The position numbers were made by a program, and so were the translations under genes. A stretch of DNA of 64,000 bases from an uncultured Sphingomonadaceae bacterium (GTDB taxonomy: Bacteria > Pseudomonadota > Alphaproteobacteria > Sphingomonadales > Sphingomonadaceae), in contig CANMWO010000001.1 of NCBI GenBank assembly GCA_947501695.1, positions 1,178,001-1,242,000 on the forward strand, given 5' to 3'. This document shows positions 1 through 64,000 of the stretch, piece by piece. Position 1 is the stretch's first letter; every line of letters begins with the position of its first letter. The notes under the pieces are model-generated. The model had not been told where the DNA came from and did no database searches. It was given only the letters and a program-made list of their open reading frames with translations.

Positions 1-1
1 C

Positions 2-742
2 GAAAAGTCGCTGAAGAAGCAGGGCATGACCATCATGACCGGCGCTGGCGTCAAGAGCATCGAGACTTCAGCCAAGGGCGTCAAGGCGGAGATTGAAGAC
101 AGCAAGGGCAAGAAAGCCAGCCATGACTTCAGCCATGTCATTGTCGCCGTGGGCATCCAGCCAAATGTCGAAACGGTCGGTCTGGACGAGCTTGGCATCG
201 AACCGGACGAGCGCTTCCATATCAAGACGGACGCGATGTGCCGAACCAATGTCGAAGGCATATATGCCATTGGTGACGTCACCGGCGGACCGTGGCTCGC
301 GCACAAAGCCAGTCATGAAGGCGTTATCGCGGTCGAAGCGATAGCGGGCGGCCATCCGCACGCCATGGATGTGAACAACATCCCTGGCTGTACCTATTGC
401 CACCCACAGATTGCGAGCGTTGGCTTGACCGAGGCTAAGGCCAAGGCGGCGGGTCATGACGTCAAGGTCGGGAACTTCCCATTCATTGGCAACGGCAAAG
501 CCATTGCGCTGGGCGAGACAGAAGGCTTTATCAAGACGGTGTTTGACGCAAAAACCGGAGAATTGCTGGGCGCACATATGATTGGTGCGGAAGTCACCGA
601 GCTGATCCAAGGCTATACGGTTGGCAAGACGCTGGAGACGACCGAAGCGGAATTGATGAACACCGTCTTCCCGCATCCGACGTTGAGCGAGATGATGCAT
701 GAAAGCGTGTTAGACGCATATGAGCGGGTTCTGCATATGTGA
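2..742 (+). CDS. lpdA: Dihydrolipoyl dehydrogenase, C-terminal part (5' end outside window)
   Basis: The frame is open from base 2 and the start lies upstream of the window, so only the last 246 residues are visible. E3 component of 2-oxoacid dehydrogenase complexes: it reoxidises dihydrolipoamide using FAD and NAD+. Visible hallmarks are the FAD-binding segment YAIGDVTGGPWLAHKASHEG and the C-terminal dimerisation domain ending in FPHPTLSEMMHES. That last motif carries the conserved His-x-x-x-x-Glu pair that acts as base at the active site. The N-terminal FAD-binding motif and redox disulfide are not in view. The family is certain; which complex it serves cannot be told from here, although lipA is encoded further along. 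Confidence 0.93.
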   Translation, partial: EKSLKKQGMTIMTGAGVKSIETSAKGVKAEIEDSKGKKASHDFSHVIVAVGIQPNVETVGLDELGIEPDERFHIKTDAMCRTNVEGIYAIGDVTGGPWLAHKASHEGVIAVEAIAGGHPHAMDVNNIPGCTYCHPQIASVGLTEAKAKAAGHDVKVGNFPFIGNGKAIALGETEGFIKTVFDAKTGELLGAHMIGAEVTELIQGYTVGKTLETTEAELMNTVFPHPTLSEMMHESVLDAYERVLHM

Positions 743-760
743 GTGGCTTAGGTGCTTGTG

Positions 761-840
761 CCCCTGCGTAGGCAGGGGCTCATCTCCGAACGTTGTGTCT
801 TTATTATAGGGTGGGAGATGGACTCCTGCCTGCGCAGGAG
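761..840. repeat. Inverted pair of palindromic intergenic repeats
   Basis: Two related elements lie head to head. The first has a 7-bp stem (761-767 with 772-778) around a 4-base loop and is followed by CTCATCTCC. The second (823-840) has a 7-bp stem (823-829 with 834-840) and is preceded by GGGAGATGGA, so its reverse complement matches the first copy over about 27 bases. Each can form its own hairpin, and the two copies together can form one long stem. They fill the space between lpdA and the amidohydrolase. Similar CCTGC(N)GCAGG repeats are, from general knowledge, common between genes in sphingomonads. Transcription termination or mRNA stability are possible roles but are inferred. Confidence 0.75.
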
Positions 841-856
841 TACGAGGGGAATTTCT

Positions 857-2128
857 ATGAATCCAGTCAAATGCTTATTGGCTCTACCTCTTATCATTTC
901 TACGCCGATTCATGCCGAGATGATTGTCTATACTGCCGATCGGATGCTGGATGTGGAACGCGGCAGGATAATACCCAATCCCTCCATCCTCGTTATCGAT
1001 GGTAAAATTGCTCGCGTCGAGAACCAGAGAAACCTGATTAAACCAGCGGATGCAAAAACCGTTGCACTGGGTGATGTGACAATCCTGCCCGGCCTGATTG
1101 ACATGCACGTCCATCTCGACGCCAACCCGCTTTATGGTGGTTATAGCAGTCTGCAATTCACCGATCAGTTTTTCACGGTACAGGGCGTTGCCAATGCTCG
1201 GAATATGCTGGAAGCCGGTTTTACTAGCGTTCGCAATGTCGGCTCCGATAACTATTCTGATATTGCCTATAAACAGGCGATTGACGAGGGATTAATTGCT
1301 GGACCGCGCATCACACCTGCAGGCTATTCGTTAGGCGCCACTGGCGGTCATTGTGACCAGACGTTCCTGCCACCTTCGTTCAAGGCCAAATCGCCTGCGG
1401 TGGGTGATGGGCCGACCGAATTGCGCAAAAAAGTTCGTGAACAACGCAAATATGGCGCTCAGGTAATCAAAGTCTGTGCGACGGGTGGCGTTTTCTCCCG
1501 CAACACCGAGCCGGGTCAGCAGCAATTGTCGCTCGAGGAACTCAGCGCAATTGTCGATGAAGCCAAGCTCTGGGGCCTGAAAACAGCGGCCCATGCCCAT
1601 GGCGCTGCCGGGATCAAGACGGCTATTCGCGCCGGTTTTACGACCATCGAACATGCTAGCCTGGTCGATAATGAGGGTATCGACCTCGCTCGCAAGAATG
1701 GCACCTATTTCGGTATGGATATTTTCAACACCGAATATACCCAGTCAGAAGGCAAGAAAAACGGGGTGTTAGAGGAAAACCTTCTCAAAGATCGTCAGAT
1801 TGCTCAACTGCAACGCGACAACTTCCGCGCAGCACATCAAGCGGGCGTAAAAATGGTATTCAGTTCAGACGCAGGCGTCATGCCGCATGGCATGGCGGGC
1901 GGGCAGTTCAAAATCATGGTCGACTACGGCATGACGCCGCTTCAAGCCATCAGAACGGCAACAATCAATGCCGCCGATGCGCTTGGGAAGGCTGATCAAG
2001 TGGGGCGGATAAAGGCAGGATATCATGCAGATTTTATCGCCGTTGATGGCGATCCGCTCGTCAATGTGCGAGAATTGGAAGATGTCGATATCGTCGTCAA
2101 AGGCGGTAAACTCGTAAAGGGACAGTAA
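857..2128 (+). CDS. Secreted metal-dependent amidohydrolase
   Basis: 423-residue amidohydrolase-superfamily protein, probably a periplasmic dipeptidase- or imidazolonepropionase-like hydrolase. The ATG at 857 is chosen because GAGGGGA (844-850) precedes it at good spacing and it opens directly into a signal peptide of about 20 residues ending in PIHA. Earlier in-frame starts would bury that signal. Metal-site motifs are in order: HVH at residues 84-86, the VIKVCATGG segment with the Lys that is carboxylated in this subfamily, the AAHAHG and IEHAS histidines, and FSSDAGV with the catalytic Asp. The C-terminal beta domain returns with AGYHADFIAVDGDP. The substrate cannot be read from sequence. 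The next gene begins two bases after its stop codon, suggesting co-transcription. Confidence 0.85.
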   Translation: MNPVKCLLALPLIISTPIHAEMIVYTADRMLDVERGRIIPNPSILVIDGKIARVENQRNLIKPADAKTVALGDVTILPGLIDMHVHLDANPLYGGYSSLQFTDQFFTVQGVANARNMLEAGFTSVRNVGSDNYSDIAYKQAIDEGLIAGPRITPAGYSLGATGGHCDQTFLPPSFKAKSPAVGDGPTELRKKVREQRKYGAQVIKVCATGGVFSRNTEPGQQQLSLEELSAIVDEAKLWGLKTAAHAHGAAGIKTAIRAGFTTIEHASLVDNEGIDLARKNGTYFGMDIFNTEYTQSEGKKNGVLEENLLKDRQIAQLQRDNFRAAHQAGVKMVFSSDAGVMPHGMAGGQFKIMVDYGMTPLQAIRTATINAADALGKADQVGRIKAGYHADFIAVDGDPLVNVRELEDVDIVVKGGKLVKGQ

Positions 2129-2129
2129 G

Positions 2130-3038
2130 ATGGCCAAGGGCACCCATGATTATGTCGAGGATCCGCGTAACGAGACCATCCTGATTAACGTCAATGGTGT
2201 CATCACACCGCGGGCCGAAGCCATGGTGTCGGTGTTCGACAGCGGCTTCATGCTCGGCGACGGCGTCTGGGAAGGGCTGCGTGTACATAAAGGCCGGATT
2301 GCGTTTCTGGACGCCCATATGGACCGCCTGTTTGAGGGCGCCAAGGCGATTGCGATGGACATCGGGATCAGCCGTGAAGACTTGATTGCTAGGCTTTACG
2401 AGACGATTGAAGCCAATGGCATGACTGGATGTCATATTCGTCTGATGGTGACCCGGGGCATACGCTCGACCCCATATCAGGATCCGCGTGTGATCATCTC
2501 ACCTGCAACCATAGTAATCATTCCGGAATATAAGGAAGCGCTGCCCAGCACCGTGGAAAACGGAATCCGCCTGTTCACGGTCCATGTCAGGCGCGGCGAT
2601 CCAGCGGTGCAGGATCCCAAACTTAACTCCCATAGCAAACTCAATTGCATAACCGCCTGTATCCAAGCAACGCAGGCCGGAGCGGATGAGGCGCTCATGC
2701 TCGATCCGCAGGGTTTTGTAGCAACCTGCAACAGCACGCATTTCTTCATTGTCCGCAAAGGCGAAGTGTGGACCAGTAGCGGTGATTATTGCCTCGGTGG
2801 GATTACACGGAGCAACGTTATAAAACTGTGCCGGGAGAATGATATCCCAGTGTTTGAGAAGAATTTCTCGCTTACTGACGTCTATGGCGCTGATGAAGCC
2901 TTTGTTACGGGTACATTCGCCGGTGTTGTACCAGCAACCGAGGTCGATGGCCGCGAGCTTAGCAAGGGCAGGGGTCCCATGGTCGAGCGCCTCCAATCGC
3001 TCTACAAGACATTGATTGAAAGCGATACGGCGGCATGA
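2130..3038 (+). CDS. Class IV (PLP) aminotransferase, branched-chain/D-amino-acid type
   Basis: 302-residue fold-type IV aminotransferase. The PLP lysine is very likely Lys170 in the HSKLNC segment. The cofactor phosphate-binding part is GGITRSNVI near residue 225, and the N-terminal GDGVWEGLRVH block is typical of the family. IlvE, D-alanine transaminase and aminodeoxychorismate lyase share this fold, and I cannot separate them by eye. Its stop overlaps the start of the sulfotransferase gene (ATGA at 3035-3038), so the two are probably translationally coupled. That is unusual company for a plain IlvE and suggests a more specialised substrate. Confidence 0.85.
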   Translation: MAKGTHDYVEDPRNETILINVNGVITPRAEAMVSVFDSGFMLGDGVWEGLRVHKGRIAFLDAHMDRLFEGAKAIAMDIGISREDLIARLYETIEANGMTGCHIRLMVTRGIRSTPYQDPRVIISPATIVIIPEYKEALPSTVENGIRLFTVHVRRGDPAVQDPKLNSHSKLNCITACIQATQAGADEALMLDPQGFVATCNSTHFFIVRKGEVWTSSGDYCLGGITRSNVIKLCRENDIPVFEKNFSLTDVYGADEAFVTGTFAGVVPATEVDGRELSKGRGPMVERLQSLYKTLIESDTAA

Positions 3039-3775
3039 CGTCAGAGCACGTACGCATCGCGATGTGGTCGGGGCCCCGTAATATCTCGACCGCAATGATG
3101 CGCAGCTTTGGAAGTCGCGCAGATTGTGCAGTCACTGATGAACCTTTCTACGGCGCTTTCCTGAAAAAGACCGGAATAAGGCAACCAATGGCGGATGATA
3201 TCATTGCTTCGATGGATACTGAGTGGACCTCTGTCGCGCAGGTTATGAGAGGGGCAATACCCGGAGGGAAGACGCTCTGGTATCAGAAGCATATGCCCCA
3301 CCATATGGTCGACAAGGTGTCTATCTCCGACTTCCCTGACCATCGACACGCTTTCCTGATCCGTGATCCGGATCATGTGGTTGCAAGCTATGCAGCTAAA
3401 AGGGTCGAAGTTACACCTGATGATCTAGGATATCAGCGGCAAATGGAGTATCTTGATCATGTCGCACAGATAAGCGGAATGGAACCGATTGTTTTGGATA
3501 GCGCTGATATTCTGAAGGATCCCGAACAACATCTCAAAAGCCTGTGTAAAGCACTTGATATAAGCTGGGATCCGGCGATGCTCGGTTGGAAAACTGGTGT
3601 CCGGGATACCGACGGGGTGTGGGCTTCTCATTGGTATAACCGCGTTGTTGGCACAACAACCTTCGCCGCAGCGACGAATAAGCAACCGAGGCTAACCGAC
3701 CATCAACAGAGGACCGCCGATCGCTGCCGAAAATTTTACAACCAATTGTTAGATTATCGCCTCAATATTCTCTGA
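3035..3775 (+). CDS. Sulfotransferase family protein
   Basis: 246 residues. The N-terminus MWSGPRNISTAMMRSF fits the PAPS 5'-phosphosulfate-binding loop of cytosolic-type sulfotransferases. The later HAFLIRDPDHVVASYA block fits the 3'-phosphate-binding segment with its conserved Arg and Ser. No signal peptide or membrane segment is seen. The gene overlaps the upstream aminotransferase by four bases. Sulfotransferase-like proteins linked to aminotransferases occur in several bacterial groups, but their acceptor is generally unknown. A small-molecule acceptor derived from an amino or keto acid is only a guess. The stop is followed by a short AT-rich gap. Confidence 0.78.
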   Translation: MTSEHVRIAMWSGPRNISTAMMRSFGSRADCAVTDEPFYGAFLKKTGIRQPMADDIIASMDTEWTSVAQVMRGAIPGGKTLWYQKHMPHHMVDKVSISDFPDHRHAFLIRDPDHVVASYAAKRVEVTPDDLGYQRQMEYLDHVAQISGMEPIVLDSADILKDPEQHLKSLCKALDISWDPAMLGWKTGVRDTDGVWASHWYNRVVGTTTFAAATNKQPRLTDHQQRTADRCRKFYNQLLDYRLNIL

Positions 3776-3866
3776 TGCTGACTGGAACTGATAGTTTTCT
3801 TTAGTTTTCATGGCACCAATCGCAGAAAATATGATATATTGCCGTATAGATTTTTAGGAGGCTTCT

Positions 3867-4208
3867 ATGTTAAATTTACTCTCTATCGCCCTCTTAAGTG
3901 CCGCCACTGCTGGTGCAGCTGATGCGGAAACTTCCAGGGTGAGCTATTCCAATTGCCTGACCGACTTTTCAATTACCCATCTCGATCAGAAAACCGAACG
4001 TCGCCCATTTAGAAAAGCGGCTGCAGAGGCTTGCCCAGATGAACGCAGTGCCATGATAGCCGCGATCAAGAAAGACGAGATCGAATTTGATAGCTCGGAA
4101 GATGAAGCCATTCTGTTCGCAACAGAAGAGGCAGATGGCGTTCTGTCAGCCTTTACGGAAGCCTATGCCGGCTATTTAAGCTCAAACACAAGGCCTGTTA
4201 AAGAATAA
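3867..4208 (+). CDS. Small secreted protein of unknown function
   Basis: 113 residues with a clear signal peptide ending around AGAADA (residue 20) and a strong Shine-Dalgarno AGGAGG at 3856-3861, five bases before the ATG. The mature part is charged and mostly helical in character and has two cysteines (SNCLTD and EACPDE) that could form a disulfide in the periplasm. I recognise no domain. It is the last gene before the polysaccharide island and converges on the O-antigen-ligase gene, so it probably forms its own unit. Confidence 0.75.
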   Translation: MLNLLSIALLSAATAGAADAETSRVSYSNCLTDFSITHLDQKTERRPFRKAAAEACPDERSAMIAAIKKDEIEFDSSEDEAILFATEEADGVLSAFTEAYAGYLSSNTRPVKE

Positions 4209-4275
4209 GGCAACAACCGCTCTCACCAGATATGCGGAGCAAAGCTCATTATCGTGTTTGTAATGTTGATGCGCG

Positions 4276-5631
4276 TCAAGTCGATGTCGCCAGGGCAGGT
4301 GCTTCGCTCTCGCCATCCTCTTTTTGCTGACGGAGTTTAGCTACTAAAACGGCTCGTTTAGCAGCTTTCCGCTGCATGATTAAGCCAGCCAGCAATCCGA
4401 TTGAGATAGCCAGCAGATATTGGATCACCCAAGTCACCATCACCCATTCGTAAAAGCTGTGTAACGCAACTATAGTGAGCGTGACGCCGATACCGACAGC
4501 TAAATCACCTTTGGGGTCGCCACGATTGCTCCAGGCAAATTTGAAAGCTGCGAAAATGGGAACAAATATAAAAAGTACAAAACAAAAGAATCCAATGAAT
4601 CCGGTCTCGGCCGCCACTAACAAATATGTATTATGCACAGGTGCGGAACGGCTGCCCCTATTCCAGATCACACCAGCTTTTTGTGAATATCCCTCGGTAT
4701 TGGCGATAACGACATATTGATTAGCGCCGATCCCCATCGGATGATCTGAGAAGATCATTTTTGCTGCTCGTTCAAAGGCTTGCCGTTCTTCGTTACTGCC
4801 TTCGCTAGAAGTAATCGCAAAGCGTTGCTGCAGCGACGCAATCGCTACCGGGGTTGCAAGGGCAAGGACCACCAATCCTATGACAGCAACTTTAGTTTTT
4901 CGCGCAGAAGGTTTCCGAGCCATCGACAGAAATATAAGAAGAATTACGCCAATTCCAGCAAGACCAATGGTCGCGCGGGACGCGCCAAAAGCAACTACAA
5001 TCAATCCGGCTATCACGCCAATCAACGGTAGTTTTGCCTTTTTCGTCGCCATAAGCATCGCTAAAGAAGGATAGAGTGCAAAATGTGTGGCAACGCCCAA
5101 GAGGTTTTGATGCCCCATAGTTCCACTGGCCTGAACCACACCGGACAGCTTCTGACTAATAGAGAAACCTGCCTGCAAGGTTACCCCACAAACCAAACCG
5201 GCGATGATCATCTTTTGACCATCCTCCGACATACAAGCGTTTGCAGCGGCCCAAAATACCAACAACACCATACCCAACTGCCAAGCGTAGAAAAATGAAG
5301 CCTGCGGATTGTTTGAAAAGAGAATCGATAAAGAGGCAGCGCCGATATAAGCGATGATGATTCCAGTGAACGGAAAGAATAAGGGCGATCTCCGGCTTCT
5401 GATTACAACGGCCAATGCCAAAGCGTCCAGAAGAGTGATTACCACGCCTTTGGTCTGACCCGGCCAAGTCGCCCAGCTTATAATGGCTCCGTCCAAATTC
5501 CATGCCGATATCACGAACGGCAGAAAGCCAATCGCAAAATAGAGATATCGACGATATCTCGCATTCTGTTGAAGCAGAACCAAAAATATCGGAACGGAAA
5601 ATATGATCACTGCCAACGCAACGAATCTCAT
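4276..5631 (-). CDS. O-antigen ligase/polymerase-like membrane protein (Wzy/WaaL family)
   Basis: 451 residues with about ten to twelve hydrophobic segments and a larger periplasmic loop near residues 260-330. That loop ends in HNTYLLVAAETGFIG, the signature of the Wzy_C/O-antigen ligase family; its His is thought to be catalytic in WaaL-type enzymes. The cytoplasmic tail is charged and ends in GESEAPALATST. It could polymerise repeat units or ligate glycan to an acceptor. A second member of the family lies at 23694-25106, so the two may divide those tasks. The gene stands alone on the minus strand and its start faces the long AT-rich region before the PEP-CTERM metalloprotease. Confidence 0.82.
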   Translation of the reverse strand: MRFVALAVIIFSVPIFLVLLQQNARYRRYLYFAIGFLPFVISAWNLDGAIISWATWPGQTKGVVITLLDALALAVVIRSRRSPLFFPFTGIIIAYIGAASLSILFSNNPQASFFYAWQLGMVLLVFWAAANACMSEDGQKMIIAGLVCGVTLQAGFSISQKLSGVVQASGTMGHQNLLGVATHFALYPSLAMLMATKKAKLPLIGVIAGLIVVAFGASRATIGLAGIGVILLIFLSMARKPSARKTKVAVIGLVVLALATPVAIASLQQRFAITSSEGSNEERQAFERAAKMIFSDHPMGIGANQYVVIANTEGYSQKAGVIWNRGSRSAPVHNTYLLVAAETGFIGFFCFVLFIFVPIFAAFKFAWSNRGDPKGDLAVGIGVTLTIVALHSFYEWVMVTWVIQYLLAISIGLLAGLIMQRKAAKRAVLVAKLRQQKEDGESEAPALATST

Positions 5632-5889
5632 GATCTATTTTTTCCTCTGCAAACCGGCAATTTACTGTTTCCACTCTTATCAAACAAATCAGTTAACGAA
5701 TATTCCAAAAAAATCCATCTCACTTTTGCACCGGTCTAACGTCGTAAATCAAAATTACTGCAAATTCGAAGCAGTTAACCCTGATTTCAAATTTACAGCT
5801 CTGTGAATGATATTTGATTTCTTTCGTAACAACTTAGTAGATTTTGTTATCTTTCTTCTATGCCGATGTAACATGATTGTGGTGTGTCC

Positions 5890-5928
5890 CGAAATGGCAC
5901 AGCACCAAAGCTGTTATGCCCGATTTCG
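5890..5928. other. Bulged hairpin upstream of PEP-CTERM gene
   Basis: Three stacked stems: CGAAAT (5890-5895) with ATTTCG (5923-5928), GGC (5896-5898) with GCC (5918-5920), and ACAGC (5899-5903) with GCTGT (5910-5914), closed by the loop ACCAAA. Bulges of two and three bases lie on the 3' arm only. That is 14 base pairs in 39 bases of otherwise AT-rich DNA. No U-run follows directly, so it is not an ordinary terminator. It could be a structured leader, a small-RNA element or a protein site; the sequence does not decide. Confidence 0.5.
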
Positions 5929-5997
5929 ACCAGAAGAGACTGTTTTTAAGCGATAAATAATGACGGTAAGCAGCGATTTGGTAGCCTATGCAACCAT

Positions 5998-6036
5998 GTT
6001 GTAATAAATTCCGACAGTTAAAAAGTAAATTACAAC
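5998..6036. repeat. Inverted GTTGTAAT repeat (operator-like)
   Basis: GTTGTAAT at 5998-6005 is mirrored by ATTACAAC at 6029-6036, with 23 bases between. It sits just upstream of the possible -35 TTGACT (6052-6057) before the PEP-CTERM metalloprotease. The same GTTGTAA core occurs upstream of sleB (28279-28285) and in the gap beside the second PEP-CTERM gene (near 32027-32033). A regulator site is possible, but chance is not excluded in AT-rich DNA. Confidence 0.35.
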
Positions 6037-6125
6037 TTCAAAAAAATCCCATTGACTCTGTCCTTTAGAATGGGAATTAACCTTTTATTAACGCCTATTC
6101 TGGCGGGACTATAAGGGGAAGAAAT

Positions 6126-7370
6126 ATGAAATCAGCAAAGCTACTACTTGCTGGCGCTGCACTTTTTGCACTGCCACTCTCAACTGCACCTGCTAGTGCA
6201 CTTACAATCGTATTAAACAACGGCGGCGGTGTGGAAAGCAATACCCAAGCTTTTGCAGGCTTTACTGCAGCTGCACGCTACTGGGAAAGCGTTTTTACGA
6301 ACGATGTTACCATCAATATCAATGTTGGCTTCCAAGCTTTGGCCCCTAATGTTTTGGCTCAGGCAGGCAGCAGCAGCGCCGGTGTTGAAGTAGAGCAGTT
6401 TATAAACGCTCTTCAATCGACCGGAACAACCAGTTTGGACTCTCAAGCGGTATTCCCTAACTTGGTGGCTTCGCAATTTGACAATGACGATGGCAGTGAT
6501 GTTCTTGGAGTTAACGCTCTAATTTCTGCACCAAATGCCAATGGCGGCGGCGTCGCAGTTCCATTGAGCCGGACCCTTGATGCTGACGGCAGTGCCAACA
6601 ATGTGGTGTTGGATGCTAATACAGCCACTTTGAAAGCAGTTGGTCTTCTGGGCAATGATGGTTCATCAGATGCAAGCATCACCTTCAGCAACGAGTTTGA
6701 TTTTGACTTTGATCCAACAGACGGCATTGCAGCCGGTGCGTTTGATTTTGTCGGTATCGCTATTCATGAAATTGGTCATGCGCTTGGTTTTACTTCTGGT
6801 GTAGATACTTATGACTTCGTGGGCGGCAATCCTGACATCCCATTTGGTGATGGTACATTTGCTGATTTGGATCTCAATCCTTTCCGGATTGCAAGCCCGC
6901 TCGATCTGTTCCGTTACAGCGAACTCAGCGCTCAACTCGGTGTCGTTGACTGGGCTGTCGGCGGTGAAGATGGCGAAGCGCCATTTTTCTCTCTGGATGG
7001 CGGCGCAACCAATTTGTTTGGTGACGCATTTTTCTCCACGGGCTCGTTCTTGGGTGATGGCCGTCAAGCCAGCCACTGGAGAGACGTTGGTCCTGGAGAA
7101 GTTCAGCGTGGTATCCTGGATCCTACTCTTGCACGTGGCGAGAATAGCATCATTACAGCCCTTGACCTTGCCGCATTTGACGCAACAGGTTGGAATGTGA
7201 ACTTTGACGTGTTGGCTAATTCTGACTACGCGTTCAACACTAACAATATCAATGTTGCCGCTGTTCCTGAGCCTGCAACCTGGGCATTCATGATCTTCGG
7301 ATTTGGTATGGTCGGTAGCGCGCTGCGCCGTCGTCGCAAATCTGTAGCAGAACTACCTGCTATCGCTTAA
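6126..7370 (+). CDS. PEPxxWA-CTERM-anchored zinc metalloprotease (NF038122-like)
   Basis: 414-residue exported protein. A signal peptide of about 25 residues ends in APASA. The middle has the zinc motif HEIGHALGF with ligands His214 and His218 and catalytic Glu215; the third ligand is not where a standard metzincin would place it. The C-terminus is a complete exosortase signal: PEPATW at 381-386, a hydrophobic segment of about 15 residues, then the arginine cluster RRRR. It should therefore be exported by Sec, processed by the XrtV-type exosortase encoded at 27094-27972, and remain cell-surface- or matrix-associated. The architecture matches the family NCBI calls NF038122 metalloproteases, as I recall it. 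The ribosome site is strong and an intrinsic terminator follows. Confidence 0.88.
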   Translation: MKSAKLLLAGAALFALPLSTAPASALTIVLNNGGGVESNTQAFAGFTAAARYWESVFTNDVTININVGFQALAPNVLAQAGSSSAGVEVEQFINALQSTGTTSLDSQAVFPNLVASQFDNDDGSDVLGVNALISAPNANGGGVAVPLSRTLDADGSANNVVLDANTATLKAVGLLGNDGSSDASITFSNEFDFDFDPTDGIAAGAFDFVGIAIHEIGHALGFTSGVDTYDFVGGNPDIPFGDGTFADLDLNPFRIASPLDLFRYSELSAQLGVVDWAVGGEDGEAPFFSLDGGATNLFGDAFFSTGSFLGDGRQASHWRDVGPGEVQRGILDPTLARGENSIITALDLAAFDATGWNVNFDVLANSDYAFNTNNINVAAVPEPATWAFMIFGFGMVGSALRRRRKSVAELPAIA

Positions 7371-7393
7371 CTCGCGACCACTATTAAAACAGA

Positions 7394-7423
7394 AACCCGC
7401 TAGCGCAAGCTGGCGGGTTTTTT
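7394..7423 (+). terminator. Rho-independent terminator after PEP-CTERM metalloprotease
   Basis: An 11-bp stem (7394-7404 with 7409-7419, one G-U pair) closes on the tetraloop GCAA and runs into six T residues (7418-7423). It lies 24 bases after the stop codon of the metalloprotease and separates it from the flippase gene. Confidence 0.9.
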
Positions 7424-7548
7424 GTTGGTAACGATATGTTCTAAAAATCATGTCATTGCACTTTATAGTGAATTTCTTTTTTTGTTATGTATCGCGGGTC
7501 AACATGCGATAGGGCATCGAGCATGAACGGACAGTCGAGAACAAACGG

Positions 7549-8910
7549 ATGAAACTGATTTCTCGTCAAATGCTGTCCCAGATCACCTGGGTTGCCGGCT
7601 CTTATGGAGCCTCGCAAGGGCTCCGCCTTTTTACGAATGTTATTCTTGCCCGGCTGCTGGCTCCACAGCTTTTCGGTGTGATGCTTATCATCAATACACT
7701 CCGCACCGGGATCGAACTATTGTCCGACGTCGGAATCGGTCAAAATATCGTAAGCAATCGCGAGGGCGGAAAACCTGATTTTTTCAATACTGCTTGGACC
7801 ATTCAGATTATACGCGGCATATTGCTTTTCGCCATTGCCCTGTTACTGGCCCACCCCATTGCAGAATTTTATGATAGCAAAGAACTAATTGAAATCATTC
7901 CTATTATTTCAGTAGTGTTTCTGCTTACGGGTATTCAATCGCCATCGCGCTTCATCTTGCAAAAACGGCAAGCGGTGAAAACAATCGCGTTATTCGATAT
8001 TTTCATAGCTGCTGTCTCCGCCGTTGTTCACATCGCATTGGCGCTATATTCTCCTACTATCTGGGCGCTGGTAGCTGGATTGATTATTGCGACATCTGTT
8101 TCAACTACAGCCAGCTTCTTCTTGATTGATTTTCGGATGCATCGGGTAAAAATATCCCGTGAGCATGTCAGGTCGATCATTTCGTTCGGGAAATGGGTAT
8201 TTGCCTCTTCTGTCGTCTTTTTCCTGGCCATGAATTTTGATCGTCTCTATTTCGCAAAAGAAATCCCGTTCGCGATTTTGGGTATTTACGGAATAGCGCG
8301 GACGTTTTCTGATATGATTGGCATGCTCGTTCAACGCGTCGGAAACATGATGATCTTTCCGAAGGTCGCTGCATTTGCAAAAGAACGATCAGAACTGCGC
8401 CCTGCAATTGCTGGATTACGCCTGAAAGCGTTATCTATAACGGCATTGGGACTATCAGTGGTGGTTGCACTTTCCGACCTAGTCATCCTCATACTCTATG
8501 ATGATCGCTATATTGCGGCCGCTTTTATGCTGCCCATTTTGATGGCAGGGGCTTGGTTTTCAATCCTCTCCACTATGGGTGAATCCTTCATGCTGGGAAT
8601 AGGAAAGTCGGTTCATAGCGCTCAAGCAAATATGGCCAAATTGTTGTGGCTGGTCACTGCCGTTCCTTTGGCACTAACATATTCTGGCTTTGCTGCCGCT
8701 CTTTGTGCCATCGCGGTTGCCGATCTGTTTCGATATGTTTCTTTGTCCTTTTCACAATGGAAAGAAGGTCTTTCCTTTCTCAAACAAGACTTTGCACTGC
8801 TCGCTCTTTTCGCACTTCTGGTAATGGTTTGGCGCTTTATATTCGTGCAATTGGGGATAGTTGCAGATTTTAGCACATGGTTGGAATACGGGAGTATCAT
8901 CAATGGGTGA
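7549..8910 (+). CDS. Polysaccharide flippase (Wzx/MOP family)
   Basis: 453 residues with about twelve hydrophobic segments of the polysaccharide-transport family. The N-terminus (MLSQITWVAGSYGASQGLRL) and the early segment LLAPQLFGVMLIINTLRTGI resemble WzxC-type lipopolysaccharide exporters. It should flip undecaprenyl-linked repeat units across the inner membrane. The downstream glycosyltransferase start overlaps its end by eight bases, so the two genes are an operon. ATG 7549 is the first good start; the ribosome site is weak. Confidence 0.85.
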   Translation: MKLISRQMLSQITWVAGSYGASQGLRLFTNVILARLLAPQLFGVMLIINTLRTGIELLSDVGIGQNIVSNREGGKPDFFNTAWTIQIIRGILLFAIALLLAHPIAEFYDSKELIEIIPIISVVFLLTGIQSPSRFILQKRQAVKTIALFDIFIAAVSAVVHIALALYSPTIWALVAGLIIATSVSTTASFFLIDFRMHRVKISREHVRSIISFGKWVFASSVVFFLAMNFDRLYFAKEIPFAILGIYGIARTFSDMIGMLVQRVGNMMIFPKVAAFAKERSELRPAIAGLRLKALSITALGLSVVVALSDLVILILYDDRYIAAAFMLPILMAGAWFSILSTMGESFMLGIGKSVHSAQANMAKLLWLVTAVPLALTYSGFAAALCAIAVADLFRYVSLSFSQWKEGLSFLKQDFALLALFALLVMVWRFIFVQLGIVADFSTWLEYGSIING

Positions 8911-9937
8911 TCAAAAACTATCAACTGCAGAAAACCATGATGCTTCAGCGCAATCCGAAATGACGAGCAGGGTGGGTGTAGTCGCAATTGGACGGAATGA
9001 AGGACAACGCCTGATCCAATGCCTTGATTCACTCGCCCCTTCAGGCTTGCAAGTAATTTATGTAGATTCCGCTTCAACAGATGGGAGTGTCGCTGCGGCC
9101 CAGTCTCGCGGAGCCCATGTTCTTGACCTTGATCTGACCATACCATTTACCGCTGCTCGAGCCCGAAATGAGGGCTTTGCTCAACTTATGTCGATTGCCC
9201 CTGATATTGAGTATGTCCAGTTTGTTGACGGCGATTGTCAGATTGAGGAAGGCTGGATCGAGGCTGCGATCAACTTTCTTGATCAGAATTCTAAAGTGGC
9301 GGTCGTATGCGGCCGGCGGAGAGAACGGTTTCCTGACGCATCCCTCTACAACAAGGTTTGTGATCAAGAGTGGAATACCGCCATCGGCGAAAGCTATGCA
9401 TGCGGTGGGGACGCGCTGATGCGAGTGGAGGATCTGATCGTCGTTGATGGATATAATGAACGCTTGATCGCAGGTGAAGAGCCTGAACTATGCAGCCGGA
9501 TGCGAGCAAAAGAAATGCGAATTTGGCGTATCGATCAACCCATGACAATCCATGATGCTGCTATGCATAGTTTTCGACAATATTGGCTGCGCGCTGTCCG
9601 GAGTGGTTTTGGTTATGCGCAGGTTTGGTGGACAACACGACAAGTAGGCCAAGCGCTTTACGGTCGCGAACTTGCTCGGGCTTTTTTTTGGACCATATTT
9701 TTGCCGCTCCTGATCGTTGTTGGAACTTTCTTCAATCCTCTTTGTTTGCTTCTTCTTCCATGCATATATGCGGCACAAATTTCTCGAATGGCTCTAAGGC
9801 AAGGAGCCCATGAAAGTTTCTCATGGAAGCTCGCTGCGCTTAATATGGGAGGGAAGTTTGGTGAAACATTAGGCATTTTTAGGTTCATCAGCCGAGTTCT
9901 AAGGGGCCAACAGGGTGGTGCAATTTTGTACAAATGA
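8903..9937 (+). CDS. Family 2 glycosyltransferase with C-terminal membrane segment
   Basis: 344 residues. The start at ATG 8903 is preferred over an earlier in-frame TTG because GGAG (8891-8894) precedes it and it gives a short overlap with the flippase gene. A GT-A domain spans about residues 20-240: VVAIGRNEG opens it, the nucleotide-sugar segment is IYVDSASTDGS, and the metal-binding motif is VDGDC. The C-terminus has two hydrophobic segments (LPLLIVVGTFFNPLCLLLLP), so it is inner-membrane-bound with the catalytic side in the cytoplasm. It probably extends the lipid-linked repeat unit; donor and acceptor are unknown. Confidence 0.85.
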   Translation: MGDQKLSTAENHDASAQSEMTSRVGVVAIGRNEGQRLIQCLDSLAPSGLQVIYVDSASTDGSVAAAQSRGAHVLDLDLTIPFTAARARNEGFAQLMSIAPDIEYVQFVDGDCQIEEGWIEAAINFLDQNSKVAVVCGRRRERFPDASLYNKVCDQEWNTAIGESYACGGDALMRVEDLIVVDGYNERLIAGEEPELCSRMRAKEMRIWRIDQPMTIHDAAMHSFRQYWLRAVRSGFGYAQVWWTTRQVGQALYGRELARAFFWTIFLPLLIVVGTFFNPLCLLLLPCIYAAQISRMALRQGAHESFSWKLAALNMGGKFGETLGIFRFISRVLRGQQGGAILYK

Positions 9938-10062
9938 ACCGCCGCTTCAACGAAGAGGCCAATGAAGCCGAAATTTAGCATAGAAATTGCGATATATTCT
10001 TTACCCCAAACATTTGTAAATGCGATAGAAGTCCAACTTTCATACCCACAGAAACGGCAACC

Positions 10063-10707
10063 ATGATTTTTGAGCAGTTTGACAGCATCCGCATTATCAA
10101 TTTACCTCATCGTACAGACCGTCGTGAGGAGATGGAGGGAGAGTTGCGGCGTTTGGGACTGCTTGACGACCCACGTGTTGCATTTTTTAATGCCTTCCAA
10201 TTTGACGATGCTGGGCCATTTTCTTCGCCCGGCGCCCGTGGCGTTTTTCAAAGTCATCTGACTATATTGGAAGAAGCCGCCAGTAACGGCCACCGGGTGC
10301 TCATCCTTGAAGATGATTGTGATTTCCTTCCCGATGCGATCTCCTATGCGCCGAAGGAACCGTGGTCTATCTTTTACGGTGGCTATGAAGCCAGCGACCC
10401 CAGCAATCTTCTGACCAGCGACATAATTGGCGCTCACATGATGGGATTTTCGTCGGAAACAGCGGCTCATTTGGCCGATTATCTCAACAACCTTAGCTAT
10501 GAGGGTATTCACCCGCCGATTGATGGTGCTTATATTTGGTATCGACGTGCTTTTCCAGAAGTTGTCACTCTGTTTGCTGAACCAGCTCTGGGTAACCAAC
10601 GGCCTTCACGAACCGACATTGCCGAGCTTCGCTTTTTTGATAAGATACCAATAATCCGGGAGTTTGTTGGCATAGCCCGTAAAGTGAAACGCGCATTTAG
10701 CAGATAA
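10063..10707 (+). CDS. Family 25 glycosyltransferase
   Basis: 214 residues. The opening RIINLPHRTDRREEME is the typical GT25 N-terminus (LPS beta-1,4-galactosyltransferase/LgtB group). The VLILEDDCDF motif supplies the acidic metal-binding residues. No membrane segment is evident. The protein is slightly shorter than many GT25 members but looks complete. It follows the GT2 gene by 125 bases on the same strand and converges on the TTG-started glycosyltransferase gene. It probably adds a sugar to the exopolysaccharide repeat or to lipopolysaccharide core. Confidence 0.82.
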   Translation: MIFEQFDSIRIINLPHRTDRREEMEGELRRLGLLDDPRVAFFNAFQFDDAGPFSSPGARGVFQSHLTILEEAASNGHRVLILEDDCDFLPDAISYAPKEPWSIFYGGYEASDPSNLLTSDIIGAHMMGFSSETAAHLADYLNNLSYEGIHPPIDGAYIWYRRAFPEVVTLFAEPALGNQRPSRTDIAELRFFDKIPIIREFVGIARKVKRAFSR

Positions 10708-10720
10708 TTCTGCCGAAATG

Positions 10721-11515
10721 TCAGTAAGACGTGTCTACGTTATGCTTCTTGCAAGCCAGATCAATATAAGAGCCTAGGGCAGGGGGCTTATCGAACAACC
10801 CTACCAGTCGGCTATGCCACATATGTACGGCAACCGTATCGTCTGCGAGCATAGCTTCAACGACTTCAGCCGGTTCATATAAATCCCGCGCATCTTTCCA
10901 ACGTACCGGATAAAAGACACTCGGCGGTTTTGCATATTGCTCCAGCTTGTTTTTTTGGATCACATGAGTGACCAGACCAGAGGAATAGGTACCCCATGGC
11001 ATTTCATCCAGCCCAATCGGACCTTTTGTTAGTCTTTGCCAGTAAAAGGCTAGTGACCTTTTAGGACCGAACCAGGGAGGACGCTTATTGGCTTGTGGTA
11101 TCGAGTTCAGGTCAGAAACCATCGCTGAGCCAGCTGGAGCCAAGAGCACTGCATTGTTAACCCAGCCCTCATATTCCCAACAGAAAACATGATCTTCCTG
11201 AAACTCCAAAGGCTTCAAAAAGTAGAAGTCCATATCGACCCAATAACCAAGCCCTTTGGCTAATAATTCATAACGCCAGAAATTAGCTCCCAGTGCCACA
11301 GAGCCGGTATCGGCATAGGTCAGCAACCGATCGCGCGGCATGACATCTGCGGCATCACGCAGCTCGACGCCATCTGGAACACCTTCAAGCTTGTCTGGTT
11401 CATAGGACCAAAGCGTAAATTCATGCCCGACAGCCAGCGCGGACTGCAAGCACAGACGCTCTAGATAGCTGAGTTTATTTCCTACCCATAAGGAATTGAG
11501 TTGTTCTAATGCCAA
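10721..11515 (-). CDS. GT32-like glycosyltransferase with TTG start
   Basis: 264 residues. The opening LNSLWVGNKLSYLERLCL and the DXD motif in YWVDMDFYFLKPL resemble the capsular polysaccharide synthesis/GT32-like (OCH1-type) group. No signal or membrane segment is seen. The only upstream start in frame is TTG at 11515, and GGAG stands seven bases before it, so TTG is taken as the true start. It probably transfers a sugar in the cytoplasm during repeat-unit assembly. It is the last gene of the minus-strand group that begins with the OPX gene, separated from the kinase gene by 84 bases. Confidence 0.78.
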   Translation of the reverse strand: MALEQLNSLWVGNKLSYLERLCLQSALAVGHEFTLWSYEPDKLEGVPDGVELRDAADVMPRDRLLTYADTGSVALGANFWRYELLAKGLGYWVDMDFYFLKPLEFQEDHVFCWEYEGWVNNAVLLAPAGSAMVSDLNSIPQANKRPPWFGPKRSLAFYWQRLTKGPIGLDEMPWGTYSSGLVTHVIQKNKLEQYAKPPSVFYPVRWKDARDLYEPAEVVEAMLADDTVAVHMWHSRLVGLFDKPPALGSYIDLACKKHNVDTSY

Positions 11516-11599
11516 AATAACACTCCATTATCGTCCGAGCATGACACCGAACTTTTATTGGACCCGCACATCACAAACGATACGCGTAGACTGTTTTAT

Positions 11600-12394
11600 T
11601 TAATCGGAATAATATTTGCTATATTCAGAGCCGCCATATCCATAACCATAAGGATCAATGAGGCCGCCGACATAGCGATTGAGAACAGTACCAAGACACG
11701 GTGTCGGCTTTAGCAAAGCAACCGTATTGTTCATTTGTTTCTTGGTCGTAATACCCTGTTCGATGATAAGCATATAGGCATCAAGATACTCTGCAATCAT
11801 GATGGTATCATCATTTGCGAAAGCCGGTGGCAGGTCACAAATAACAATGACATCATCGGGCAGGCTTTTGATTGCGACCATAAGCGCTTCGAACCGTTTG
11901 GTCGCGAGCAATTCGGCCGAATTAGTTTTGACGCGATAGCATGGGAACAAGACCAAGTTACTATCGCCAACACGACGGCCTACAGATTGCAAATCGTCTG
12001 TTTTACCAGCAAGATATTCACCAAGTCCGGTTTCGCCTTCCATGCCCAAGGCCTCTGCCAACGAACCACGACGTAGATCGAAATCGAACAGATAGATTGT
12101 TTTGTCAGAGAGGCGCGAGAGAGCGGCGGCCAAATTCATCGACAAAAATGATTTACCAGCAGCCGGTGTCGCCGATGTCGTGCCAAATAGATTCCAACTA
12201 TTCGCTTCGAGCGCCTTCACCACTTGCGATCGCAATAGATTGAATGGCCGGGAACGGATATCATTTCCATCAAAGCCCACAATATGATTGGCCTCCAGCG
12301 TAGCCTCGTCGGGCGTCAACACTTCAAGTTGCGATGGTATTGGAATCACAACGGAACTTGAAAGACCGGATGTTTTTTTAGTAGTGTTCAGCAC
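11600..12394 (-). CDS. Exopolysaccharide tyrosine autokinase (BY-kinase, CpsD/CapB type)
   Basis: 264 residues. The kinase carries the BY-kinase set: Walker A SATPAAGKSF, Walker A' IYLFDFDLRRG and Walker B VIVICDLPP. A C-terminal tyrosine cluster (PYGYGYGGSEYSKYYSD) is the autophosphorylation tail. It has no membrane segment of its own, so it should act with the separate Wzz/GNVR membrane protein encoded upstream (12430-13884), as in systems where co-polymerase and kinase are split. Cycles of phosphorylation are known to control polymer length in this family. The start is a GTG at 12394 with no clear ribosome site, so the exact N-terminus is uncertain. Confidence 0.87.
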   Translation of the reverse strand: MLNTTKKTSGLSSSVVIPIPSQLEVLTPDEATLEANHIVGFDGNDIRSRPFNLLRSQVVKALEANSWNLFGTTSATPAAGKSFLSMNLAAALSRLSDKTIYLFDFDLRRGSLAEALGMEGETGLGEYLAGKTDDLQSVGRRVGDSNLVLFPCYRVKTNSAELLATKRFEALMVAIKSLPDDVIVICDLPPAFANDDTIMIAEYLDAYMLIIEQGITTKKQMNNTVALLKPTPCLGTVLNRYVGGLIDPYGYGYGGSEYSKYYSD

Positions 12395-12429
12395 AGAGCA
12401 TTGTCCAGAATATGAGAAATTATGGTTGT

Positions 12430-13884
12430 TTAAAACTCTTCAGCATCACTTTCGCGACGTCGAAAAGGCCAAAAACTAAGACCAGATTTTTCTCCGTTAA
12501 TCTCTTTGATCGTTGGAACGACTACCATGGGAGCGACACCCAAGGCGTTCGATATGGTTTTTGGATCGCGAATAGGTTGCAAAAATAATTCTGTTCCAAA
12601 TACAAGCAAAAAGCCAAGAGCTAGTCCGGCACCAAGTCCACCGCCTGAAAGCAATAACCAATCAGGAGAAGACGGTTTATCCGGAATAACTGGAGGATCG
12701 ATGACAGAAAGTCGTTCACCCATTTGTTCGTTTTCGGCCTTTACACCAGCCTGTGCAGCCAATAACCGGCTCGACACGCCTTCATATTGCTTGTTCAAAC
12801 CGTTTAATCTTTGCTGCAATTGTTCAATCTGCTGTAAGACCAAAGGGGCTCGTGATTGAGCATTTAGCGATGCTGACATTCGAGCGTTTTCTCTAGATTT
12901 AGCAGCACGCAGAGTCGCAATTTGAGTATTGTTAAACGCAATTGATTGATTGATTGTATCGACTGGCAGTTTGGAAATATTCTGATCAGCAAGCGTTTTG
13001 GCCTCGGCTAATCTTTGCTTAGCGATCACGACATCAGGATGATTATCTGAATAAACTGCCTTCGCACTCGCCAATTGTTGTTCAGCCGCCGAAACGATAG
13101 GATCGCGATTGGATGATTTCAAAGCATCCTCACGCTGCGAGATGAGTTGAGAATTCTCTCGTTGAAGAGCTCCGATCTGAACGTCATAGCCACCACCGCC
13201 GCCGCCAAACATCATCCCGCTGTTACCTAACACATCGCCGTTTTGAGCTTTTATCGTGGCGATTTGCCCTTCGAGAGTTTGTATCTGCACATCCAAACCC
13301 GCAGCTTGGTCCATCAAAAATTCTTCGGTGCTGCTGGCCTGTTCGGAGTTAACCGTCGAATCCAGTTGTAATATCTGCTCGGTCAAATCTTGAGCTACGC
13401 TTTGCGCTTTTACTGGGTCTGAATATTCATAGCCCAGCGCGAAGGCAATTGTAGCGCTTTGACCATTGCCCATGCGTTGAACTTCCGCGGTCATCGGATT
13501 GATTTCGACGGAATCCCGCATATTTTCAACTACTTCAGACAGGGGATCACTACCCCGCTCAGAACTATAAAGCTCATATCTGTTTATGAGCTCAATCAAA
13601 CCGGGGCGACTGAGTACTTGTTGACGTATCCGAGCAATGCGGCGGTCAATAATGTCGCTGGCTCCATCACCGGCTACGTCATCAGGCAATTGCGAGGATT
13701 GTACCAGCAAGATAGCTTGCGACCGGTAAACCGTAGGAAGCAGAAAATAAGTCGCGATCCCAGCTGCGACACAAAGCAAAAACGGTATTATAAACAGCCA
13801 TTTACGCTGCCATATAATAACTGGGATCTGGGACAGAAAATTGCCGCCTTCAGATTCTTGCTCTTCTAAACTATCTAGATTCAT
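12430..13884 (-). CDS. Polysaccharide chain-length determinant (Wzz/GNVR domain)
   Basis: 484 residues, an inner-membrane polysaccharide co-polymerase. Its first membrane segment lies near residues 30-52 (WLFIIPFLLCVAAGIATYF), a long periplasmic coiled-coil region follows, and the second segment is near 415-435 (LLLSGGGLGAGLALGFLLVF), preceded by the proline-rich PPVIPDKPSSP typical of the family. There is no fused kinase; the kinase is the next gene. A glycine-rich patch (MMFGGGGGG) interrupts the coiled coil near residue 228. The start overlaps the beta-barrel gene stop by ATGA (13881-13884), so translation is probably coupled. Its form resembles the XrtA-associated chain-length proteins of PEP-CTERM loci. 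Confidence 0.87.
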   Translation of the reverse strand: MNLDSLEEQESEGGNFLSQIPVIIWQRKWLFIIPFLLCVAAGIATYFLLPTVYRSQAILLVQSSQLPDDVAGDGASDIIDRRIARIRQQVLSRPGLIELINRYELYSSERGSDPLSEVVENMRDSVEINPMTAEVQRMGNGQSATIAFALGYEYSDPVKAQSVAQDLTEQILQLDSTVNSEQASSTEEFLMDQAAGLDVQIQTLEGQIATIKAQNGDVLGNSGMMFGGGGGGYDVQIGALQRENSQLISQREDALKSSNRDPIVSAAEQQLASAKAVYSDNHPDVVIAKQRLAEAKTLADQNISKLPVDTINQSIAFNNTQIATLRAAKSRENARMSASLNAQSRAPLVLQQIEQLQQRLNGLNKQYEGVSSRLLAAQAGVKAENEQMGERLSVIDPPVIPDKPSSPDWLLLSGGGLGAGLALGFLLVFGTELFLQPIRDPKTISNALGVAPMVVVPTIKEINGEKSGLSFWPFRRRESDAEEF

Positions 13885-15080
13885 CGATTATTGCCAAATG
13901 TTATTCGGATTCCAACACTAACTTGAGTGTTCGCCTTACGGTTTATAGAATTTTGATAAGAGTCGGAATAGCCAAATGAAACAAATCCGGTAAACCGTTC
14001 ACGAAACTTATGATCAAAGGTCACAGAGCTACGAAGATAGTCCAAGTTTTCTGATGTTCCGAGAATAGAATTGGATGACCGTGAATAGCTTCCATTCAAA
14101 CTAATACTGTCGTCGCGATTGAGCTGTTGACTATAACCAATGTTGAATGATGTCTGTGAACGCACTCCATCGAAGGAAGTAGGTAAGGTTTGACGGCTTG
14201 CGCCAAAACAAAGATTGTTATTTTCGTTGCTACGGCAAAGATTAAAAGAAGCCGATAAATCTGAGGATTTGGTGGTCCCTATGATGTTCTTCGAACGTGC
14301 GAAAGAAACGCCCGCAGAAGCTGTTATATTAAAATCTTGAGAAATCTGGTGAGAAATATTTACAGAAGGCGTTATGATGGTGGAGTCACCGGATCGTTGC
14401 CCCAAATAATTCACTTGGCTAAAACCGACGGACGCGCCGATCGATGTTCTATCAGACAAAACCCTCGAATAACCAATGTTTTGGTTAAAGGCATTAAACT
14501 CATCTTGGACAGCAGAGTCAGCAAGACGGATTGCGGTGGCACCGACATCTACACTTACACTATCCAGTTCAGAGAAACTGTGGGAAATACCCAATCCAGT
14601 CTGGAAGCTGTGTCGCCGTTGGTTAAGACCATTAAGAGCAATATCATCAGCGACAATAGGTAGAAAATTATCATCGATGACGTCGGGTGGATTGAAGAAG
14701 GCATCGTTCACCCCGATGATACTGCCACTATATCCCAAACGACCGCGCAATTCTGTCCGTTCCGAAAGGGCATGATCAACACTACCGCTCAAGCCGAAAC
14801 TATTGTTTGTCCGAAAATCTCTCTCATATTCTTCAATCCGGGCAAAACCGCGCAGATTGAATGTGGTTGTTGATTCAGTAATAATAAGCTTCGGTGCAAC
14901 ACTAATAGAAGCACTTGCCGTTGATTGCACCGGACCATTTTCCAGGTAAGGATTGGTTGACGCACCAACACCAACAGAAAGATCGGTAATAAATTCCGTC
15001 TCTGCCATTGCCGGAGTTGCGCAAAGCATTGTTCCCGCCAGCAGGCTTAGCTGGCTCGTATTATAGGTCGATCTATGCAA
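13881..15080 (-). CDS. Outer-membrane beta-barrel protein of the polysaccharide locus (TTG start)
   Basis: 399 residues when started at TTG 15080. That start has an excellent ribosome site seven bases upstream and gives a clean signal peptide ending in ATPAMA. A longer frame would run backward into the OPX gene and hide the signal. The mature protein is made of alternating polar and hydrophobic strands rich in Ser, Asn and aromatic residues. It ends in QVSVGIRITFGNNR, close to but not exactly a C-terminal beta-signal. From general knowledge, such barrels pair with short OPX proteins in polysaccharide export. It sits 25 bases after the OPX gene and overlaps wzz, supporting that role. Confidence 0.8.
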   Translation of the reverse strand: MHRSTYNTSQLSLLAGTMLCATPAMAETEFITDLSVGVGASTNPYLENGPVQSTASASISVAPKLIITESTTTFNLRGFARIEEYERDFRTNNSFGLSGSVDHALSERTELRGRLGYSGSIIGVNDAFFNPPDVIDDNFLPIVADDIALNGLNQRRHSFQTGLGISHSFSELDSVSVDVGATAIRLADSAVQDEFNAFNQNIGYSRVLSDRTSIGASVGFSQVNYLGQRSGDSTIITPSVNISHQISQDFNITASAGVSFARSKNIIGTTKSSDLSASFNLCRSNENNNLCFGASRQTLPTSFDGVRSQTSFNIGYSQQLNRDDSISLNGSYSRSSNSILGTSENLDYLRSSVTFDHKFRERFTGFVSFGYSDSYQNSINRKANTQVSVGIRITFGNNR

Positions 15081-15087
15081 GTTTTTA

Positions 15088-15094
15088 CTCCCCC
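15088..15094 (-). promoter_or_regulatory. Strong ribosome-binding site that fixes a TTG start
   Basis: On the minus strand GGGGGAG lies at 15094-15088, seven bases before the TTG at 15080. It lies between the OPX stop (15106) and the barrel gene and decides the start of the beta-barrel protein in favour of TTG. Confidence 0.75.
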
Positions 15095-15105
15095 GAGTGA
15101 TTCTT

Positions 15106-15720
15106 TTAAGGTACAATGACCGTATCGCCAGATTGAATATTTGGTATCGCACGCTTGGAGACGGCGGATGCTGCGCCACTCCGCTTAAACAATCCGCCCA
15201 AGCTTGCTCGTATGGTTGTTAATCCGGTTGGCGTTTTACGGACGATTGATATGCCACCAAGATCAGCAAATTGACTGGGTCCACCTGCCAAACTCAACGC
15301 TTCAAGAAGATTTACGTATCGTCCAGGTGTAAAACTGCCGGGAGAGTTTACGCGGCCCATAACAGAAAACTGCATACCTGACGGTGAACTGACTGACACT
15401 GTGACTTGAGGCACCTGACCACGATATTGATTCTCTAGACCTTTGCTGACCACCGCCTCTATCTCATAAGGCAACTTACCTTCCGCTTCTACTCTTCCAA
15501 CTAACGGAAAAGAAAACGTGCCATCCGGCAATATACGTATCCGTCGTTGAAGACGCTCTTCGCCCCACACATATACTTCGATATCGTCTCCAGCATTAAT
15601 TCTGTAGGCCGCCTGAGTTGAATTAGTAGCAACAGCGCCATTTGTTTCTGGCACAGGAGATTGCGCATTGGCCGGAATTGCTAAGAGCGCAAAAATCACG
15701 GCCATTAATATTTTCTTCAT
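15106..15720 (-). CDS. Short polysaccharide export protein (OPX, Wza-like)
   Basis: 204 residues with a signal peptide of about 19 residues (AIPANA) and no lipobox cysteine. The Poly_export domain (YRINAGDDIEVYVWGEE) is followed by one SLBB-like region (FSVMGRVNSPGSFTPG). Full-length Wza is about 380 residues, is lipidated and ends in an amphipathic helix that forms the outer-membrane pore. This protein lacks both the lipid anchor and that helix region. It therefore cannot cross the outer membrane alone by the Wza mechanism and probably works with the neighbouring beta-barrel. First gene of the minus-strand export operon (OPX, barrel, Wzz, kinase). Confidence 0.86.
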   Translation of the reverse strand: MKKILMAVIFALLAIPANAQSPVPETNGAVATNSTQAAYRINAGDDIEVYVWGEERLQRRIRILPDGTFSFPLVGRVEAEGKLPYEIEAVVSKGLENQYRGQVPQVTVSVSSPSGMQFSVMGRVNSPGSFTPGRYVNLLEALSLAGGPSQFADLGGISIVRKTPTGLTTIRASLGGLFKRSGAASAVSKRAIPNIQSGDTVIVP

Positions 15721-15888
15721 TGATACTACTCATCCATCATTTCAACTTCACACGGGCATGCTATATAGCCTAAAGCCATAGCTTGCCACCGCAAAACTCA
15801 AGATTTACTCTCGTAAAATCCTTCTTAACCACGAATTATGTTAGTTTATCGAACCATTTGCCTCTTTGAACTGTGACATTTTATTATC

Positions 15889-17475
15889 ATGAAACGAAAC
15901 ATTTTATTGTTAACGCTACCGATTCGAAACATTAAAACGATCGTTTTGGTTGGATTTCTCTCCTTCATGGTAAGTGGATGTGATTCTGCTGCCGAAAATG
16001 CCGCGAAAGCAGGTCTAGAGGCTCAACAATTTCTTGATCAACGAAATTTTTATGAAGCACGGAAAGCTATAACCAAGGCTATTGTCGCACGGGATGACGA
16101 TCCTAAACTGCATATTCTCAAAGGCCGTATCGAGCTTGGCTCTGGACGACCCACAGATGCCTTTTTAGCCTATACTGATGCTCTTTCGTTAGAATCTACC
16201 AATCCCGAGGCCTTGCAGGCTGTTTCACAACTTGGACTGCAAACCGGCCACTTACGGGAGGCCGAGCGTGCAGCCGACACAATGTTGTCCTTTTCGCCGG
16301 AACTACCAGAAGCGTTATTGACCAAAGGCTTGATTGCGCTTGTTCGGCGTAAGCACAAAGAGGCGCTAGAAATTGCAGAGCGCATTCTTGTCGCTCGACC
16401 TGGCTATGAAGCGGGAATGATATTAAAGGCAAGAACCTTAGCTTTAACGGGAGATACTTCTGCTGCTTTGGAGTTGTTAGAAGATTCTTCTCCTGAAAGA
16501 AACTATACCGAAGGTGTCGATTTGACGCTGATCGAACTTTTCCGTGAGACTAGCAATCTCCCGGAAATTAAAGCCACCTTCGAAAGGCTGATCAAGCGCA
16601 GGCCAGAGGATGTGGCGCTGAAAATTGATTATGCCAATACGCTTTATAAGTCGGGAGAAGCCACTCAAGCCCGCAGATTAATTGATGGGATGCTGCGCAA
16701 AGGCCTTACTTTAGACAGAGCGCTGACGATGATCACAGACTTGTGGTTGGAATATGAAACAGCACCTATCGACGAAAACCTGTTCGCATTTCTGGAGAAG
16801 GAAGGAACGCTTGAATCCCGTTTGGCAATCGCCCGTTATCTTCTTTCGACCGGAAAACCAGCTGATGCGCGCCGGATCATGCTCTCGGTTTCTACCCGCA
16901 TCTCACCTGAAGCAACCGCAGTCTACGCCCGAACTATCAACGCAACGGGACAAACCAAAGAAGCCGATAGAATTGCATCAGCCATCCTCGTTGATGATGA
17001 AACGAACGCGGATGCCTTGTTAGTTCGCGTAAAACAAACATTGGCCCGCAAGGATTTTGCAAAGGCCATTAACGATGCTCAGATCATTGTCAGGGATAAT
17101 CCCAAATTTCGCGCCGGCTATTTGAGCCTTATCGAAGTATATGCCGCAAAAAATGATAAAAATGGCGCAAAACGGGTGTTTGGAGACGCTGCTAAACAGC
17201 TTCCGCAAGACCCTATTCTCTTTACTGCCTATACCCAATTCCTGTTGAACAATGGCGATAGTGTAAGAGCCGTATCTGCTGCTAGAACGTTTGCCCGTAA
17301 CGCCCCGGCATCTGTAAGGGCTTGGCGGCTATATCAAAAAACATGCGCAGAATCTGGACTGGAACGATGCAAAGTTGACGCGATTGCCGGCGAGAAGGCC
17401 GCTAACGACATTTTTGCAGTAGATCTTCCCCTAGGCGCTCCACCAACGCGTGGACTCTTCGGGCGTTTGGAATAA
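15889..17475 (+). CDS. TPR-repeat lipoprotein of PEP-CTERM/EPS locus (PrsT-like)
   Basis: 528 residues. A hydrophobic N-terminus leads to the lipobox MVSGC with Cys31 as the lipidation site. The rest is a chain of tetratricopeptide-like helical pairs, with blocks such as PKLHILKGRIELGSGRPTDA and PEALLTKGLIALVRRKHKEA. This layout matches the TPR lipoproteins that accompany PEP-CTERM systems, though it is shorter than classical PrsT. A scaffold role in the periplasm for polysaccharide assembly or export is likely by analogy. It is divergent from the OPX gene, and its stop overlaps the start of the WecB-type gene (TAATG). Confidence 0.83.
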   Translation: MKRNILLLTLPIRNIKTIVLVGFLSFMVSGCDSAAENAAKAGLEAQQFLDQRNFYEARKAITKAIVARDDDPKLHILKGRIELGSGRPTDAFLAYTDALSLESTNPEALQAVSQLGLQTGHLREAERAADTMLSFSPELPEALLTKGLIALVRRKHKEALEIAERILVARPGYEAGMILKARTLALTGDTSAALELLEDSSPERNYTEGVDLTLIELFRETSNLPEIKATFERLIKRRPEDVALKIDYANTLYKSGEATQARRLIDGMLRKGLTLDRALTMITDLWLEYETAPIDENLFAFLEKEGTLESRLAIARYLLSTGKPADARRIMLSVSTRISPEATAVYARTINATGQTKEADRIASAILVDDETNADALLVRVKQTLARKDFAKAINDAQIIVRDNPKFRAGYLSLIEVYAAKNDKNGAKRVFGDAAKQLPQDPILFTAYTQFLLNNGDSVRAVSAARTFARNAPASVRAWRLYQKTCAESGLERCKVDAIAGEKAANDIFAVDLPLGAPPTRGLFGRLE

Positions 17476-18281
17476 TGTCCGAAATCACAGAACGGCCTTC
17501 CGGTAAAATCAAACCTCCATCGCCCGAGACAACGATAGCCTTTCTGGGTATCGAAATTGTACCGTTGGATTTGCCACAAGCGCTGGATGCCATCGGCCAA
17601 ATGGCTAAAAAAGAACAGTTTTCTTATGTGGTTACACCTAATGTCGACCATATCGTGAACCTGTACCCCGAGATATCCGAACCCCGCAGCGATGCTTTTC
17701 GAGCCGCCTATGATGCAGCATCTTTAACATTGTGCGACAGCCGTGTCGTTCGCGCTTTAGCGCGCATTGCCGGCATTGAGTTGACTGTGGTACCCGGAAG
17801 TGACCTGACCGCATCCCTTTTCCAGACCAAGTTGGGGCAGGGAGACAGAGTGGCAATTATTGGCGGCGACGAAAACTTACTCGATGATCTTTCGCGGCTA
17901 TTCCCAGCTCCCACTTATACCCAGCATATCCCGCCTATGGGCGTCCTAAACAATCCGGAAGCCATGACCGATATTGTCGATTTTATCGAAGATACCAAGG
18001 CGCATTATGTGTTGTTTGCCATTGGCGCACCGCAAAGCGAGATCATAGCGCATCAATGCCGACAATCAGGTAAATGTACTGGCGTAGGTTTATGTATCGG
18101 AGCTTCACTTGAATTCATAACATCAGCCAAAAAACGTGCGCCAGTCTGGATGCAAAAAGCCGGCCTGGAATGGTCCTTCAGGCTGTTTAGCGAACCCTCT
18201 CGACTGTGGCGTCGCTATCTAATCGAGGGACCCAAAATATTTAAAATCTTTCTAGAACATACTAAGTCTGGCAAGCCCTGA
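17475..18281 (+). CDS. WecB/TagA/CpsF family glycosyltransferase (GT26)
   Basis: 268 residues. The hallmark blocks are FLGIEIVPLDL, VTPNVDHIVNL (motif with the proposed catalytic Asp/Asn), VPGSDLT, and the C-terminal GASLEFITSAKKRAPVWMQKAGLEW, here given in part: KRAPVWMQKAGLEW. It transfers an N-acetylmannosamine-, mannosaminuronate- or glucose-type sugar to a lipid-linked acceptor in the cytoplasm. The start overlaps the TPR lipoprotein stop by one base, so the two are co-expressed. Its C-terminal amphipathic region fits membrane attachment. Confidence 0.87.
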   Translation: MSEITERPSGKIKPPSPETTIAFLGIEIVPLDLPQALDAIGQMAKKEQFSYVVTPNVDHIVNLYPEISEPRSDAFRAAYDAASLTLCDSRVVRALARIAGIELTVVPGSDLTASLFQTKLGQGDRVAIIGGDENLLDDLSRLFPAPTYTQHIPPMGVLNNPEAMTDIVDFIEDTKAHYVLFAIGAPQSEIIAHQCRQSGKCTGVGLCIGASLEFITSAKKRAPVWMQKAGLEWSFRLFSEPSRLWRRYLIEGPKIFKIFLEHTKSGKP

Positions 18282-18343
18282 TCGATCAAAAGCGGTTCTT
18301 ATTTGATGTTTCCTGACCCTTTTAACTAAGTAGTTTCCGACGG

Positions 18344-19579
18344 CTATTCATCATTCTTAGGATCCGTGAATATGTCTTCACCAGACCGCCGTGTCCTGAT
18401 CCAACGGGTTTCACTGCCACGCAGAAAATTCAAATAGACCGGGACTTTCCAAAGGATGTAAATCGGTATTCTTATCAAAGCGCCGAAGGTTAAAATCCTC
18501 CGTCCTTCCATGATCCAAGCCCCAATCGTCATGAATATTGCTGCAACTACCGTCGTCAACAACAACATGAAGGGCAGGGGTGTACTACCTAAATAGGTCG
18601 CAAAAGCCAGCAAGAACAAAGCACCCATTCCCGTCGCCATCAGTAGAGCCAAAGGCGGTACCAGTAGATGTAATCCAAGAAAAAATTGTGATGCTGAAAA
18701 CTTACCAAACCCAGAAGCTATAAGTGGAATTGCATGGTGCCGGGCCGTGGTCAGGAACCCATGTTCCCACCGCGTTCGCTGTACCAACGTATCTTCCTTC
18801 GCTGCCGCTTCACTAGAAACGCCGGCATCCTCTAGGAAAAACGGCGGATGCCCTTGCTTGGTAATGGTTATACCGAGCCCCAAATCTTCAGCAAGATCAC
18901 TATTTGCAAGCGGAGCGTTCGCAAATATCTGCCATGGGAAAGCCATTCCCGTACCGGTTAACAAAGCAGCGCCGCCAAGCCTTGTCATTCCCCGTTGACG
19001 GACTAGGTTTTTCACAATCATGGCGAAATTAGATATTTGCACAACAGGCGACACGTCCGACGCGCTGTGGATAAGATTGGTGGCTTGAACGGGAACAGAT
19101 TTACTTATGACGGCCGAAGCCAACTTGGCCGCACTCTTCTTGTCCAGAGCACAATCTGCATCGAGAACAATCACGCAATCTGGCGGACTTTCTGACAATA
19201 TATCGCGACCGAAAGCCAAGGCATATCCTTTGCCGCGTTGAGTTGCATTGCTGCGTTCTACCACTTCAGCACCGGCGGTTCGCGCCAGTACAGCCGTGTT
19301 GTCACTGCAATTATCGGCTACGACGAGAATACGGGTTCCTGCAGGGATATCGTCGAGCAATCCCTCAATAGTCTGTGTTATAATTGATGCCTCATTATGG
19401 GCGGGAATCAATATTGCTATATTGAGGTCTTTCGCTAGCGCGGATTGACTGACGCTATTCCGGTCACTGCTGCGAAAAAGACCAAAGCTCAATTCTAAGA
19501 CATAAATGGTGAATAAAAATGCTAGTGGCAGAGCCAAAAGCCAAGAGACAAGAGACAACCCGCTTTCCCAAACAATCAT
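18344..19579 (-). CDS. Membrane GT2 glycosyltransferase with QxxRW motif
   Basis: 411 residues. One N-terminal membrane segment, then a GT2 domain with IPAHNEAS, VVADNCSDNT, the metal motif VLDADCALD, the acceptor-side AEDLGL and the QRTRWEHG (QxxRW) motif, then three C-terminal membrane segments. That set is typical of processive synthases of the cellulose/hyaluronan/poly-GlcNAc type, though many non-processive members share it. The gene overlaps the end of the upstream DUF1996 gene (ATGA at 19576-19579), so the two are a coupled pair. It might build a second glycan alongside the Wzx/Wzy polymer. Confidence 0.85.
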   Translation of the reverse strand: MIVWESGLSLVSWLLALPLAFLFTIYVLELSFGLFRSSDRNSVSQSALAKDLNIAILIPAHNEASIITQTIEGLLDDIPAGTRILVVADNCSDNTAVLARTAGAEVVERSNATQRGKGYALAFGRDILSESPPDCVIVLDADCALDKKSAAKLASAVISKSVPVQATNLIHSASDVSPVVQISNFAMIVKNLVRQRGMTRLGGAALLTGTGMAFPWQIFANAPLANSDLAEDLGLGITITKQGHPPFFLEDAGVSSEAAAKEDTLVQRTRWEHGFLTTARHHAIPLIASGFGKFSASQFFLGLHLLVPPLALLMATGMGALFLLAFATYLGSTPLPFMLLLTTVVAAIFMTIGAWIMEGRRILTFGALIRIPIYILWKVPVYLNFLRGSETRWIRTRRSGEDIFTDPKNDE

Positions 19580-20793
19580 GAACTTCCACCACTCTCCTTT
19601 GGAAAGCCTGTCTCCACTCCATGATCGTGAACGTGCAAACCGGGGTCAGGTGGGGGATCAAATATTCTGGGCATACTTTTGTGATTATAACCATTGATCG
19701 GTTTCAACTGCTTACCATTTCCTAGTTCACCGCCCGAGCAATTGAGCATTCTATTGATGCAATGTGCTGTCCAGAGAGCCAATGCCTCGTCATCCCAAGC
19801 GCCAAACCAATCGGTATGAAAGGTCGATCCCGGTTTTGCCGGTTTCATTCCCGGCATGTAGTCCGAAGACAGATGCCAACTGGGGCTCTTTGCATCCCAT
19901 TCTCCGGAGCGATCTAATGTGTCATCCGTTTCATACCAAGCGCCTAAAGTAAATCTCGGCATCCGAAACGGATGAGATTTTGGGCACAATGGTCTTCCGT
20001 CATTTGCATAGCTGGCATAGGCAACATGTGAGCGATGGTCTTCGCTATCAAGATTGCGGCCATCCCAACAATTTGGTGCATTGATAATGGCCCCGATTTT
20101 AGAGCCATTTGGGCAATTTTGCGCAGCTGTTACAATATCGGGATATTTGCCAGGCTTGGCTCCTGGTCCGTCACAATTAAAGTATCCATTTCCAGTTTTT
20201 TCTCCCGTTTTATTCAGCATATCGTGACCAAAGATGAAACGAAGCCCTCTAGGGATACCAATACATTTCTTTATAGGTTTATCGCCTCGAGCGATGCAAT
20301 TCTGCGAGTTATCGGGAAGACGTTTATAATATATACTAACGTATATTGGCTTTACGACTTTTCCCCGTCCATTCATCATTGCTGGCATCCAGTAAGCAGA
20401 GCGGTTTAGCCTATTGTTACAAGTGCTGTCTCCCGTTTTGCGAAGGCTTTCGTAATTGGAATGCGCATCTGCCGCTGTGTTGCCAAAAAATTGGTGTAGA
20501 TGAGATTTACCCGGCTCTCCTGGATATACGATTGGATCATCATAGCTTAGTTGACCGGCGCTACACAAAAAGCGAAAGGCCCCGACAACATCAGGGGCAG
20601 CGCTCGGTGGAATTTTACCGTGCCCCCACCCCGGGACATAATCCGGTGCCACATCGAAGTTGCTGGGGATGGATGGAAGCTCCACACCATCAGGCATAGC
20701 ATCAGGCTCCGCAAGTGCTGAGCCACAGCTGAAAATAGTGACCAAGGTAAGAGCAGTCCTTAAAAATTGCATGATGGAGGGTATGTCTTTCAT
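19576..20793 (-). CDS. Secreted DUF1996-domain protein
   Basis: About 405 residues from ATG 20793; a later ATG at 20772 is also possible and neither has a good ribosome site. A signal peptide ends in CGSALA. The domain has the DUF1996 features: GAFRFLCSAGQLSYDDPIVY near its start, the HLHQFFGN motif, and cysteines spaced as for disulfides (for example STCNNRLN and PNCWDG). His, Asp and aromatic residues are rich, suggesting a carbohydrate-related or metal-related active site, but function is not established for this family. It is followed by an overlapping QxxRW glycosyltransferase. A role in modifying or binding the exported glycan is inferred from context alone. Confidence 0.82.
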   Translation of the reverse strand: MKDIPSIMQFLRTALTLVTIFSCGSALAEPDAMPDGVELPSIPSNFDVAPDYVPGWGHGKIPPSAAPDVVGAFRFLCSAGQLSYDDPIVYPGEPGKSHLHQFFGNTAADAHSNYESLRKTGDSTCNNRLNRSAYWMPAMMNGRGKVVKPIYVSIYYKRLPDNSQNCIARGDKPIKKCIGIPRGLRFIFGHDMLNKTGEKTGNGYFNCDGPGAKPGKYPDIVTAAQNCPNGSKIGAIINAPNCWDGRNLDSEDHRSHVAYASYANDGRPLCPKSHPFRMPRFTLGAWYETDDTLDRSGEWDAKSPSWHLSSDYMPGMKPAKPGSTFHTDWFGAWDDEALALWTAHCINRMLNCSGGELGNGKQLKPINGYNHKSMPRIFDPPPDPGLHVHDHGVETGFPKESGGSS

Positions 20794-20978
20794 AACGATA
20801 GTTTTAATCAGCATATCTGTGTAACAAGTTCGCGATCTGGCGTCACGATGATTATCCACTCTATGAAACCAGAATTTTCCAAGTTTTTGGCACTTACTGA
20901 TTAAATATATCATCACTATTGCTAGCTAAGGTAGCCGCATGTATCGAACAGCGCATTGATTTTACCGGAGATATTGGC

Positions 20979-21950
20979 ATGAGCCGCGATTATTTTTTAC
21001 AAAAACGAGTATTGGTTACCGGCGGCTGCGGCTTTCTTGGTTCACATCTTGTCGATCGGCTGATCGAGCAGGGACACGAAGTCTTATGCGTCGATAATCT
21101 GTTTACGGGATCGAAAAGCAATATCGCTCATTTGCTGCAGCATCCCCGTTTTGAATTTATGCGCCATGACGTTTGCTTGCCGTTGTTCGTTGAGGTTGAC
21201 GAAATCTACAACCTTGCCTGTCCTGCCTCTCCGATTCACTATCAACATGATCCTGTGCAGACCACCAAGGTTTCCGTGCATGGAGCCATTAACATGCTGG
21301 GCCTTGCTAAACGTTTGAAATGCAGGATTCTGCAAGCATCTACCAGTGAAGTATATGGAGATCCCGTCGTGCATCCGCAGACCGAAGATTACTGGGGCAA
21401 TGTGAACCCGATCGGTATTCGTTCCTGCTATGATGAAGGCAAACGCTGCGCCGAAACCTTGTTTTTCGACTATAATCGGCAACATGGTATCGAGATAAAA
21501 GTTGCCCGAATATTCAACACTTATGGCCCGCGCATGCACCCTTCTGACGGCCGGGTCGTATCCAATTTCATAATGCAAGCCATTAAAGGCGAGGATATTA
21601 CCATCTTCGGCAATGGCAGCCAGACACGCAGTTTCTGTTATGTTGATGATCTGGTCGATGGCCTGATGAAACTGATGAACAGTCGCGAGGGTTTTACCGG
21701 ACCGGTAAACATTGGTAATCCCAACGAATTTTCTATCCGCGAGCTGGCAGAACTAGTTGTAGAGATGACGGATTCCGGTTCAAAAATAATCGATCTGCCA
21801 TTGCCACAAGATGATCCAAAACAGCGCCAGCCTAATATTGGTTTAGCAAGATCTGAACTCGGTTGGGAACCATCAATCGAGTTGAAAGAAGGTCTGGAAA
21901 AAACAATCGCCTATTTTGAAAGTCTCGACAAAATACCTGCTCAGGTCTGA
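20979..21950 (+). CDS. uxs: UDP-glucuronate decarboxylase (UDP-xylose synthase)
   Basis: 323 residues of the short-chain dehydrogenase/epimerase fold. The start ATG 20979 has GGAG eight bases upstream; an earlier TTG lacks one. NAD+ site GGCGFLG at residues 15-21, catalytic Tyr151 and Lys155 in the CYDEGK motif, and the [14 protein letters not shown] and [14 protein letters not shown] blocks that mark UXS. It converts UDP-glucuronate to UDP-xylose in the cytoplasm, so xylose is probably in the polymer. No UDP-glucose dehydrogenase is seen in the window. It converges on the GT4 gene with a ten-base overlap. Confidence 0.9.
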
Positions 21951-23032
21951 TTGCGCTTCAGTACCGTCAGATACTCACGATATTGGCGAGCAATATTGGA
22001 CCAAGCGAAGCTGTTAGCTCGAGTTGATACCGATGCGGGAGCTGCCTCTCGCGTTGCCAATGCATCGGTGAGGGCTTGCGTTACCGATGGAATATCCTGC
22101 GTATCAACCAAAAACTCTTCATCGCCAACGATCCAGCGCAGGCGAGGCGTATCGTGACCAACAATCGGTAAGCCGCAAGCCATGGCTTCGGGGAATACAT
22201 TTCCGAAGGACTCCAGCAACGACATATGCAAGAAAACATCTGCTGATTGATAGAGTGTCGGCATTTGATCAGCTGTGACAGTGAGTTGCGTGAAACGTTC
22301 AGGCAACAGCTCTTCTGCCAAGGCTTTCACTTCTTCACGCATCGGCCCATCACCAGCGACCACAAGATGGGTATCGCCCATCGGCGCCGCAGCTCTGATG
22401 CCATCCATCACTCGTTTTGTGGGAATAAGCGCGCTCACCATCAATATGATTTTACGATCTGTAGGAAAGCCTAATGCGGCTCTGTCGCCCGATCCCAACT
22501 TGAAACGATCAATTGATATGCCATTGGGGATCAGAGCACAATTCCATTGGTCCTTGTTAGTCTCGTAATAATCCGGGTTTGTGCAGACTAGCCCGTCGCA
22601 GGAAAAGAAACGATATTCTGCGTCGTTGGAAACCGCGGGCCATTCCCCATTCTGGGTAATAAACAGATTTAATGGCTTCTTACCTCCCCAAACCGGGCGA
22701 CGCAGAACCATATTCGTGAAGGGAAAAGAACAAGTCAGTACAGCATCAAAGTCCGATGGCTTGTATCGCAAGGCCAAGTTGGCCGCAAAAGTGGCTTCTT
22801 CATATACTGTTTCGCTACGAAAGAGCGGAATGGAAGGAAATTTTTCAAAGTTTTCGCGACGGATTGAACTGGCATGTATGAACTTATAGGGGTCATCAGG
22901 CCGTGATTGTCCGGAGCCGATGACCGTTACATCATCGCCCGTTTTCGCTAGCTCTGCAGCGACTGACAAGAGAGCAATTTCTGCACCGCGTTCATATTTG
23001 TGAAAGCCCGGTAGAGCGAACAACAATCTCAT
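21941..23032 (-). CDS. Family 4 glycosyltransferase
   Basis: 363 residues, GT-B fold. The N-terminal domain begins [18 protein letters not shown], where the family binds acceptor. The C-terminal domain has the donor-binding pattern [25 protein letters not shown], and the EX7E motif in [20 protein letters not shown]. No membrane segment. It probably adds a sugar such as xylose or mannose during repeat-unit assembly. It overlaps the converging UXS gene by ten bases. Confidence 0.88.
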
Positions 23033-23093
23033 TTTAGCTAAATCCCCGATATTTCACGCTTCGTTACCGCAATGGTAGATGAAATCAAATGCG

Positions 23094-23639
23094 TTAATTA
23101 TCTTTCAGTGCCGCGTTCGCCGGACGAAAAATATCCCACATGTCCAGCATCGCCGATATCAGGACAACGAAGGCCAAAGACGCCCACATCCAACCGATAA
23201 GCATTACACCTCCAAAAATTTGATAGAGCAGGGCATCGACATGGTGAAATGAGATGATTTCCAATATGAACAATGAGATTAAAACCACGGTAGCCACTGT
23301 AGCCGCTACGTGATTTTTGGCCTGCAACCTCGCTTCATTTGCTAACGCGCGATAAATTACCAATAACAGCAGCCCAAACGCCAGCGATGTTACCACCAAT
23401 GCCCATTGGATCATTGCACGGTCACCATATATGCCCGCTGACTGCATGACGTCATTAACTATCGTGCGAAGTTGGTGACGCCATCCCCTTGATATCTCTA
23501 GCAAAAATAGAAAATACATGACTGCTAGTAGCCTCCATTTAGTCCAAGTGGCAAAGTGTCCAGCTAACATGCAACTCAAAACGGCACTAAGAAATGCCAA
23601 TAATCCGACGGCCTGAGTTGGGTTTTCGAATAGCGACAT
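23094..23639 (-). CDS. Small polytopic membrane protein of unknown function
   Basis: 181 residues with about five hydrophobic segments (for example VGLLAFLSAVLSCMLAG, WRLLAVMYFLFLLEI, ALVVTSLAFGLLLLVIY, ATVATVVLISLFILEII and LIGWMWASLAFVVLI). I recognise no catalytic motif. It is divergent from the second O-antigen-ligase-like gene, with 54 bases between the starts. Its place in the island suggests an accessory role in glycan assembly, but that is inferred only from location. Confidence 0.6.
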   Translation of the reverse strand: MSLFENPTQAVGLLAFLSAVLSCMLAGHFATWTKWRLLAVMYFLFLLEISRGWRHQLRTIVNDVMQSAGIYGDRAMIQWALVVTSLAFGLLLLVIYRALANEARLQAKNHVAATVATVVLISLFILEIISFHHVDALLYQIFGGVMLIGWMWASLAFVVLISAMLDMWDIFRPANAALKDN

Positions 23640-23693
23640 TTTAACTCAATAGCCTATAGTGAACGCCACGAGAAAATGGGCAGGAACGATTTG

Positions 23694-25106
23694 ATGAGCG
23701 CAATATCAGCGACCTATATTGCATTCCTCATATTGGGAATAGCGACATTCGCTGTCCTGAAGCCACGAAAAGCCGTGGCGATAGTCTATATCTGCGGCCT
23801 CTTGTTCTTACCAGTCTCCTACTACCCATCATTGCCAACTGAAATTTCAGATACTGCAACGTTCTCTTCCTATCAAATCATGACTTCGGCCCTACCGGCT
23901 GACAGCCTTATCAACAAAGCGTTGATAGCGGCAATAACGGCATTAATCGGTGCGATGATATTCGATCATCGGAAACTAATAAAGTTCCGCCCAACAATCA
24001 TTGACCTGCCCATGACTTGTTGGTGCTTTTGGCCACTAATCCAATCCTTTTTTGGCGATGCCAATCCAGCGGGTTGGATATCAAGCCTTTACATCTTCAG
24101 CATTTGGGGAGCGCCTTGGTTTCTTGGACGCATATATTTTCATGAACGGGCAGGGCGCCTAGAACTGGCAGATATAGTGGTAGGAGCCACATTATTGCTC
24201 CTGCCCATCACCCTTATCGAAGGAATTTCGGGGCAACGTGTGTATGAGTGGATATTTGGCATACATCCCTTTGCCAATGTCGGAGCAGAACGGTATTTTG
24301 GATATCGACCGCTCGCCATGTTCGAAGACGGGAACCAATATGGATTATGGCTATGTTGTGCGGCACTATTGGCCGTCTGGCGTCTGAAAACGCTATCTCA
24401 GGATGATAGCAAATTATTACGTACGGTCGTGGCAGTTATATTATGCCTGATGGCAATAGCTGCCCAATCTGTTGGTGCTTTAATGTTAATATTCGCCGGT
24501 ATGACGGTACTCCATTCGGAGAGACTGTTAAGCTATTCCCGGAAAATAGCATTGCCGGCATTGATCGTGATGTCTCTTGGACTAGGAGTGTATGTCAGTG
24601 GTGCCATCCCACTTAGATCGCTCGCAAAAGAAACTGTTGTCGGTCAGATCACCTTGGAAGCCTTGCGCAAGTCGGGGCGCAATTCTTTCTCATGGAGAAT
24701 ATCCCAAGATCAACATTCCATACTTCGGATTCAAGAAGATTTAGTGGTCGGATCCGGCCATTGGGATTGGTGGCGAGAACTCGGCCGACGTCCATGGGGA
24801 TTGCTATTGTTACTCGTGGGTCAATTTGGTCTAATTGGACTAGTACTGGCGCTGGGCTCACCATTTGGCGCGATCTTGTCGAGATCGCGCATGAACCGGT
24901 CTCGCGAAACAGGAAAGACGGAGCCAAATAAGCCACAAAGCAGCTCTTCTTCAGCTCTCGCCTTCACTGTTATAATAGCTGTCACGCTAATTGATGCACT
25001 GATGAATGCATTTATTTTCCTTCCGGCGGTGATGTTTTCCGGAAGTCTTTCACGTCATTTTGATATAAAAAAGTCTAACCCGCTGGGACTTCAACAGCTT
25101 CCTTAA
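23694..25106 (+). CDS. Second O-antigen ligase/polymerase-like membrane protein
   Basis: 470 residues from ATG 23694, which has AGGA eight bases upstream; an earlier in-frame start exists at 23676. It has about eleven to twelve hydrophobic segments and a periplasmic loop near residues 320-370. The loop carries SWRISQDQHSI and GSGHWDWWREL rather than a clear HNxY ligase signature. It is therefore more likely a Wzy-type polymerase than a ligase; the family is diverse and this is a topology-based call. Its 3' end overlaps the converging EpsD-type gene by 32 bases. Tail residues are charged and serine-rich before the last membrane segments. Confidence 0.72.
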   Translation: MSAISATYIAFLILGIATFAVLKPRKAVAIVYICGLLFLPVSYYPSLPTEISDTATFSSYQIMTSALPADSLINKALIAAITALIGAMIFDHRKLIKFRPTIIDLPMTCWCFWPLIQSFFGDANPAGWISSLYIFSIWGAPWFLGRIYFHERAGRLELADIVVGATLLLLPITLIEGISGQRVYEWIFGIHPFANVGAERYFGYRPLAMFEDGNQYGLWLCCAALLAVWRLKTLSQDDSKLLRTVVAVILCLMAIAAQSVGALMLIFAGMTVLHSERLLSYSRKIALPALIVMSLGLGVYVSGAIPLRSLAKETVVGQITLEALRKSGRNSFSWRISQDQHSILRIQEDLVVGSGHWDWWRELGRRPWGLLLLLVGQFGLIGLVLALGSPFGAILSRSRMNRSRETGKTEPNKPQSSSSSALAFTVIIAVTLIDALMNAFIFLPAVMFSGSLSRHFDIKKSNPLGLQQLP

Positions 25107-25971
25107 TAACATCCGGCGTTTCTGTAACACCACCCTTGTCTGCAGCTGGCGCAAAGCCATCCTGATATGTAATTTCAGACTTTGCTTTGGCTTCAGTCAA
25201 TCGTTGCTTCATAATCTTTGCCATCTCTTCATTCCGAATGGCCTTAACTGCAACAGGGCCAGCTTGTTCGGCATTAAAGGGGACTTTTTGTTGCGCCTTG
25301 ATCACGTTCGCAGTCACAGTCGCACCAGTTGGGATCACAAATGGCTCACCCGGGGCAAGCGAAACAATCTGTGCCATCATTGCGGGTGGTACCTGAACTG
25401 AATCCATTTGGGCGGATTTTCGAGCAAATTGGATGCCCATCTCGGTCAATATCCGTTCAACATCAGCAAGTGTATTCGCTACCTCCAACTGCTTCAGATC
25501 ACCAAGGTTGGCGGGAGCTGGAAAAATAACCTGATCAACAGCGTAAACTGTACGATTTGCAAAAGTAAATGGATTGGCTTCTGTATAGCGGTCTATTGCG
25601 GCTTGGTCCGGAACCTTGATAGTGGTGCCAGCTTTGTCAGCATACATGCGAACCAACAAAGCTTCGCTAAGCTGGCGTTCACGGATGAGATATGATGGGT
25701 CTTGGTCGATACCACTTTCCTTGGCTGCTTGGGCCAATAACCGGCGATCAACTATCTGCTGCAGCGCTTGCTGTTTGAGTATATCCTTATCCGCGCCTTC
25801 AGGAATATTTGCTTCGCTCAACGCTGCGTTGATTTCCTGGAGTGTCACCTCTTCACCATTCACAACCGCGGCCACCTGACCTTCGGCTGTTTTTTCACAA
25901 CCGCTCAGCATTACGGCGCCTGCGGTAAGGCACATTAGAGCGCGTTTTTTAACAGATATAATGTTCAACAT
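25075..25971 (-). CDS. epsD: EpsD-family peptidyl-prolyl isomerase lipoprotein
   Basis: 298 residues from ATG 25971, chosen because AGGAG lies seven bases upstream and a lipoprotein signal starts there; a longer frame begins at 26061. Lipobox MLSGC places the lipidated Cys at residue 25. An SurA-like N-terminal helical domain (VVNGEEVTLQEINAAL) precedes a parvulin-like segment around VYAVDQVIFPAP to SLAPGEPF. The EpsD proteins of PEP-CTERM/exosortase loci look like this. It probably acts as a periplasmic folding factor for polysaccharide or sorting-system proteins. It lies beside epsI and xrtV on the same strand, with the small accessory gene in between on the other strand. Confidence 0.84.
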   Translation of the reverse strand: MLNIISVKKRALMCLTAGAVMLSGCEKTAEGQVAAVVNGEEVTLQEINAALSEANIPEGADKDILKQQALQQIVDRRLLAQAAKESGIDQDPSYLIRERQLSEALLVRMYADKAGTTIKVPDQAAIDRYTEANPFTFANRTVYAVDQVIFPAPANLGDLKQLEVANTLADVERILTEMGIQFARKSAQMDSVQVPPAMMAQIVSLAPGEPFVIPTGATVTANVIKAQQKVPFNAEQAGPVAVKAIRNEEMAKIMKQRLTEAKAKSEITYQDGFAPAADKGGVTETPDVIKEAVEVPAG

Positions 25972-26078
25972 GGTTACTTCTCCTGGAGTTTTGTCCAGTA
26001 AAAAGACAAAACGAATCATTGGCTTGTTAGACGACCCATAAAAATATACAGCAGCTTGCATAGCAACGGAGGGTTGAA

Positions 26079-26333
26079 TTGGAAACCATTTACGATTGGC
26101 TTACAGTCGCAATTTTTGGCGGTTTGATTGTATTATTTCTGGACCGTTCGGTCGAGGATGATCCACCTGATCATCTGTGGCAATATCTTGTTGCCTCTGT
26201 CGGCTGTGCAGGCGCGAACTATCTTGGCAACGAGGGTTACCAGTTAGCAGCTGTCGCGGTGATCGCAACGGTCATAACCTTCATTATGATGGTGTTAAAA
26301 CCTTTTGATAAGTTCAATCAGCCGAAAGAGTAA
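26079..26333 (+). CDS. XrtV sorting-system accessory protein (small membrane protein)
   Basis: 84 residues with three hydrophobic stretches (WLTVAIFGGLIVLFL, WQYLVASVGCAGANYLG and LAAVAVIATVITFIMMVL) and a charged acidic loop (DRSVEDDPPDHL). It lies between epsD and epsI on the opposite strand. NCBI lists a small family named XrtV sorting system accessory protein in this spot; I match it by size, topology and place, from memory. Likely helps the exosortase complex in the inner membrane. ATG 26079 follows GGAGGG (26068-26073) at five bases. It faces the EpsD start and converges on epsI. Confidence 0.72.
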   Translation: METIYDWLTVAIFGGLIVLFLDRSVEDDPPDHLWQYLVASVGCAGANYLGNEGYQLAAVAVIATVITFIMMVLKPFDKFNQPKE

Positions 26334-26359
26334 GCTATCCTTCGCTGGGAATTAAACTG

Positions 26360-27097
26360 CTAAGCCTTGCTTTTTATACCGCTCAGCAATGATCTTCCCT
26401 GATCATTCATACTCTGGTTCAATTGAGCCGCAAATTTTAACAGATGTGGCATTGCCTCGTCTATCGTTGGCGCGATTAGCGACGCCCTGACCAAAACCCC
26501 ATCGGGAATTACTCCGTCGAGATTGGCCCGAATAACCGCCAGCCTTTGCTCGGCCCAAGTCAATGGAAACTGGTTTCCGATACGGGTCCAATAGAGCACA
26601 TGCTCTGTCCGGTCACGACCAGTGGCTGTGAAGACATTTGCTGATATATTTCCGCCCAAACCATTTTCGATTGCCATAGGACGCGTGGGAGTCAGGCTAT
26701 ATCCGCCAGCGGGATAGCAAATCTCGGGACGATGAACTTGCAACACGCCGTCTTGTGTATTGCTGTAGGCCGTTAGAAACATGATCGCCGGGTCTTCTGG
26801 AGCGGAATATACACGGGTAACAAGGTTGTCATATAGGCGATCAGAGAGAGCGTCAGGTGGTGGGAGTATGACGCCGCTTGATGTTTTAAACTGCCAGGAC
26901 CCTATTGTCTCAGGGATCAACTTTTCGAAATTTTCTTTTTTCACCACCGGAAATATCACTTGCGGGGTGCGAACATAAGCAACACCGGCAGCTACGCAAA
27001 AAGCACCACCCATGATCAAATGACGGCGATTAACCAAAGAAGTCTTTTCCGATGTTTCATCAGTTGCATTAGTTTTTGTCTGTATTTCTGCGGTCAT
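26360..27097 (-). CDS. epsI: Exosortase-associated protein EpsI, V-type
   Basis: 245 residues. After a short cytoplasmic N-terminus comes NRRHLIMGG followed by a hydrophobic stretch, which is a signal anchor or a twin-arginine-like signal. The exported domain carries the EpsI-family core HRPEICYPAGGY with its conserved Cys, and later RTEHVLYWTRIGNQ. EpsI domains are fused to or encoded next to exosortases and are thought to act outside the membrane, either in glycan transfer or in helping sorting. Its start overlaps the xrtV stop (ATGA at 27094-27097), so it is translated with the exosortase. Confidence 0.88.
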   Translation of the reverse strand: MTAEIQTKTNATDETSEKTSLVNRRHLIMGGAFCVAAGVAYVRTPQVIFPVVKKENFEKLIPETIGSWQFKTSSGVILPPPDALSDRLYDNLVTRVYSAPEDPAIMFLTAYSNTQDGVLQVHRPEICYPAGGYSLTPTRPMAIENGLGGNISANVFTATGRDRTEHVLYWTRIGNQFPLTWAEQRLAVIRANLDGVIPDGVLVRASLIAPTIDEAMPHLLKFAAQLNQSMNDQGRSLLSGIKSKA

Positions 27098-27972
27098 GCC
27101 GGATTATCCCTATTTTGAAAGCGACGCCATAATGGTTCCAACACACTGTCGATCGCAAAAATCGTAAGCACAGCTATCATGAACATGGTGATCCCAGCAA
27201 AATTGTGCATGAATCCCTGGGCTGCAGACTCTCCGTAATAAAATGTCAACAAAATCAATATGATAACTCGAATGAAATTAGCAATAATCGCTACAGGGAT
27301 AATCATCGAACTCAGGAGCAGCGAATAGCGCCAGTTTGCTTGATGGCGAACATATATATAAAATAACGATATCGCTGATAGCGAGACCAAAGAGTTAAGT
27401 CCCGAACAGGCCGCAGCAACCAGCAGTTGATACTGTCCAATTTGGATCATCACGCCTGCACCCCCAATTGGATATCCCAAAATATGAAGGAAACTGATAG
27501 CCGCCTGCGAAATCAAAATCTTTAGCGGCTGGGTAATAAGCGCTATGAGCGTATCAGGTGGCGGAAACACGAACAGCATATAGAATAGAGGAAACCACAT
27601 CAGTTTCATGGCTGCGCGACCGACCAGACTGTAAAGTGCGATCAGCACCAAACTATACATTAGATAGCCTTCAATCTCTACAATTTGCGTAATTCTGGCG
27701 AATAGGAAAAGTGGCAAACATACACCCGCAAGTATTAATATCGGCAATGTCGGAGCCGGTTTCATAACCGGTTGTGCTACCAACCATCGTCTGCGCAGCA
27801 GCCATAGACCTGTAAACAATACGATAGGGCCATGTGCCCCTGTCTCTTGCGACCAGCTCTCTTTCGACACGAACATCATCGTAGGAATAATGATCGCCGC
27901 CAATCCCAAGGCCAGCAAGATTCTGGAAGGATTCATATGGGGCATGGAAAACCGGGCGGTTGTACTACTCAT
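27094..27972 (-). CDS. xrtV: Exosortase V (transpeptidase-like membrane protease)
   Basis: 292 residues with about eight membrane segments. The exosortase triad is intact: Cys189 in VAAACSGLNS, Arg235 in NFIRVIILIL and His256 in GFMHNFAGIT. The enzyme cuts PEP-CTERM proteins near the membrane segment and transfers or releases them at the cell surface. The two substrates visible here carry PEPxxWA signals, the class linked to V-type exosortases in sphingomonads. The gene leads the operon xrtV-epsI, faces sleB divergently across a 416-base region, and lies beside epsD and the small accessory gene. It is a separate protein from EpsI, unlike fused exosortase-EpsI proteins. Confidence 0.9.
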   Translation of the reverse strand: MSSTTARFSMPHMNPSRILLALGLAAIIIPTMMFVSKESWSQETGAHGPIVLFTGLWLLRRRWLVAQPVMKPAPTLPILILAGVCLPLFLFARITQIVEIEGYLMYSLVLIALYSLVGRAAMKLMWFPLFYMLFVFPPPDTLIALITQPLKILISQAAISFLHILGYPIGGAGVMIQIGQYQLLVAAACSGLNSLVSLSAISLFYIYVRHQANWRYSLLLSSMIIPVAIIANFIRVIILILLTFYYGESAAQGFMHNFAGITMFMIAVLTIFAIDSVLEPLWRRFQNRDNPA

Positions 27973-28388
27973 GTTTTTTAATCTCTGACGCTGTTACCGT
28001 ATAAATCTTAGTGAAACTGAACCACTCGAGCAATAATTTAGAAAACCAAACAAATGGCTATAATATCCTAACCGTTGCATGGGTTACCCTATATCCAGAC
28101 AAAATATTGAAAACTTTACTTCTTTGTAAGATCAGCCCGTATCATATTCTATAAGCTGTTTCCAGAAATACAGGCGTGTACAATTGCCGCAGACGTTTCT
28201 GTGCTGATTCGATACAATTAGGAAGGTAATTGTTTACGATGGATATTATCGTTCGGTACGGTTAAAATCAGTCAAATGTTGTAAATCAATTATAGCCTGT
28301 TTGTTTTCGGCATAATTCGGGTGTAGTTGCCCGCCATAGATTATTGTTGGAGGCTATGCGCGATTGATTTCGCTGATCGTTAGAGCAA
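27973..28388. other. Divergent promoter region between xrtV and sleB
   Basis: 416 bases, AT-rich, no convincing gene. It must hold the promoters for xrtV-epsI and sleB. Noted contents: two tandem dyads (28214-28252), a GTTGTAAATCAATT element at 28279-28292 like those near both PEP-CTERM genes, and GGAGG at 28349-28353 followed two bases later by a three-codon frame (ATG CGC GAT stop) at 28356-28367. Confidence 0.6.
28214..28252. repeat. Two tandem dyads, operator-like
   Basis: ACAATTA (28214-28220) and TAATTGT (28227-28233) form a perfect seven-base inverted repeat around GGAAGG. Immediately after, ACGAT (28236-28240) and ATCGT (28248-28252) form a second one around seven bases. Their centres are about 20 bases apart, close to two helical turns. 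They lie between the divergent xrtV and sleB genes and look like paired binding sites, but no regulator gene is beside them. Confidence 0.45.
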
Positions 28389-29456
28389 ATGAAACTACCG
28401 GATATAGACCAAAAAACTGAAGATGATGGTCGTCCAGGCCGAAACTGGAGAAGACGCTGGCGAACGTTGATGTTGTTTGTCGTACTTTTTTGCGTGATAC
28501 CCGTAGCAGGCCTTTTTCTTTCTTCTACGTCCATCTTTAATCAAGAAAGCGCCTCATCAAATTCAGTTGCTTCAGTTGCTCTTGATCAACAATCAGGGGA
28601 AGCTGTTTCTGCTCTGCCGGGTTTGCCGGATGGTGTTCCCGACATCGCAGACGGACTGAACCTTAGTCTAAGCAGCGAAGATGCAATAAGATTGAATAAT
28701 GCTGTGCCGGATTCAAAGGGCGAAATCGTTTCAGCACGACCGTTTGTTGTTCCTGCTACTGTCAAATCGCAACTTTCACGCAGCACAGCCATTAACTGCC
28801 TGACTTCGGCAATTTATTATGAAGCAGCGACCGAAGCAGAACGCGGTCAACGAGCCGTGGCGCAAGTTGTGTTGAACCGTGTCAGGCATCCGGCTTATCC
28901 GAACAATATATGCGGCGTTGTTTTTCAAGGATCAGAACGTTCCACAGGTTGCCAATTTTCCTTCACCTGCGACGGATCACTTGGCCGCAAGCCCGCACCG
29001 GCAATATGGAAAAGGGCTCAGGGATTTGCAGCGGATGCAATATCGGGAACGGTTGAGAAAAGCGTTGGAACAGCGACGCACTATCACACTATCTGGATAG
29101 TGCCGTATTGGGCAAAAAGTCTCGACAAGGTAAAAACCGTCGGCTCACATATTTTTTACCGCTGGACTGGCTATTGGGGCAAGCGCAATGCGTTTTCGCA
29201 GCAATATGCCGGCGAGGATCTATCAGAAGCGACTGACGAAGAAGGTGAAGGTGACGCCATGTTAGAACTGGTTCTGGACGAACAAGTTTCAGATGAACAA
29301 GCAAGCTTTGTCCCGGAATTAGATCCAATCATTGCTCCAAAATTTGAGCCGACACCCAACGTGGCAACCATCATGCCTGAAACTGCTATTACTGCAGATG
29401 ATAATCAAAGTTCGCTCGCTGCGGACAATAACAACGGCACTCTCTTACTAGACTAA
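28389..29456 (+). CDS. SleB-type cell wall hydrolase
   Basis: 355 residues. A basic N-terminus (RNWRRRWRT) leads into one membrane segment (LMLFVVLFCVIPVAGLFL), then a linker, then the SleB/hydrolase_2 domain from about 137 to 240. The domain shows INCLTSAIYYEAATEAERGQ with catalytic Glu145, VVLNRVRHPAYPNNICGVVF (in part), and a cysteine pair in GCQFSFTCDG. It is a peptidoglycan lytic transglycosylase-like enzyme anchored in the inner membrane and acting in the periplasm. A long acidic tail (residues 270-355) is unusual. The start has only a weak ribosome site, and no better in-frame start exists upstream because a stop lies at 28374. Confidence 0.83.
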   Translation: MKLPDIDQKTEDDGRPGRNWRRRWRTLMLFVVLFCVIPVAGLFLSSTSIFNQESASSNSVASVALDQQSGEAVSALPGLPDGVPDIADGLNLSLSSEDAIRLNNAVPDSKGEIVSARPFVVPATVKSQLSRSTAINCLTSAIYYEAATEAERGQRAVAQVVLNRVRHPAYPNNICGVVFQGSERSTGCQFSFTCDGSLGRKPAPAIWKRAQGFAADAISGTVEKSVGTATHYHTIWIVPYWAKSLDKVKTVGSHIFYRWTGYWGKRNAFSQQYAGEDLSEATDEEGEGDAMLELVLDEQVSDEQASFVPELDPIIAPKFEPTPNVATIMPETAITADDNQSSLAADNNNGTLLLD

Positions 29457-29635
29457 CATCATTCCACGTGACACTGCCACGTAGGGCTTATAAGTGTTTC
29501 AGCTTGAGTAGGCGGAACATCTCAACTAATCTTTTTACAACAGCATGGTTTTGTTCAATTCCTGTAAAAACGGCAGAAAACCCTAGACTTAACCGTCCAG
29601 GGTAGATATCTGCTCATTTTTCAAGGGTTCGTGGT

Positions 29636-30607
29636 ATGACACAAAATACAAGTTCTGGAATGCTTGCGACAATTCGCAGCAATCTCATACCTGTCGCTAT
29701 TGTTTTTGCCTTGTTCATTTTCTTGTTTCTGTTGCCGCAATCCGTATTTTATCGTGGGCTAGTATCAATATTAGCCGAGTGGCAATTTTCATGGTTTGGA
29801 AATTATCTTCCGATTTTGACCGTTATCTTGCCGGTGCTATTACTAACGTTGTTATTGCTCCTGATCCTTTGGTTGATATTTCGTTTTCGAAGTAGAGATA
29901 ACGAGGATGAGCCCGAGTTATCGATAGCGGAACAAGCAAAGAAAGCGCTAAGTAAAGCTCGCGTGGCAATGCTAAGCTTCTTTGCTCTTGCTGCCCTTTC
30001 ATTATTTGCGGTGGTTGTGACGTTGATTTTGATGATCGCATTGCCGAACGAGAGCGGCAAAGTTCAAAATATTAATGTTGGAAGCATTCCATTTACGGAA
30101 CCTAAAGAGGGTAGGGCCGAACTAAACGGTACGCTTGATTGGCAAAAATTGGCTACCATCAAACGTAACTTAGTTTTCGCCAGCCAACGCACATATTTCA
30201 TACCAATTGTCAGTCAAATAGCTGATCGAAAATCCACTCGGTATTTTGTACAAGTGTTTAGGCCTGAATTCGTCTTACCGAGAAATATAATGCCTGGCCG
30301 CATGCCGGAACGCGATCATCTATTGGAGCGAGGATTGATCATACCAACCAAGGATGGCCCAAGCAATTCTGTCAACGGAGTCTTGCGGCAAGATGGCTTG
30401 CCGGAAGAAATTGTTTTGCTTTATGAAAAAGCTGGCTTGGCAGTCCATCCTGACCACTATGTACTCTACCGCAATACATCTGATATGCGTTGGCCATATT
30501 GGGGAGCTGCTTGGGCATTCTTATTGTTCGGCATTTGTGCCCTGTTGATCGGCCTCTTCCAGAAGCGCCAACATAAACGCTTGAAAAACGGTATCGACGG
30601 CTCTTAA
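29636..30607 (+). CDS. Unknown membrane protein next to sleB
   Basis: 323 residues with four strong hydrophobic segments: LIPVAIVFALFIFLFLLPQ, LTVILPVLLLTLLLLLILWL, MLSFFALAALSLFAVVVTLI and WGAAWAFLLFGICALLIGLF. Between the second and third lies a charged cytoplasmic part (RSRDNEDEPELSIAEQAKKA). Between the third and fourth is a soluble periplasmic domain of about 140 residues with YFIPIVSQIADRKSTRYFVQ. I recognise no family. It sits 179 bases after sleB on the same strand and precedes the retropepsin-like gene, so it may belong to the same envelope group. Confidence 0.72.
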   Translation: MTQNTSSGMLATIRSNLIPVAIVFALFIFLFLLPQSVFYRGLVSILAEWQFSWFGNYLPILTVILPVLLLTLLLLLILWLIFRFRSRDNEDEPELSIAEQAKKALSKARVAMLSFFALAALSLFAVVVTLILMIALPNESGKVQNINVGSIPFTEPKEGRAELNGTLDWQKLATIKRNLVFASQRTYFIPIVSQIADRKSTRYFVQVFRPEFVLPRNIMPGRMPERDHLLERGLIIPTKDGPSNSVNGVLRQDGLPEEIVLLYEKAGLAVHPDHYVLYRNTSDMRWPYWGAAWAFLLFGICALLIGLFQKRQHKRLKNGIDGS

Positions 30608-30676
30608 CATTTATTAATGGGCCGTTTACCGTCTCATTGAAGAGTTCTCACATAGCTGTTCCGCTATTGCGGATTG

Positions 30677-31198
30677 ATGTTCACGCAACCTATCAGCATG
30701 CTTTTGAGCAGTTTGACACTTTGCGGAGCTGTGCTTGCTGCAATACAGGTAGCATTTTTTTCAGTAACATCGCCGGTGTCCGCCTTTACAGCATCGGTAG
30801 AATTGGAATCTCCGCAGATTGGCAACGGTGGCGAATTCGATAAATACCTTGTAACACGCGCAACAGACGGGCTGTTCTATATTGACGGATCCATCAACGA
30901 TGTTCCAATAAAATTTGCAATTGATACAGGAGCATCCGTTGTGGTTCTTAACTCGGTCGATGCTGAACGGGTTAACTTGAAGTCCCAGCGACCATCCACG
31001 CATCGCATTCGAACGGCAGCTGGGTATAGCTCAATGAGATGGTCACAAGCTGACGCACTTACAATTGCCGGGAAAAAGCTTGGAAAAATAGATGTGGCTA
31101 TTATGGAAAGTGGCCCGAAAGTTTCACTACTCGGATTAAATGCTATCTCGCGTCTCAGAGCAGTGACGATTAAGCAGGATCAACTTATCATTGAGTAG
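30677..31198 (+). CDS. Retropepsin-like aspartic protease (clan AA), exported
   Basis: 173 residues from ATG 30677; a TTG directly before it is not needed. An N-terminal hydrophobic stretch (LTLCGAVLAAIQVAFFSVTS) is a signal or anchor. The domain is a single retropepsin-type half: FAIDTGASVVVLN with catalytic Asp83, and VSLLGLNAISRL toward the end, as in TIGR02281 clan AA proteases. Such proteins must dimerise to form an active site. A second member is at 44395-45015. It converges on the Pro-rich PEP-CTERM gene and lies close to xrtV and sleB, so processing of envelope proteins is a reasonable guess. Confidence 0.83.
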   Translation: MFTQPISMLLSSLTLCGAVLAAIQVAFFSVTSPVSAFTASVELESPQIGNGGEFDKYLVTRATDGLFYIDGSINDVPIKFAIDTGASVVVLNSVDAERVNLKSQRPSTHRIRTAAGYSSMRWSQADALTIAGKKLGKIDVAIMESGPKVSLLGLNAISRLRAVTIKQDQLIIE

Positions 31199-31205
31199 GA
31201 AATCC

Positions 31206-31226
31206 AGCGTTGCAGCGGCAAACGCT
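31206..31226. terminator. Weak hairpin between convergent genes
   Basis: AGCGTT (31206-31211) pairs with AACGCT (31221-31226) between the stops of the retropepsin-like gene and the PEP-CTERM gene. There is no U-run for either strand, so termination is uncertain. Confidence 0.3.
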
Positions 31227-31903
31227 TAAATAGCAGCGATTTTCCGCCGACCACGACGCAGGGCTGAACCGATTAGAGCAAATCCAAAGATAAACATCGC
31301 CCAGGTCATAGGCTCCGGCACAGCAGACATAACCGGAGGTTCAACCGGAGGATCGTCGACAGGGGGATCATCCGCTGGAGGATCAACAACAGGATCGGGA
31401 TTTAAAGTGCCAGGATTACCAACACCGCCGCCGCCACCAATTCCACCAGGATTACGAGGCGTATTTCGTGGAGAGGTTCCCGCACCACCTGGACCAGGGT
31501 TTAATATACTTCCAGGAACAGTTTGAGCTTCAGCCAACTCTGTTGGCAAGTCACCAAATTCCGGAACAGCGGCAACTGGATTATTTTCGCCAGTTGCTTG
31601 CCGGGCAACGTCTCGAGGATCAGACGGTATAAAACGAGATCTACGACGGCGTTCTGGGGTATTATTATCATAGCCCAGCAATCGATTTAACAAGGCGTCC
31701 GCCCCACCAATAGTAAGATAAGTAACGGGCAATTTTTCTGGGACTGCCGTGAACACAAAGGGCGTCTCAGTTTCAGGCACCCACATGGCCCGATCATTAT
31801 AAGGGAATAGCGACGCCAAACCGACCGCAGAACCAAATAATATAATTGCCGCACGACGCCGGCGATTAGCAGAAGCTATCAATCCGTTCAGATTTTCCGA
31901 CAA
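31226..31903 (-). CDS. PEPxxWA-CTERM sorting-domain protein, Pro/Gly-rich (TTG start)
   Basis: 225 residues. The start is TTG 31903, the only usual start before a stop three codons upstream; AGGG lies about nine bases before it. An N-terminal signal anchor (AAIILFGSAVGLASLF) is followed by a region with arginine pairs (RRRRSRF) and then a low-complexity Gly/Pro/Asn stretch with repeated DPPVDDPP units. The C-terminus is a full exosortase signal: PEPMTW at 196-201, a hydrophobic stretch, then RRGRRK. It should be processed by XrtV and exposed on the surface or in the matrix. No catalytic motif is seen; the Pro-rich part suggests a spacer or a glycan-binding linker. Confidence 0.82.
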   Translation of the reverse strand: MSENLNGLIASANRRRRAAIILFGSAVGLASLFPYNDRAMWVPETETPFVFTAVPEKLPVTYLTIGGADALLNRLLGYDNNTPERRRRSRFIPSDPRDVARQATGENNPVAAVPEFGDLPTELAEAQTVPGSILNPGPGGAGTSPRNTPRNPGGIGGGGGVGNPGTLNPDPVVDPPADDPPVDDPPVEPPVMSAVPEPMTWAMFIFGFALIGSALRRGRRKIAAI

Positions 31904-32233
31904 AATTCAATTCCCTGAGGTGACAAGCCGTGACGGCTTTTTTATGATTAACACTTGGTTTATTAGTCAATTTTTTTCGAATTTGCAATGTCATTTACCA
32001 ATATCGGCGGTTTCAAATGTACTTTGTTGTAAATTCATTGCCAGAGCGATCGGCTCTAGGCCGACATCAATCGAAAACCGCATAATTTAGAACAATAACC
32101 TCACTTTCTAGCATCGAAATGAGGCAAATTATCTTAGCAAAGCAATATTTCCAAAAGGAGTGACATCAATTTTTTCCGTGCATTAACGATTCGGAAACCA
32201 ATTTCGGCGCACACTTCATCCCGGAGATTTCAT
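31904..32233. other. AT-rich divergent region upstream of a PEP-CTERM gene
   Basis: 330 bases between the PEP-CTERM gene (minus) and the first small membrane protein (plus), no gene seen. It holds a GTTGTAAATTCATT element near 32027-32040, a five-base hairpin TCGGC/GCCGA at 32050-32064, an inverted CCTCA/TGAGG pair at 32099-32124, and an isolated AAGGAG at 32155-32160 with no start codon at normal spacing. Confidence 0.55.
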
Positions 32234-32518
32234 ATGCATGCGCGTAAAATTCGATATGACGACTCATTCATTGCTGAAGAACAGCAAATTGATGCGGTCG
32301 AAGCGGTACGAGATAATGATGCAAGCTCACTTTCCGCGAGCTATGTTCCATCTCCAGCGCGGCAATTACAGCAACAATTGGAAGAGCAATTCAGTGCTTC
32401 CGCTACGGTTAAGCCCAGTAAAAAATATAGCGGACTGACAAGTCTATCCATTATCATCGGTAGCTGTTCAATCCTGTGGCTCAGCATGATTACTCTCGGG
32501 CTATTTGCTTTCCAATAG
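32234..32518 (+). CDS. Small C-terminally anchored membrane protein
   Basis: 94 residues. GGAG at 32223-32226 precedes ATG 32234 by seven bases. The first 65 residues are polar and partly Gln/Glu-rich (AEEQQIDAVEAV, RQLQQQLEEQF). The only hydrophobic stretch is at the C-terminus (SLSIIIGSCSILWLSMITLG). That gives a tail-anchored, cytoplasm-facing layout. I recognise no family. It and the next small gene precede the initiating sugar transferase, so they may tune that step. Confidence 0.62.
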   Translation: MHARKIRYDDSFIAEEQQIDAVEAVRDNDASSLSASYVPSPARQLQQQLEEQFSASATVKPSKKYSGLTSLSIIIGSCSILWLSMITLGLFAFQ

Positions 32519-32765
32519 ATCGTTCTGAATCTTACATTGGTGACCTCGAACATCATGACCTAGGTCACATAAATTTACCAAATTGTATAAAAATGCAAAA
32601 TAAATTTGCATGTCGTAGTGCTTTAGATCAGTATTGATTCAAGAGAGGCTTAAAATCTGCATTTAGCTTCTCTAGAACGGGCCGGTTCTTCAGCCGATAT
32701 AAAACGCACAACGCGTGTATGGGCAACCTTGATTGACCGACCTATCATCGAGAGGTCGCGCAATT

Positions 32766-32930
32766 ATGGCAGTATCAATACAACCGTGTGATAATGATAT
32801 CTCTGATAAGGAAACTGTTCCAAATCGGGAAACCAAAGCGGACAAGATTCTGATGGCCCTGTCACGCTATGTCGGTTATCTGGGGCTTTTGGCCGCCCTA
32901 ACAGGCTTGACTTGGCTGATTTTCTTATAA
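32766..32930 (+). CDS. Very small membrane protein (54 residues)
   Basis: 54 residues from ATG 32766, with GAGAGG at 32751-32756. An earlier TTG at 32733 would add eleven residues but has no clear ribosome site. The polar N-terminal half (NDISDKETVPNRETKADKIL) leads into one C-terminal membrane segment (YLGLLAALTGLTWLIFL). Same layout as the 94-residue protein just upstream. No family recognised; small size makes the call less sure, but the ribosome site and the clean tail anchor support a real gene. Confidence 0.5.
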   Translation: MAVSIQPCDNDISDKETVPNRETKADKILMALSRYVGYLGLLAALTGLTWLIFL

Positions 32931-33055
32931 AAATCTAAATATATCATATAATTAGAGGATTTAGGTTAACAAACCATTAGTTTGTGGCCTTCTGTCTCAT
33001 TTTGCTCTATCCAAAAATGGGTTGCACAATTATGTATAGATAGATGGTGCGTTAG

Positions 33056-34447
33056 TTGGACGAGAGTTACCCTTTTTCAGGACAGCGATTAGACAATGGA
33101 ACAACGGAACGTTGGTCCCTTAAATCTGTTCGCGTTAGCCTATATGTTCTTTTGCAATTTTTCGACGTGATCGCAATTGTCGTTGGCTTTTTTCTGGCCA
33201 GCTTTCTGCGAGAGGACAAATGGCTTTCACCGCAGGGCTACCACATTGTTTTGCTGGTCGTTCCTATTTTCATGATGTTTGCTTTTACGCGAGATTCATA
33301 TTCTATCGATTCATTGAGAAGTCTTTCCGAAAGCGTTCGAAGACCTTTTTCCGCACTATTTGCTACGGCATTGGTTGTGATGATGTTCACATTTTTCTCA
33401 CAGACAGGAACCGACATTTCCCGACTTGCGTTTGCTTTTGCATTTGCTGCGAGCGCAACGTTGATGGCTATCGGACGATTTATAGTCAATCAGATAGTCT
33501 GGTGGAAACTTCGCGGCATTGTCATAGATCAGTTGCTGATACTTGATGGCGTGCCGCCAATTGCCTTTGAAAAAGGTATGTATTGCGTAGATGCTAAAGC
33601 GGAAAATCTATATCCAGATCCTATGGACCCCCATATGCTCTCGCATTTATCGGAGGTTGTAAAAGGATATGATCGCATAATCGTAGCATGCACACGCGAA
33701 CGCAGATCCGATTGGTCTCTATTTCTTAAAGGCTCCGATGTTACAGGCGAACTGCTGGTTAGCGGAGCGAATAACCTTGGCGCTATTGGTCTTGGTGATT
33801 TTGATGGTAATGATACGCTGGTTGTATCTCGGGGTACGCTAAGCCTTGTCAATCGATTGAAAAAACGTGCGTTCGATCTTGCAATCACCATTCCGTTGCT
33901 AATCTTTTTGGCACCACTACTCGTAATTGTTGCCATCGCTATCAAACTGGATAGTCCAGGGCCGATCCTTTTTCGCCAGCCACGAGTAGGGCAAGGGAAC
34001 CGTATTTTTAATATCTACAAATTTCGTAGTATGCGGACCGAAAATGGGGATAGTAACGGCGATCAGTCCACCCAGATCAATGATCAAAGGATCACAAGGG
34101 TAGGCAATTTTATTCGCAAAACGAGCATCGATGAATTGCCCCAGCTGGTAAATGTATTGCAGAGCGAAATGAGCGTTGTTGGGCCACGTCCCCATGCTTT
34201 GGGTTCTTTAGCTGGAGACAAACTCTTTTGGGAGATCAACCAGCGCTATTGGCTTCGACATGCTCTAAAACCTGGAATTACCGGCCTGGCTCAAATCAGA
34301 GGCTTCCGCGGCGCTACCGATCATCAGGAAGACCTTGAAGCGAGGCTTCAATCTGACCTGGAATATCTGGAAGGTTGGCGGATGTGGCGCGACGTCACAA
34401 TCTTACTCGGAACGGCAAAAGTGTTGGTCCATCCGAATGCTTACTAA
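33056..34447 (+). CDS. Polyprenyl-phosphate sugar phosphotransferase (initiating enzyme, WcaJ-like)
   Basis: 463 residues. Four N-terminal membrane segments and a soluble middle domain precede the bacterial sugar transferase domain from about residue 264. That domain has KRAFDLAITIPLLIFLAPL (re-entrant helix), DSPGPILFRQPRVGQ, YKFRSMR, RKTSIDELPQ and the terminal WLRHALKPGITGLAQIRG. It transfers sugar-1-phosphate to undecaprenyl phosphate, the first step of repeat-unit synthesis. The start is likely TTG 33056, because a stop lies directly upstream in frame, but its ribosome site is weak. It is the last plus-strand gene of the island and faces the acyltransferase. Confidence 0.88.
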   Translation: MDESYPFSGQRLDNGTTERWSLKSVRVSLYVLLQFFDVIAIVVGFFLASFLREDKWLSPQGYHIVLLVVPIFMMFAFTRDSYSIDSLRSLSESVRRPFSALFATALVVMMFTFFSQTGTDISRLAFAFAFAASATLMAIGRFIVNQIVWWKLRGIVIDQLLILDGVPPIAFEKGMYCVDAKAENLYPDPMDPHMLSHLSEVVKGYDRIIVACTRERRSDWSLFLKGSDVTGELLVSGANNLGAIGLGDFDGNDTLVVSRGTLSLVNRLKKRAFDLAITIPLLIFLAPLLVIVAIAIKLDSPGPILFRQPRVGQGNRIFNIYKFRSMRTENGDSNGDQSTQINDQRITRVGNFIRKTSIDELPQLVNVLQSEMSVVGPRPHALGSLAGDKLFWEINQRYWLRHALKPGITGLAQIRGFRGATDHQEDLEARLQSDLEYLEGWRMWRDVTILLGTAKVLVHPNAY

Positions 34448-34467
34448 TTAATGGTTCTTTGATTGCT

Positions 34468-35526
34468 TCAATTTGGTCTTGCAATTCGAAACTGACTTAC
34501 CCGTTCAGACCACCCCGTTAGCACTCTCGTCATCGGTGCTTCTATCTTCAGATGGAACCAATGAGATAAGCAAATCGCAACTATGGTGAAAATCACAGTC
34601 ATGACTAGAATTGGAATGAACGAAAGTCCCGCTGTTTTTGATGCTGCTATTAACAGGGTGATTATCAATATGTGCGCGAGATACAGCGTGTAGGAACTAT
34701 CGCCCAGAGGGGATAAATTCTTCACAAACTGCGGCATATGATATTGCTCCATAACTACCACACCCAATATCAGGAAAGCGCTAGGAATACCCCAAATAAT
34801 GACACTGGGGAGGCTTTCAAAACCAATCGCTATGCCCGCTCCAAACAAGCCTAACGAGGAAATGGTAGCACACGTGCCAAGCCATCTTGGTAACTTCCAA
34901 TTTATCGTAAAATACGCAATCCACGCACCGAACAGAAACTCAATCAATAGACTGCTGGTCAACATCTCAAGAGGTTGCTGAAATGGACCTGCCACCATAC
35001 CGAAAACTATCATCAGAAAGAAAAATGCCGATAATAGGAATATTCCTCGCAAAAGCCCGATCAGCATGGCGACACCAAATATCAAATAAAAATACATTTC
35101 AAATGACAAGGTCCATGCGGGCCCGATAATTAACGGTGCGTTGCCTGGAATAAGCAATAATGCAGCTATCAATTCATAAAAAGAAAAATCATAACCATCG
35201 CCGATAATCGAATTAACCAGTACGTAGAGCGCAGCCAATAACCAGTAGATTGGATAGATTCTGATAATCCGTTTTTTGAAGAAGCGCGGGGCATCAAAAC
35301 TCTTGCCCGGTTGGGAATTAGTCAAAACCATGATGTAGCCGCTGATGACAAAGAATATATGCACCCCAACGGCACCGAAACCGAAAAGATAGAGTTCGTA
35401 ATCATCGGCAGGAGAGGGGTTCAATCGGTTTGAGATTGCGAGATGAGCGTGAAATAAAACAACGAGGCTAGCCGCGATAAATCGCAAAAATTGGATAGAA
35501 TGAATTTTGCGCTTTCCGTCTTGCAT
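34468..35526 (-). CDS. Acyltransferase family 3 (OafA/YrhL-like)
   Basis: 352 residues with ten to eleven hydrophobic segments. The N-terminal KIHSIQFLRFIAASLVVLFH holds the conserved RxxA and catalytic His region, and later FGAVGVHIFFVISGYIM is the family signature. These inner-membrane enzymes O-acetylate or acylate glycans, so decoration of the exopolysaccharide or O-antigen is likely. There is no C-terminal SGNH domain. It lies at the right edge of the island, convergent to the sugar transferase gene. Confidence 0.88.
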   Translation of the reverse strand: MQDGKRKIHSIQFLRFIAASLVVLFHAHLAISNRLNPSPADDYELYLFGFGAVGVHIFFVISGYIMVLTNSQPGKSFDAPRFFKKRIIRIYPIYWLLAALYVLVNSIIGDGYDFSFYELIAALLLIPGNAPLIIGPAWTLSFEMYFYLIFGVAMLIGLLRGIFLLSAFFFLMIVFGMVAGPFQQPLEMLTSSLLIEFLFGAWIAYFTINWKLPRWLGTCATISSLGLFGAGIAIGFESLPSVIIWGIPSAFLILGVVVMEQYHMPQFVKNLSPLGDSSYTLYLAHILIITLLIAASKTAGLSFIPILVMTVIFTIVAICLSHWFHLKIEAPMTRVLTGWSERVSQFRIARPN

Positions 35527-35892
35527 TTAATTTCCCCGCTAAGCGCCCTGAATCGACCAACCCAATATTGGTTGAAACCCCAATTGCTCTAAGCTTTAAT
35601 GTTAAACACCTGCAAGTCCAGAGTCATACACGTGCCATTTTGGACGTTGTAGTTCATTGGTTTTCCGTTGTCGTCGAGATCTGAATGGGTCTGATAGGTT
35701 ATCACTAGAAGCCTCTTGGGCCTGTTGTAATCGCAGTTACTGCAATAATAGCGTGACTGCTGGCGTATATATTAGTTATTCCTTATCCCTGCACCGACCG
35801 AACTATATCAATTCCAATCAATGAAAGGCCTAGCGGATCGATTAGGGCTTGCGTCGGCTAGGCCCGCTATGTAATGCCGCGCTTCACATTGA
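35527..35892. other. Intergenic region before tRNA-Ser
   Basis: 366 bases. No convincing gene on either strand. It should contain the acyltransferase promoter and the tRNA promoter. A CCAATATTGG palindrome is at 35562-35571 and an inverted GGCCTAGC pair at 35827-35864. Confidence 0.5.
35827..35864. repeat. Inverted GGCCTAGC repeat upstream of tRNA-Ser
   Basis: GGCCTAGC at 35827-35834 pairs with GCTAGGCC at 35857-35864 around 22 bases, ending 28 bases before the tRNA. It may be a leader hairpin or a protein site; no U-run follows. Confidence 0.4.
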
Positions 35893-35982
35893 GGTGCGGT
35901 GGCAGAGTGGTCGATTGCTCCAGTCTTGAAAACTGGCGGGCCAGCAATGGTCCCGAGGGTTCGAATCCCTCCCGCACCTCCA
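35893..35982 (+). tRNA. tRNA-Ser (anticodon UGA), CCA encoded
   Basis: Perfect seven-base acceptor stem (35893-35899 with 35972-35978), anticodon stem CCAGT/ACTGG around the loop CTTGAAA with anticodon TGA at 35927-35929, a long variable arm, and T-arm GAGGG/CCCTC. The CCA end is in the DNA (35980-35982). The base at the discriminator position (35979) is T, where bacterial tRNA-Ser usually has G. Confidence 0.93.
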
Positions 35983-36279
35983 CTCTCTCCAAAAAATGAA
36001 TTCTCCTTAATTGCTCAAAAGCACATAACTTTGGAATCAGAAAAACATCCCGAATTGGCATCTAACGTCAATTTTCTCGGTTCGAGCCGAGAGTCTAACA
36101 GCATCCTCCCGTGCAAATCAAAACCGCAGCAATATCAAAAACGCGAGCGAAATAGATAATTCTGTTATATATAGCGCCAATCGACAGATAATCAGATAAC
36201 TGGTTTCTGATCTGAGATATTTAGGGATTCCCCTGAGATTGAGTTTGTGCGACAACATATTGAAGAAGGGAAGTTTTTC

Positions 36280-37320
36280 ATGCGTTTCACCACTGCGATT
36301 GCTATTAGCGCTCTTGCATTTTTTACGATACCGTCCAGCCTCAGCGATAATAGCGCCACGGCACAGTCAGCGACGGGTTTTGACAATTACATGCAGGAGG
36401 TTGGCCGAAAGGCGGTGCAACAGGGAGTTAGCCAAAGGACTTTAGATAGAGTTTTGCCAAGCCTTTCCTATAATCCTCGGGTAATTCAGTTGGATCAAGC
36501 GCAGCCCGGTGGCCGACCTAATAGCGCCATTCCCCCGTTTGCTCCTTACAAACGACGCCATGTGGATGCCGCAAGGATCAACGGCGGAAAGGCGAAATAT
36601 CGTCAGCTCATTTCAAAACTCGCTGACGTAGAGCGTGAAACCGGCGTCCCAGGTCCAATGATCATGGCCATTTACGGCCACGAGACGAACTATGGCAGAA
36701 TAACCGGTAACTTTGATATTCCTAGAGCGCTCGCAACCTTGGCTTATGAAGGGCGGCGACGCACCTTGTTCGAGGCAGAGTTTTTGGCTGTCTTGAAGAT
36801 GATTGATGGCGGTGTTCCCCAATCCGCCATGAAAGGTAGTTGGGCAGGGGCCATGGGCAAGCCGCAATTCTTGCCATCCGTGTATCTCAAGCTCGCCAAA
36901 GATGGCAGCGGCGATGGTTATGCTGACATCTGGAATAGCGAATATGATGCGGTTGCATCAATCGCCAACTACTTCGTCAATGCTGGCTGGCGGCGCGGCG
37001 ACCCTTGGGGGATCGCTGTTCGGGTTCCGGCATCGCTCAACCGCTCAGCTATCGCAAATAAAACCAAAGCCGTGCGTTGCCCGCGCGTTCATGAGCGCCA
37101 TAGTCAGTGGAAAACTATGGCAGAATGGCGGACTCTTGGCGTTGCTCCTGCGACCGGACGGAGGCTGAGAGATGAGACAATGGCGACGTTGCTTGAGCCA
37201 GATGGCGCTGGAAAAACTGCATATTTACTAACCGGCAATTACCGTGTGATATTAGACTATAATTGTTCAAATTTTTACGCGTTATCAGTGGGGTTATTGG
37301 CAGATGAAATTCGCAGTTAA
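36280..37320 (+). CDS. mltB: Lytic murein transglycosylase (MltB family)
   Basis: 346 residues from ATG 36280, with AAGGGAAG upstream; a GTG at 36247 would spoil the signal peptide. The signal ends near LSDNSATA, with no lipobox, so this is a soluble periplasmic form. The domain has the SLT2 core: IYGHETNYGR with catalytic Glu135, then MKGSWAGAMGKPQFLPSVY and DGYADIWNSEYDAVASIANY. It cleaves peptidoglycan to 1,6-anhydromuramyl products. It overlaps rlpA by 17 bases, so the two are co-translated. Confidence 0.9.
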   Translation: MRFTTAIAISALAFFTIPSSLSDNSATAQSATGFDNYMQEVGRKAVQQGVSQRTLDRVLPSLSYNPRVIQLDQAQPGGRPNSAIPPFAPYKRRHVDAARINGGKAKYRQLISKLADVERETGVPGPMIMAIYGHETNYGRITGNFDIPRALATLAYEGRRRTLFEAEFLAVLKMIDGGVPQSAMKGSWAGAMGKPQFLPSVYLKLAKDGSGDGYADIWNSEYDAVASIANYFVNAGWRRGDPWGIAVRVPASLNRSAIANKTKAVRCPRVHERHSQWKTMAEWRTLGVAPATGRRLRDETMATLLEPDGAGKTAYLLTGNYRVILDYNCSNFYALSVGLLADEIRS

Positions 37321-38335
37321 ACTGTTTCAAGTTGGAGTAGTTACCGCGCTTCTTACAAGTTGCGGGACGATTGATGGCGTCAATGATAATGCCGATAACC
37401 GCATTACGCGGTCTCCATCGCAGCCTAACATTGCAGGTGTATCAGACTTTCCAATAAAAGTCGGAAACCCCTATAAGGTTGGTGGCAAAACCTATACGCC
37501 CGAAGATGTCGCGAGCTATGATGAAGTAGGTTACGCAAGTTGGTACGGGCAAGAGCTTGCCGGGAATGAAACTGCCAATGGCGAGCTTTTCAATCCTGAC
37601 GGGATAAGTGCTGCGCATAAAACGCTACCCCTGCCGAGCTATGTAGAGGTTACAGCCTTAGATACCGGAAAAACAATCCTAGTCCGGATCAATGACCGTG
37701 GCCCTTTTGCGAATGATCGCTTGATCGATCTATCGCATGGCGCTGCCAAGCAACTTGGCATTGATCGCCAAGGCGTTGCTGGTGTGCGTGTCCGGAAAGT
37801 AAACCCCAACGAACAGGAACGAGCAGAGCTTCGCAAAGGTAACCCGGCGACCCAGCGTATCGACACACCGGATTCATTGCTTTCCATCCTTCGAAAAAAC
37901 CTCGCCAAACTGCCAATAGCCAAGCCACCGGTGCAGCAAGCATCTGCTCCTATTGCAACGCCACAGGTAAACCGCAGCGGTGTTGGCGCATCCTATGTTC
38001 CGACATCTGAAAGCGCGCCAATATCATCTGGCGATAGGGATGGTAAGTTCATCGTCGAACAGGCGGGGCGATCCCCTGTTCCGTCCAAAAAGGTACCCAA
38101 AACCAACGTAACTACCAAATCAGACCGATATGTTGTGCAGGTTGCCGCCTTCTCGAGTAAAAACCGTGCAGATACGATGGCACGCAAAATCGGCGCTAAA
38201 GTTTTTGCCGATGGAACGCAAAATATATGGAGGGTTCGTTACGGACCTTATGGCAATGAAGCTGAGGCAAAAGCGGGACTCGCACAGGCGCAAAAGCGCG
38301 GCTATAACGGAGCAAGAATCCTGCGCGCAAATTAG
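37304..38335 (+). CDS. rlpA: RlpA-family septal lipoprotein with SPOR domain
   Basis: 343 residues. Lipobox LLTSC puts the lipidated Cys at residue 20. The double-psi beta-barrel domain (about 78-165) has ASWYGQELAGNETANGELF, AAHKTLPLPSYVEVT and RINDRGPFANDRLIDLSHGA. A linker leads to a C-terminal SPOR domain (about 265-340: YVVQVAAFSSKNRADTMARK). It should bind denuded glycan strands at the division septum and cleave them. Overlaps mltB and precedes dacC, making a cell-wall gene group. Confidence 0.92.
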   Translation: MKFAVKLFQVGVVTALLTSCGTIDGVNDNADNRITRSPSQPNIAGVSDFPIKVGNPYKVGGKTYTPEDVASYDEVGYASWYGQELAGNETANGELFNPDGISAAHKTLPLPSYVEVTALDTGKTILVRINDRGPFANDRLIDLSHGAAKQLGIDRQGVAGVRVRKVNPNEQERAELRKGNPATQRIDTPDSLLSILRKNLAKLPIAKPPVQQASAPIATPQVNRSGVGASYVPTSESAPISSGDRDGKFIVEQAGRSPVPSKKVPKTNVTTKSDRYVVQVAAFSSKNRADTMARKIGAKVFADGTQNIWRVRYGPYGNEAEAKAGLAQAQKRGYNGARILRAN

Positions 38336-38377
38336 TCTGGTGCAGGATGTCACATCTGATTTGAAACCGGGATATTA

Positions 38378-39538
38378 ATGATCAAAATTTTTTGGGCTTC
38401 ATTGCCGCTTATTGCCATTTCTTCCGCTGTCTTCGCGGTACCTAAATATGAAACGGAAGCGCCTATTGCCTATATGACAGATCTGTCATCCGGCGCGATA
38501 TTGTTTGAGAAAAATGCTGATAAGCAAATTCCGCCGGCATCCATGGCTAAAATGATGACCGTCTATGTGGCGTTTGATCAGATTTCTAAAGAGAAACTAA
38601 AGCTCGATCAAAAGATCGATATCCAGCGCGCGACTTGGCAAAAATGGCAAGGGCAGGGGTCCACCATGTTTCTCGGCGTGAATGACCAACCAACAATTAA
38701 AGATCTGCTGCACGGCGTCATTACATTGTCTGGAAATGATGCCAGCGTGGTCCTCTCCGAAGCAATCGCCGGCACGGAAGAAAATTTCGCCGATTTGATG
38801 ACCAAGACCGCAAAGCGCATCGGTATGAAAAATAGCCGGTTTGGCAACAGCACCGGATGGCCTGACGAAGGCAAAACCATGGTTACTGCCCGCGACCTCG
38901 GTACTTTGGGAAAACGCCTTTCCGACGACTTTCCAAAGCTTTACAAGGATTTCTTTGGACTGACTGAATTTACGTGGGGCAAAACAAATAGTGGTGACCC
39001 GATAACGCAGCCTAACCGCAACCCTCTACTCGGTAAGATCGCCGGGGCGGATGGACTGAAAACCGGTCACACCGAAGAAGCCGGCTTTGGTTTTACAGGC
39101 TCTGCCGAACAAGACGGGCGACGGATTATTTCGGTTCTGGCTGGTTTGAATAGCTATGGCGGAAGAAGTAGCGAGTCAGTGAAATTCATGAATTGGGGCT
39201 TTAACGCTTGGGAAACCAAGGCCCTCTTTAAGAAAGGCGCCAAAGTCCAAAGCGCTGAAGTTCAATTGGGAAATTCGTCCTCGGTTGATTTAGTTGCTCC
39301 AAAGGATCTTTTTGCTACCTTGCCTAAAGGCTCCGACAGCAAGCTGTCGATGAAGGTTCGCTACAACGGACCAATCAAAGCGCCCATCGCAAAAGATCAG
39401 CAGATAGCGACCTTGATCGTTTCCACGGGAGACGCAGGCACCCAATCTATGCCGCTGGTTGCAGCAGAAGCGATTGATGAGGCCGGCTTTTTTGGACGCG
39501 CCTGGGCCGGATTAAAATCATTGCTTGGCCTTGGATAA
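38378..39538 (+). CDS. dacC: D-alanyl-D-alanine carboxypeptidase (PBP5/DacC family)
   Basis: 386 residues. Signal peptide ends in AVFA (residue 20). The penicillin-binding motifs are SMAK (Ser55-Lys58), SGN (118-120) and KTG (228-230). The C-terminal beta domain and a final amphipathic stretch (FFGRAWAGLKSLLGLG) give peripheral binding to the outer face of the inner membrane. It removes the terminal D-Ala from pentapeptides. tmk begins five bases after its stop, so cell-wall and replication genes may be co-transcribed. Confidence 0.93.
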   Translation: MIKIFWASLPLIAISSAVFAVPKYETEAPIAYMTDLSSGAILFEKNADKQIPPASMAKMMTVYVAFDQISKEKLKLDQKIDIQRATWQKWQGQGSTMFLGVNDQPTIKDLLHGVITLSGNDASVVLSEAIAGTEENFADLMTKTAKRIGMKNSRFGNSTGWPDEGKTMVTARDLGTLGKRLSDDFPKLYKDFFGLTEFTWGKTNSGDPITQPNRNPLLGKIAGADGLKTGHTEEAGFGFTGSAEQDGRRIISVLAGLNSYGGRSSESVKFMNWGFNAWETKALFKKGAKVQSAEVQLGNSSSVDLVAPKDLFATLPKGSDSKLSMKVRYNGPIKAPIAKDQQIATLIVSTGDAGTQSMPLVAAEAIDEAGFFGRAWAGLKSLLGLG

Positions 39539-39543
39539 TAGAC

Positions 39544-40170
39544 ATGGCTGGACGTTTCATAAGCCTAGAAGGCGGAGAGGGGACTGGTAAGTCCACGCAG
39601 GCGAAAGCTTTGGTTCGTGCGATAGAAAGTAAGGGTATCACGGTGCACCTCACTCGTGAACCGGGCGGAACGCCTGGCGCTGAGGTTATCCGAAACCTGC
39701 TATTAACCGGCCAAGAAGATAAGTGGAGCATGCGGACAGAAGCCTTGCTGTTTGCTGCAGCACGGGCCGAACATTGCCACTCATTGATTAAGCCTGCGCT
39801 TGAAAGAGACGAATGGATTATCAGTGATAGGTTCATCGACAGCAGCCGCGCCTATCAAAGTGTTAGTGGGTTGTTGAGCGACCAAGATATAATGGCTCTG
39901 CATAAAGTTGGCAGTGGTGGACTTATGCCTGATCGCACATTCGTCCTTGATCTACCCGAAGAAGTCGCTGCCCGCCGCGCAGATGCTCGTGATCGAGGTG
40001 ATAGTGATAGGATTGGCAGTCGGGACAGCGACTATCACCGCTCCGTAATGACCAATTTTCGACAATATGCAGACGACGAACCCAATCGCGTCAAACTGAT
40101 TGATGCAGCACAGTCGCCAGCGGATGTTACAGCAAATTTGCTGCATAATCTGGCCGACCTGTTAGGTTAA
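39544..40170 (+). CDS. tmk: Thymidylate kinase
   Basis: 208 residues. P-loop EGGEGTGKSTQ near residues 9-19, the DR(F/Y) motif in ISDRFIDSSRAYQ, and the LID region near DLPEEVAARRADARDRGDSD. It phosphorylates dTMP to dTDP in the cytoplasm. It stands between dacC and holB, with holB four bases downstream, the usual alphaproteobacterial order. Confidence 0.95.
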   Translation: MAGRFISLEGGEGTGKSTQAKALVRAIESKGITVHLTREPGGTPGAEVIRNLLLTGQEDKWSMRTEALLFAAARAEHCHSLIKPALERDEWIISDRFIDSSRAYQSVSGLLSDQDIMALHKVGSGGLMPDRTFVLDLPEEVAARRADARDRGDSDRIGSRDSDYHRSVMTNFRQYADDEPNRVKLIDAAQSPADVTANLLHNLADLLG

Positions 40171-40174
40171 CGGC

Positions 40175-41215
40175 ATGACGTCATTTTTAGGCCATGACAA
40201 AGCGCAGCGGATATTCTGCCAGTCGTTCGACAAAGGAACGCTGCATCATGCATGGATATTAGCAGGACCGAAAGGCCTTGGAAAAGCTGGCTTTGCAAAA
40301 CAAGCTGCTCAATTTTTATTGGACTCATCTGTACAACCAACAGTGACCAACGATGGTTTTATCCTTGATGACTTCAGTCAAAGCGCAAAACTGCTAACCG
40401 CTGGCTCTCATCCGGATTTCAGGCTCGTTCAGCGTGGTGGAAAAACGGACAAAGAAGACAAAAAAGCGCGGGAAGAGGGTATAGATTCGCTTGAAGAGCA
40501 TGAACTAAAGCGCAACATCTCAATCGCTCAGATTCGAAATCTCCAACCGCTTTTTGCGACCCAAGCTTCTATATCGCGCTATCGCGTAGTCGTCATAGAC
40601 GCGATTGATGATCTGGAACGCGGCGGCGCGAATGCACTGCTTAAAAACCTTGAAGAACCGCCAAAAGACACAGTTTTCTTATTGGTAAGCCATGCACCCG
40701 AACGCTTGCTTCCAACGATCCGATCCCGTTGCCAGATATTACGTTTTGATCCTCTAAAAGATGATCAAATGCGAACGGCTCTTTCGGCCCTTGCTCCGAA
40801 ATTGGATCAAACAGAGATCAATGCACTAATCGCTGCCGGGGAGGGGGCTCCTGGAAAATCTCTACAATATATCGATGCCGACCTTGCGGAGTTGGAAAGC
40901 CTAGCACGTGATATCATGAAGACGGGCGATAAGAATAACCAAATTAAGAGTGACTTAGCGCGTAAATTATCATTGAAGGCAGCTACACCACGATATCAGG
41001 CCTTTTTGTCCCGTGCCCCCAGCTTGATGGCTCAGCATATCAAGACTGCTGGAACCAACTCCGCAGGCCATCCTTCAACCAAGGCAATTGATACATGGCG
41101 AGACGCAAGCAATTTGGCCGCTATTGCTGTTCCCAAAGCCCTTGATAATCAGGCCGTGATTTTTCGCCTGGGGAGCTTGATGGGATCGCTTGCCGAACCC
41201 GACAGGCGCGCATAA
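40175..41215 (+). CDS. holB: DNA polymerase III delta' subunit
   Basis: 346 residues, clamp-loader AAA+ protein. Walker A-like GPKGLGKAGFAKQ, the RYRVVVIDAIDDLERGGANA block with Walker B-like acids, EEPPKDTVFLLVSHAP and RSRCQILRFDPL are all typical. The sensor region SRC is intact (RSRCQ). The lid and collar are present. It is the stationary subunit of the DnaX clamp loader. Follows tmk by four bases, metG is 48 bases downstream. Confidence 0.92.
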   Translation: MTSFLGHDKAQRIFCQSFDKGTLHHAWILAGPKGLGKAGFAKQAAQFLLDSSVQPTVTNDGFILDDFSQSAKLLTAGSHPDFRLVQRGGKTDKEDKKAREEGIDSLEEHELKRNISIAQIRNLQPLFATQASISRYRVVVIDAIDDLERGGANALLKNLEEPPKDTVFLLVSHAPERLLPTIRSRCQILRFDPLKDDQMRTALSALAPKLDQTEINALIAAGEGAPGKSLQYIDADLAELESLARDIMKTGDKNNQIKSDLARKLSLKAATPRYQAFLSRAPSLMAQHIKTAGTNSAGHPSTKAIDTWRDASNLAAIAVPKALDNQAVIFRLGSLMGSLAEPDRRA

Positions 41216-41263
41216 AGAGATGTAATATTCGGTAGTTTTTGCCGGGATTCGAGAAAGCAATTC

Positions 41264-42838
41264 ATGTCCAAGCCCTTTTATATTACCACGGCTATCAGCT
41301 ATCCCAATGGCCCACCGCATATAGGTCATGCTTATGAAGCCATTGCGACGGATGCAATTGCCCGGTTCCAGCGGCTTTCTGGGCGCGATGTGCGCTTTCA
41401 GACGGGAACTGACGAGCATGGCTTGAAAATGGCGCAAGCTGCCACAGCAAAAGGGATCACACCTCAAGAGCTAGCCGATGCAATGGCTAATCAATTCATT
41501 GTGATGTGCGATAAACTTGATGTTTCATATGACCGCTTTATTCGTACGACAGAAGCTGAACACCACAAAGCCAGCCAAGCTATTTGGCAAGCGATGGAAG
41601 CTAAGGGTGACCTCTATCTCGACAAATATGAGGGCTGGTACTCCGTTAGAGACGAAGCCTATTATGACGAAAATGAACTGATAGAGGCTGAAGGCGAGGG
41701 GGGAACCAAAGAAAAACTGTCTCCTCAAGGCACACCTGTTGAATGGACTGTAGAAGAAAGCTGGTTCTTTCGACTCTCCAACTATCAAGAACCCTTGTTA
41801 AAGCTCTTCAAGGATAACCCGGAGTTTCTTAAACCTGACAGCCGGCGCAATGAGATGGTCAAGTTTATCGAGGGTGGTTTAAACGATCTCTCCATTTCTC
41901 GGACCAGCTTCGATTGGGGTGTAAAAGTACCAGATAGTGAAAATCACGTAATGTATGTTTGGGTCGATGCTTTAACCAACTATCTCACAGGACTGGGCTA
42001 TCCTCAACAAACCGATCTTTATCCAAAGTACTGGAGTGAAGGTGGCGATATTGCGCATATTATCGGCAAAGATATTGTGCGCTTCCATACCATTTATTGG
42101 CCAGCCTTTCTGATGAGCGCAAATTTACCGTTGCCCAAACAAGTGTTCGGGCATGGCTTCTTGCTCAATCGCGGTGAGAAAATGTCCAAATCGGTAGGCA
42201 ATGTTGTCGATCCGATAGCACTGGCCGATGCCTTCGGTGTTGACCAGTTGCGCTACTTCCTCTTGTCAGAGGTTATTTTCGGAAAAGACGGAAGCTATTC
42301 TGCCGAGATGATCGTCACGAAGACCAATGCCGACCTAGCCAACAATTTCGGTAATCTGGCACAGCGTAGCTTGTCTATGATTGCAAAAAATTGTGACGGT
42401 AAAGTCCCCTCAGCAGGGCCGAAATCCGCGGCGGAAGAACAGCTTGTTAGTGACTTGAAATCTTGTTTCACAAATATGAATGCGCTGATGAACAACGGCG
42501 AATATCCAATCCACGCAGCTATCGACCTTCTGCGTGAACGGCTCAGTGCGACCAACCAATATTTCGCCGATCAGGCCCCTTGGGCATTGCGTAAAACCGA
42601 TCCAGCGCGGGCGGATACGGTGCTTTACTATACGGCAGAATCCATTCGTCAGCTTGCCATTATGTTACGCTGGGTTATTCCAGAAAGCTGTGACAAAATG
42701 CTAGATTTATTGGCACAAGACTCTGCAAAACGAGAGTTTAGTGACATCGCTAGTGCAATAGAAGTTGGATTAACGCTTCCAGCTCCAAGCGGCATTTTCC
42801 CGCGTTTGGAGATGCCCTCGACCGAAGCTAAGGGGTAA
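41264..42838 (+). CDS. metG: Methionyl-tRNA synthetase
   Basis: 524 residues, class I synthetase without a C-terminal tRNA-binding domain. HIGH at residues 19-22 and KMSKS at 306-310 are both intact. The connective domain has GWYSVRDEAYYDENEL without the zinc cysteines, which marks the zinc-free form. Charges tRNA-Met for initiation and elongation. tatD starts four bases after the stop. Confidence 0.96.
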   Translation: MSKPFYITTAISYPNGPPHIGHAYEAIATDAIARFQRLSGRDVRFQTGTDEHGLKMAQAATAKGITPQELADAMANQFIVMCDKLDVSYDRFIRTTEAEHHKASQAIWQAMEAKGDLYLDKYEGWYSVRDEAYYDENELIEAEGEGGTKEKLSPQGTPVEWTVEESWFFRLSNYQEPLLKLFKDNPEFLKPDSRRNEMVKFIEGGLNDLSISRTSFDWGVKVPDSENHVMYVWVDALTNYLTGLGYPQQTDLYPKYWSEGGDIAHIIGKDIVRFHTIYWPAFLMSANLPLPKQVFGHGFLLNRGEKMSKSVGNVVDPIALADAFGVDQLRYFLLSEVIFGKDGSYSAEMIVTKTNADLANNFGNLAQRSLSMIAKNCDGKVPSAGPKSAAEEQLVSDLKSCFTNMNALMNNGEYPIHAAIDLLRERLSATNQYFADQAPWALRKTDPARADTVLYYTAESIRQLAIMLRWVIPESCDKMLDLLAQDSAKREFSDIASAIEVGLTLPAPSGIFPRLEMPSTEAKG

Positions 42839-42842
42839 GTAG

Positions 42843-43619
42843 ATGCTCGTCGATAGTCACTGTCATCTCAACTATAAGGGTTTGGTCGAAGAGCAGGGCG
42901 ATGTCCTTGAACGTGCGCGTAAAAGCGGTGTAACGGCAATGCTAAACATCTCGACCCGCGAAAGCGAATGGCGTGATATTGTTGCGACCGCAGAACGCGA
43001 AAGCGATGTCTGGTCGAGCATAGGTATCCATCCCCACGAAGCAGATGCTCACCCCGACATTGATTTAGCGAAACTCGTCGAGGAGGCACAACACGCACGC
43101 GTGGTAGCCATCGGAGAAACCGGCCTCGACTATTATTATGATCATAGTGACCGTGATCGCCAGAGGCAGAGCTTTCGTACGCATATTCACGCTGCGCGAG
43201 AAACCGGTTTACCAATTATCGTACACACTCGTGATGCTGAAGATGATACGGCTTCGATCATGGCTGAAGAAATGGAGCAGGGCGCTTTTACTGGCGTTAT
43301 CCACTGCTTCACCGCTAGCGAAGACTTCGCCCATAAAGCGCTGAATTTGGGACTTTATATCTCCATCTCAGGTATCGTAACATTTAAAAATGCCAAGGAT
43401 CTGCAGTCTACCGCAGCGAAACTGCCAATAGATCGCCTATTGGTGGAAACCGACGCCCCATTTCTCGCGCCCGTTCCCCATCGCGGCAAAACCGGCGAGC
43501 CGGCCTTTGTAGCCGATACCGCGAAGTTTCTCGCCGAACTAAGGGGTGAGGATTATTCTGAGCTTTGCGAGACAACAGCTAAGAATTTCTACCGCTTGTT
43601 CAACAAGGCGCACCCCTAA
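42843..43619 (+). CDS. tatD: TatD-family metal-dependent hydrolase
   Basis: 258 residues. The metal-site motifs DSHCHLN (residues 4-10), GIHPHEAD, GETGLDYYY, HTRDAEDD, HCFTAS and VETDAPFLAP are all present. Members are 3'-5' DNA exonucleases or D-aminoacyl-tRNA deacylases. It lies between metG and the MBL-fold gene, a conserved order in alphaproteobacteria. Confidence 0.92.
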   Translation: MLVDSHCHLNYKGLVEEQGDVLERARKSGVTAMLNISTRESEWRDIVATAERESDVWSSIGIHPHEADAHPDIDLAKLVEEAQHARVVAIGETGLDYYYDHSDRDRQRQSFRTHIHAARETGLPIIVHTRDAEDDTASIMAEEMEQGAFTGVIHCFTASEDFAHKALNLGLYISISGIVTFKNAKDLQSTAAKLPIDRLLVETDAPFLAPVPHRGKTGEPAFVADTAKFLAELRGEDYSELCETTAKNFYRLFNKAHP

Positions 43620-43627
43620 ACTTGTCG

Positions 43628-44392
43628 ATGAAGCTCACCATTTTAGGTTGTGGTACATCCTCAGGTGTACCGCGGATCGGTAATGATTGGGGTGATTGCG
43701 ATCCCAATGAACCGAAAAACCGGCGGAGCAGGGTGTCTATCATCGTGGAAAGTCCCACAACCCGCATTCTTGTCGACACCTCGCCGGATTTGCGTAATCA
43801 ATTTTTGGCTTGTGAAATTGACGCTATCGACCATGTTATTTGGACTCACGATCATGCCGATCATTGTCATGGCATAGATGACTTACGTCAGGTTTTTCAG
43901 AAGAAGCGTGAACCCATTCCGGCATATGCCCGACCATTTGCTATAGAAAGTCTGAAACAACGCTTCGCCTATGCATTTAGCGGACATGAATATTATCCTT
44001 CCATCTGCGACGGCCGTGTACTGGAAAAGGAAACAAAAATTGGTGATATGGTCGTTAAAACCGTCGATATGCCTCACGGCGGCATAACGTCCGCCGGATT
44101 GCGGTTCGAGCATGGTGGAAAGTCTATTTCTTATGCCACCGACTTTGGTGAAGTAACTGATGAGATGCGAACGGTATTTAAGAATACCGATATATTTGTC
44201 GTGGATGCGTTGCGTGCAAAACCACACCCGACCCATGCCCATCTCAATATGACACTTGATTTCATTCAGTCGACAAAGCCAGGACTAAGCTTGCTCACGC
44301 ATATGGACAAGTCGATGGATTATGACCATCTTTGTTCCATATTACCAAAAGATATTCAGCCTGCTTATGATGGTTTTATGATAGAGACTTAG
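43628..44392 (+). CDS. MBL-fold metallohydrolase (PhnP-like)
   Basis: 254 residues from ATG 43628; a TTG six bases earlier is not needed. Opens with LTILGCGTSSGVPRIG, then the metal motif THDHADHCHG (HxHxDH), and later VVDALRAKPHPTHAHLNM and LTHMDKSMDY for the remaining ligands. This subgroup resembles PhnP-type phosphodiesterases acting on cyclic nucleotides or phosphate esters; the substrate here is unknown. Two bases separate it from the retropepsin-like gene. Confidence 0.88.
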   Translation: MKLTILGCGTSSGVPRIGNDWGDCDPNEPKNRRSRVSIIVESPTTRILVDTSPDLRNQFLACEIDAIDHVIWTHDHADHCHGIDDLRQVFQKKREPIPAYARPFAIESLKQRFAYAFSGHEYYPSICDGRVLEKETKIGDMVVKTVDMPHGGITSAGLRFEHGGKSISYATDFGEVTDEMRTVFKNTDIFVVDALRAKPHPTHAHLNMTLDFIQSTKPGLSLLTHMDKSMDYDHLCSILPKDIQPAYDGFMIET

Positions 44393-44394
44393 AA

Positions 44395-45015
44395 GTGACC
44401 GAAGATCAAAATATCAACCTTGTTTTTGCTATCGGCGCATTAGTGCTGGTGGCTAGCGCGCTGTTCTCGCGGCGCATCGGCTTAGGCGAGATAGTTCGAT
44501 CAGTGTTAAGCTGGGTTGCCATATTTGCGATATTCATCGTCATGTTTTCTTATCAGCATGAAATCGTCGGCGTCTGGAACAAGGTCACTGGAGAAGTAAC
44601 GGGAGCAAACGACCAACAAATCGTGGGCAACACATTGCAAATACGCCAGTCACCGGACGGACATTATTGGGCAGACGCAGAAGTAAATGGGATGCCGGTC
44701 CGGTTCTTGATCGATAGCGGAGCTACGACGACTGCAATGACATTGAAAACAGCACAAGCGGCAAATGTCGATATCAACGAAGGTGGTTTCCCAACATATT
44801 TGAATACGGCCAATGGAACCGTCGAAGCGCAACGTGGAACCATTCAATCCTTGCGTGTCGGGCCAATGGTTGCGTTGGAACTGCCGGTCGTGGTCGCAGA
44901 GGCATTTGGTGACTCAAACGTACTTGGGATGAATTTTCTTTCTGAAATGAAGAGTTGGCGGGTAGAACAGGGTGAAATGATCCTAGAACCGCCAGCACGA
45001 ACACAGCAGAAATAA
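44395..45015 (+). CDS. Retropepsin-like aspartic protease (clan AA, TIGR02281-like), membrane-anchored
   Basis: 206 residues with a GTG start at 44395, two bases after the MBL gene. Two N-terminal membrane segments (LVFAIGALVLVASALF, VAIFAIFIVMFSY) place the protease domain in the periplasm. The domain has FLIDSGATTTAMT with catalytic Asp107, and NVLGMNFLSEMKSW toward the end. A single catalytic Asp implies a dimer. It is a paralogue of the protein at 30677-31198, but in the housekeeping operon. Confidence 0.86.
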   Translation: MTEDQNINLVFAIGALVLVASALFSRRIGLGEIVRSVLSWVAIFAIFIVMFSYQHEIVGVWNKVTGEVTGANDQQIVGNTLQIRQSPDGHYWADAEVNGMPVRFLIDSGATTTAMTLKTAQAANVDINEGGFPTYLNTANGTVEAQRGTIQSLRVGPMVALELPVVVAEAFGDSNVLGMNFLSEMKSWRVEQGEMILEPPARTQQK

Positions 45016-45066
45016 TTTAACATAATATATATTATCAAACTATTTGATATAGAAACGGATAGCTCA

Positions 45067-45801
45067 TTGATTGCCCCCCTACTCGAAATCATGCGGCGTT
45101 TGCGCGATCCTAAGACTGGATGCGAATGGGATAGCGTACAAACCTTTGAAACCATCGCACCTTATACTATCGAAGAAGCTTATGAAGTTGCCGATGCAAT
45201 TCAGCGCAAAGATATGGACGCCTTGAAAGATGAACTGGGCGACCTTCTGCTACAGGTTGTTTTCCACAGCCAGATCGCATCTGATGAAGGCCATTTCTCA
45301 TTTGATGCTGTGGTAGGTGCGGTTTGCGAAAAAATGATCAGACGCCATCCGCATATTTTTAGTGAAGCCAAAGACACACCTGGCTGGGAACAGATAAAAG
45401 CTGAAGAGCGAGCGGAAACAGGAAATTCAAGTGCTTTGGACGGCGTGGCATTGGCCCTGCCCGCACTGTTACGCGCGCAAAAAATACAAAAACGTGCGGC
45501 ACGAGTTGGTTTTGATTGGCCCGATAAAGCACCGGTTAAAGCAAAACTGCTAGAAGAACTCGATGAAGTAGAGCAGGCTGAAAACAAAGACCATATCCAT
45601 GAAGAAATTGGCGACCTACTATTTTCGGCGGTTAATCTGGCGCGTCACTATGGAGTCGATGCCGAACAGGCACTTTCCGATGCTACAAGAAAATTCTCTT
45701 TACGATTCAATAAGGTAGAAGGTTCTGTGTCGGGAGAAATGCAAGAGATGTCTATCGATGAGTTGGAAGAAGCATGGCAAAGGGCTAAGGCCTCAACCTA
45801 A
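45067..45801 (+). CDS. mazG: MazG nucleoside triphosphate pyrophosphohydrolase
   Basis: 244 residues. Two MazG repeats: TIEEAYEVADA with DELGDLLLQVVFHSQIA, and later EEIGDLLFSAVNLARHYG; the EExxE acids bind metal. It hydrolyses non-standard NTPs and may affect (p)ppGpp control. The start is a TTG at 45067 with no better candidate and a weak ribosome site, so the N-terminus is not firm. It converges on hflX with a four-base overlap. Confidence 0.9.
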   Translation: MIAPLLEIMRRLRDPKTGCEWDSVQTFETIAPYTIEEAYEVADAIQRKDMDALKDELGDLLLQVVFHSQIASDEGHFSFDAVVGAVCEKMIRRHPHIFSEAKDTPGWEQIKAEERAETGNSSALDGVALALPALLRAQKIQKRAARVGFDWPDKAPVKAKLLEELDEVEQAENKDHIHEEIGDLLFSAVNLARHYGVDAEQALSDATRKFSLRFNKVEGSVSGEMQEMSIDELEEAWQRAKAST

Positions 45802-47093
45802 AGTGCGTGAAACCGCCCCCAATTCCGATTGGACATTTGGACATCTAATACCAAATCATCATTTGCTTGTTCTGATTCCAGAACCCGGCCATTTTCATGC
45901 AGCCACGCTAAGCGCTTCCCGTCAGATACCGACAGAGTGACGGTCTCAACGTTATGATTGCGTGACAGATTATCTGTCACCATTTCTATAAGAGCTTCGA
46001 TACCCTGCCCGGTAACTGCTGATATCAGGCAGATGTTGTCTGGAACATGCTCGGGTAATTTCATAGCATCGGGATCATCAGAGTTGATCAGATCGATCTT
46101 GTTCCAAGCTTCGATGATGGGTGCCCCCTCCCCGTCTTGCAGCTCGACTCCTAGTTCGAGCAATATTTGCTCTACGTCACCAGCCTGCCCGTCGCTCGAG
46201 TTATGAGAGATATCCCTTACATGGATAATCACATCCGCGGCCGTTACTTCTTCTAACGTTGCCCTAAAAGCAGCGACCAATTGCGTGGGTAGATCAGATA
46301 CGAAGCCCACCGTGTCAGACATTATTGCTTTATCGTAACCTGGCAGAGAAAATTGGCGCATTGTCGGATCAAGAGTTGCGAATAACAAATCCTCAGCGAA
46401 TACATCTGCTCCCGTTAAACGATTGAAAAGCGTTGATTTTCCAGCATTAGTATAGCCTACAAGGGCGATAACCGGCCATGGCGCTTTCTGACGGCGCGAC
46501 CGATGCAGCGTTCGGGTTTTACGCAAATGAGAGAGGTCCTTGCGCAATTTAGCCATACGATCACGAATCATGCGGCGATCGGATTCAATTTGTGTCTCGC
46601 CCGGACCACCCAAGAAGCCGAAGCCACCACGCTGCCGTTCCAAGTGAGTCCAGCTACGGACCAGGCGGCCGGCTTGATAGTCTAGATGAGCCAATTCAAC
46701 CTGCAGGCGCCCTTCGGCAGTCGCTGCTCTGGCGCCAAAAATCTCCAAAATAAGGCCGGTGCGATCGATGACCTTGACCTTTAATTCCTCTTCCAAATTA
46801 CGCTGCTGAATCGCACTTAAAGTGCCGTCAACGATCAATATATTGGCGTCTTCTTGAGCCAATATAGTTTTAATTTGCCCAACTTGGCCGGAACCAAATA
46901 ATGTTCCCGGCTTGGGTGCACGAACCGAGAAATATCGTGCTGACGTTGTCTCGATGCCAATCGCGAGAGCGAGACCAACGGCTTCTTCTAATCGATATTC
47001 CAATGCATCTTGATTCAATGCCCCTAAATCAGGGTGGACAACGACAGCTAGATCTTTGGTCCCATCCAGTTCGTTTTTTTCAAATGGTATCAA
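45798..47093 (-). CDS. hflX: HflX GTPase (TTG start)
   Basis: 431 residues. N-terminal HflX domain ([20 protein letters not shown]) followed by the GTPase core with [12 protein letters not shown] (G1), DTVGFV (G3) and NKIDL (G4). It splits stalled or dormant ribosomes in this family. The start is TTG at 47093, overlapping the hfq stop (47090-47093), so it is coupled to hfq as in many proteobacteria. Last gene of the ntr-hfq group. Confidence 0.93.
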
Positions 47094-47581
47094 TGGGAAC
47101 CTTCATCTGTATTATAGTCGGCCAAATTGATAGCACCGCTAGGCTGAATAGTCGATATCGCATGCTTGTAAACGAGCTGGGCCAAGCCTTCTCGCTCCAG
47201 CAATACACAAAAAAGGTCGTACGCTGCTACCTCGCCCTGAAGCATCACGCCGTTGACTAGGAACATCGTAACGGGATCGCTACTATCCCGAACCGCTGTT
47301 AGAAAAACTTCCTGCAGCACGCCATTTTTAGTTTTGGCGCGCTCCATTAAATCAGCAAATGCCTGCATATCAAGGCTCTGAGATGGCATGATCGTAGAAA
47401 TGGCGTGCTTGTAGACCAACTGCGACTGGCCATCCCGGCGCAGCAAAACAGAGAAATTGTCGAACCATGTAACAATGCCCTGAAGCTTCACGCCTTTGAC
47501 TAGGAACATCGTTACAGGCATTTTTGATTTGCGGAGAGAGTTTAAGAAGAGGTCTTGCAAATTATTTGATTTATCGGTCAT
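47090..47581 (-). CDS. hfq: RNA chaperone Hfq with two tandem Sm domains
   Basis: 163 residues from ATG 47581; GGAG lies seven bases upstream, and a longer frame is not needed. Two complete Hfq cores are joined with an exact period of 81: YKHAIST at 57-63 and 138-144, LQG at 33-35 and 114-116. Domain 1 keeps the Q9-D10 start and a basic rim RKSK (17-20). Domain 2 has Q90-E91 and its rim has become RDSSD. Distal-face Phe26/Lys32 in domain 1 become Phe107/Met113 in domain 2. A trimer would give a six-domain ring. Ordinary Hfq is 70-100 residues with one core. Sphingomonads, as I recall, are known to carry such a doubled form. Overlaps hflX. Confidence 0.93.
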
Positions 47582-47714
47582 TTTTGACTCCGGTTTTTGG
47601 CGGCGTAAAGACCGCAGACAGGGTTTTAGTTTGCGGCCTACGATAAGTGGGGGAACCGCATAATCAACATATATGGATTTGATGTTGAAGCTACAACAGC
47701 AATCGGACAATCCG

Positions 47715-49097
47715 TTATTCTACACTCTGCTTCTTTTTGGCCGCAAGTCCCAGAATTTTAAGCTTCCTATGTAATGCAGACCGTTCCATCCCTATAAAGT
47801 TGGCCGTTTTTGATATATTTCCGGAAAATCGTCTGATCTGGACTTTGAGATATTCACGCTCGAAACTTTCACGCGCTTCCCGCAGCGGAGATCCCATCAA
47901 TGATGCAACTCCTTGATCCAAATCATCATCATTGCCCAATATCTCTGGCGGCAGCATCTCTATTTCGATTTTAGTGAAATTATCTTTCGGCGCCAATATG
48001 ATCGTCCGCTCAATAACATTACGCAATTGACGAACATTGCCAGGCCAATCACAAGCTTGCAGCGCCGCCATCGCTTCATTAGAGATTTCTGGTGAATTCA
48101 GCCGCTGATCGGCGGCGAAGCGAGCTGAATAATGCTCTACCAATGTAGGGATATCTTCCCGGCGCTGGTTAAGCGGTGGCAATTCGACAGGCACGACATT
48201 CAACCGGTAGAAAAGGTCTTCCCGAAAGCGTTTTTCCTGAATCTCTTCGTCAAGATTTCGAGAAGTTGCCGATACCACACGAACATCTACCTTTACCCGT
48301 TGCGTCCCGCCCAGACGAACGAAACTCTGCTCGGTTAACACTCGCAGAATCTTGCCTTGTGTGTCCAAAGGCATGTCAGCCACTTCATCAATGAACAACG
48401 TCCCGCCATGCGCTTCTTCCAGGAGTCCTATTTTTTCGACCGCACCATTTTTCTCTGTTCCGAACAATTCTTCTTCGACACTTTCGGGAGAAAGCCGGGC
48501 AGCGCTTATCGTAACAAATGGCGCGTTGGCGCGAGGGCTCCAATTGTGCATCAGGCGTCCGGCAACTTCCTTGCCAACACCTGCAGGCCCGGAAATGAGC
48601 AGGCGGCTGCCAGTGCCAGCAACTCGTTTCAAGGTCGCGCGCACAGCATTGACCGCAGCGCTATTGCCAGTGAGTTCATCAGCAAATCCGACCCGCGCTT
48701 TCAAAATCTCGTTCTCTCGGCGTAAACTCTCCGTCTCCGTGGCTCTCGCCACTAAATGCATCAGATGTTCGGCTTCAAAGGGTTTTTCGATGAAATCAAC
48801 AGCGCCTTGGGAAATCGCCGCAACTGCGGTATCTATATTACCATGCCCAGAAATCACTATGACTGGTAATTTGGCGTCAATTTTCTTGATTTCAGTCAAC
48901 AGCTCGAGCCCATCCAGACGCGACCCCCTCAACCAGACATCGAGCAATACGAGAGACGGTTTGCGTTCCTTAACCGCCGCCAGCGCTGAATCACTATCGC
49001 CAGCTACTCTAGTTTCGTAACCGTCATCCTCTAGAACACCGGATATTAACTCACGAATATCGGGTTCGTCATCAACAATTAGAATATCTAATGCCAT
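47715..49097 (-). CDS. ntrX: Response regulator NtrX without GAFTGA loop
   Basis: 460 residues. Receiver domain with phospho-acceptor Asp53, an AAA+ domain with Walker A GPAGVGKE (170-177) and Walker B GGTLFIDE (231-238), and a C-terminal Fis-type helix-turn-helix ([20 protein letters not shown]). Where sigma-54 activators have GAFTGA, this protein reads [15 protein letters not shown], so the sigma-54 contact is lost. NtrX proteins of other alphaproteobacteria are known to be unusual in this way. It probably controls promoters without sigma-54. It lies eleven bases after ntrY. Confidence 0.92.
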
Positions 49098-49108
49098 ATC
49101 TTCGACCT

Positions 49109-51445
49109 TTAAATTGGGGGTAACTTATCTGTTTGCGGACGTTTACTATCTTCGCTTTCGGCCGCTATACCGAAGCGCTGTTCAGGCTGATCTCTATTCG
49201 AGCTATCTTGTGAGAAGCTGTCCTGCAAACGCTCAAGTTTCTTAGGATTTAACTTTATTATTACGCGCGTACCGCCCCCCTCCTCTGGCGAACAGGAGTC
49301 GGTAAATGCGATCGTGCCAAAATGCTCTTCGACAATTTTTTTCACGATTGCCAATCCCAGACCGGTTCCCTTGTCCCGGGTGGTCATATAGGGTTCGACA
49401 ATGCGTTCCCGGTCAGCGGGAAGGCCAATCCCATTATCGTCTAGTTGAATTTCAATATCGTCTTCATGTCGAACGACAGCGATGTTTATCTCACCGTCCT
49501 CGAAAGCAAAGTCCGGACCGACTTCTGCTTTTTGTTCAACGGCTTCGATAGCATTTTTGACGATGTTCGTAAGCGCCTGCCCAAGCTGCCTACGATCGCA
49601 AACCAAAGATGTTAGCGGGTCATCCGCTTCAAATCGAAACTGGATTCTGGGATGAGCAACTTCTTGCAGGAACATTGCTTGTTTTACGATATCTATCAGA
49701 TTTTCTTCACGGAAAACCGGTTTAGGCATGCGCGCAAAAGACGAGAATTCATCTACAATATTCCGCAAATCTCCGACTTGCCGTACAATTGTGCCTGTTA
49801 GTTGAGAGAATATTGTCGCACCTTCGACAATATTCTTGCCAAAGCGTCGTTGTAACCGTTCAGCCGCAAGTTGAATGGGCGTAAGCGGGTTTTTAATTTC
49901 ATGAGCAATTCTGCGGGCCACATCCGACCAAGCAGCGCGGCGCTGATCCAGAAGTCTTTGCGTAATATCTTCAAAGGTAATCACATGGCCCGAAGATCCA
50001 CTAACGATTTTTACCTCTAACGTCCGAATTTCACTACCCGATGAAAACTGGATAATCGTGTTTTCCACGCCTTCGTCAATCAACGCAGTAAACTCCGGCG
50101 CGACGTCAGACATCTGCGATTCCAATAGATTCTCATTCTGCCTCGCAAGCAAAGCCTGCGCACGTGAATTAAAAAGACTAATACGCCCCGACTTATCCAG
50201 GCTGATAATACCCGCAGTCACTGATTCCAGGACGGTTTCGATAAAGGCTCGGCGACTACCCAGTTGTTCATTGGCTGTCAGCAATGCCGTTGTCTGAGTT
50301 TCCAGACGCTCGGTCATGCGATTAAACGCTCGGCCCAACGTCCCGATTTCATCCTTCGCTACGGGTGTTGGCACACGCGTCGCTAAGTCCCCTTCCGTTA
50401 CTCTCTTCGCAGCATGAACAAGGTCGCCAACTGGCCTTACCATGCGATCAGCAACCGCCAAAGCGATCCACAACGCTAACCCGACAATAAACAACGACAC
50501 CACAAACAGAGCGATATTAAACTGCAATTGAAGGCTTCGAGAACGGGTAAATAGATTGTCGTAGTCCTCCAGAACTGATTGTGCCCGCTCCCATTGACTA
50601 AGCGCCAGCATATCTGAATCGCGCGCAGCATAGAGGAACACACGTGACTCCAAATCCAGCGCCGTTACCGCTTCGATCTTATTCGCCTTTGCCGTAACCA
50701 CATAATTTTGACCTTCGAGCAACTGATTAAGCACATCCTCCGAAATTTTAGTGTTTTGATCTCCATCCTCAGGGTTCACAGCAGCGGCAGTTCGAGCGAC
50801 ATCGTCCTGACCATATTGGATGATCGCAGATTCATTTAACTTTCGGGTGAGAACTTGAAAGGAATAATTTTCTGCAAATTCAGGGTGATTAATACCCTTT
50901 TCAGATAGAAAGCTGCGCAAGTCGCTTGCCATCGTTATAGTTTCTTCTCCGACATCTTTGCGGTTCTGGTCATAATAGCCACGCGCAAGGCTATTAGCGT
51001 TTTCAAGCATCCCGCGAGCGCGGTCGGAAAACCAAAATTCAACGCCATATTGGAACAGCAAAGATGCAAAAATTACCACCAGCAGCATCGGGATGCTAGC
51101 CACCAGTGAAAATAGTGCGACAAGCCGCACATGCAGACGGCCACTGCTGCCTACCGCTGATTTTGCTGCCCTGCCCTTGGCCATGCGGCGTCCAAGCAAA
51201 ACCAGTAGAATAATTGCAGGGATGAGATTTGCTACGAGCAATGCCGCCGTCAACGGAGGAGATATAAAGTCGGTCCGGCCCGACTGAGAACTTAAAAGAG
51301 CATAGCTACCCGCTGCCATAGCGAGAAAGAGAAAAATAACCCCCCACTCTACCCTCTGCATCGCCTTATTGTCTTCAGAGAGAAGCGATAGCCTTCGCAG
51401 CCAAGCTGGTGATCGTTTTTTAAGAGAGGCCTGCGTAGCGTTCAT
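49109..51445 (-). CDS. ntrY: Sensor histidine kinase NtrY
   Basis: 778 residues from ATG 51445, with AAGGG just upstream. N-terminal membrane segments frame a periplasmic region, then HAMP (VADRMVRPVGDLVHAAKRVT), PAS (ALLTANEQLGSRRAFIETVL), the H-box AHEIKNPLTPIQLAAERLQR and the ATPase domain with DNGIGLP and GTGLGLAIVKK. It senses envelope or redox/nitrogen state and phosphorylates NtrX. An 83-base gap separates it from ntrC upstream. Confidence 0.93.
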   Translation of the reverse strand: MNATQASLKKRSPAWLRRLSLLSEDNKAMQRVEWGVIFLFLAMAAGSYALLSSQSGRTDFISPPLTAALLVANLIPAIILLVLLGRRMAKGRAAKSAVGSSGRLHVRLVALFSLVASIPMLLVVIFASLLFQYGVEFWFSDRARGMLENANSLARGYYDQNRKDVGEETITMASDLRSFLSEKGINHPEFAENYSFQVLTRKLNESAIIQYGQDDVARTAAAVNPEDGDQNTKISEDVLNQLLEGQNYVVTAKANKIEAVTALDLESRVFLYAARDSDMLALSQWERAQSVLEDYDNLFTRSRSLQLQFNIALFVVSLFIVGLALWIALAVADRMVRPVGDLVHAAKRVTEGDLATRVPTPVAKDEIGTLGRAFNRMTERLETQTTALLTANEQLGSRRAFIETVLESVTAGIISLDKSGRISLFNSRAQALLARQNENLLESQMSDVAPEFTALIDEGVENTIIQFSSGSEIRTLEVKIVSGSSGHVITFEDITQRLLDQRRAAWSDVARRIAHEIKNPLTPIQLAAERLQRRFGKNIVEGATIFSQLTGTIVRQVGDLRNIVDEFSSFARMPKPVFREENLIDIVKQAMFLQEVAHPRIQFRFEADDPLTSLVCDRRQLGQALTNIVKNAIEAVEQKAEVGPDFAFEDGEINIAVVRHEDDIEIQLDDNGIGLPADRERIVEPYMTTRDKGTGLGLAIVKKIVEEHFGTIAFTDSCSPEEGGGTRVIIKLNPKKLERLQDSFSQDSSNRDQPEQRFGIAAESEDSKRPQTDKLPPI

Positions 51446-51528
51446 TGTGCCCTTGATACAACAGATTCGTTGTAAAAACACCACTAATGACGCAAAAATG
51501 TCACGCTTTAGCGTATGGAAGAGTCAGC

Positions 51529-52947
51529 TTATCGCGATCCAGCTGGATCGATATCATATTCGGTCAGCTTTTTCCGTAATGTATTACGATTGATGCCGAG
51601 CATATTAGCCGCTTTGATTTGATTGCCATTTGCTTTGCGTAAAACCTCTTCAAGCATGGGGCGTTCGAATTTTTCTAAGGCTCTAACATACAAAGAACTT
51701 CCTTGCGCTTTATCGAGTATCAAATTCCCGACAATTGACTTCACACGATCAGAAAAACCGGATTCTGAGCTCTGGTCTTGTTCGTCGCCCTGCTCAGACT
51801 GCAACATCTGCCGTATAGCGGATTCAGACAATTCTTCTTCCCTGGCGGTAACGACAAGTCGGTAGATCAGATTTTTCAATTCTCTGACATTCCCTCGCCA
51901 ACCATGGCGGGAGAGCAATTCCATACCGTCTTTTGTCAGAGCTTTCATTGGCAAGCCCTCGGAAACTGCAAGATTGAGGAAATGGTTGGCCAGTGCGGGA
52001 ACGTCGCTGGCTCGATCCCTCAGCGGCGGCAATTCTATAGGAACGACATTGATCCGGTAATAAAGGTCTTCCCGGAATTTACCCTCTTCAATCAGGTTCA
52101 CGAAATCCTGATTGGTCGCTGCAATAATCCGGACATCAAGCTTGATCAGCCCTTTACCACCCACCCGATTAATCTCGCCAGATTGCAGGGCACGTAGCAA
52201 TCTGGTTTGGGCATGCATTGGCATATCGCCAATTTCATCCAAGAAAAGCGTTCCACCCTGTGCTTGTTCAAACTTACCAGCAGCGCTGTTCACGGCGCCA
52301 GTAAACGCGCCTTTTTCATGACCGAACAACTCGGCCTCGATTAAATCGGTAGGAATAGCGGCCATATTAACAGCTATAAATGGCCCCGTTTTTCGATGCC
52401 CCAAAGTATGAATAGCCTCAGCAACCAATTCTTTGCCGGTTCCAGACTCACCCAAGATGAGTACGGAAAGATCGTTGCGCAAAAGTCTAGCAATCATTCG
52501 GTAAACCTCTTGCATTGCTGGACTGCGTCCAACCAATGGAAGATTGTCTTCTTCTAGGTTTTCTGTCGACAATCCAGCGCTGCGGGGCTTCATCGCCTGT
52601 TGCACAACTTCAACCAATTCATCGAGATCAAAAGGTTTGGGAAAATATTCAAACGCACCTGTTTCAGATGCACGGACTGCCGTGTTCAGCGTATTTTGCG
52701 CGGAAATAACAATGATCGGTAATTCGGGGTCTCGCACCTTCACAGCATCCAGCGTCGCGATCCCGTCTTCTTCACCCAAACCGACGTCCGTAATTAACAA
52801 GTCATATTTACCGCTAGCCAGAAGTGCATCACGATCCCCAACGGATTTGCAGCTATCTACCGCCATGCCCTCCGCTTTTAAAGCAGTCGAAATAATATGA
52901 CTGACCGATGGATCGTCTTCGACCAACAAAACGGTTTGCTTATCCAT
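51529..52947 (-). CDS. ntrC: Nitrogen regulator NtrC (sigma-54 activator)
   Basis: 472 residues. Receiver with phospho-acceptor Asp54, Walker A GESGTGKE (166-173), intact GAFTGA at 213-218, Walker B GGTLFLDEIGDM, and the C-terminal Fis helix-turn-helix (GNQIKAANMLGINRNTLRKK). It activates sigma-54 promoters under nitrogen limitation after phosphorylation by NtrB, whose gene ends four bases upstream. The contrast with NtrX, which lacks GAFTGA, is clear within one operon. Confidence 0.95.
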   Translation of the reverse strand: MDKQTVLLVEDDPSVSHIISTALKAEGMAVDSCKSVGDRDALLASGKYDLLITDVGLGEEDGIATLDAVKVRDPELPIIVISAQNTLNTAVRASETGAFEYFPKPFDLDELVEVVQQAMKPRSAGLSTENLEEDNLPLVGRSPAMQEVYRMIARLLRNDLSVLILGESGTGKELVAEAIHTLGHRKTGPFIAVNMAAIPTDLIEAELFGHEKGAFTGAVNSAAGKFEQAQGGTLFLDEIGDMPMHAQTRLLRALQSGEINRVGGKGLIKLDVRIIAATNQDFVNLIEEGKFREDLYYRINVVPIELPPLRDRASDVPALANHFLNLAVSEGLPMKALTKDGMELLSRHGWRGNVRELKNLIYRLVVTAREEELSESAIRQMLQSEQGDEQDQSSESGFSDRVKSIVGNLILDKAQGSSLYVRALEKFERPMLEEVLRKANGNQIKAANMLGINRNTLRKKLTEYDIDPAGSR

Positions 52948-52951
52948 CGAA

Positions 52952-54025
52952 CTATCCTCGTTCTGCTATAGGTAAAAACAGTATGAACTGGGTAAAATTC
53001 GAACCACCGGAACGTTCATATCGAACCCGTCCGTTCATATCGTTCATCAATTTTCTGACTAGCGCGAGACCAAGCCCCTGCCCCTCTCGCTTCGTTGATA
53101 CAAAAGGAGAAAAAATATCCTGCTCTAGTTCTGGGGGAACTCCGGGACCATTATCCCTGATAATAATTTCAACAGGTAATCGGACGATTTGATCAGAACC
53201 ATGGACGGAAAGCGATGCACCGAAACTATAGCGGGTCAGGACCTGAATTTCAGGATTCTCACGTTTCTTGGTGGCATCCACTGCATTCGACAACAGATTT
53301 GTCAAAACCTGCATCATCGCGTCAGGATCGACCAAAACCTCTGGTAATGAAGGGTCGAATTGATCCTGTATTTTTAAATCACCATTATGTGCGGTTTCGA
53401 TCGACTTTCTGGCACGATCAATAAGCGAGTGTACATTTGCAGACTCTACTTTGGCCGGTTGTTTGGTCGAAAGACTCTGCATTCGATCAAGCAATTTTGC
53501 AATCCGCTCAACCTCACCCTTGATCATATGAGTCAGAGGCCTTTGATCCTCTGACAGCGAACGATCAAGCAACTGTGCTGCACCTTTGATTGCGGCAAGC
53601 GGGTTTTTGATTTCATGCCCCAAGATATCTGGAGCGCGCACTGAAAATTGATCTTGCTCGCCGGGCCTTTGTTCAACAACCGGGCCATCTGCTGGAAGCG
53701 GTGCTATCGATACTATACGCCAACGTTGATCTGCAGGAATCGTGTGGATATCAAAATTCACTAGTCCGGCTTCTCGCCCCTTCAACCTAACAGGAACACG
53801 TCTCGCGGCTACGTTTGCGTCCTTGTTAAGAAGGGCGCTAGACAAGCGTTTATCTTGAAACTGAATTTGATCTGCGACATGCGCGCCAATCAAATGCCTA
53901 GCGCTTTGACCGAGAAAATTCTCCGCTACCGGATTCACTTTGGCTATCTTATGTTCATCATCAATAATCAGCAGTGCATCTGGCAAACCAGCAAATATCT
54001 GTTCTGCCGAAGGCAAGTCGTTCAT
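52952..54025 (-). CDS. ntrB: Nitrogen sensor kinase NtrB
   Basis: 357 residues from ATG 54025, which overlaps the dusB stop by one base (TGATG). Cytoplasmic: a PAS domain (IFAGLPDALLIIDDEHKIAK), the H-box GHEIKNPLAAIKGAAQLLD, and the ATPase domain with DNGPGVP and GQGLGLALVRKL. No membrane segment. It phosphorylates or dephosphorylates NtrC according to PII signals. Confidence 0.94.
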   Translation of the reverse strand: MNDLPSAEQIFAGLPDALLIIDDEHKIAKVNPVAENFLGQSARHLIGAHVADQIQFQDKRLSSALLNKDANVAARRVPVRLKGREAGLVNFDIHTIPADQRWRIVSIAPLPADGPVVEQRPGEQDQFSVRAPDILGHEIKNPLAAIKGAAQLLDRSLSEDQRPLTHMIKGEVERIAKLLDRMQSLSTKQPAKVESANVHSLIDRARKSIETAHNGDLKIQDQFDPSLPEVLVDPDAMMQVLTNLLSNAVDATKKRENPEIQVLTRYSFGASLSVHGSDQIVRLPVEIIIRDNGPGVPPELEQDIFSPFVSTKREGQGLGLALVRKLMNDMNGRVRYERSGGSNFTQFILFLPIAERG

Positions 54026-55020
54026 CAGGCAGCAGCTTTGTCTAACCAAGGAGCGTAGAAGCCTTGCAACATAGCGAGAACCTTGGATGCATCAGCTTCC
54101 TTGTTTGCTTGATTGCGGAAATCAGCAGATCCCGGCAAGCCCTTAGTGTACCAACCAATATGCTTGCGTGCGACTTTGACGCCGATATCTTCACCATAAA
54201 GGTCGAGCATCGCCCGATAATGTTCTTCCAGAACCGCATATTGCGCTTGCAGGTCAGGATCAGGCAATGTTGTACCATACTCAAACCAGTGCATGACCTG
54301 CCCAAGTAGCCAAGGCTTGCCATATGCGCCACGCCCGATCATCAAGCCGTCAGCTCCACTTTCATCCAAAGCGCGCTCACAATCGTCAATGGTACAGATA
54401 TCGCCATTCACGATTACGGGAACAGAAACGGCATCTTTTACCTGCCTTACGAATGTCCAATCGGCGCTGCCTTTATACATTTGGCAACGGGTCCGACCAT
54501 GAACGGTGATCATTTTTGCGCCAAGATCTTCTGCGATATGAGCGAGTTCTGGAGCATTAAGGCTGTTGTGGTCCCAGCCCATTCGCATTTTCACAGTCAC
54601 CGGGACATTTACGGCTTTTACAGTCGCCTTGATAAGAGCGGCGGCCAGCGGCAAATCACGCATTAGTGCAGAACCCGCATCGCCATTCACAACCTTTTTT
54701 ACCGGGCACCCCATGTTAATGTCGATAATCTGCGCACCACGGTCTTCATTCAACTTCGCCGCTTCAGCCATAGCGTCCGGTGAACATCCTGCCAGCTGCA
54801 TCGACACTGGTTCTTCAGTTGGATCCCAAGCGCATTTCTGTAAAGACTGACGCGTTTCTCGGATCATCGCCTGACTAGCGATCATCTCGGTCACGTTTAA
54901 ACCAGATCCGAAACGCCGCACCAACTTGCGAAACGGCAAGTCGGTCACACCAGTCATCGGCGCCAGCAATACCGGGCTTTTGATCGCTATTTTATCAATC
55001 AATATGGGTTTTAATTTCAT
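54025..55020 (-). CDS. dusB: tRNA-dihydrouridine synthase DusB (NifR3)
   Basis: 331 residues. [20 protein letters not shown] opens the FMN barrel, the catalytic Cys is in [15 protein letters not shown], and [14 protein letters not shown] and [15 protein letters not shown] follow. It reduces uridine in the tRNA D-loop. First gene of the ntr operon, as in other alphaproteobacteria, and divergent from ispDF with 79 bases between. Confidence 0.94.
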
Positions 55021-55099
55021 TTCTTATGCCTAAATTTTAAGCAGCCTTTATCGTCAAAGCGGCTGGCAGGCAAGAACGGACTGGGCTAGGTCCCTCCCA

Positions 55100-56269
55100 A
55101 TGATCGATTCTGTTTCACTTAAACCTCGAAATCATGCTTTGATTGTCGCCGCTGGCCAAGGCGAACGGTCTGGTCTGGGGCTACCCAAGCAATATGCTCT
55201 TATGAATGGGCTGCCGATGGTACGCCATAGTGTAGCGCAATTTCTCAACCATCCGAATATAGCCAAACTTTGGGTGGTCATCCGATCTGGTCAGGAAGAT
55301 CAACTACACAATGCGTTGGCCGGATTGAAGGGCTATCAAGTTGTTCTTGGCGGAGATACACGCCAAGAAAGTGTAAAAAAAGGATTGTCGGCCATTGCTG
55401 CTGCAGGAGGCTCAGAGAATGTCCTTGTTCATGATGCTGCTAGACCTTTTTTATCCAATGTAATAATCAATCGGCTGCTCGCATCAGTCGATCAAGAAGA
55501 TGCTGCGATTCCAGTTCTGCCCACGATTGATACGACAATAAATGTTGTGGATGGATATTCAGCAGATACCTTGGATCGTGACACACTATGGCGTGTACAG
55601 ACTCCGCAGGCATTTGATTTCGGCAAATTAATGCGTGCACATGAACTTTGGCCAGACGATATTAATGCTTCCGACGATGCTCAAATCTTTAGGGCAGCAG
55701 GCTATAAAATCGCTGTCGTAGAAGGAGATGAAACCTTAAAGAAATACACGACCGCAGCCGACTTTGCTAAACCATCGAGACACAATATGACGCAGATACG
55801 TACCGGTATGGGTTTTGATGTCCATCAGTTAGTCGCTGGTGAAGAGCTTTGGCTCGGCGGTCTAAAAATCAACCATCACAAAGGCCTTTCCGGACATAGC
55901 GATGCCGACGTGCTGCTACATGCCTTGACCGATGCACTGCTTGGTGCTGCTGGAGCAGGTGACATTGGTGATCATTTCCCTCCATCAGATCCCAAATGGC
56001 GCGGTGCATCATCTGATAAATTTGTCGAATTCGCAGTATCGGTCATCAAACAGAAAGGTGGCAGCATCAATAATGTAGATATGACTGTGATATGCGAGGA
56101 ACCGAAAATCAAACCGCATCGCGAAGCAATGCGGCAGAATATATCCAATATGCTAGACCTGTCGATCGATCAGGTGAGCGTTAAGGCAACCACTACGGAA
56201 AAATTAGGCTTTACTGGCCGCGGAGAAGGCATTGCAGCGCAGGCAGTTGCAACAATATCAATGGAGTAA
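55100..56269 (+). CDS. ispDF: Bifunctional IspD/IspF (MEP isoprenoid pathway)
   Basis: 389 residues. IspD part (1-225) with AAGQGERSGLGLPKQY and VHDAARPF; IspF part from about 232 with zinc ligands Asp240, His242 and His274 in MGFDVHQL and LLHALTDALLG. It makes CDP-methylerythritol and then the cyclic diphosphate. The fusion is typical of alphaproteobacteria. Next gene starts five bases after the stop. Confidence 0.95.
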   Translation: MIDSVSLKPRNHALIVAAGQGERSGLGLPKQYALMNGLPMVRHSVAQFLNHPNIAKLWVVIRSGQEDQLHNALAGLKGYQVVLGGDTRQESVKKGLSAIAAAGGSENVLVHDAARPFLSNVIINRLLASVDQEDAAIPVLPTIDTTINVVDGYSADTLDRDTLWRVQTPQAFDFGKLMRAHELWPDDINASDDAQIFRAAGYKIAVVEGDETLKKYTTAADFAKPSRHNMTQIRTGMGFDVHQLVAGEELWLGGLKINHHKGLSGHSDADVLLHALTDALLGAAGAGDIGDHFPPSDPKWRGASSDKFVEFAVSVIKQKGGSINNVDMTVICEEPKIKPHREAMRQNISNMLDLSIDQVSVKATTTEKLGFTGRGEGIAAQAVATISME

Positions 56270-56274
56270 AAGTA

Positions 56275-56805
56275 ATGTTGAGAAGAATATCGACCGTTTC
56301 AGCGGCTATGGCCTTACTAAGCGCAACCACTTTGCAGGCTGCTGAAACAGAACAATGCATGCCTCCAGAAACAGCTGAATCTTTGATTACGTACGTTCTG
56401 CCCGTCGCTCTTGACGCGGCCAGAACCAAATGTGCCAGCAGCTTACCTGCAACAGCAGCTCTACTCCAAGTCGATTCAGAACAAATGCAACGGTATGTAG
56501 CAGATTCCCAGAATGCATGGCCGAAAGCTAGCACAGCAGTCCGATCGCTCGTCGGACAGGATTTCCCGGAAAATATCGAAGCAGATGCTTTTCGTCCGTT
56601 TATCGATGCAATGATTCCGGCGATGCTAACGAAAGAGATCAAGGAAAAAGACTGTCCTTCGATTGACAAAGTCTATGGACTATTGGAGCCCATGCCTACT
56701 TCTAACATTGCTAGCCTAACCGTTATGCTCGTTCAGCTGGGAAATAACGATCAAGACGATGGCAAAAAAAGCGCCTTCAACATTTGCAAAGCGGCTACTG
56801 AATAG
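56275..56805 (+). CDS. Small exported protein of unknown function
   Basis: 176 residues. A signal peptide (AAMALLSATTLQAAE) is followed by a mainly helical mature part with four Cys (EQCMPP, TKCASS, KDCPSI, NICKAA) that could form two disulfides. I recognise no family. It follows ispDF by five bases and precedes pncC by 14, so it is probably in that operon. Confidence 0.7.
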   Translation: MLRRISTVSAAMALLSATTLQAAETEQCMPPETAESLITYVLPVALDAARTKCASSLPATAALLQVDSEQMQRYVADSQNAWPKASTAVRSLVGQDFPENIEADAFRPFIDAMIPAMLTKEIKEKDCPSIDKVYGLLEPMPTSNIASLTVMLVQLGNNDQDDGKKSAFNICKAATE

Positions 56806-56819
56806 GCTAGCGGGGCTCC

Positions 56820-57335
56820 ATGCAAAATCTACTGCCCAAAGAACTCGTCAATTTGGCGGAACAAGTCATTGATACCAATCGTAAATCTGGTCGACGAATC
56901 GCGGTAGCAGAGAGTTGCACCGGTGGTCTGGTCGCGGCAGCGCTCACAGAAATTGCCGGCAGCAGCGACGTTTTTGAATGCGGTTTCAACACCTATTCAA
57001 ACCAGGCGAAACAAAAAATGCTGGATGTCAGTGACGACATGCTGGAAACATTTGGCGCGGTATCTATCGCTGTAGCCTGGGGCATGGCCCAGGGTGCTTT
57101 GGAAAAATCAGAGTGTGATGTGGCGGTGGCCATTACGGGTGTTGCCGGTCCTGGCGGCGGAACTGAAAAGAAACCTGTAGGCACAGTGGTCTTTGCCAAA
57201 GCCGAAAAAGGCAAGAGCATTGATGATGTCGTCGCCGATCGCCATGATTTTGGTGCCGATAAAAGCCGAGCGGATATTCGGCTTCAAGCTGCGCTGGTTG
57301 CGCTTGAATTGTTGCTTCCCGGCACATCTGAATAA
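56820..57335 (+). CDS. pncC: CinA-family nicotinamide-nucleotide amidohydrolase
   Basis: 171 residues, the stand-alone CinA C-terminal domain. AESCTGGLVAAALTEIAGSS (catalytic Ser/Lys region) and AITGVAGPGGGTEKKPVGTV are the signature blocks. It deamidates nicotinamide mononucleotide to recycle NAD. The 3' end overlaps the converging ratA gene by 52 bases. Confidence 0.9.
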   Translation: MQNLLPKELVNLAEQVIDTNRKSGRRIAVAESCTGGLVAAALTEIAGSSDVFECGFNTYSNQAKQKMLDVSDDMLETFGAVSIAVAWGMAQGALEKSECDVAVAITGVAGPGGGTEKKPVGTVVFAKAEKGKSIDDVVADRHDFGADKSRADIRLQAALVALELLLPGTSE

Positions 57336-57772
57336 TTGCTGCCATAGATATCACCGGCGCGCTCAACAAAGGCGCTGGTCATTTTGTGCAAAGCCTTGGC
57401 AAACATCTGCCCGGCAAGCTTTTCGAACATCCGGTTCTTAAAGGTGAATTCCACATAGAAATCGACGTAACTGCCGCCGCCTTCCCTTTCGCGAAACACC
57501 CATTCGTTGTGCAGTTGCTTCAATGGCCCATCAAGATAATCGACATCAATAGTCCGTTCGGCTGCATTTTTTAGAACGCGCGATGCAAATTGCTCGCGCA
57601 ATCCTTTAAAACCAACGATTACATCGGCAATCATCTCGGTATCGCTATTGGACCTGATTCGCGTTCCAACAACCCAAGGAAGAAATTCTTCATAGCGCCC
57701 GACATCCGCCACTAGTGCATACATTTGCGCGGCGCTGTGAGGCAGTTCGCGCGTTTCCCTATGCGCCGGCAC
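57284..57772 (-). CDS. RatA/COQ10-like START-domain protein
   Basis: 162 residues with a GTG start at 57772 inside the lipA 3' end. [20 protein letters not shown] and [12 protein letters not shown] open the START fold, and VRERE-like [20 protein letters not shown] is the sheet. Called type II toxin RatA in databases, but in alphaproteobacteria more likely a ubiquinone-binding COQ10-type protein. Linked to lipA by a 14-base overlap. Confidence 0.85.
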
Positions 57773-58697
57773 GGGCTAGTTTTTCTTCACGCGCCTGACG
57801 CATTTTCGCAAAATCATCTCCTGCATGATAGCTGGAACGCGTTAGCGGGCTGGAAGCGACCAGCAAGAAGCCCTTTGCTCGAGCAATGGACGCATATGCA
57901 TCGAACGCTTGTGGTTTGATAAACTCATCAACCTTCACATGTTTCGGTGTGGGTTGCAGATATTGGCCCATGGTCAGGAAGTCGATATCGGCGGATCGCA
58001 TATCATCCATCACCTGATGTACTTCAAGCCGCTGCTCACTGAGGCCAAGCATGATACCGGACTTTGTAAAGATCGAAGGATCAAGCCGCTTCACCTGTTC
58101 CAAAAGACGCAGAGACGCATAATAGCGCGCGCCTGGACGAATATTGGGATAGAGCCGCGGCACTGTCTCCAGATTGTGGTTGTACACATCTGGGCGTGCA
58201 GCGACGATCGCTTCAACCGCGGCGTCTGCCTTGTTTCGGAAATCCGGGGTCAAAATCTCGATCGTCGTATTCGGAGTGGTCCGGCGCAAGGCCTCGATAA
58301 CCTTAACAAACTGGCTGGCACCGCCATCGGGCAGATCATCGCGGTCCACCGAAGTGATCACAATATGCTCGAGGCCCAATTTGGCGGCGGCGTCTGCCGT
58401 GTGCTGGGGCTCCAAAGCATCGACTGGCATCGGCATACCGGTTTTGACGTTACAAAAAGCGCAGGCCCGGGTGCATACATCACCCAAGATCATCACCGTG
58501 GCGTGCTTCTTCGTCCAGCATTCGCCAATATTGGGGCACGCCGCCTCTTCACAAACCGTATTGAGTTTATGTTCCCGCATTAACTTGCGGGTTTCTTCAA
58601 AGCCTTTGCCCATCGGTGCTTTAACGCGAATCCAATCGGGTTTGCGCTGACGTATATGTTTGCCAGACGGCGGTGTTATTTTAGTAATTTCGTTCAT
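57759..58697 (-). CDS. lipA: Lipoyl synthase
   Basis: 312 residues from ATG 58697; the longer frame adds 22 unrelated residues. Auxiliary [4Fe-4S] cysteines Cys49, Cys54 and Cys60 in [12 protein letters not shown], and radical-SAM cysteines Cys75, Cys79 and Cys82 in CTRACAFC. It inserts sulfur into octanoyl groups on 2-oxoacid dehydrogenases and GcvH. The ribosome site is weak. Divergent from sbtA. Confidence 0.95.
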
Positions 58698-58784
58698 TTC
58701 TATCAGATAGCGATGACAGGCGCGCTTGCCAACCGCGATATGGGTGCTAATCCCTAATATCACTTGAATAGATAGTGGGCCTCC

Positions 58785-59759
58785 ATGATCATCGACACAC
58801 TAACTTCCCCCGTCATCCTGTTTTTCATTTTAGGCTTTCTGGCTGCTGCCATTCGCTCTGATCTCGCCATCCCGGAAGCCTTTGCCAAAGCTATGTCGAT
58901 CTACCTTATGGCGGCAATTGGCCTGAAAGGTGGCGTTGAGGTTGCATCGACTGGTTTTTCTGTCAATCTGGGAGCAGCAGCGGTCGCAGGGGTGTTGCTT
59001 GGCTTCACTCTCCCTATTCTGGCTTTTTTCCTGCTTCGGTCTTTCGCAAAACTGGGCGCGATAGATGCGGGCGCCGTGGCAGCCCACTATGGCTCGGTCA
59101 GTGTCGTAACCTTTGTCACCGCGATCGAATTGCTAACAGCTCAGGGAATCAGGCCCGATGGCTTCATGGTTGGCGTCATGGCGCTAATGGAGATGCCAGC
59201 GATCATTACCGGACTGCTTCTAGCCAGGGCCTTTTCAAAAAAACTTCGAGTCGAAAACGAAGCGGATGCAGGCCCAGGGACCAATTTGATGCATGAGGTG
59301 CTCACCAATGGTTCAGTAGTGCTATTGCTCGGTGCCTTTATCATTGGTTTCATTGCCGGCGCAGAGGGATTCGCTCCAATCAAGCCGTTGTTTGATGTCG
59401 GATTCAAAGGCGTCCTTTGCCTCTTCCTCCTCGACATGGGATTAATTGCGGCTCGGCGGTTGCTGGAAACTCGCAAAATTACGATCCCGCTGGCGGCATT
59501 GGGAATATTGCTACCGATCATTAACGGTACCATAGGAACTGTGATCGGAACCTTGATCGGCCTTGATCCCGGATCGTCCGCCATATTGGGTGTATTGTGT
59601 GCCAGCGCCTCCTATATCGCGGTGCCAGCGGCGATGCGCCTCGCCCTGCCCCAAGCTGATCCGGGTATATATCTGGCTATGTCGCTCGGTATCACCTTTC
59701 CATTCAACATTCTGTTCGGTATCTCTCTATTTGCCGCAATCGCAAAGTTTCTGGGGTAA
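58785..59759 (+). CDS. sbtA: SbtA-type sodium-dependent bicarbonate permease
   Basis: 324 residues with about ten hydrophobic segments in two inverted halves. Blocks such as [28 protein letters not shown] and [13 protein letters not shown] match the SbtA family. It should import HCO3- with Na+. It lies three bases before the PII-like gene and one gene before carbonic anhydrase, which strongly supports a bicarbonate role. Confidence 0.88.
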
Positions 59760-59762
59760 AAT

Positions 59763-60074
59763 ATGGTCGCCACTGTCCAACGCAAACGCATCGAAATATT
59801 GGTTGATACACCGCTGGTTCCAAAGATAATCGGCTATGCAAAGCAGGTCGATATTTCCGGCTGGAGCGTCATCAAAATCGCTTCCGGAGGCGGACGAGAT
59901 GGTCGCTGGCAACATGACGAGATTACCGGCGCGGCTGCAAAATCAATTATTCTGATGATTGCCAACCAAGAAAAGGCTGGACAGTTGACGGACGCGCTGG
60001 CTCCGCTACTGGACAGCCATAGCTTGTTACTGACCATCGCAAATGTGGAGGTCGTTCGGGGGGATCGTTTTTAA
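59763..60074 (+). CDS. sbtB: SbtB-like PII signalling protein
   Basis: 103 residues with the PII ferredoxin-like fold: two beta-alpha-beta halves with a short T-loop region at SGGGRDGRWQHDEITG. No C-terminal Cys pair of the cyanobacterial redox R-loop is present. In cyanobacteria SbtB binds adenyl nucleotides and gates SbtA; the same pairing here suggests that role. Stop overlaps the carbonic anhydrase start (TAATG). Confidence 0.82.
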   Translation: MVATVQRKRIEILVDTPLVPKIIGYAKQVDISGWSVIKIASGGGRDGRWQHDEITGAAAKSIILMIANQEKAGQLTDALAPLLDSHSLLLTIANVEVVRGDRF

Positions 60075-60700
60075 TGCAAGAATTTCACGCGCTACTAGAC
60101 GGATATAAACGCTTTAGAGAAGAAGCATATCCGAAACAACGGGCCCGCTACGACGCGTTGTCCAAAGACGGCCAAGCACCTCCTATAATGGTCATTTCTT
60201 GCTGTGACAGCCGCGTTGACCCCGCAACTATTTTCGATACCAGTCCGGGCCAGATGTTCGCGCTACGCAACGTCGCCAATCTCGTTCCACCCTATGATGA
60301 TACCGGCGGAATGCATGGGGCATCAGCGGCTATAGAATTTGGTGTCACGGGCCTCAATGTCAAACATATCGTCGTCCTCGGCCATGGCCAATGCGGAGGA
60401 ATTAGCGCGGCGTTGCAAGGCGGTGAACTCAGCGAATCCGGCCATAGTTTCATCGATGAATGGATGTCCATCATCACGGAAGCGCGAGACAATGTGGTGG
60501 CTGCTGCACCATCAAACCCACAAAGAGAACTGGAGCTCGAAGCGATCAAAATCAGCTTAGACAATCTGCGAAGCTTTCCATTTATAGCTGAGCTTGAAGC
60601 GCGGGGAGAAATAATGCTCCACGGTGCTTGGTATGCCATTGGTGAAGCGACATTGTTCACTCTTGATGAAACGACTGGTCAATTTGAAGCAGTCGAATGA
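60074..60700 (+). CDS. Beta-carbonic anhydrase
   Basis: 208 residues. Zinc ligands Cys43, His104 and Cys107 in CCDSR and GHGQCGG, with the Asp45-Arg47 dyad. It interconverts CO2 and HCO3- in the cytoplasm. Third gene of the bicarbonate module; overlaps the next gene by ATGA (60697-60700). Confidence 0.93.
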   Translation: MQEFHALLDGYKRFREEAYPKQRARYDALSKDGQAPPIMVISCCDSRVDPATIFDTSPGQMFALRNVANLVPPYDDTGGMHGASAAIEFGVTGLNVKHIVVLGHGQCGGISAALQGGELSESGHSFIDEWMSIITEARDNVVAAAPSNPQRELELEAIKISLDNLRSFPFIAELEARGEIMLHGAWYAIGEATLFTLDETTGQFEAVE

Positions 60701-61323
60701 CCCGCGAACCTGAACAGCCCTTTCTCAATGACTTACAGCTTTCTTTGGAGCAGACGTGGCAGCTGCTAATTGACGGATCTCAGAATCGTAAATCTCCTTT
60801 GCATACGCCAACAGTGGCAACGATCCGTGACGATGGCATACCCAGCCAACGAATCATGGTGTTACGAGAAGCGCGGCGTGACAGTCGTACGCTTCGGTTC
60901 AACACGGACAACCGGGCTTCTAAGGTCGCTGACATTGGTAATAGTGGGGCGATTTCGATCCTCTGCTATCATCCAGCAGCCAAAGTCCAATTGCGCTTAT
61001 CTGGCCGCGGAAGGGTCGAACAGGACAGTGCGGCCTGCGATGCAGCATGGGATGAGGCGACGCTCTATGGCAAACGATGCTATTTGGCCGATCCTGCCCC
61101 TGGCAGTTCAGTTGACGCCCCCACGTCCGGGCTGGATCCAGATGTTGAAGGTCGCAAACCGGAAGGCTTCGAAGTAGCTCCTGCCCGCGAAAATTTTGCT
61201 ATATTATTTGCAGATATCGAGCAGATCGAATGGCTCTATCTTGCTCATACGGGACATCGGCGCGCGCTATTCTCATGGGATCATAGTGTCAAAGACTGGA
61301 GCTGCCAATGGCTTGTACCCTAA
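60697..61323 (+). CDS. Pyridoxamine-phosphate-oxidase family FMN protein
   Basis: 208 residues. The split-barrel FMN fold shows QRIMVLREARRDSRTLRF, SILCYHPAAKVQLRLSGRG and a C-terminal WSCQWLVP. Close to PdxH in layout but with a shorter C-terminus, so a PNPOx-like oxidase rather than sure PdxH. Coupled to carbonic anhydrase by a four-base overlap. Confidence 0.78.
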   Translation: MTREPEQPFLNDLQLSLEQTWQLLIDGSQNRKSPLHTPTVATIRDDGIPSQRIMVLREARRDSRTLRFNTDNRASKVADIGNSGAISILCYHPAAKVQLRLSGRGRVEQDSAACDAAWDEATLYGKRCYLADPAPGSSVDAPTSGLDPDVEGRKPEGFEVAPARENFAILFADIEQIEWLYLAHTGHRRALFSWDHSVKDWSCQWLVP

Positions 61324-61388
61324 CGGGGTAATCCGGTTCAGCTTATTTCCACTTGAACCCGCCCTTCGCTAGGTTCATCACAACAATC

Positions 61389-62084
61389 ATGACAAAAACA
61401 CATAATGATAACATCGCTTTGCTGATTGATGCTGATAATGCCAGTCATGCAGGATTGGACCCGGTGTTGACTGCATTGGCCGAGCTCGGAACGGTCAATA
61501 TTCGGCGCGCTTATGGTAATTGGAACAAACAGTCGCTTAAGGGCTGGTCTAACATATTGCATAAATATGGGATCGAACCGCAACAACAATTTGATATTAC
61601 CAAGGGTAAAAATGCCACGGATATGAAGATGACCATTGACGCGATGGATCTGCTCTTCCGCGGTAATGTAACTGGCTTTGGGATTATGAGCAGCGACAGC
61701 GATTTCATGCCCCTCGCCATGCGGATCCGACAGGACGGCCTTCCTGTCTACGGCTTCGGTAGCTTCAAGACACCAGAAGGGTTCCGACAGGCTTGCAGCC
61801 GTTTTATCGATGTCGATGCGCTTATCAAAGCCGAAACAACCGATAATAATGGTAAGGTGGATGATGAACTTCTTAAGCTTTTAATCGATGCCTATATGGC
61901 CAGCTCCAGAGACGAGAAAGGTTTTGCAAGCCTCAGCGAAGTCGGCAAAATAGCTGGAAATCGATCAAGCTTTGATGTCCGAAACTACGGCTTCACTAAG
62001 TTGGTCGACATGTTTGACGCCGTATCAATTTTTGATATCCAACGCCGCGAAGGAGGCGGTGTTTGGGTGAGGCGGTTGCGGTAA
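61389..62084 (+). CDS. NYN-domain protein with LOTUS/OST-HTH tail
   Basis: 231 residues from ATG 61389. The PIN-like NYN nuclease fold has its acids in LLIDADNASHAG, KNATDMKMTIDAMDL and SSDSDFMPLAMRIR. The C-terminal part (ASSRDEKGFASLSEVGKIAG) is an OST-HTH/LOTUS-type RNA-binding domain. Probably an RNA nuclease or RNA-binding factor; the target is unknown. Confidence 0.87.
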   Translation: MTKTHNDNIALLIDADNASHAGLDPVLTALAELGTVNIRRAYGNWNKQSLKGWSNILHKYGIEPQQQFDITKGKNATDMKMTIDAMDLLFRGNVTGFGIMSSDSDFMPLAMRIRQDGLPVYGFGSFKTPEGFRQACSRFIDVDALIKAETTDNNGKVDDELLKLLIDAYMASSRDEKGFASLSEVGKIAGNRSSFDVRNYGFTKLVDMFDAVSIFDIQRREGGGVWVRRLR

Positions 62085-62089
62085 AACTT

Positions 62090-63562
62090 ATGGAAACCGG
62101 AACACTAATCTCACTCGCTCTATATTTCGTCGGAATGATCGCCATCGGTTTCTACGCTTGGCGCAAATCAACCGATAGCAGCGAAGGCTATCTACTCGGC
62201 GGGCGTAAGCTCAGCCCAGCGGTCGCGGCGCTGTCCGCTGGCGCCTCGGATATGTCGGGCTGGCTGCTGCTTGGCCTGCCCGGAGCCCTTTATGCGGCGG
62301 GACTAGTCGAAGTTTGGATCGGAATCGGGCTTTTTGTTGGCGCGCTAGTCAACTGGATCGTTGTTGCGCCCCGCCTGCGCGAACAGACCGAAAAGCTCGG
62401 AAACGCCCTCACCATCCCCGAATTTCTCGCTAACCGCTTTCCCGACAAAGCACTGGCGCTTCGAGTTACATCAGCGATCATCATCGTCCTGTTTTTCGCG
62501 GTCTATACAGCCGCTGGATTAGTCGGCGGTGGCAAGCTATTCGAGACCAGTTTTGCAGGTTTTTTAGATCAGACAGCGATGAGCGACTATATGCTCGGCA
62601 TATGGATCACAGCAGGCGTCGTGCTCGCTTATACAATGGTCGGCGGGTTTCTTGCGGTCAGCCTAACCGATTTTGTTCAAGGCTGCATCATGGTGGTTGC
62701 CTTGGTGCTGATGCCCATAGTCGTGTTGACCAATGGCGGCGGGATCAGTGCGGTCTCGACACAGCTTACCGCGATTGATCCCAGTTACTTGAGCCTGACC
62801 GCAGGACTGTCCCTTGTCGGCTTCCTTTCCGCCGTAACCTGGGGACTAGGCTATTTTGGGCAGCCGCATATCATTGTCCGGTTTATGGCAATCCGGTCGG
62901 TTGCCGAAGTACCCAAGGCGCGTAATATCGGAATGAGTTGGATGGGCGTGGCACTGCTTGGCGCGATTGGCGTCGGCATCACAGGCCGCGCCTATGTCGA
63001 GATGAACGGATTGGTTCTGGATGATCCCGAAACCATCTTCATTCTGCTCGCCAACACCTTGTTTCACCCGTTGATCACCGGCTTCCTCCTCGCCGCCCTA
63101 CTAGCAGCGATCATGAGCACGATCAGCTCGCAATTACTGGTATCGTCCAGCTCCTTGACCGAGGATTTCTATCGGCTGTTTCTGCGTAAACAGGCCAGCG
63201 AGAGGGAAACGGTCAATATCGGACGTCTTTTTGTGGCGCTCGTCGCATTGCTCGCGATTGTGATCGCAAGTGATCCCGATAGTCAGGTTCTTGGGTTGGT
63301 GAGTAATGCTTGGGCTGGATTTGGTGCTGCGTTCGGGCCATTGATATTGCTATCGCTGACATGGAAACGGATGACCGGCGCGGGCGCAGTTGCAGGACTG
63401 GTGACTGGGGCCACCGTGGTAATCGTCTGGATTGCGCTGGGCTGGAACGCCGCGGTTATGGGCGGACCGGGTGTTTACGAGATTATACCGGGATTTGTGA
63501 TGGCAATCGTAGCTATTGTTGCTGTTAGCAAACTCTCAAATCGTCAGACAGTTAGTGCTTAA
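62090..63562 (+). CDS. putP: Sodium/proline symporter
   Basis: 490 residues from ATG 62090; an upstream TTG at 62063 overlaps the previous gene. About thirteen membrane segments of the SSS family, with SAGASDMSGWLLLGLPGALY at the Na+ site and WGLGYFGQPHIIVRFMAIRS as the PutP signature. It imports proline with Na+. Confidence 0.92.
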   Translation: METGTLISLALYFVGMIAIGFYAWRKSTDSSEGYLLGGRKLSPAVAALSAGASDMSGWLLLGLPGALYAAGLVEVWIGIGLFVGALVNWIVVAPRLREQTEKLGNALTIPEFLANRFPDKALALRVTSAIIIVLFFAVYTAAGLVGGGKLFETSFAGFLDQTAMSDYMLGIWITAGVVLAYTMVGGFLAVSLTDFVQGCIMVVALVLMPIVVLTNGGGISAVSTQLTAIDPSYLSLTAGLSLVGFLSAVTWGLGYFGQPHIIVRFMAIRSVAEVPKARNIGMSWMGVALLGAIGVGITGRAYVEMNGLVLDDPETIFILLANTLFHPLITGFLLAALLAAIMSTISSQLLVSSSSLTEDFYRLFLRKQASERETVNIGRLFVALVALLAIVIASDPDSQVLGLVSNAWAGFGAAFGPLILLSLTWKRMTGAGAVAGLVTGATVVIVWIALGWNAAVMGGPGVYEIIPGFVMAIVAIVAVSKLSNRQTVSA

Positions 63563-63623
63563 ACGCCCTGAGATTTTCTAATTAGATATCATCGCTATCA
63601 CAGGGAAAACTCGCGCTGAAAAG

Positions 63624-64000
63624 CTATTTCCATTTAACCAGTTTCAGTCCGGTCAACATCCCGTTAGCTTCTCTGGCTTCCCGAATTTCGGTAAAGTCAG
63701 GCTTGCCTTGCAGGGCCCCCATGTTGATTTTCATATCGAGAAGAGCAATTTCTCCTTCAGCCAGATTTAGCTCATGCGAAACCGCAGCGGATTTACTGCC
63801 GCTCGACATTTGCGCTGTGACTTCATGTGCGCCCGGCTCAACTTCTGCCATCAAGAAATATTTGCTGCGTATCTGGCTGTTAAACTGATCACCGATGGTG
63901 ATGTTCATGCCCTGTTGCCCCGCAACAAAACCCTTACGCATCACATAAATGCGGGCTTTCCCGGTTGCAGGGATCATTTTCATGGCGTCAGCCGTTTCCG
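63624..64000 (-). CDS. DUF2846-like protein, 5' end outside window
   Basis: Open frame to the window edge. An ATG at 63983 gives 119 residues, but the frame stays open upstream (ETADA before it), so the true start, probably with a signal or lipobox, is outside. The visible part has KARIYVMRKGFVAGQQGMNI and YFLMAEVEPGAHEVTAQ, the DUF2846 pattern. Likely a periplasmic or lipoprotein beta-sandwich; function unknown. Confidence 0.65.
   Translation of the reverse strand, partial: ETADAMKMIPATGKARIYVMRKGFVAGQQGMNITIGDQFNSQIRSKYFLMAEVEPGAHEVTAQMSSGSKSAAVSHELNLAEGEIALLDMKINMGALQGKPDFTEIREAREANGMLTGLKLVKWK

Follow-up and report, generated by a model that had tools for sequence, protein, structure and literature searches.

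The RNA chaperone Hfq is a textbook case of six-fold symmetry. Since a mutation in a single-domain Hfq alters all six sites at once, the number of sites required is difficult to study. Eukaryotic Sm/Lsm hetero-rings share the principle that differing Sm domains occupy set places in a ring, but unlike a doubled Hfq they consist of seven separate chains without fusion. A doubled Hfq has been described in Zymomonas mobilis: Yang et al. (2010; PMC2877685) reported two Sm-like domains in its Hfq (ZMO0347), an arrangement shared with six other Sphingomonadales species, and already asked whether three chains would be enough to form a ring. This agrees with the initial annotation of the locus studied here, which stated that doubled Hfqs had been noted in sphingomonads before. 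In the passages considered, PMC2877685 makes no mention of a fixed inequality of the two halves, and no mention of two Sm domains was found in those of PMC9797736, PMC7546472, and PMC5770649. A search of titles and abstracts, with subscription papers mostly outside its scope, did not find unequal Hfq halves in the literature.

The best PDB sequence match to domain 1 of the protein described here was the single Hfq of Caulobacter crescentus (PDB 6gwk), which was also among the top structural rows, although other Hfqs scored within 1 Z unit of it. The likeness includes a basic rim and an acidic tail (PMC6561178). Unlike our protein, Caulobacter Hfq has one Sm domain per chain, six identical subunits and six acidic tails per ring.

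The Doubled hfq Gene and Its Neighbors

The DNA analyzed, called the window in the following, is a stretch of 64,000 nucleotides from an uncultured Sphingomonadaceae bacterium. The following features are relevant here:

47090..47581, minus strand: doubled hfq, 163 amino acids; two Hfq/Sm domains and a short C-terminal tail
47375..47560, minus strand: Hfq domain 1, residues 8-69 (Pfam stretch 8-69); basic rim, Lys28, Lys31
47318..47374, minus strand: linker, residues 70-88; predicted helix 73-81
47132..47317, minus strand: Hfq domain 2, residues 89-150; Asn28, Met31, rim net charge -1, Leu41, Gln63
47093..47131, minus strand: C-terminal tail, residues 151-163; mildly acidic, low confidence for 161-163
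45798..47093, minus strand: hflX homolog, 431 amino acids from a TTG start; named by reading of the sequence
47715..49097, minus strand: ntrX-type response regulator, upstream of hfq; named by reading of the sequence

The hfq reading frame extends on the minus strand from an ATG at 47581 to a TGA stop codon ending at 47090. An alternative longer frame starting with TTG at 47710 is present, and the plus-strand translation of 47090-47581 contains several stops. Both domains were recognized by the Pfam family Hfq (PF17209; two stretches, whole-protein E-value 1.5e-56, 188.3 bits versus a cut-off of 27), and the cut-off of TIGR02383 was passed as well (179.8 versus 61.7 bits). The protein also exceeded the cut-off of the doubled Hfq model NF010691 (PRK14091; 293.9 versus 270 bits), residues 1-160 aligning with model positions 16-174 of 176, and no architectural difference between the two was found. 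Core alignment and Pfam matches placed the two full Hfq cores exactly 81 residues apart, which bears out the period given in the initial annotation. The domains are 64% identical at the protein level and 65% at the DNA level (59 codons). The nearest named relative, L123 from an uncultured Sphingomonadaceae bacterium, is 99% identical. Residue positions such as 28 and 31 follow E. coli numbering; Lys28 and Lys31 of domain 1 correspond to residues 29 and 32 of the window protein, Asn28 and Met31 of domain 2 to residues 110 and 113.

Searching the whole genome of the window with the Hfq profile gave two matches (E-values 1.0e-30 and 1.5e-23), both within the doubled hfq; a second Hfq gene was not found at E ≤ 0.001. 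By tblastn, hflX was located beside hfq in 119 of the 121 loci searched and was missing in L042 and L045, both of which are short. Since hflX adjoins hfq in nearly all loci, the doubled gene appears to be the ordinary hfq and not an extra paralog. The ntrX-type regulator was present at hfq in 59 of 60 loci from the family of the window (absent in L104) and in 3 of 61 others. Four bases (47090-47093, minus strand) are shared between the end of hfq and the TTG-initiated hflX frame, as is also the case in locus L063 (1992-1995), a sequence arrangement that suggests coupled translation.

Distribution and Origin of the Doubling

The presence of doubled Hfqs was analyzed in samples of the order, the class, and the phylum, the counts for the order genomes being a hand tally. 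The family of the window accounts for 236 of the 297 order genomes; of these 236, 225 had two Hfq matches and 11 a single one. Outside the family, 59 of the 61 order genomes had one match, one had two, and one had none. The class sample comprised 289 genomes, of which 245 had an Hfq match; all five genomes of the family in it had two matches, and only one of the 284 others did. The cut-off of NF010691 was passed in at least 19 of 397 phylum genomes, all from the family among the matches listed. In one family genome (G063) the match to this model spans both halves and scores below the cut-off. Two candidates for an independent origin, G001 from the order and G344 from the class sample, were rejected as their two matches lie on different contigs. 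A doubled Hfq outside the family was thus found neither in the order and class samples nor among the matches listed for the 397 phylum genomes.

A tree of HflX was calculated by the "quick" method from 75 sequences, of which 50 came from loci with a doubled Hfq, 10 from single-Hfq loci of the family, and 15 from others. The doubled sequences formed one clade (SH-aLRT 95, root split unsupported), and a single change explains all Hfq states on this tree; hflX is itself linked to hfq. Secondary loss in the single-Hfq members of the family is not favored, as the ten that were read fall outside the doubled clade at this same support and with the same unsupported root. These data point to a single event in an ancestor within the family, by which an ordinary sphingomonad hfq would have been duplicated and fused; the tree needs only one origin.

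Nine of the ten single Hfqs of the family (L014, L110, L111, L113, L115-L120) carry Met24, like most doubled Hfqs and unlike the other single Hfqs of the order, which have Val24 in 30 of 30 cases. This residue fits a place of the family singles just outside the doubled clade.

The Two Halves Differ in a Fixed Pattern

For comparison of the halves, we aligned 125 doubled Hfqs from the 225 family genomes with two matches, namely 100 of the 200 outside the genus g13, including the window protein, and all 25 from g13. The former set combines 47 proteins, the window protein among them, with 53 taken from the best-scoring listed matches, a choice that favors well-conserved domains 1. They were set against 70 single Hfqs, mostly top-scoring matches (10 of the 11 from the family, 30 from other families of the order, and 30 from the class).

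In the window protein, domain 1 reads R16-K17-S18-K19 at the rim and has K31, and domain 2 reads R16-D17-S18-S19 and has M31. The two unequal domains described in the initial annotation were thereby confirmed. Canonical Hfqs have one Sm domain per chain, with a basic rim and Lys31 in each; the window protein has two per chain, the first with both traits and the second without them. Compared with single Hfqs, domain 1 shows the exchange N28K, and domain 2 the exchanges T37A, W38A, N41L, M63Q, and Arg to Glu just before position 47.

All 100 doubled Hfqs from outside g13, and 16 of the 25 from this genus, combine Lys28 and Lys31 in domain 1 with Asn28 and Met31 in domain 2. One refutation set beforehand was close relatives with equal halves; it did not arise, residue 28 differing between the domains in all 125 proteins aligned. 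The pattern at positions 28 and 31 recurs in 80 of 80 additional named loci, which are left uncounted because one of the two seed patterns itself contains the Asn..Met motif. As single Hfqs have Asn28 and Lys31 (70/70), one half of the doubled protein gained a lysine and the other half lost one, and the number of lysines at positions 28 and 31 per six domains is six in doubled as in single Hfqs. The codons of the window gene (AAA..AAG in domain 1, AAC..ATG in domain 2) are each one base away from the single-Hfq state.

Further positions separate the halves outside g13 (100 domains of each kind). Residue 37 is Thr in domain 1 and mostly Ala in domain 2, residue 38 is Trp in domain 1 and Ala in 90 domains 2, and residue 41 is Asn in domain 1 and Leu in 93 domains 2, in all three cases without overlap; residue 63 is Met, Leu or Ile in domain 1 and Gln in 100 of 100 domains 2. 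The rim charge, calculated from positions 16, 17, and 19 together with the additional residue preceding 47, was +4 in all 100 domains 1 and in 69 of 70 single Hfqs. In domain 2 it ranged from -3 to +3, being zero or negative in 85 and net positive in 15 of 100 sequences; R16 was kept in 74 and R47 in all 100.

Invariant in both halves (100/100) were Q8, F25, G29, V30, Q33, Q52, Y55, K56, H57, S60, and T61, and F42 was present in 100 domains 1 and 99 domains 2. Q8, F42, K56, and H57, which we take to be the residues of the U-binding proximal pocket, all occur in both domains of the window protein. The distal-face residues F25, G29, V30, Q33, Q52, S60, and T61 are likewise kept in both halves. 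The surfaces thus do not all differ to the same degree: the rim and position 31 are unequal, as stated in the initial annotation, and the proximal residues Q8, K56, and H57 are the same in both halves (100/100). In the sequences aligned, the inequality of the halves is fixed; the doubling itself was already known, and its fixed inequality is the new part.

A TLSARP-type motif lying 20-38 residues ahead of domain 1 in the open frame was observed in 61 of the 100 doubled Hfqs (e.g., L075-L086). The motif was not found in 70 of 70 single Hfqs or in the window protein; it is possibly a short binding motif.

Selection or Decay in Domain 2

The changes in domain 2 might be explained by relaxed drift, if this domain were a structural filler that closes the ring and only one half had to retain full RNA binding. 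Domain 2 is indeed the less conserved half (mean pairwise identity over 47 proteins 0.757 versus 0.883 for domain 1, mean entropy 0.59 versus 0.30 bits), most of its basic rim residues are gone, and in 9 of 25 g13 genomes its position 31 truly drifts (Ala in three, Met in two, Arg in two, Leu and Ser in one each). Drift could, however, hardly hold one new residue over so many genera: Met31 and Gln63 are constant in 116 of the 125 doubled Hfqs, the other nine all belonging to g13, and Q8, N28, G29, V30, Q52, Y55, K56, and H57 are invariant in the domains 2 outside g13 (100/100). Because Met31 is constant in these 116 proteins although domain 2 evolves faster, it looks selected, and the unvarying Met31 and Gln63 together speak for function rather than decay. 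We therefore regard the filler explanation as rather unlikely.

The nine loosened Hfqs of g13 (L109, L112, L114, L272-L277; 9/25 genomes) are 40-51% identical to the window protein. Their domains 1 have Gly in place of Trp38 and Arg31 beside a retained Lys28 (9/9 each). Gln replaces His57 in four of the nine domains 1, and His57 is kept in all nine domains 2. It looks as if the two halves have divided their roles further.

Structure Prediction and Probable Ring Assembly

AlphaFold2, run with an alignment of 43 sequences, predicted both domains together with a pLDDT of 87.9 and a pTM of 0.84. Each domain adopted the Sm fold with an N-terminal helix and five strands in the model (from helix 8-19 to strand 61-66 in domain 1 and from helix 89-100 to strand 142-147 in domain 2). 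The pTM value fits a fixed pair of domains, most simply in neighboring ring positions, though pTM alone gives no docking. In Foldseek and VIA-align searches, the rows shown were Hfq chains, each covering one domain, and no solved chain with both domains was found among the best 50 rows of either. Three chains probably form a pseudo-hexameric ring in which domains 1 and 2 alternate.

Six chains could alternatively form two stacked homo-rings, one of domains 1 and one of domains 2, joined by the linkers. Measured from P64 in domain 1 as far as L7 in domain 2, the linker comprises 22 residues in the window protein and 20-24 in all of the 47 proteins that were measured, a length that could in principle span two rings, and a head-to-tail Hfq dodecamer was seen in one crystal form (PMC5379935). 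On the other side, the nearly constant linker length and the balance of lysines speak against stacking: gain of one lysine and loss of another make sense within one ring, which would carry six distal lysines, whereas stacking would put twelve on one ring. Neither argument is decisive, and we consider stacked rings improbable.

A Proposed Model for a Three-Chain Ring

In the alternating three-chain ring, the pore would hold the U tail of an sRNA in six pockets, those of domain 2 perhaps being altered by the exchange of Asn41 to Leu. Only domain 1 retains the full basic rim, and the distal lysine, of which single Hfqs have one per domain, occurs there as the Lys28/Lys31 pair and is absent from domain 2. 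Annealing would then occur mainly at the three basic rims of domain 1, and three C-terminal tails would serve three rims, compared to six tails for six rims in single Hfq. A-R-N triplets would bind to the distal face firmly where it is formed by domain 1 and more weakly where it is formed by domain 2, and the repeat unit recognized would accordingly comprise six nucleotides instead of three.

Published data bear on several of these steps. In E. coli, RNA-RNA chimeras were reduced almost 4-fold by the exchange K31A and almost entirely lost with R16A, and earlier work cited in the same study found K31A to be mild in regulation (PMC12262471). In Caulobacter Hfq, the acidic tips of the tail pack on basic rim residues (PMC6561178). 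A distal A site sits between adjacent Hfq subunits (PMC5379935), and the contacts that PMC8121710 names for positions 28 and 31 involve backbone atoms. In view of these backbone contacts and the unchanged distal base-contact residues of domain 2, the exchanged side chains may have less effect than supposed here. Nor is domain 2 simply dead, given R16 in 74 and R47 in 100 of 100 sequences and a positive rim in 15. Against our best reading stand the tail of the window protein, which has only three Asp/Glu and no Lys/Arg among the 16 residues after P64, and the loss of the pattern at position 31 in 9 of 25 g13 genomes. With respect to RNA partners, neither of two sRNAs tested was bound by Z. mobilis Hfq, which is described as not being a proven sRNA chaperone (PMC7064620), and the action of the sRNA SuhB of Sphingopyxis granuli is Hfq-dependent (PMC6563040).

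A remodeling of the domain 2 surfaces for a protein partner (degradosome or translation repression) rather than RNA could account for its new conserved uncharged residues (Met31 100/100, Leu41 93/100, Ala38 90/100, Gln63 100/100), but this domain keeps the nucleobase-pocket residues of both flat faces, and we judge such a role very improbable.

We consider it fairly probable that the protein was fused once, that its halves have fixed different roles, and that three chains form an alternating ring with six U pockets, three annealing rims, and alternating strong and weak distal steps. A more specific proposal, in which the exchanges Asn28 to Lys and Lys31 to Met act as a switch from six-fold to three-fold symmetry, is speculative and rather unlikely; it would comprise a six-nucleotide distal unit, three annealing rims, three neutral-to-acidic rims serving as copies of the autoinhibitory tail, and separate lanes for sRNA and mRNA.

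In this one family, half of the rims and half of the distal lysines of Hfq have been changed in a pattern that is kept across many genera. This fixed asymmetry would be a natural tool for counting Hfq sites and names the residues for exchange, and its regularity turns the old question of the three-chain ring into a testable one.
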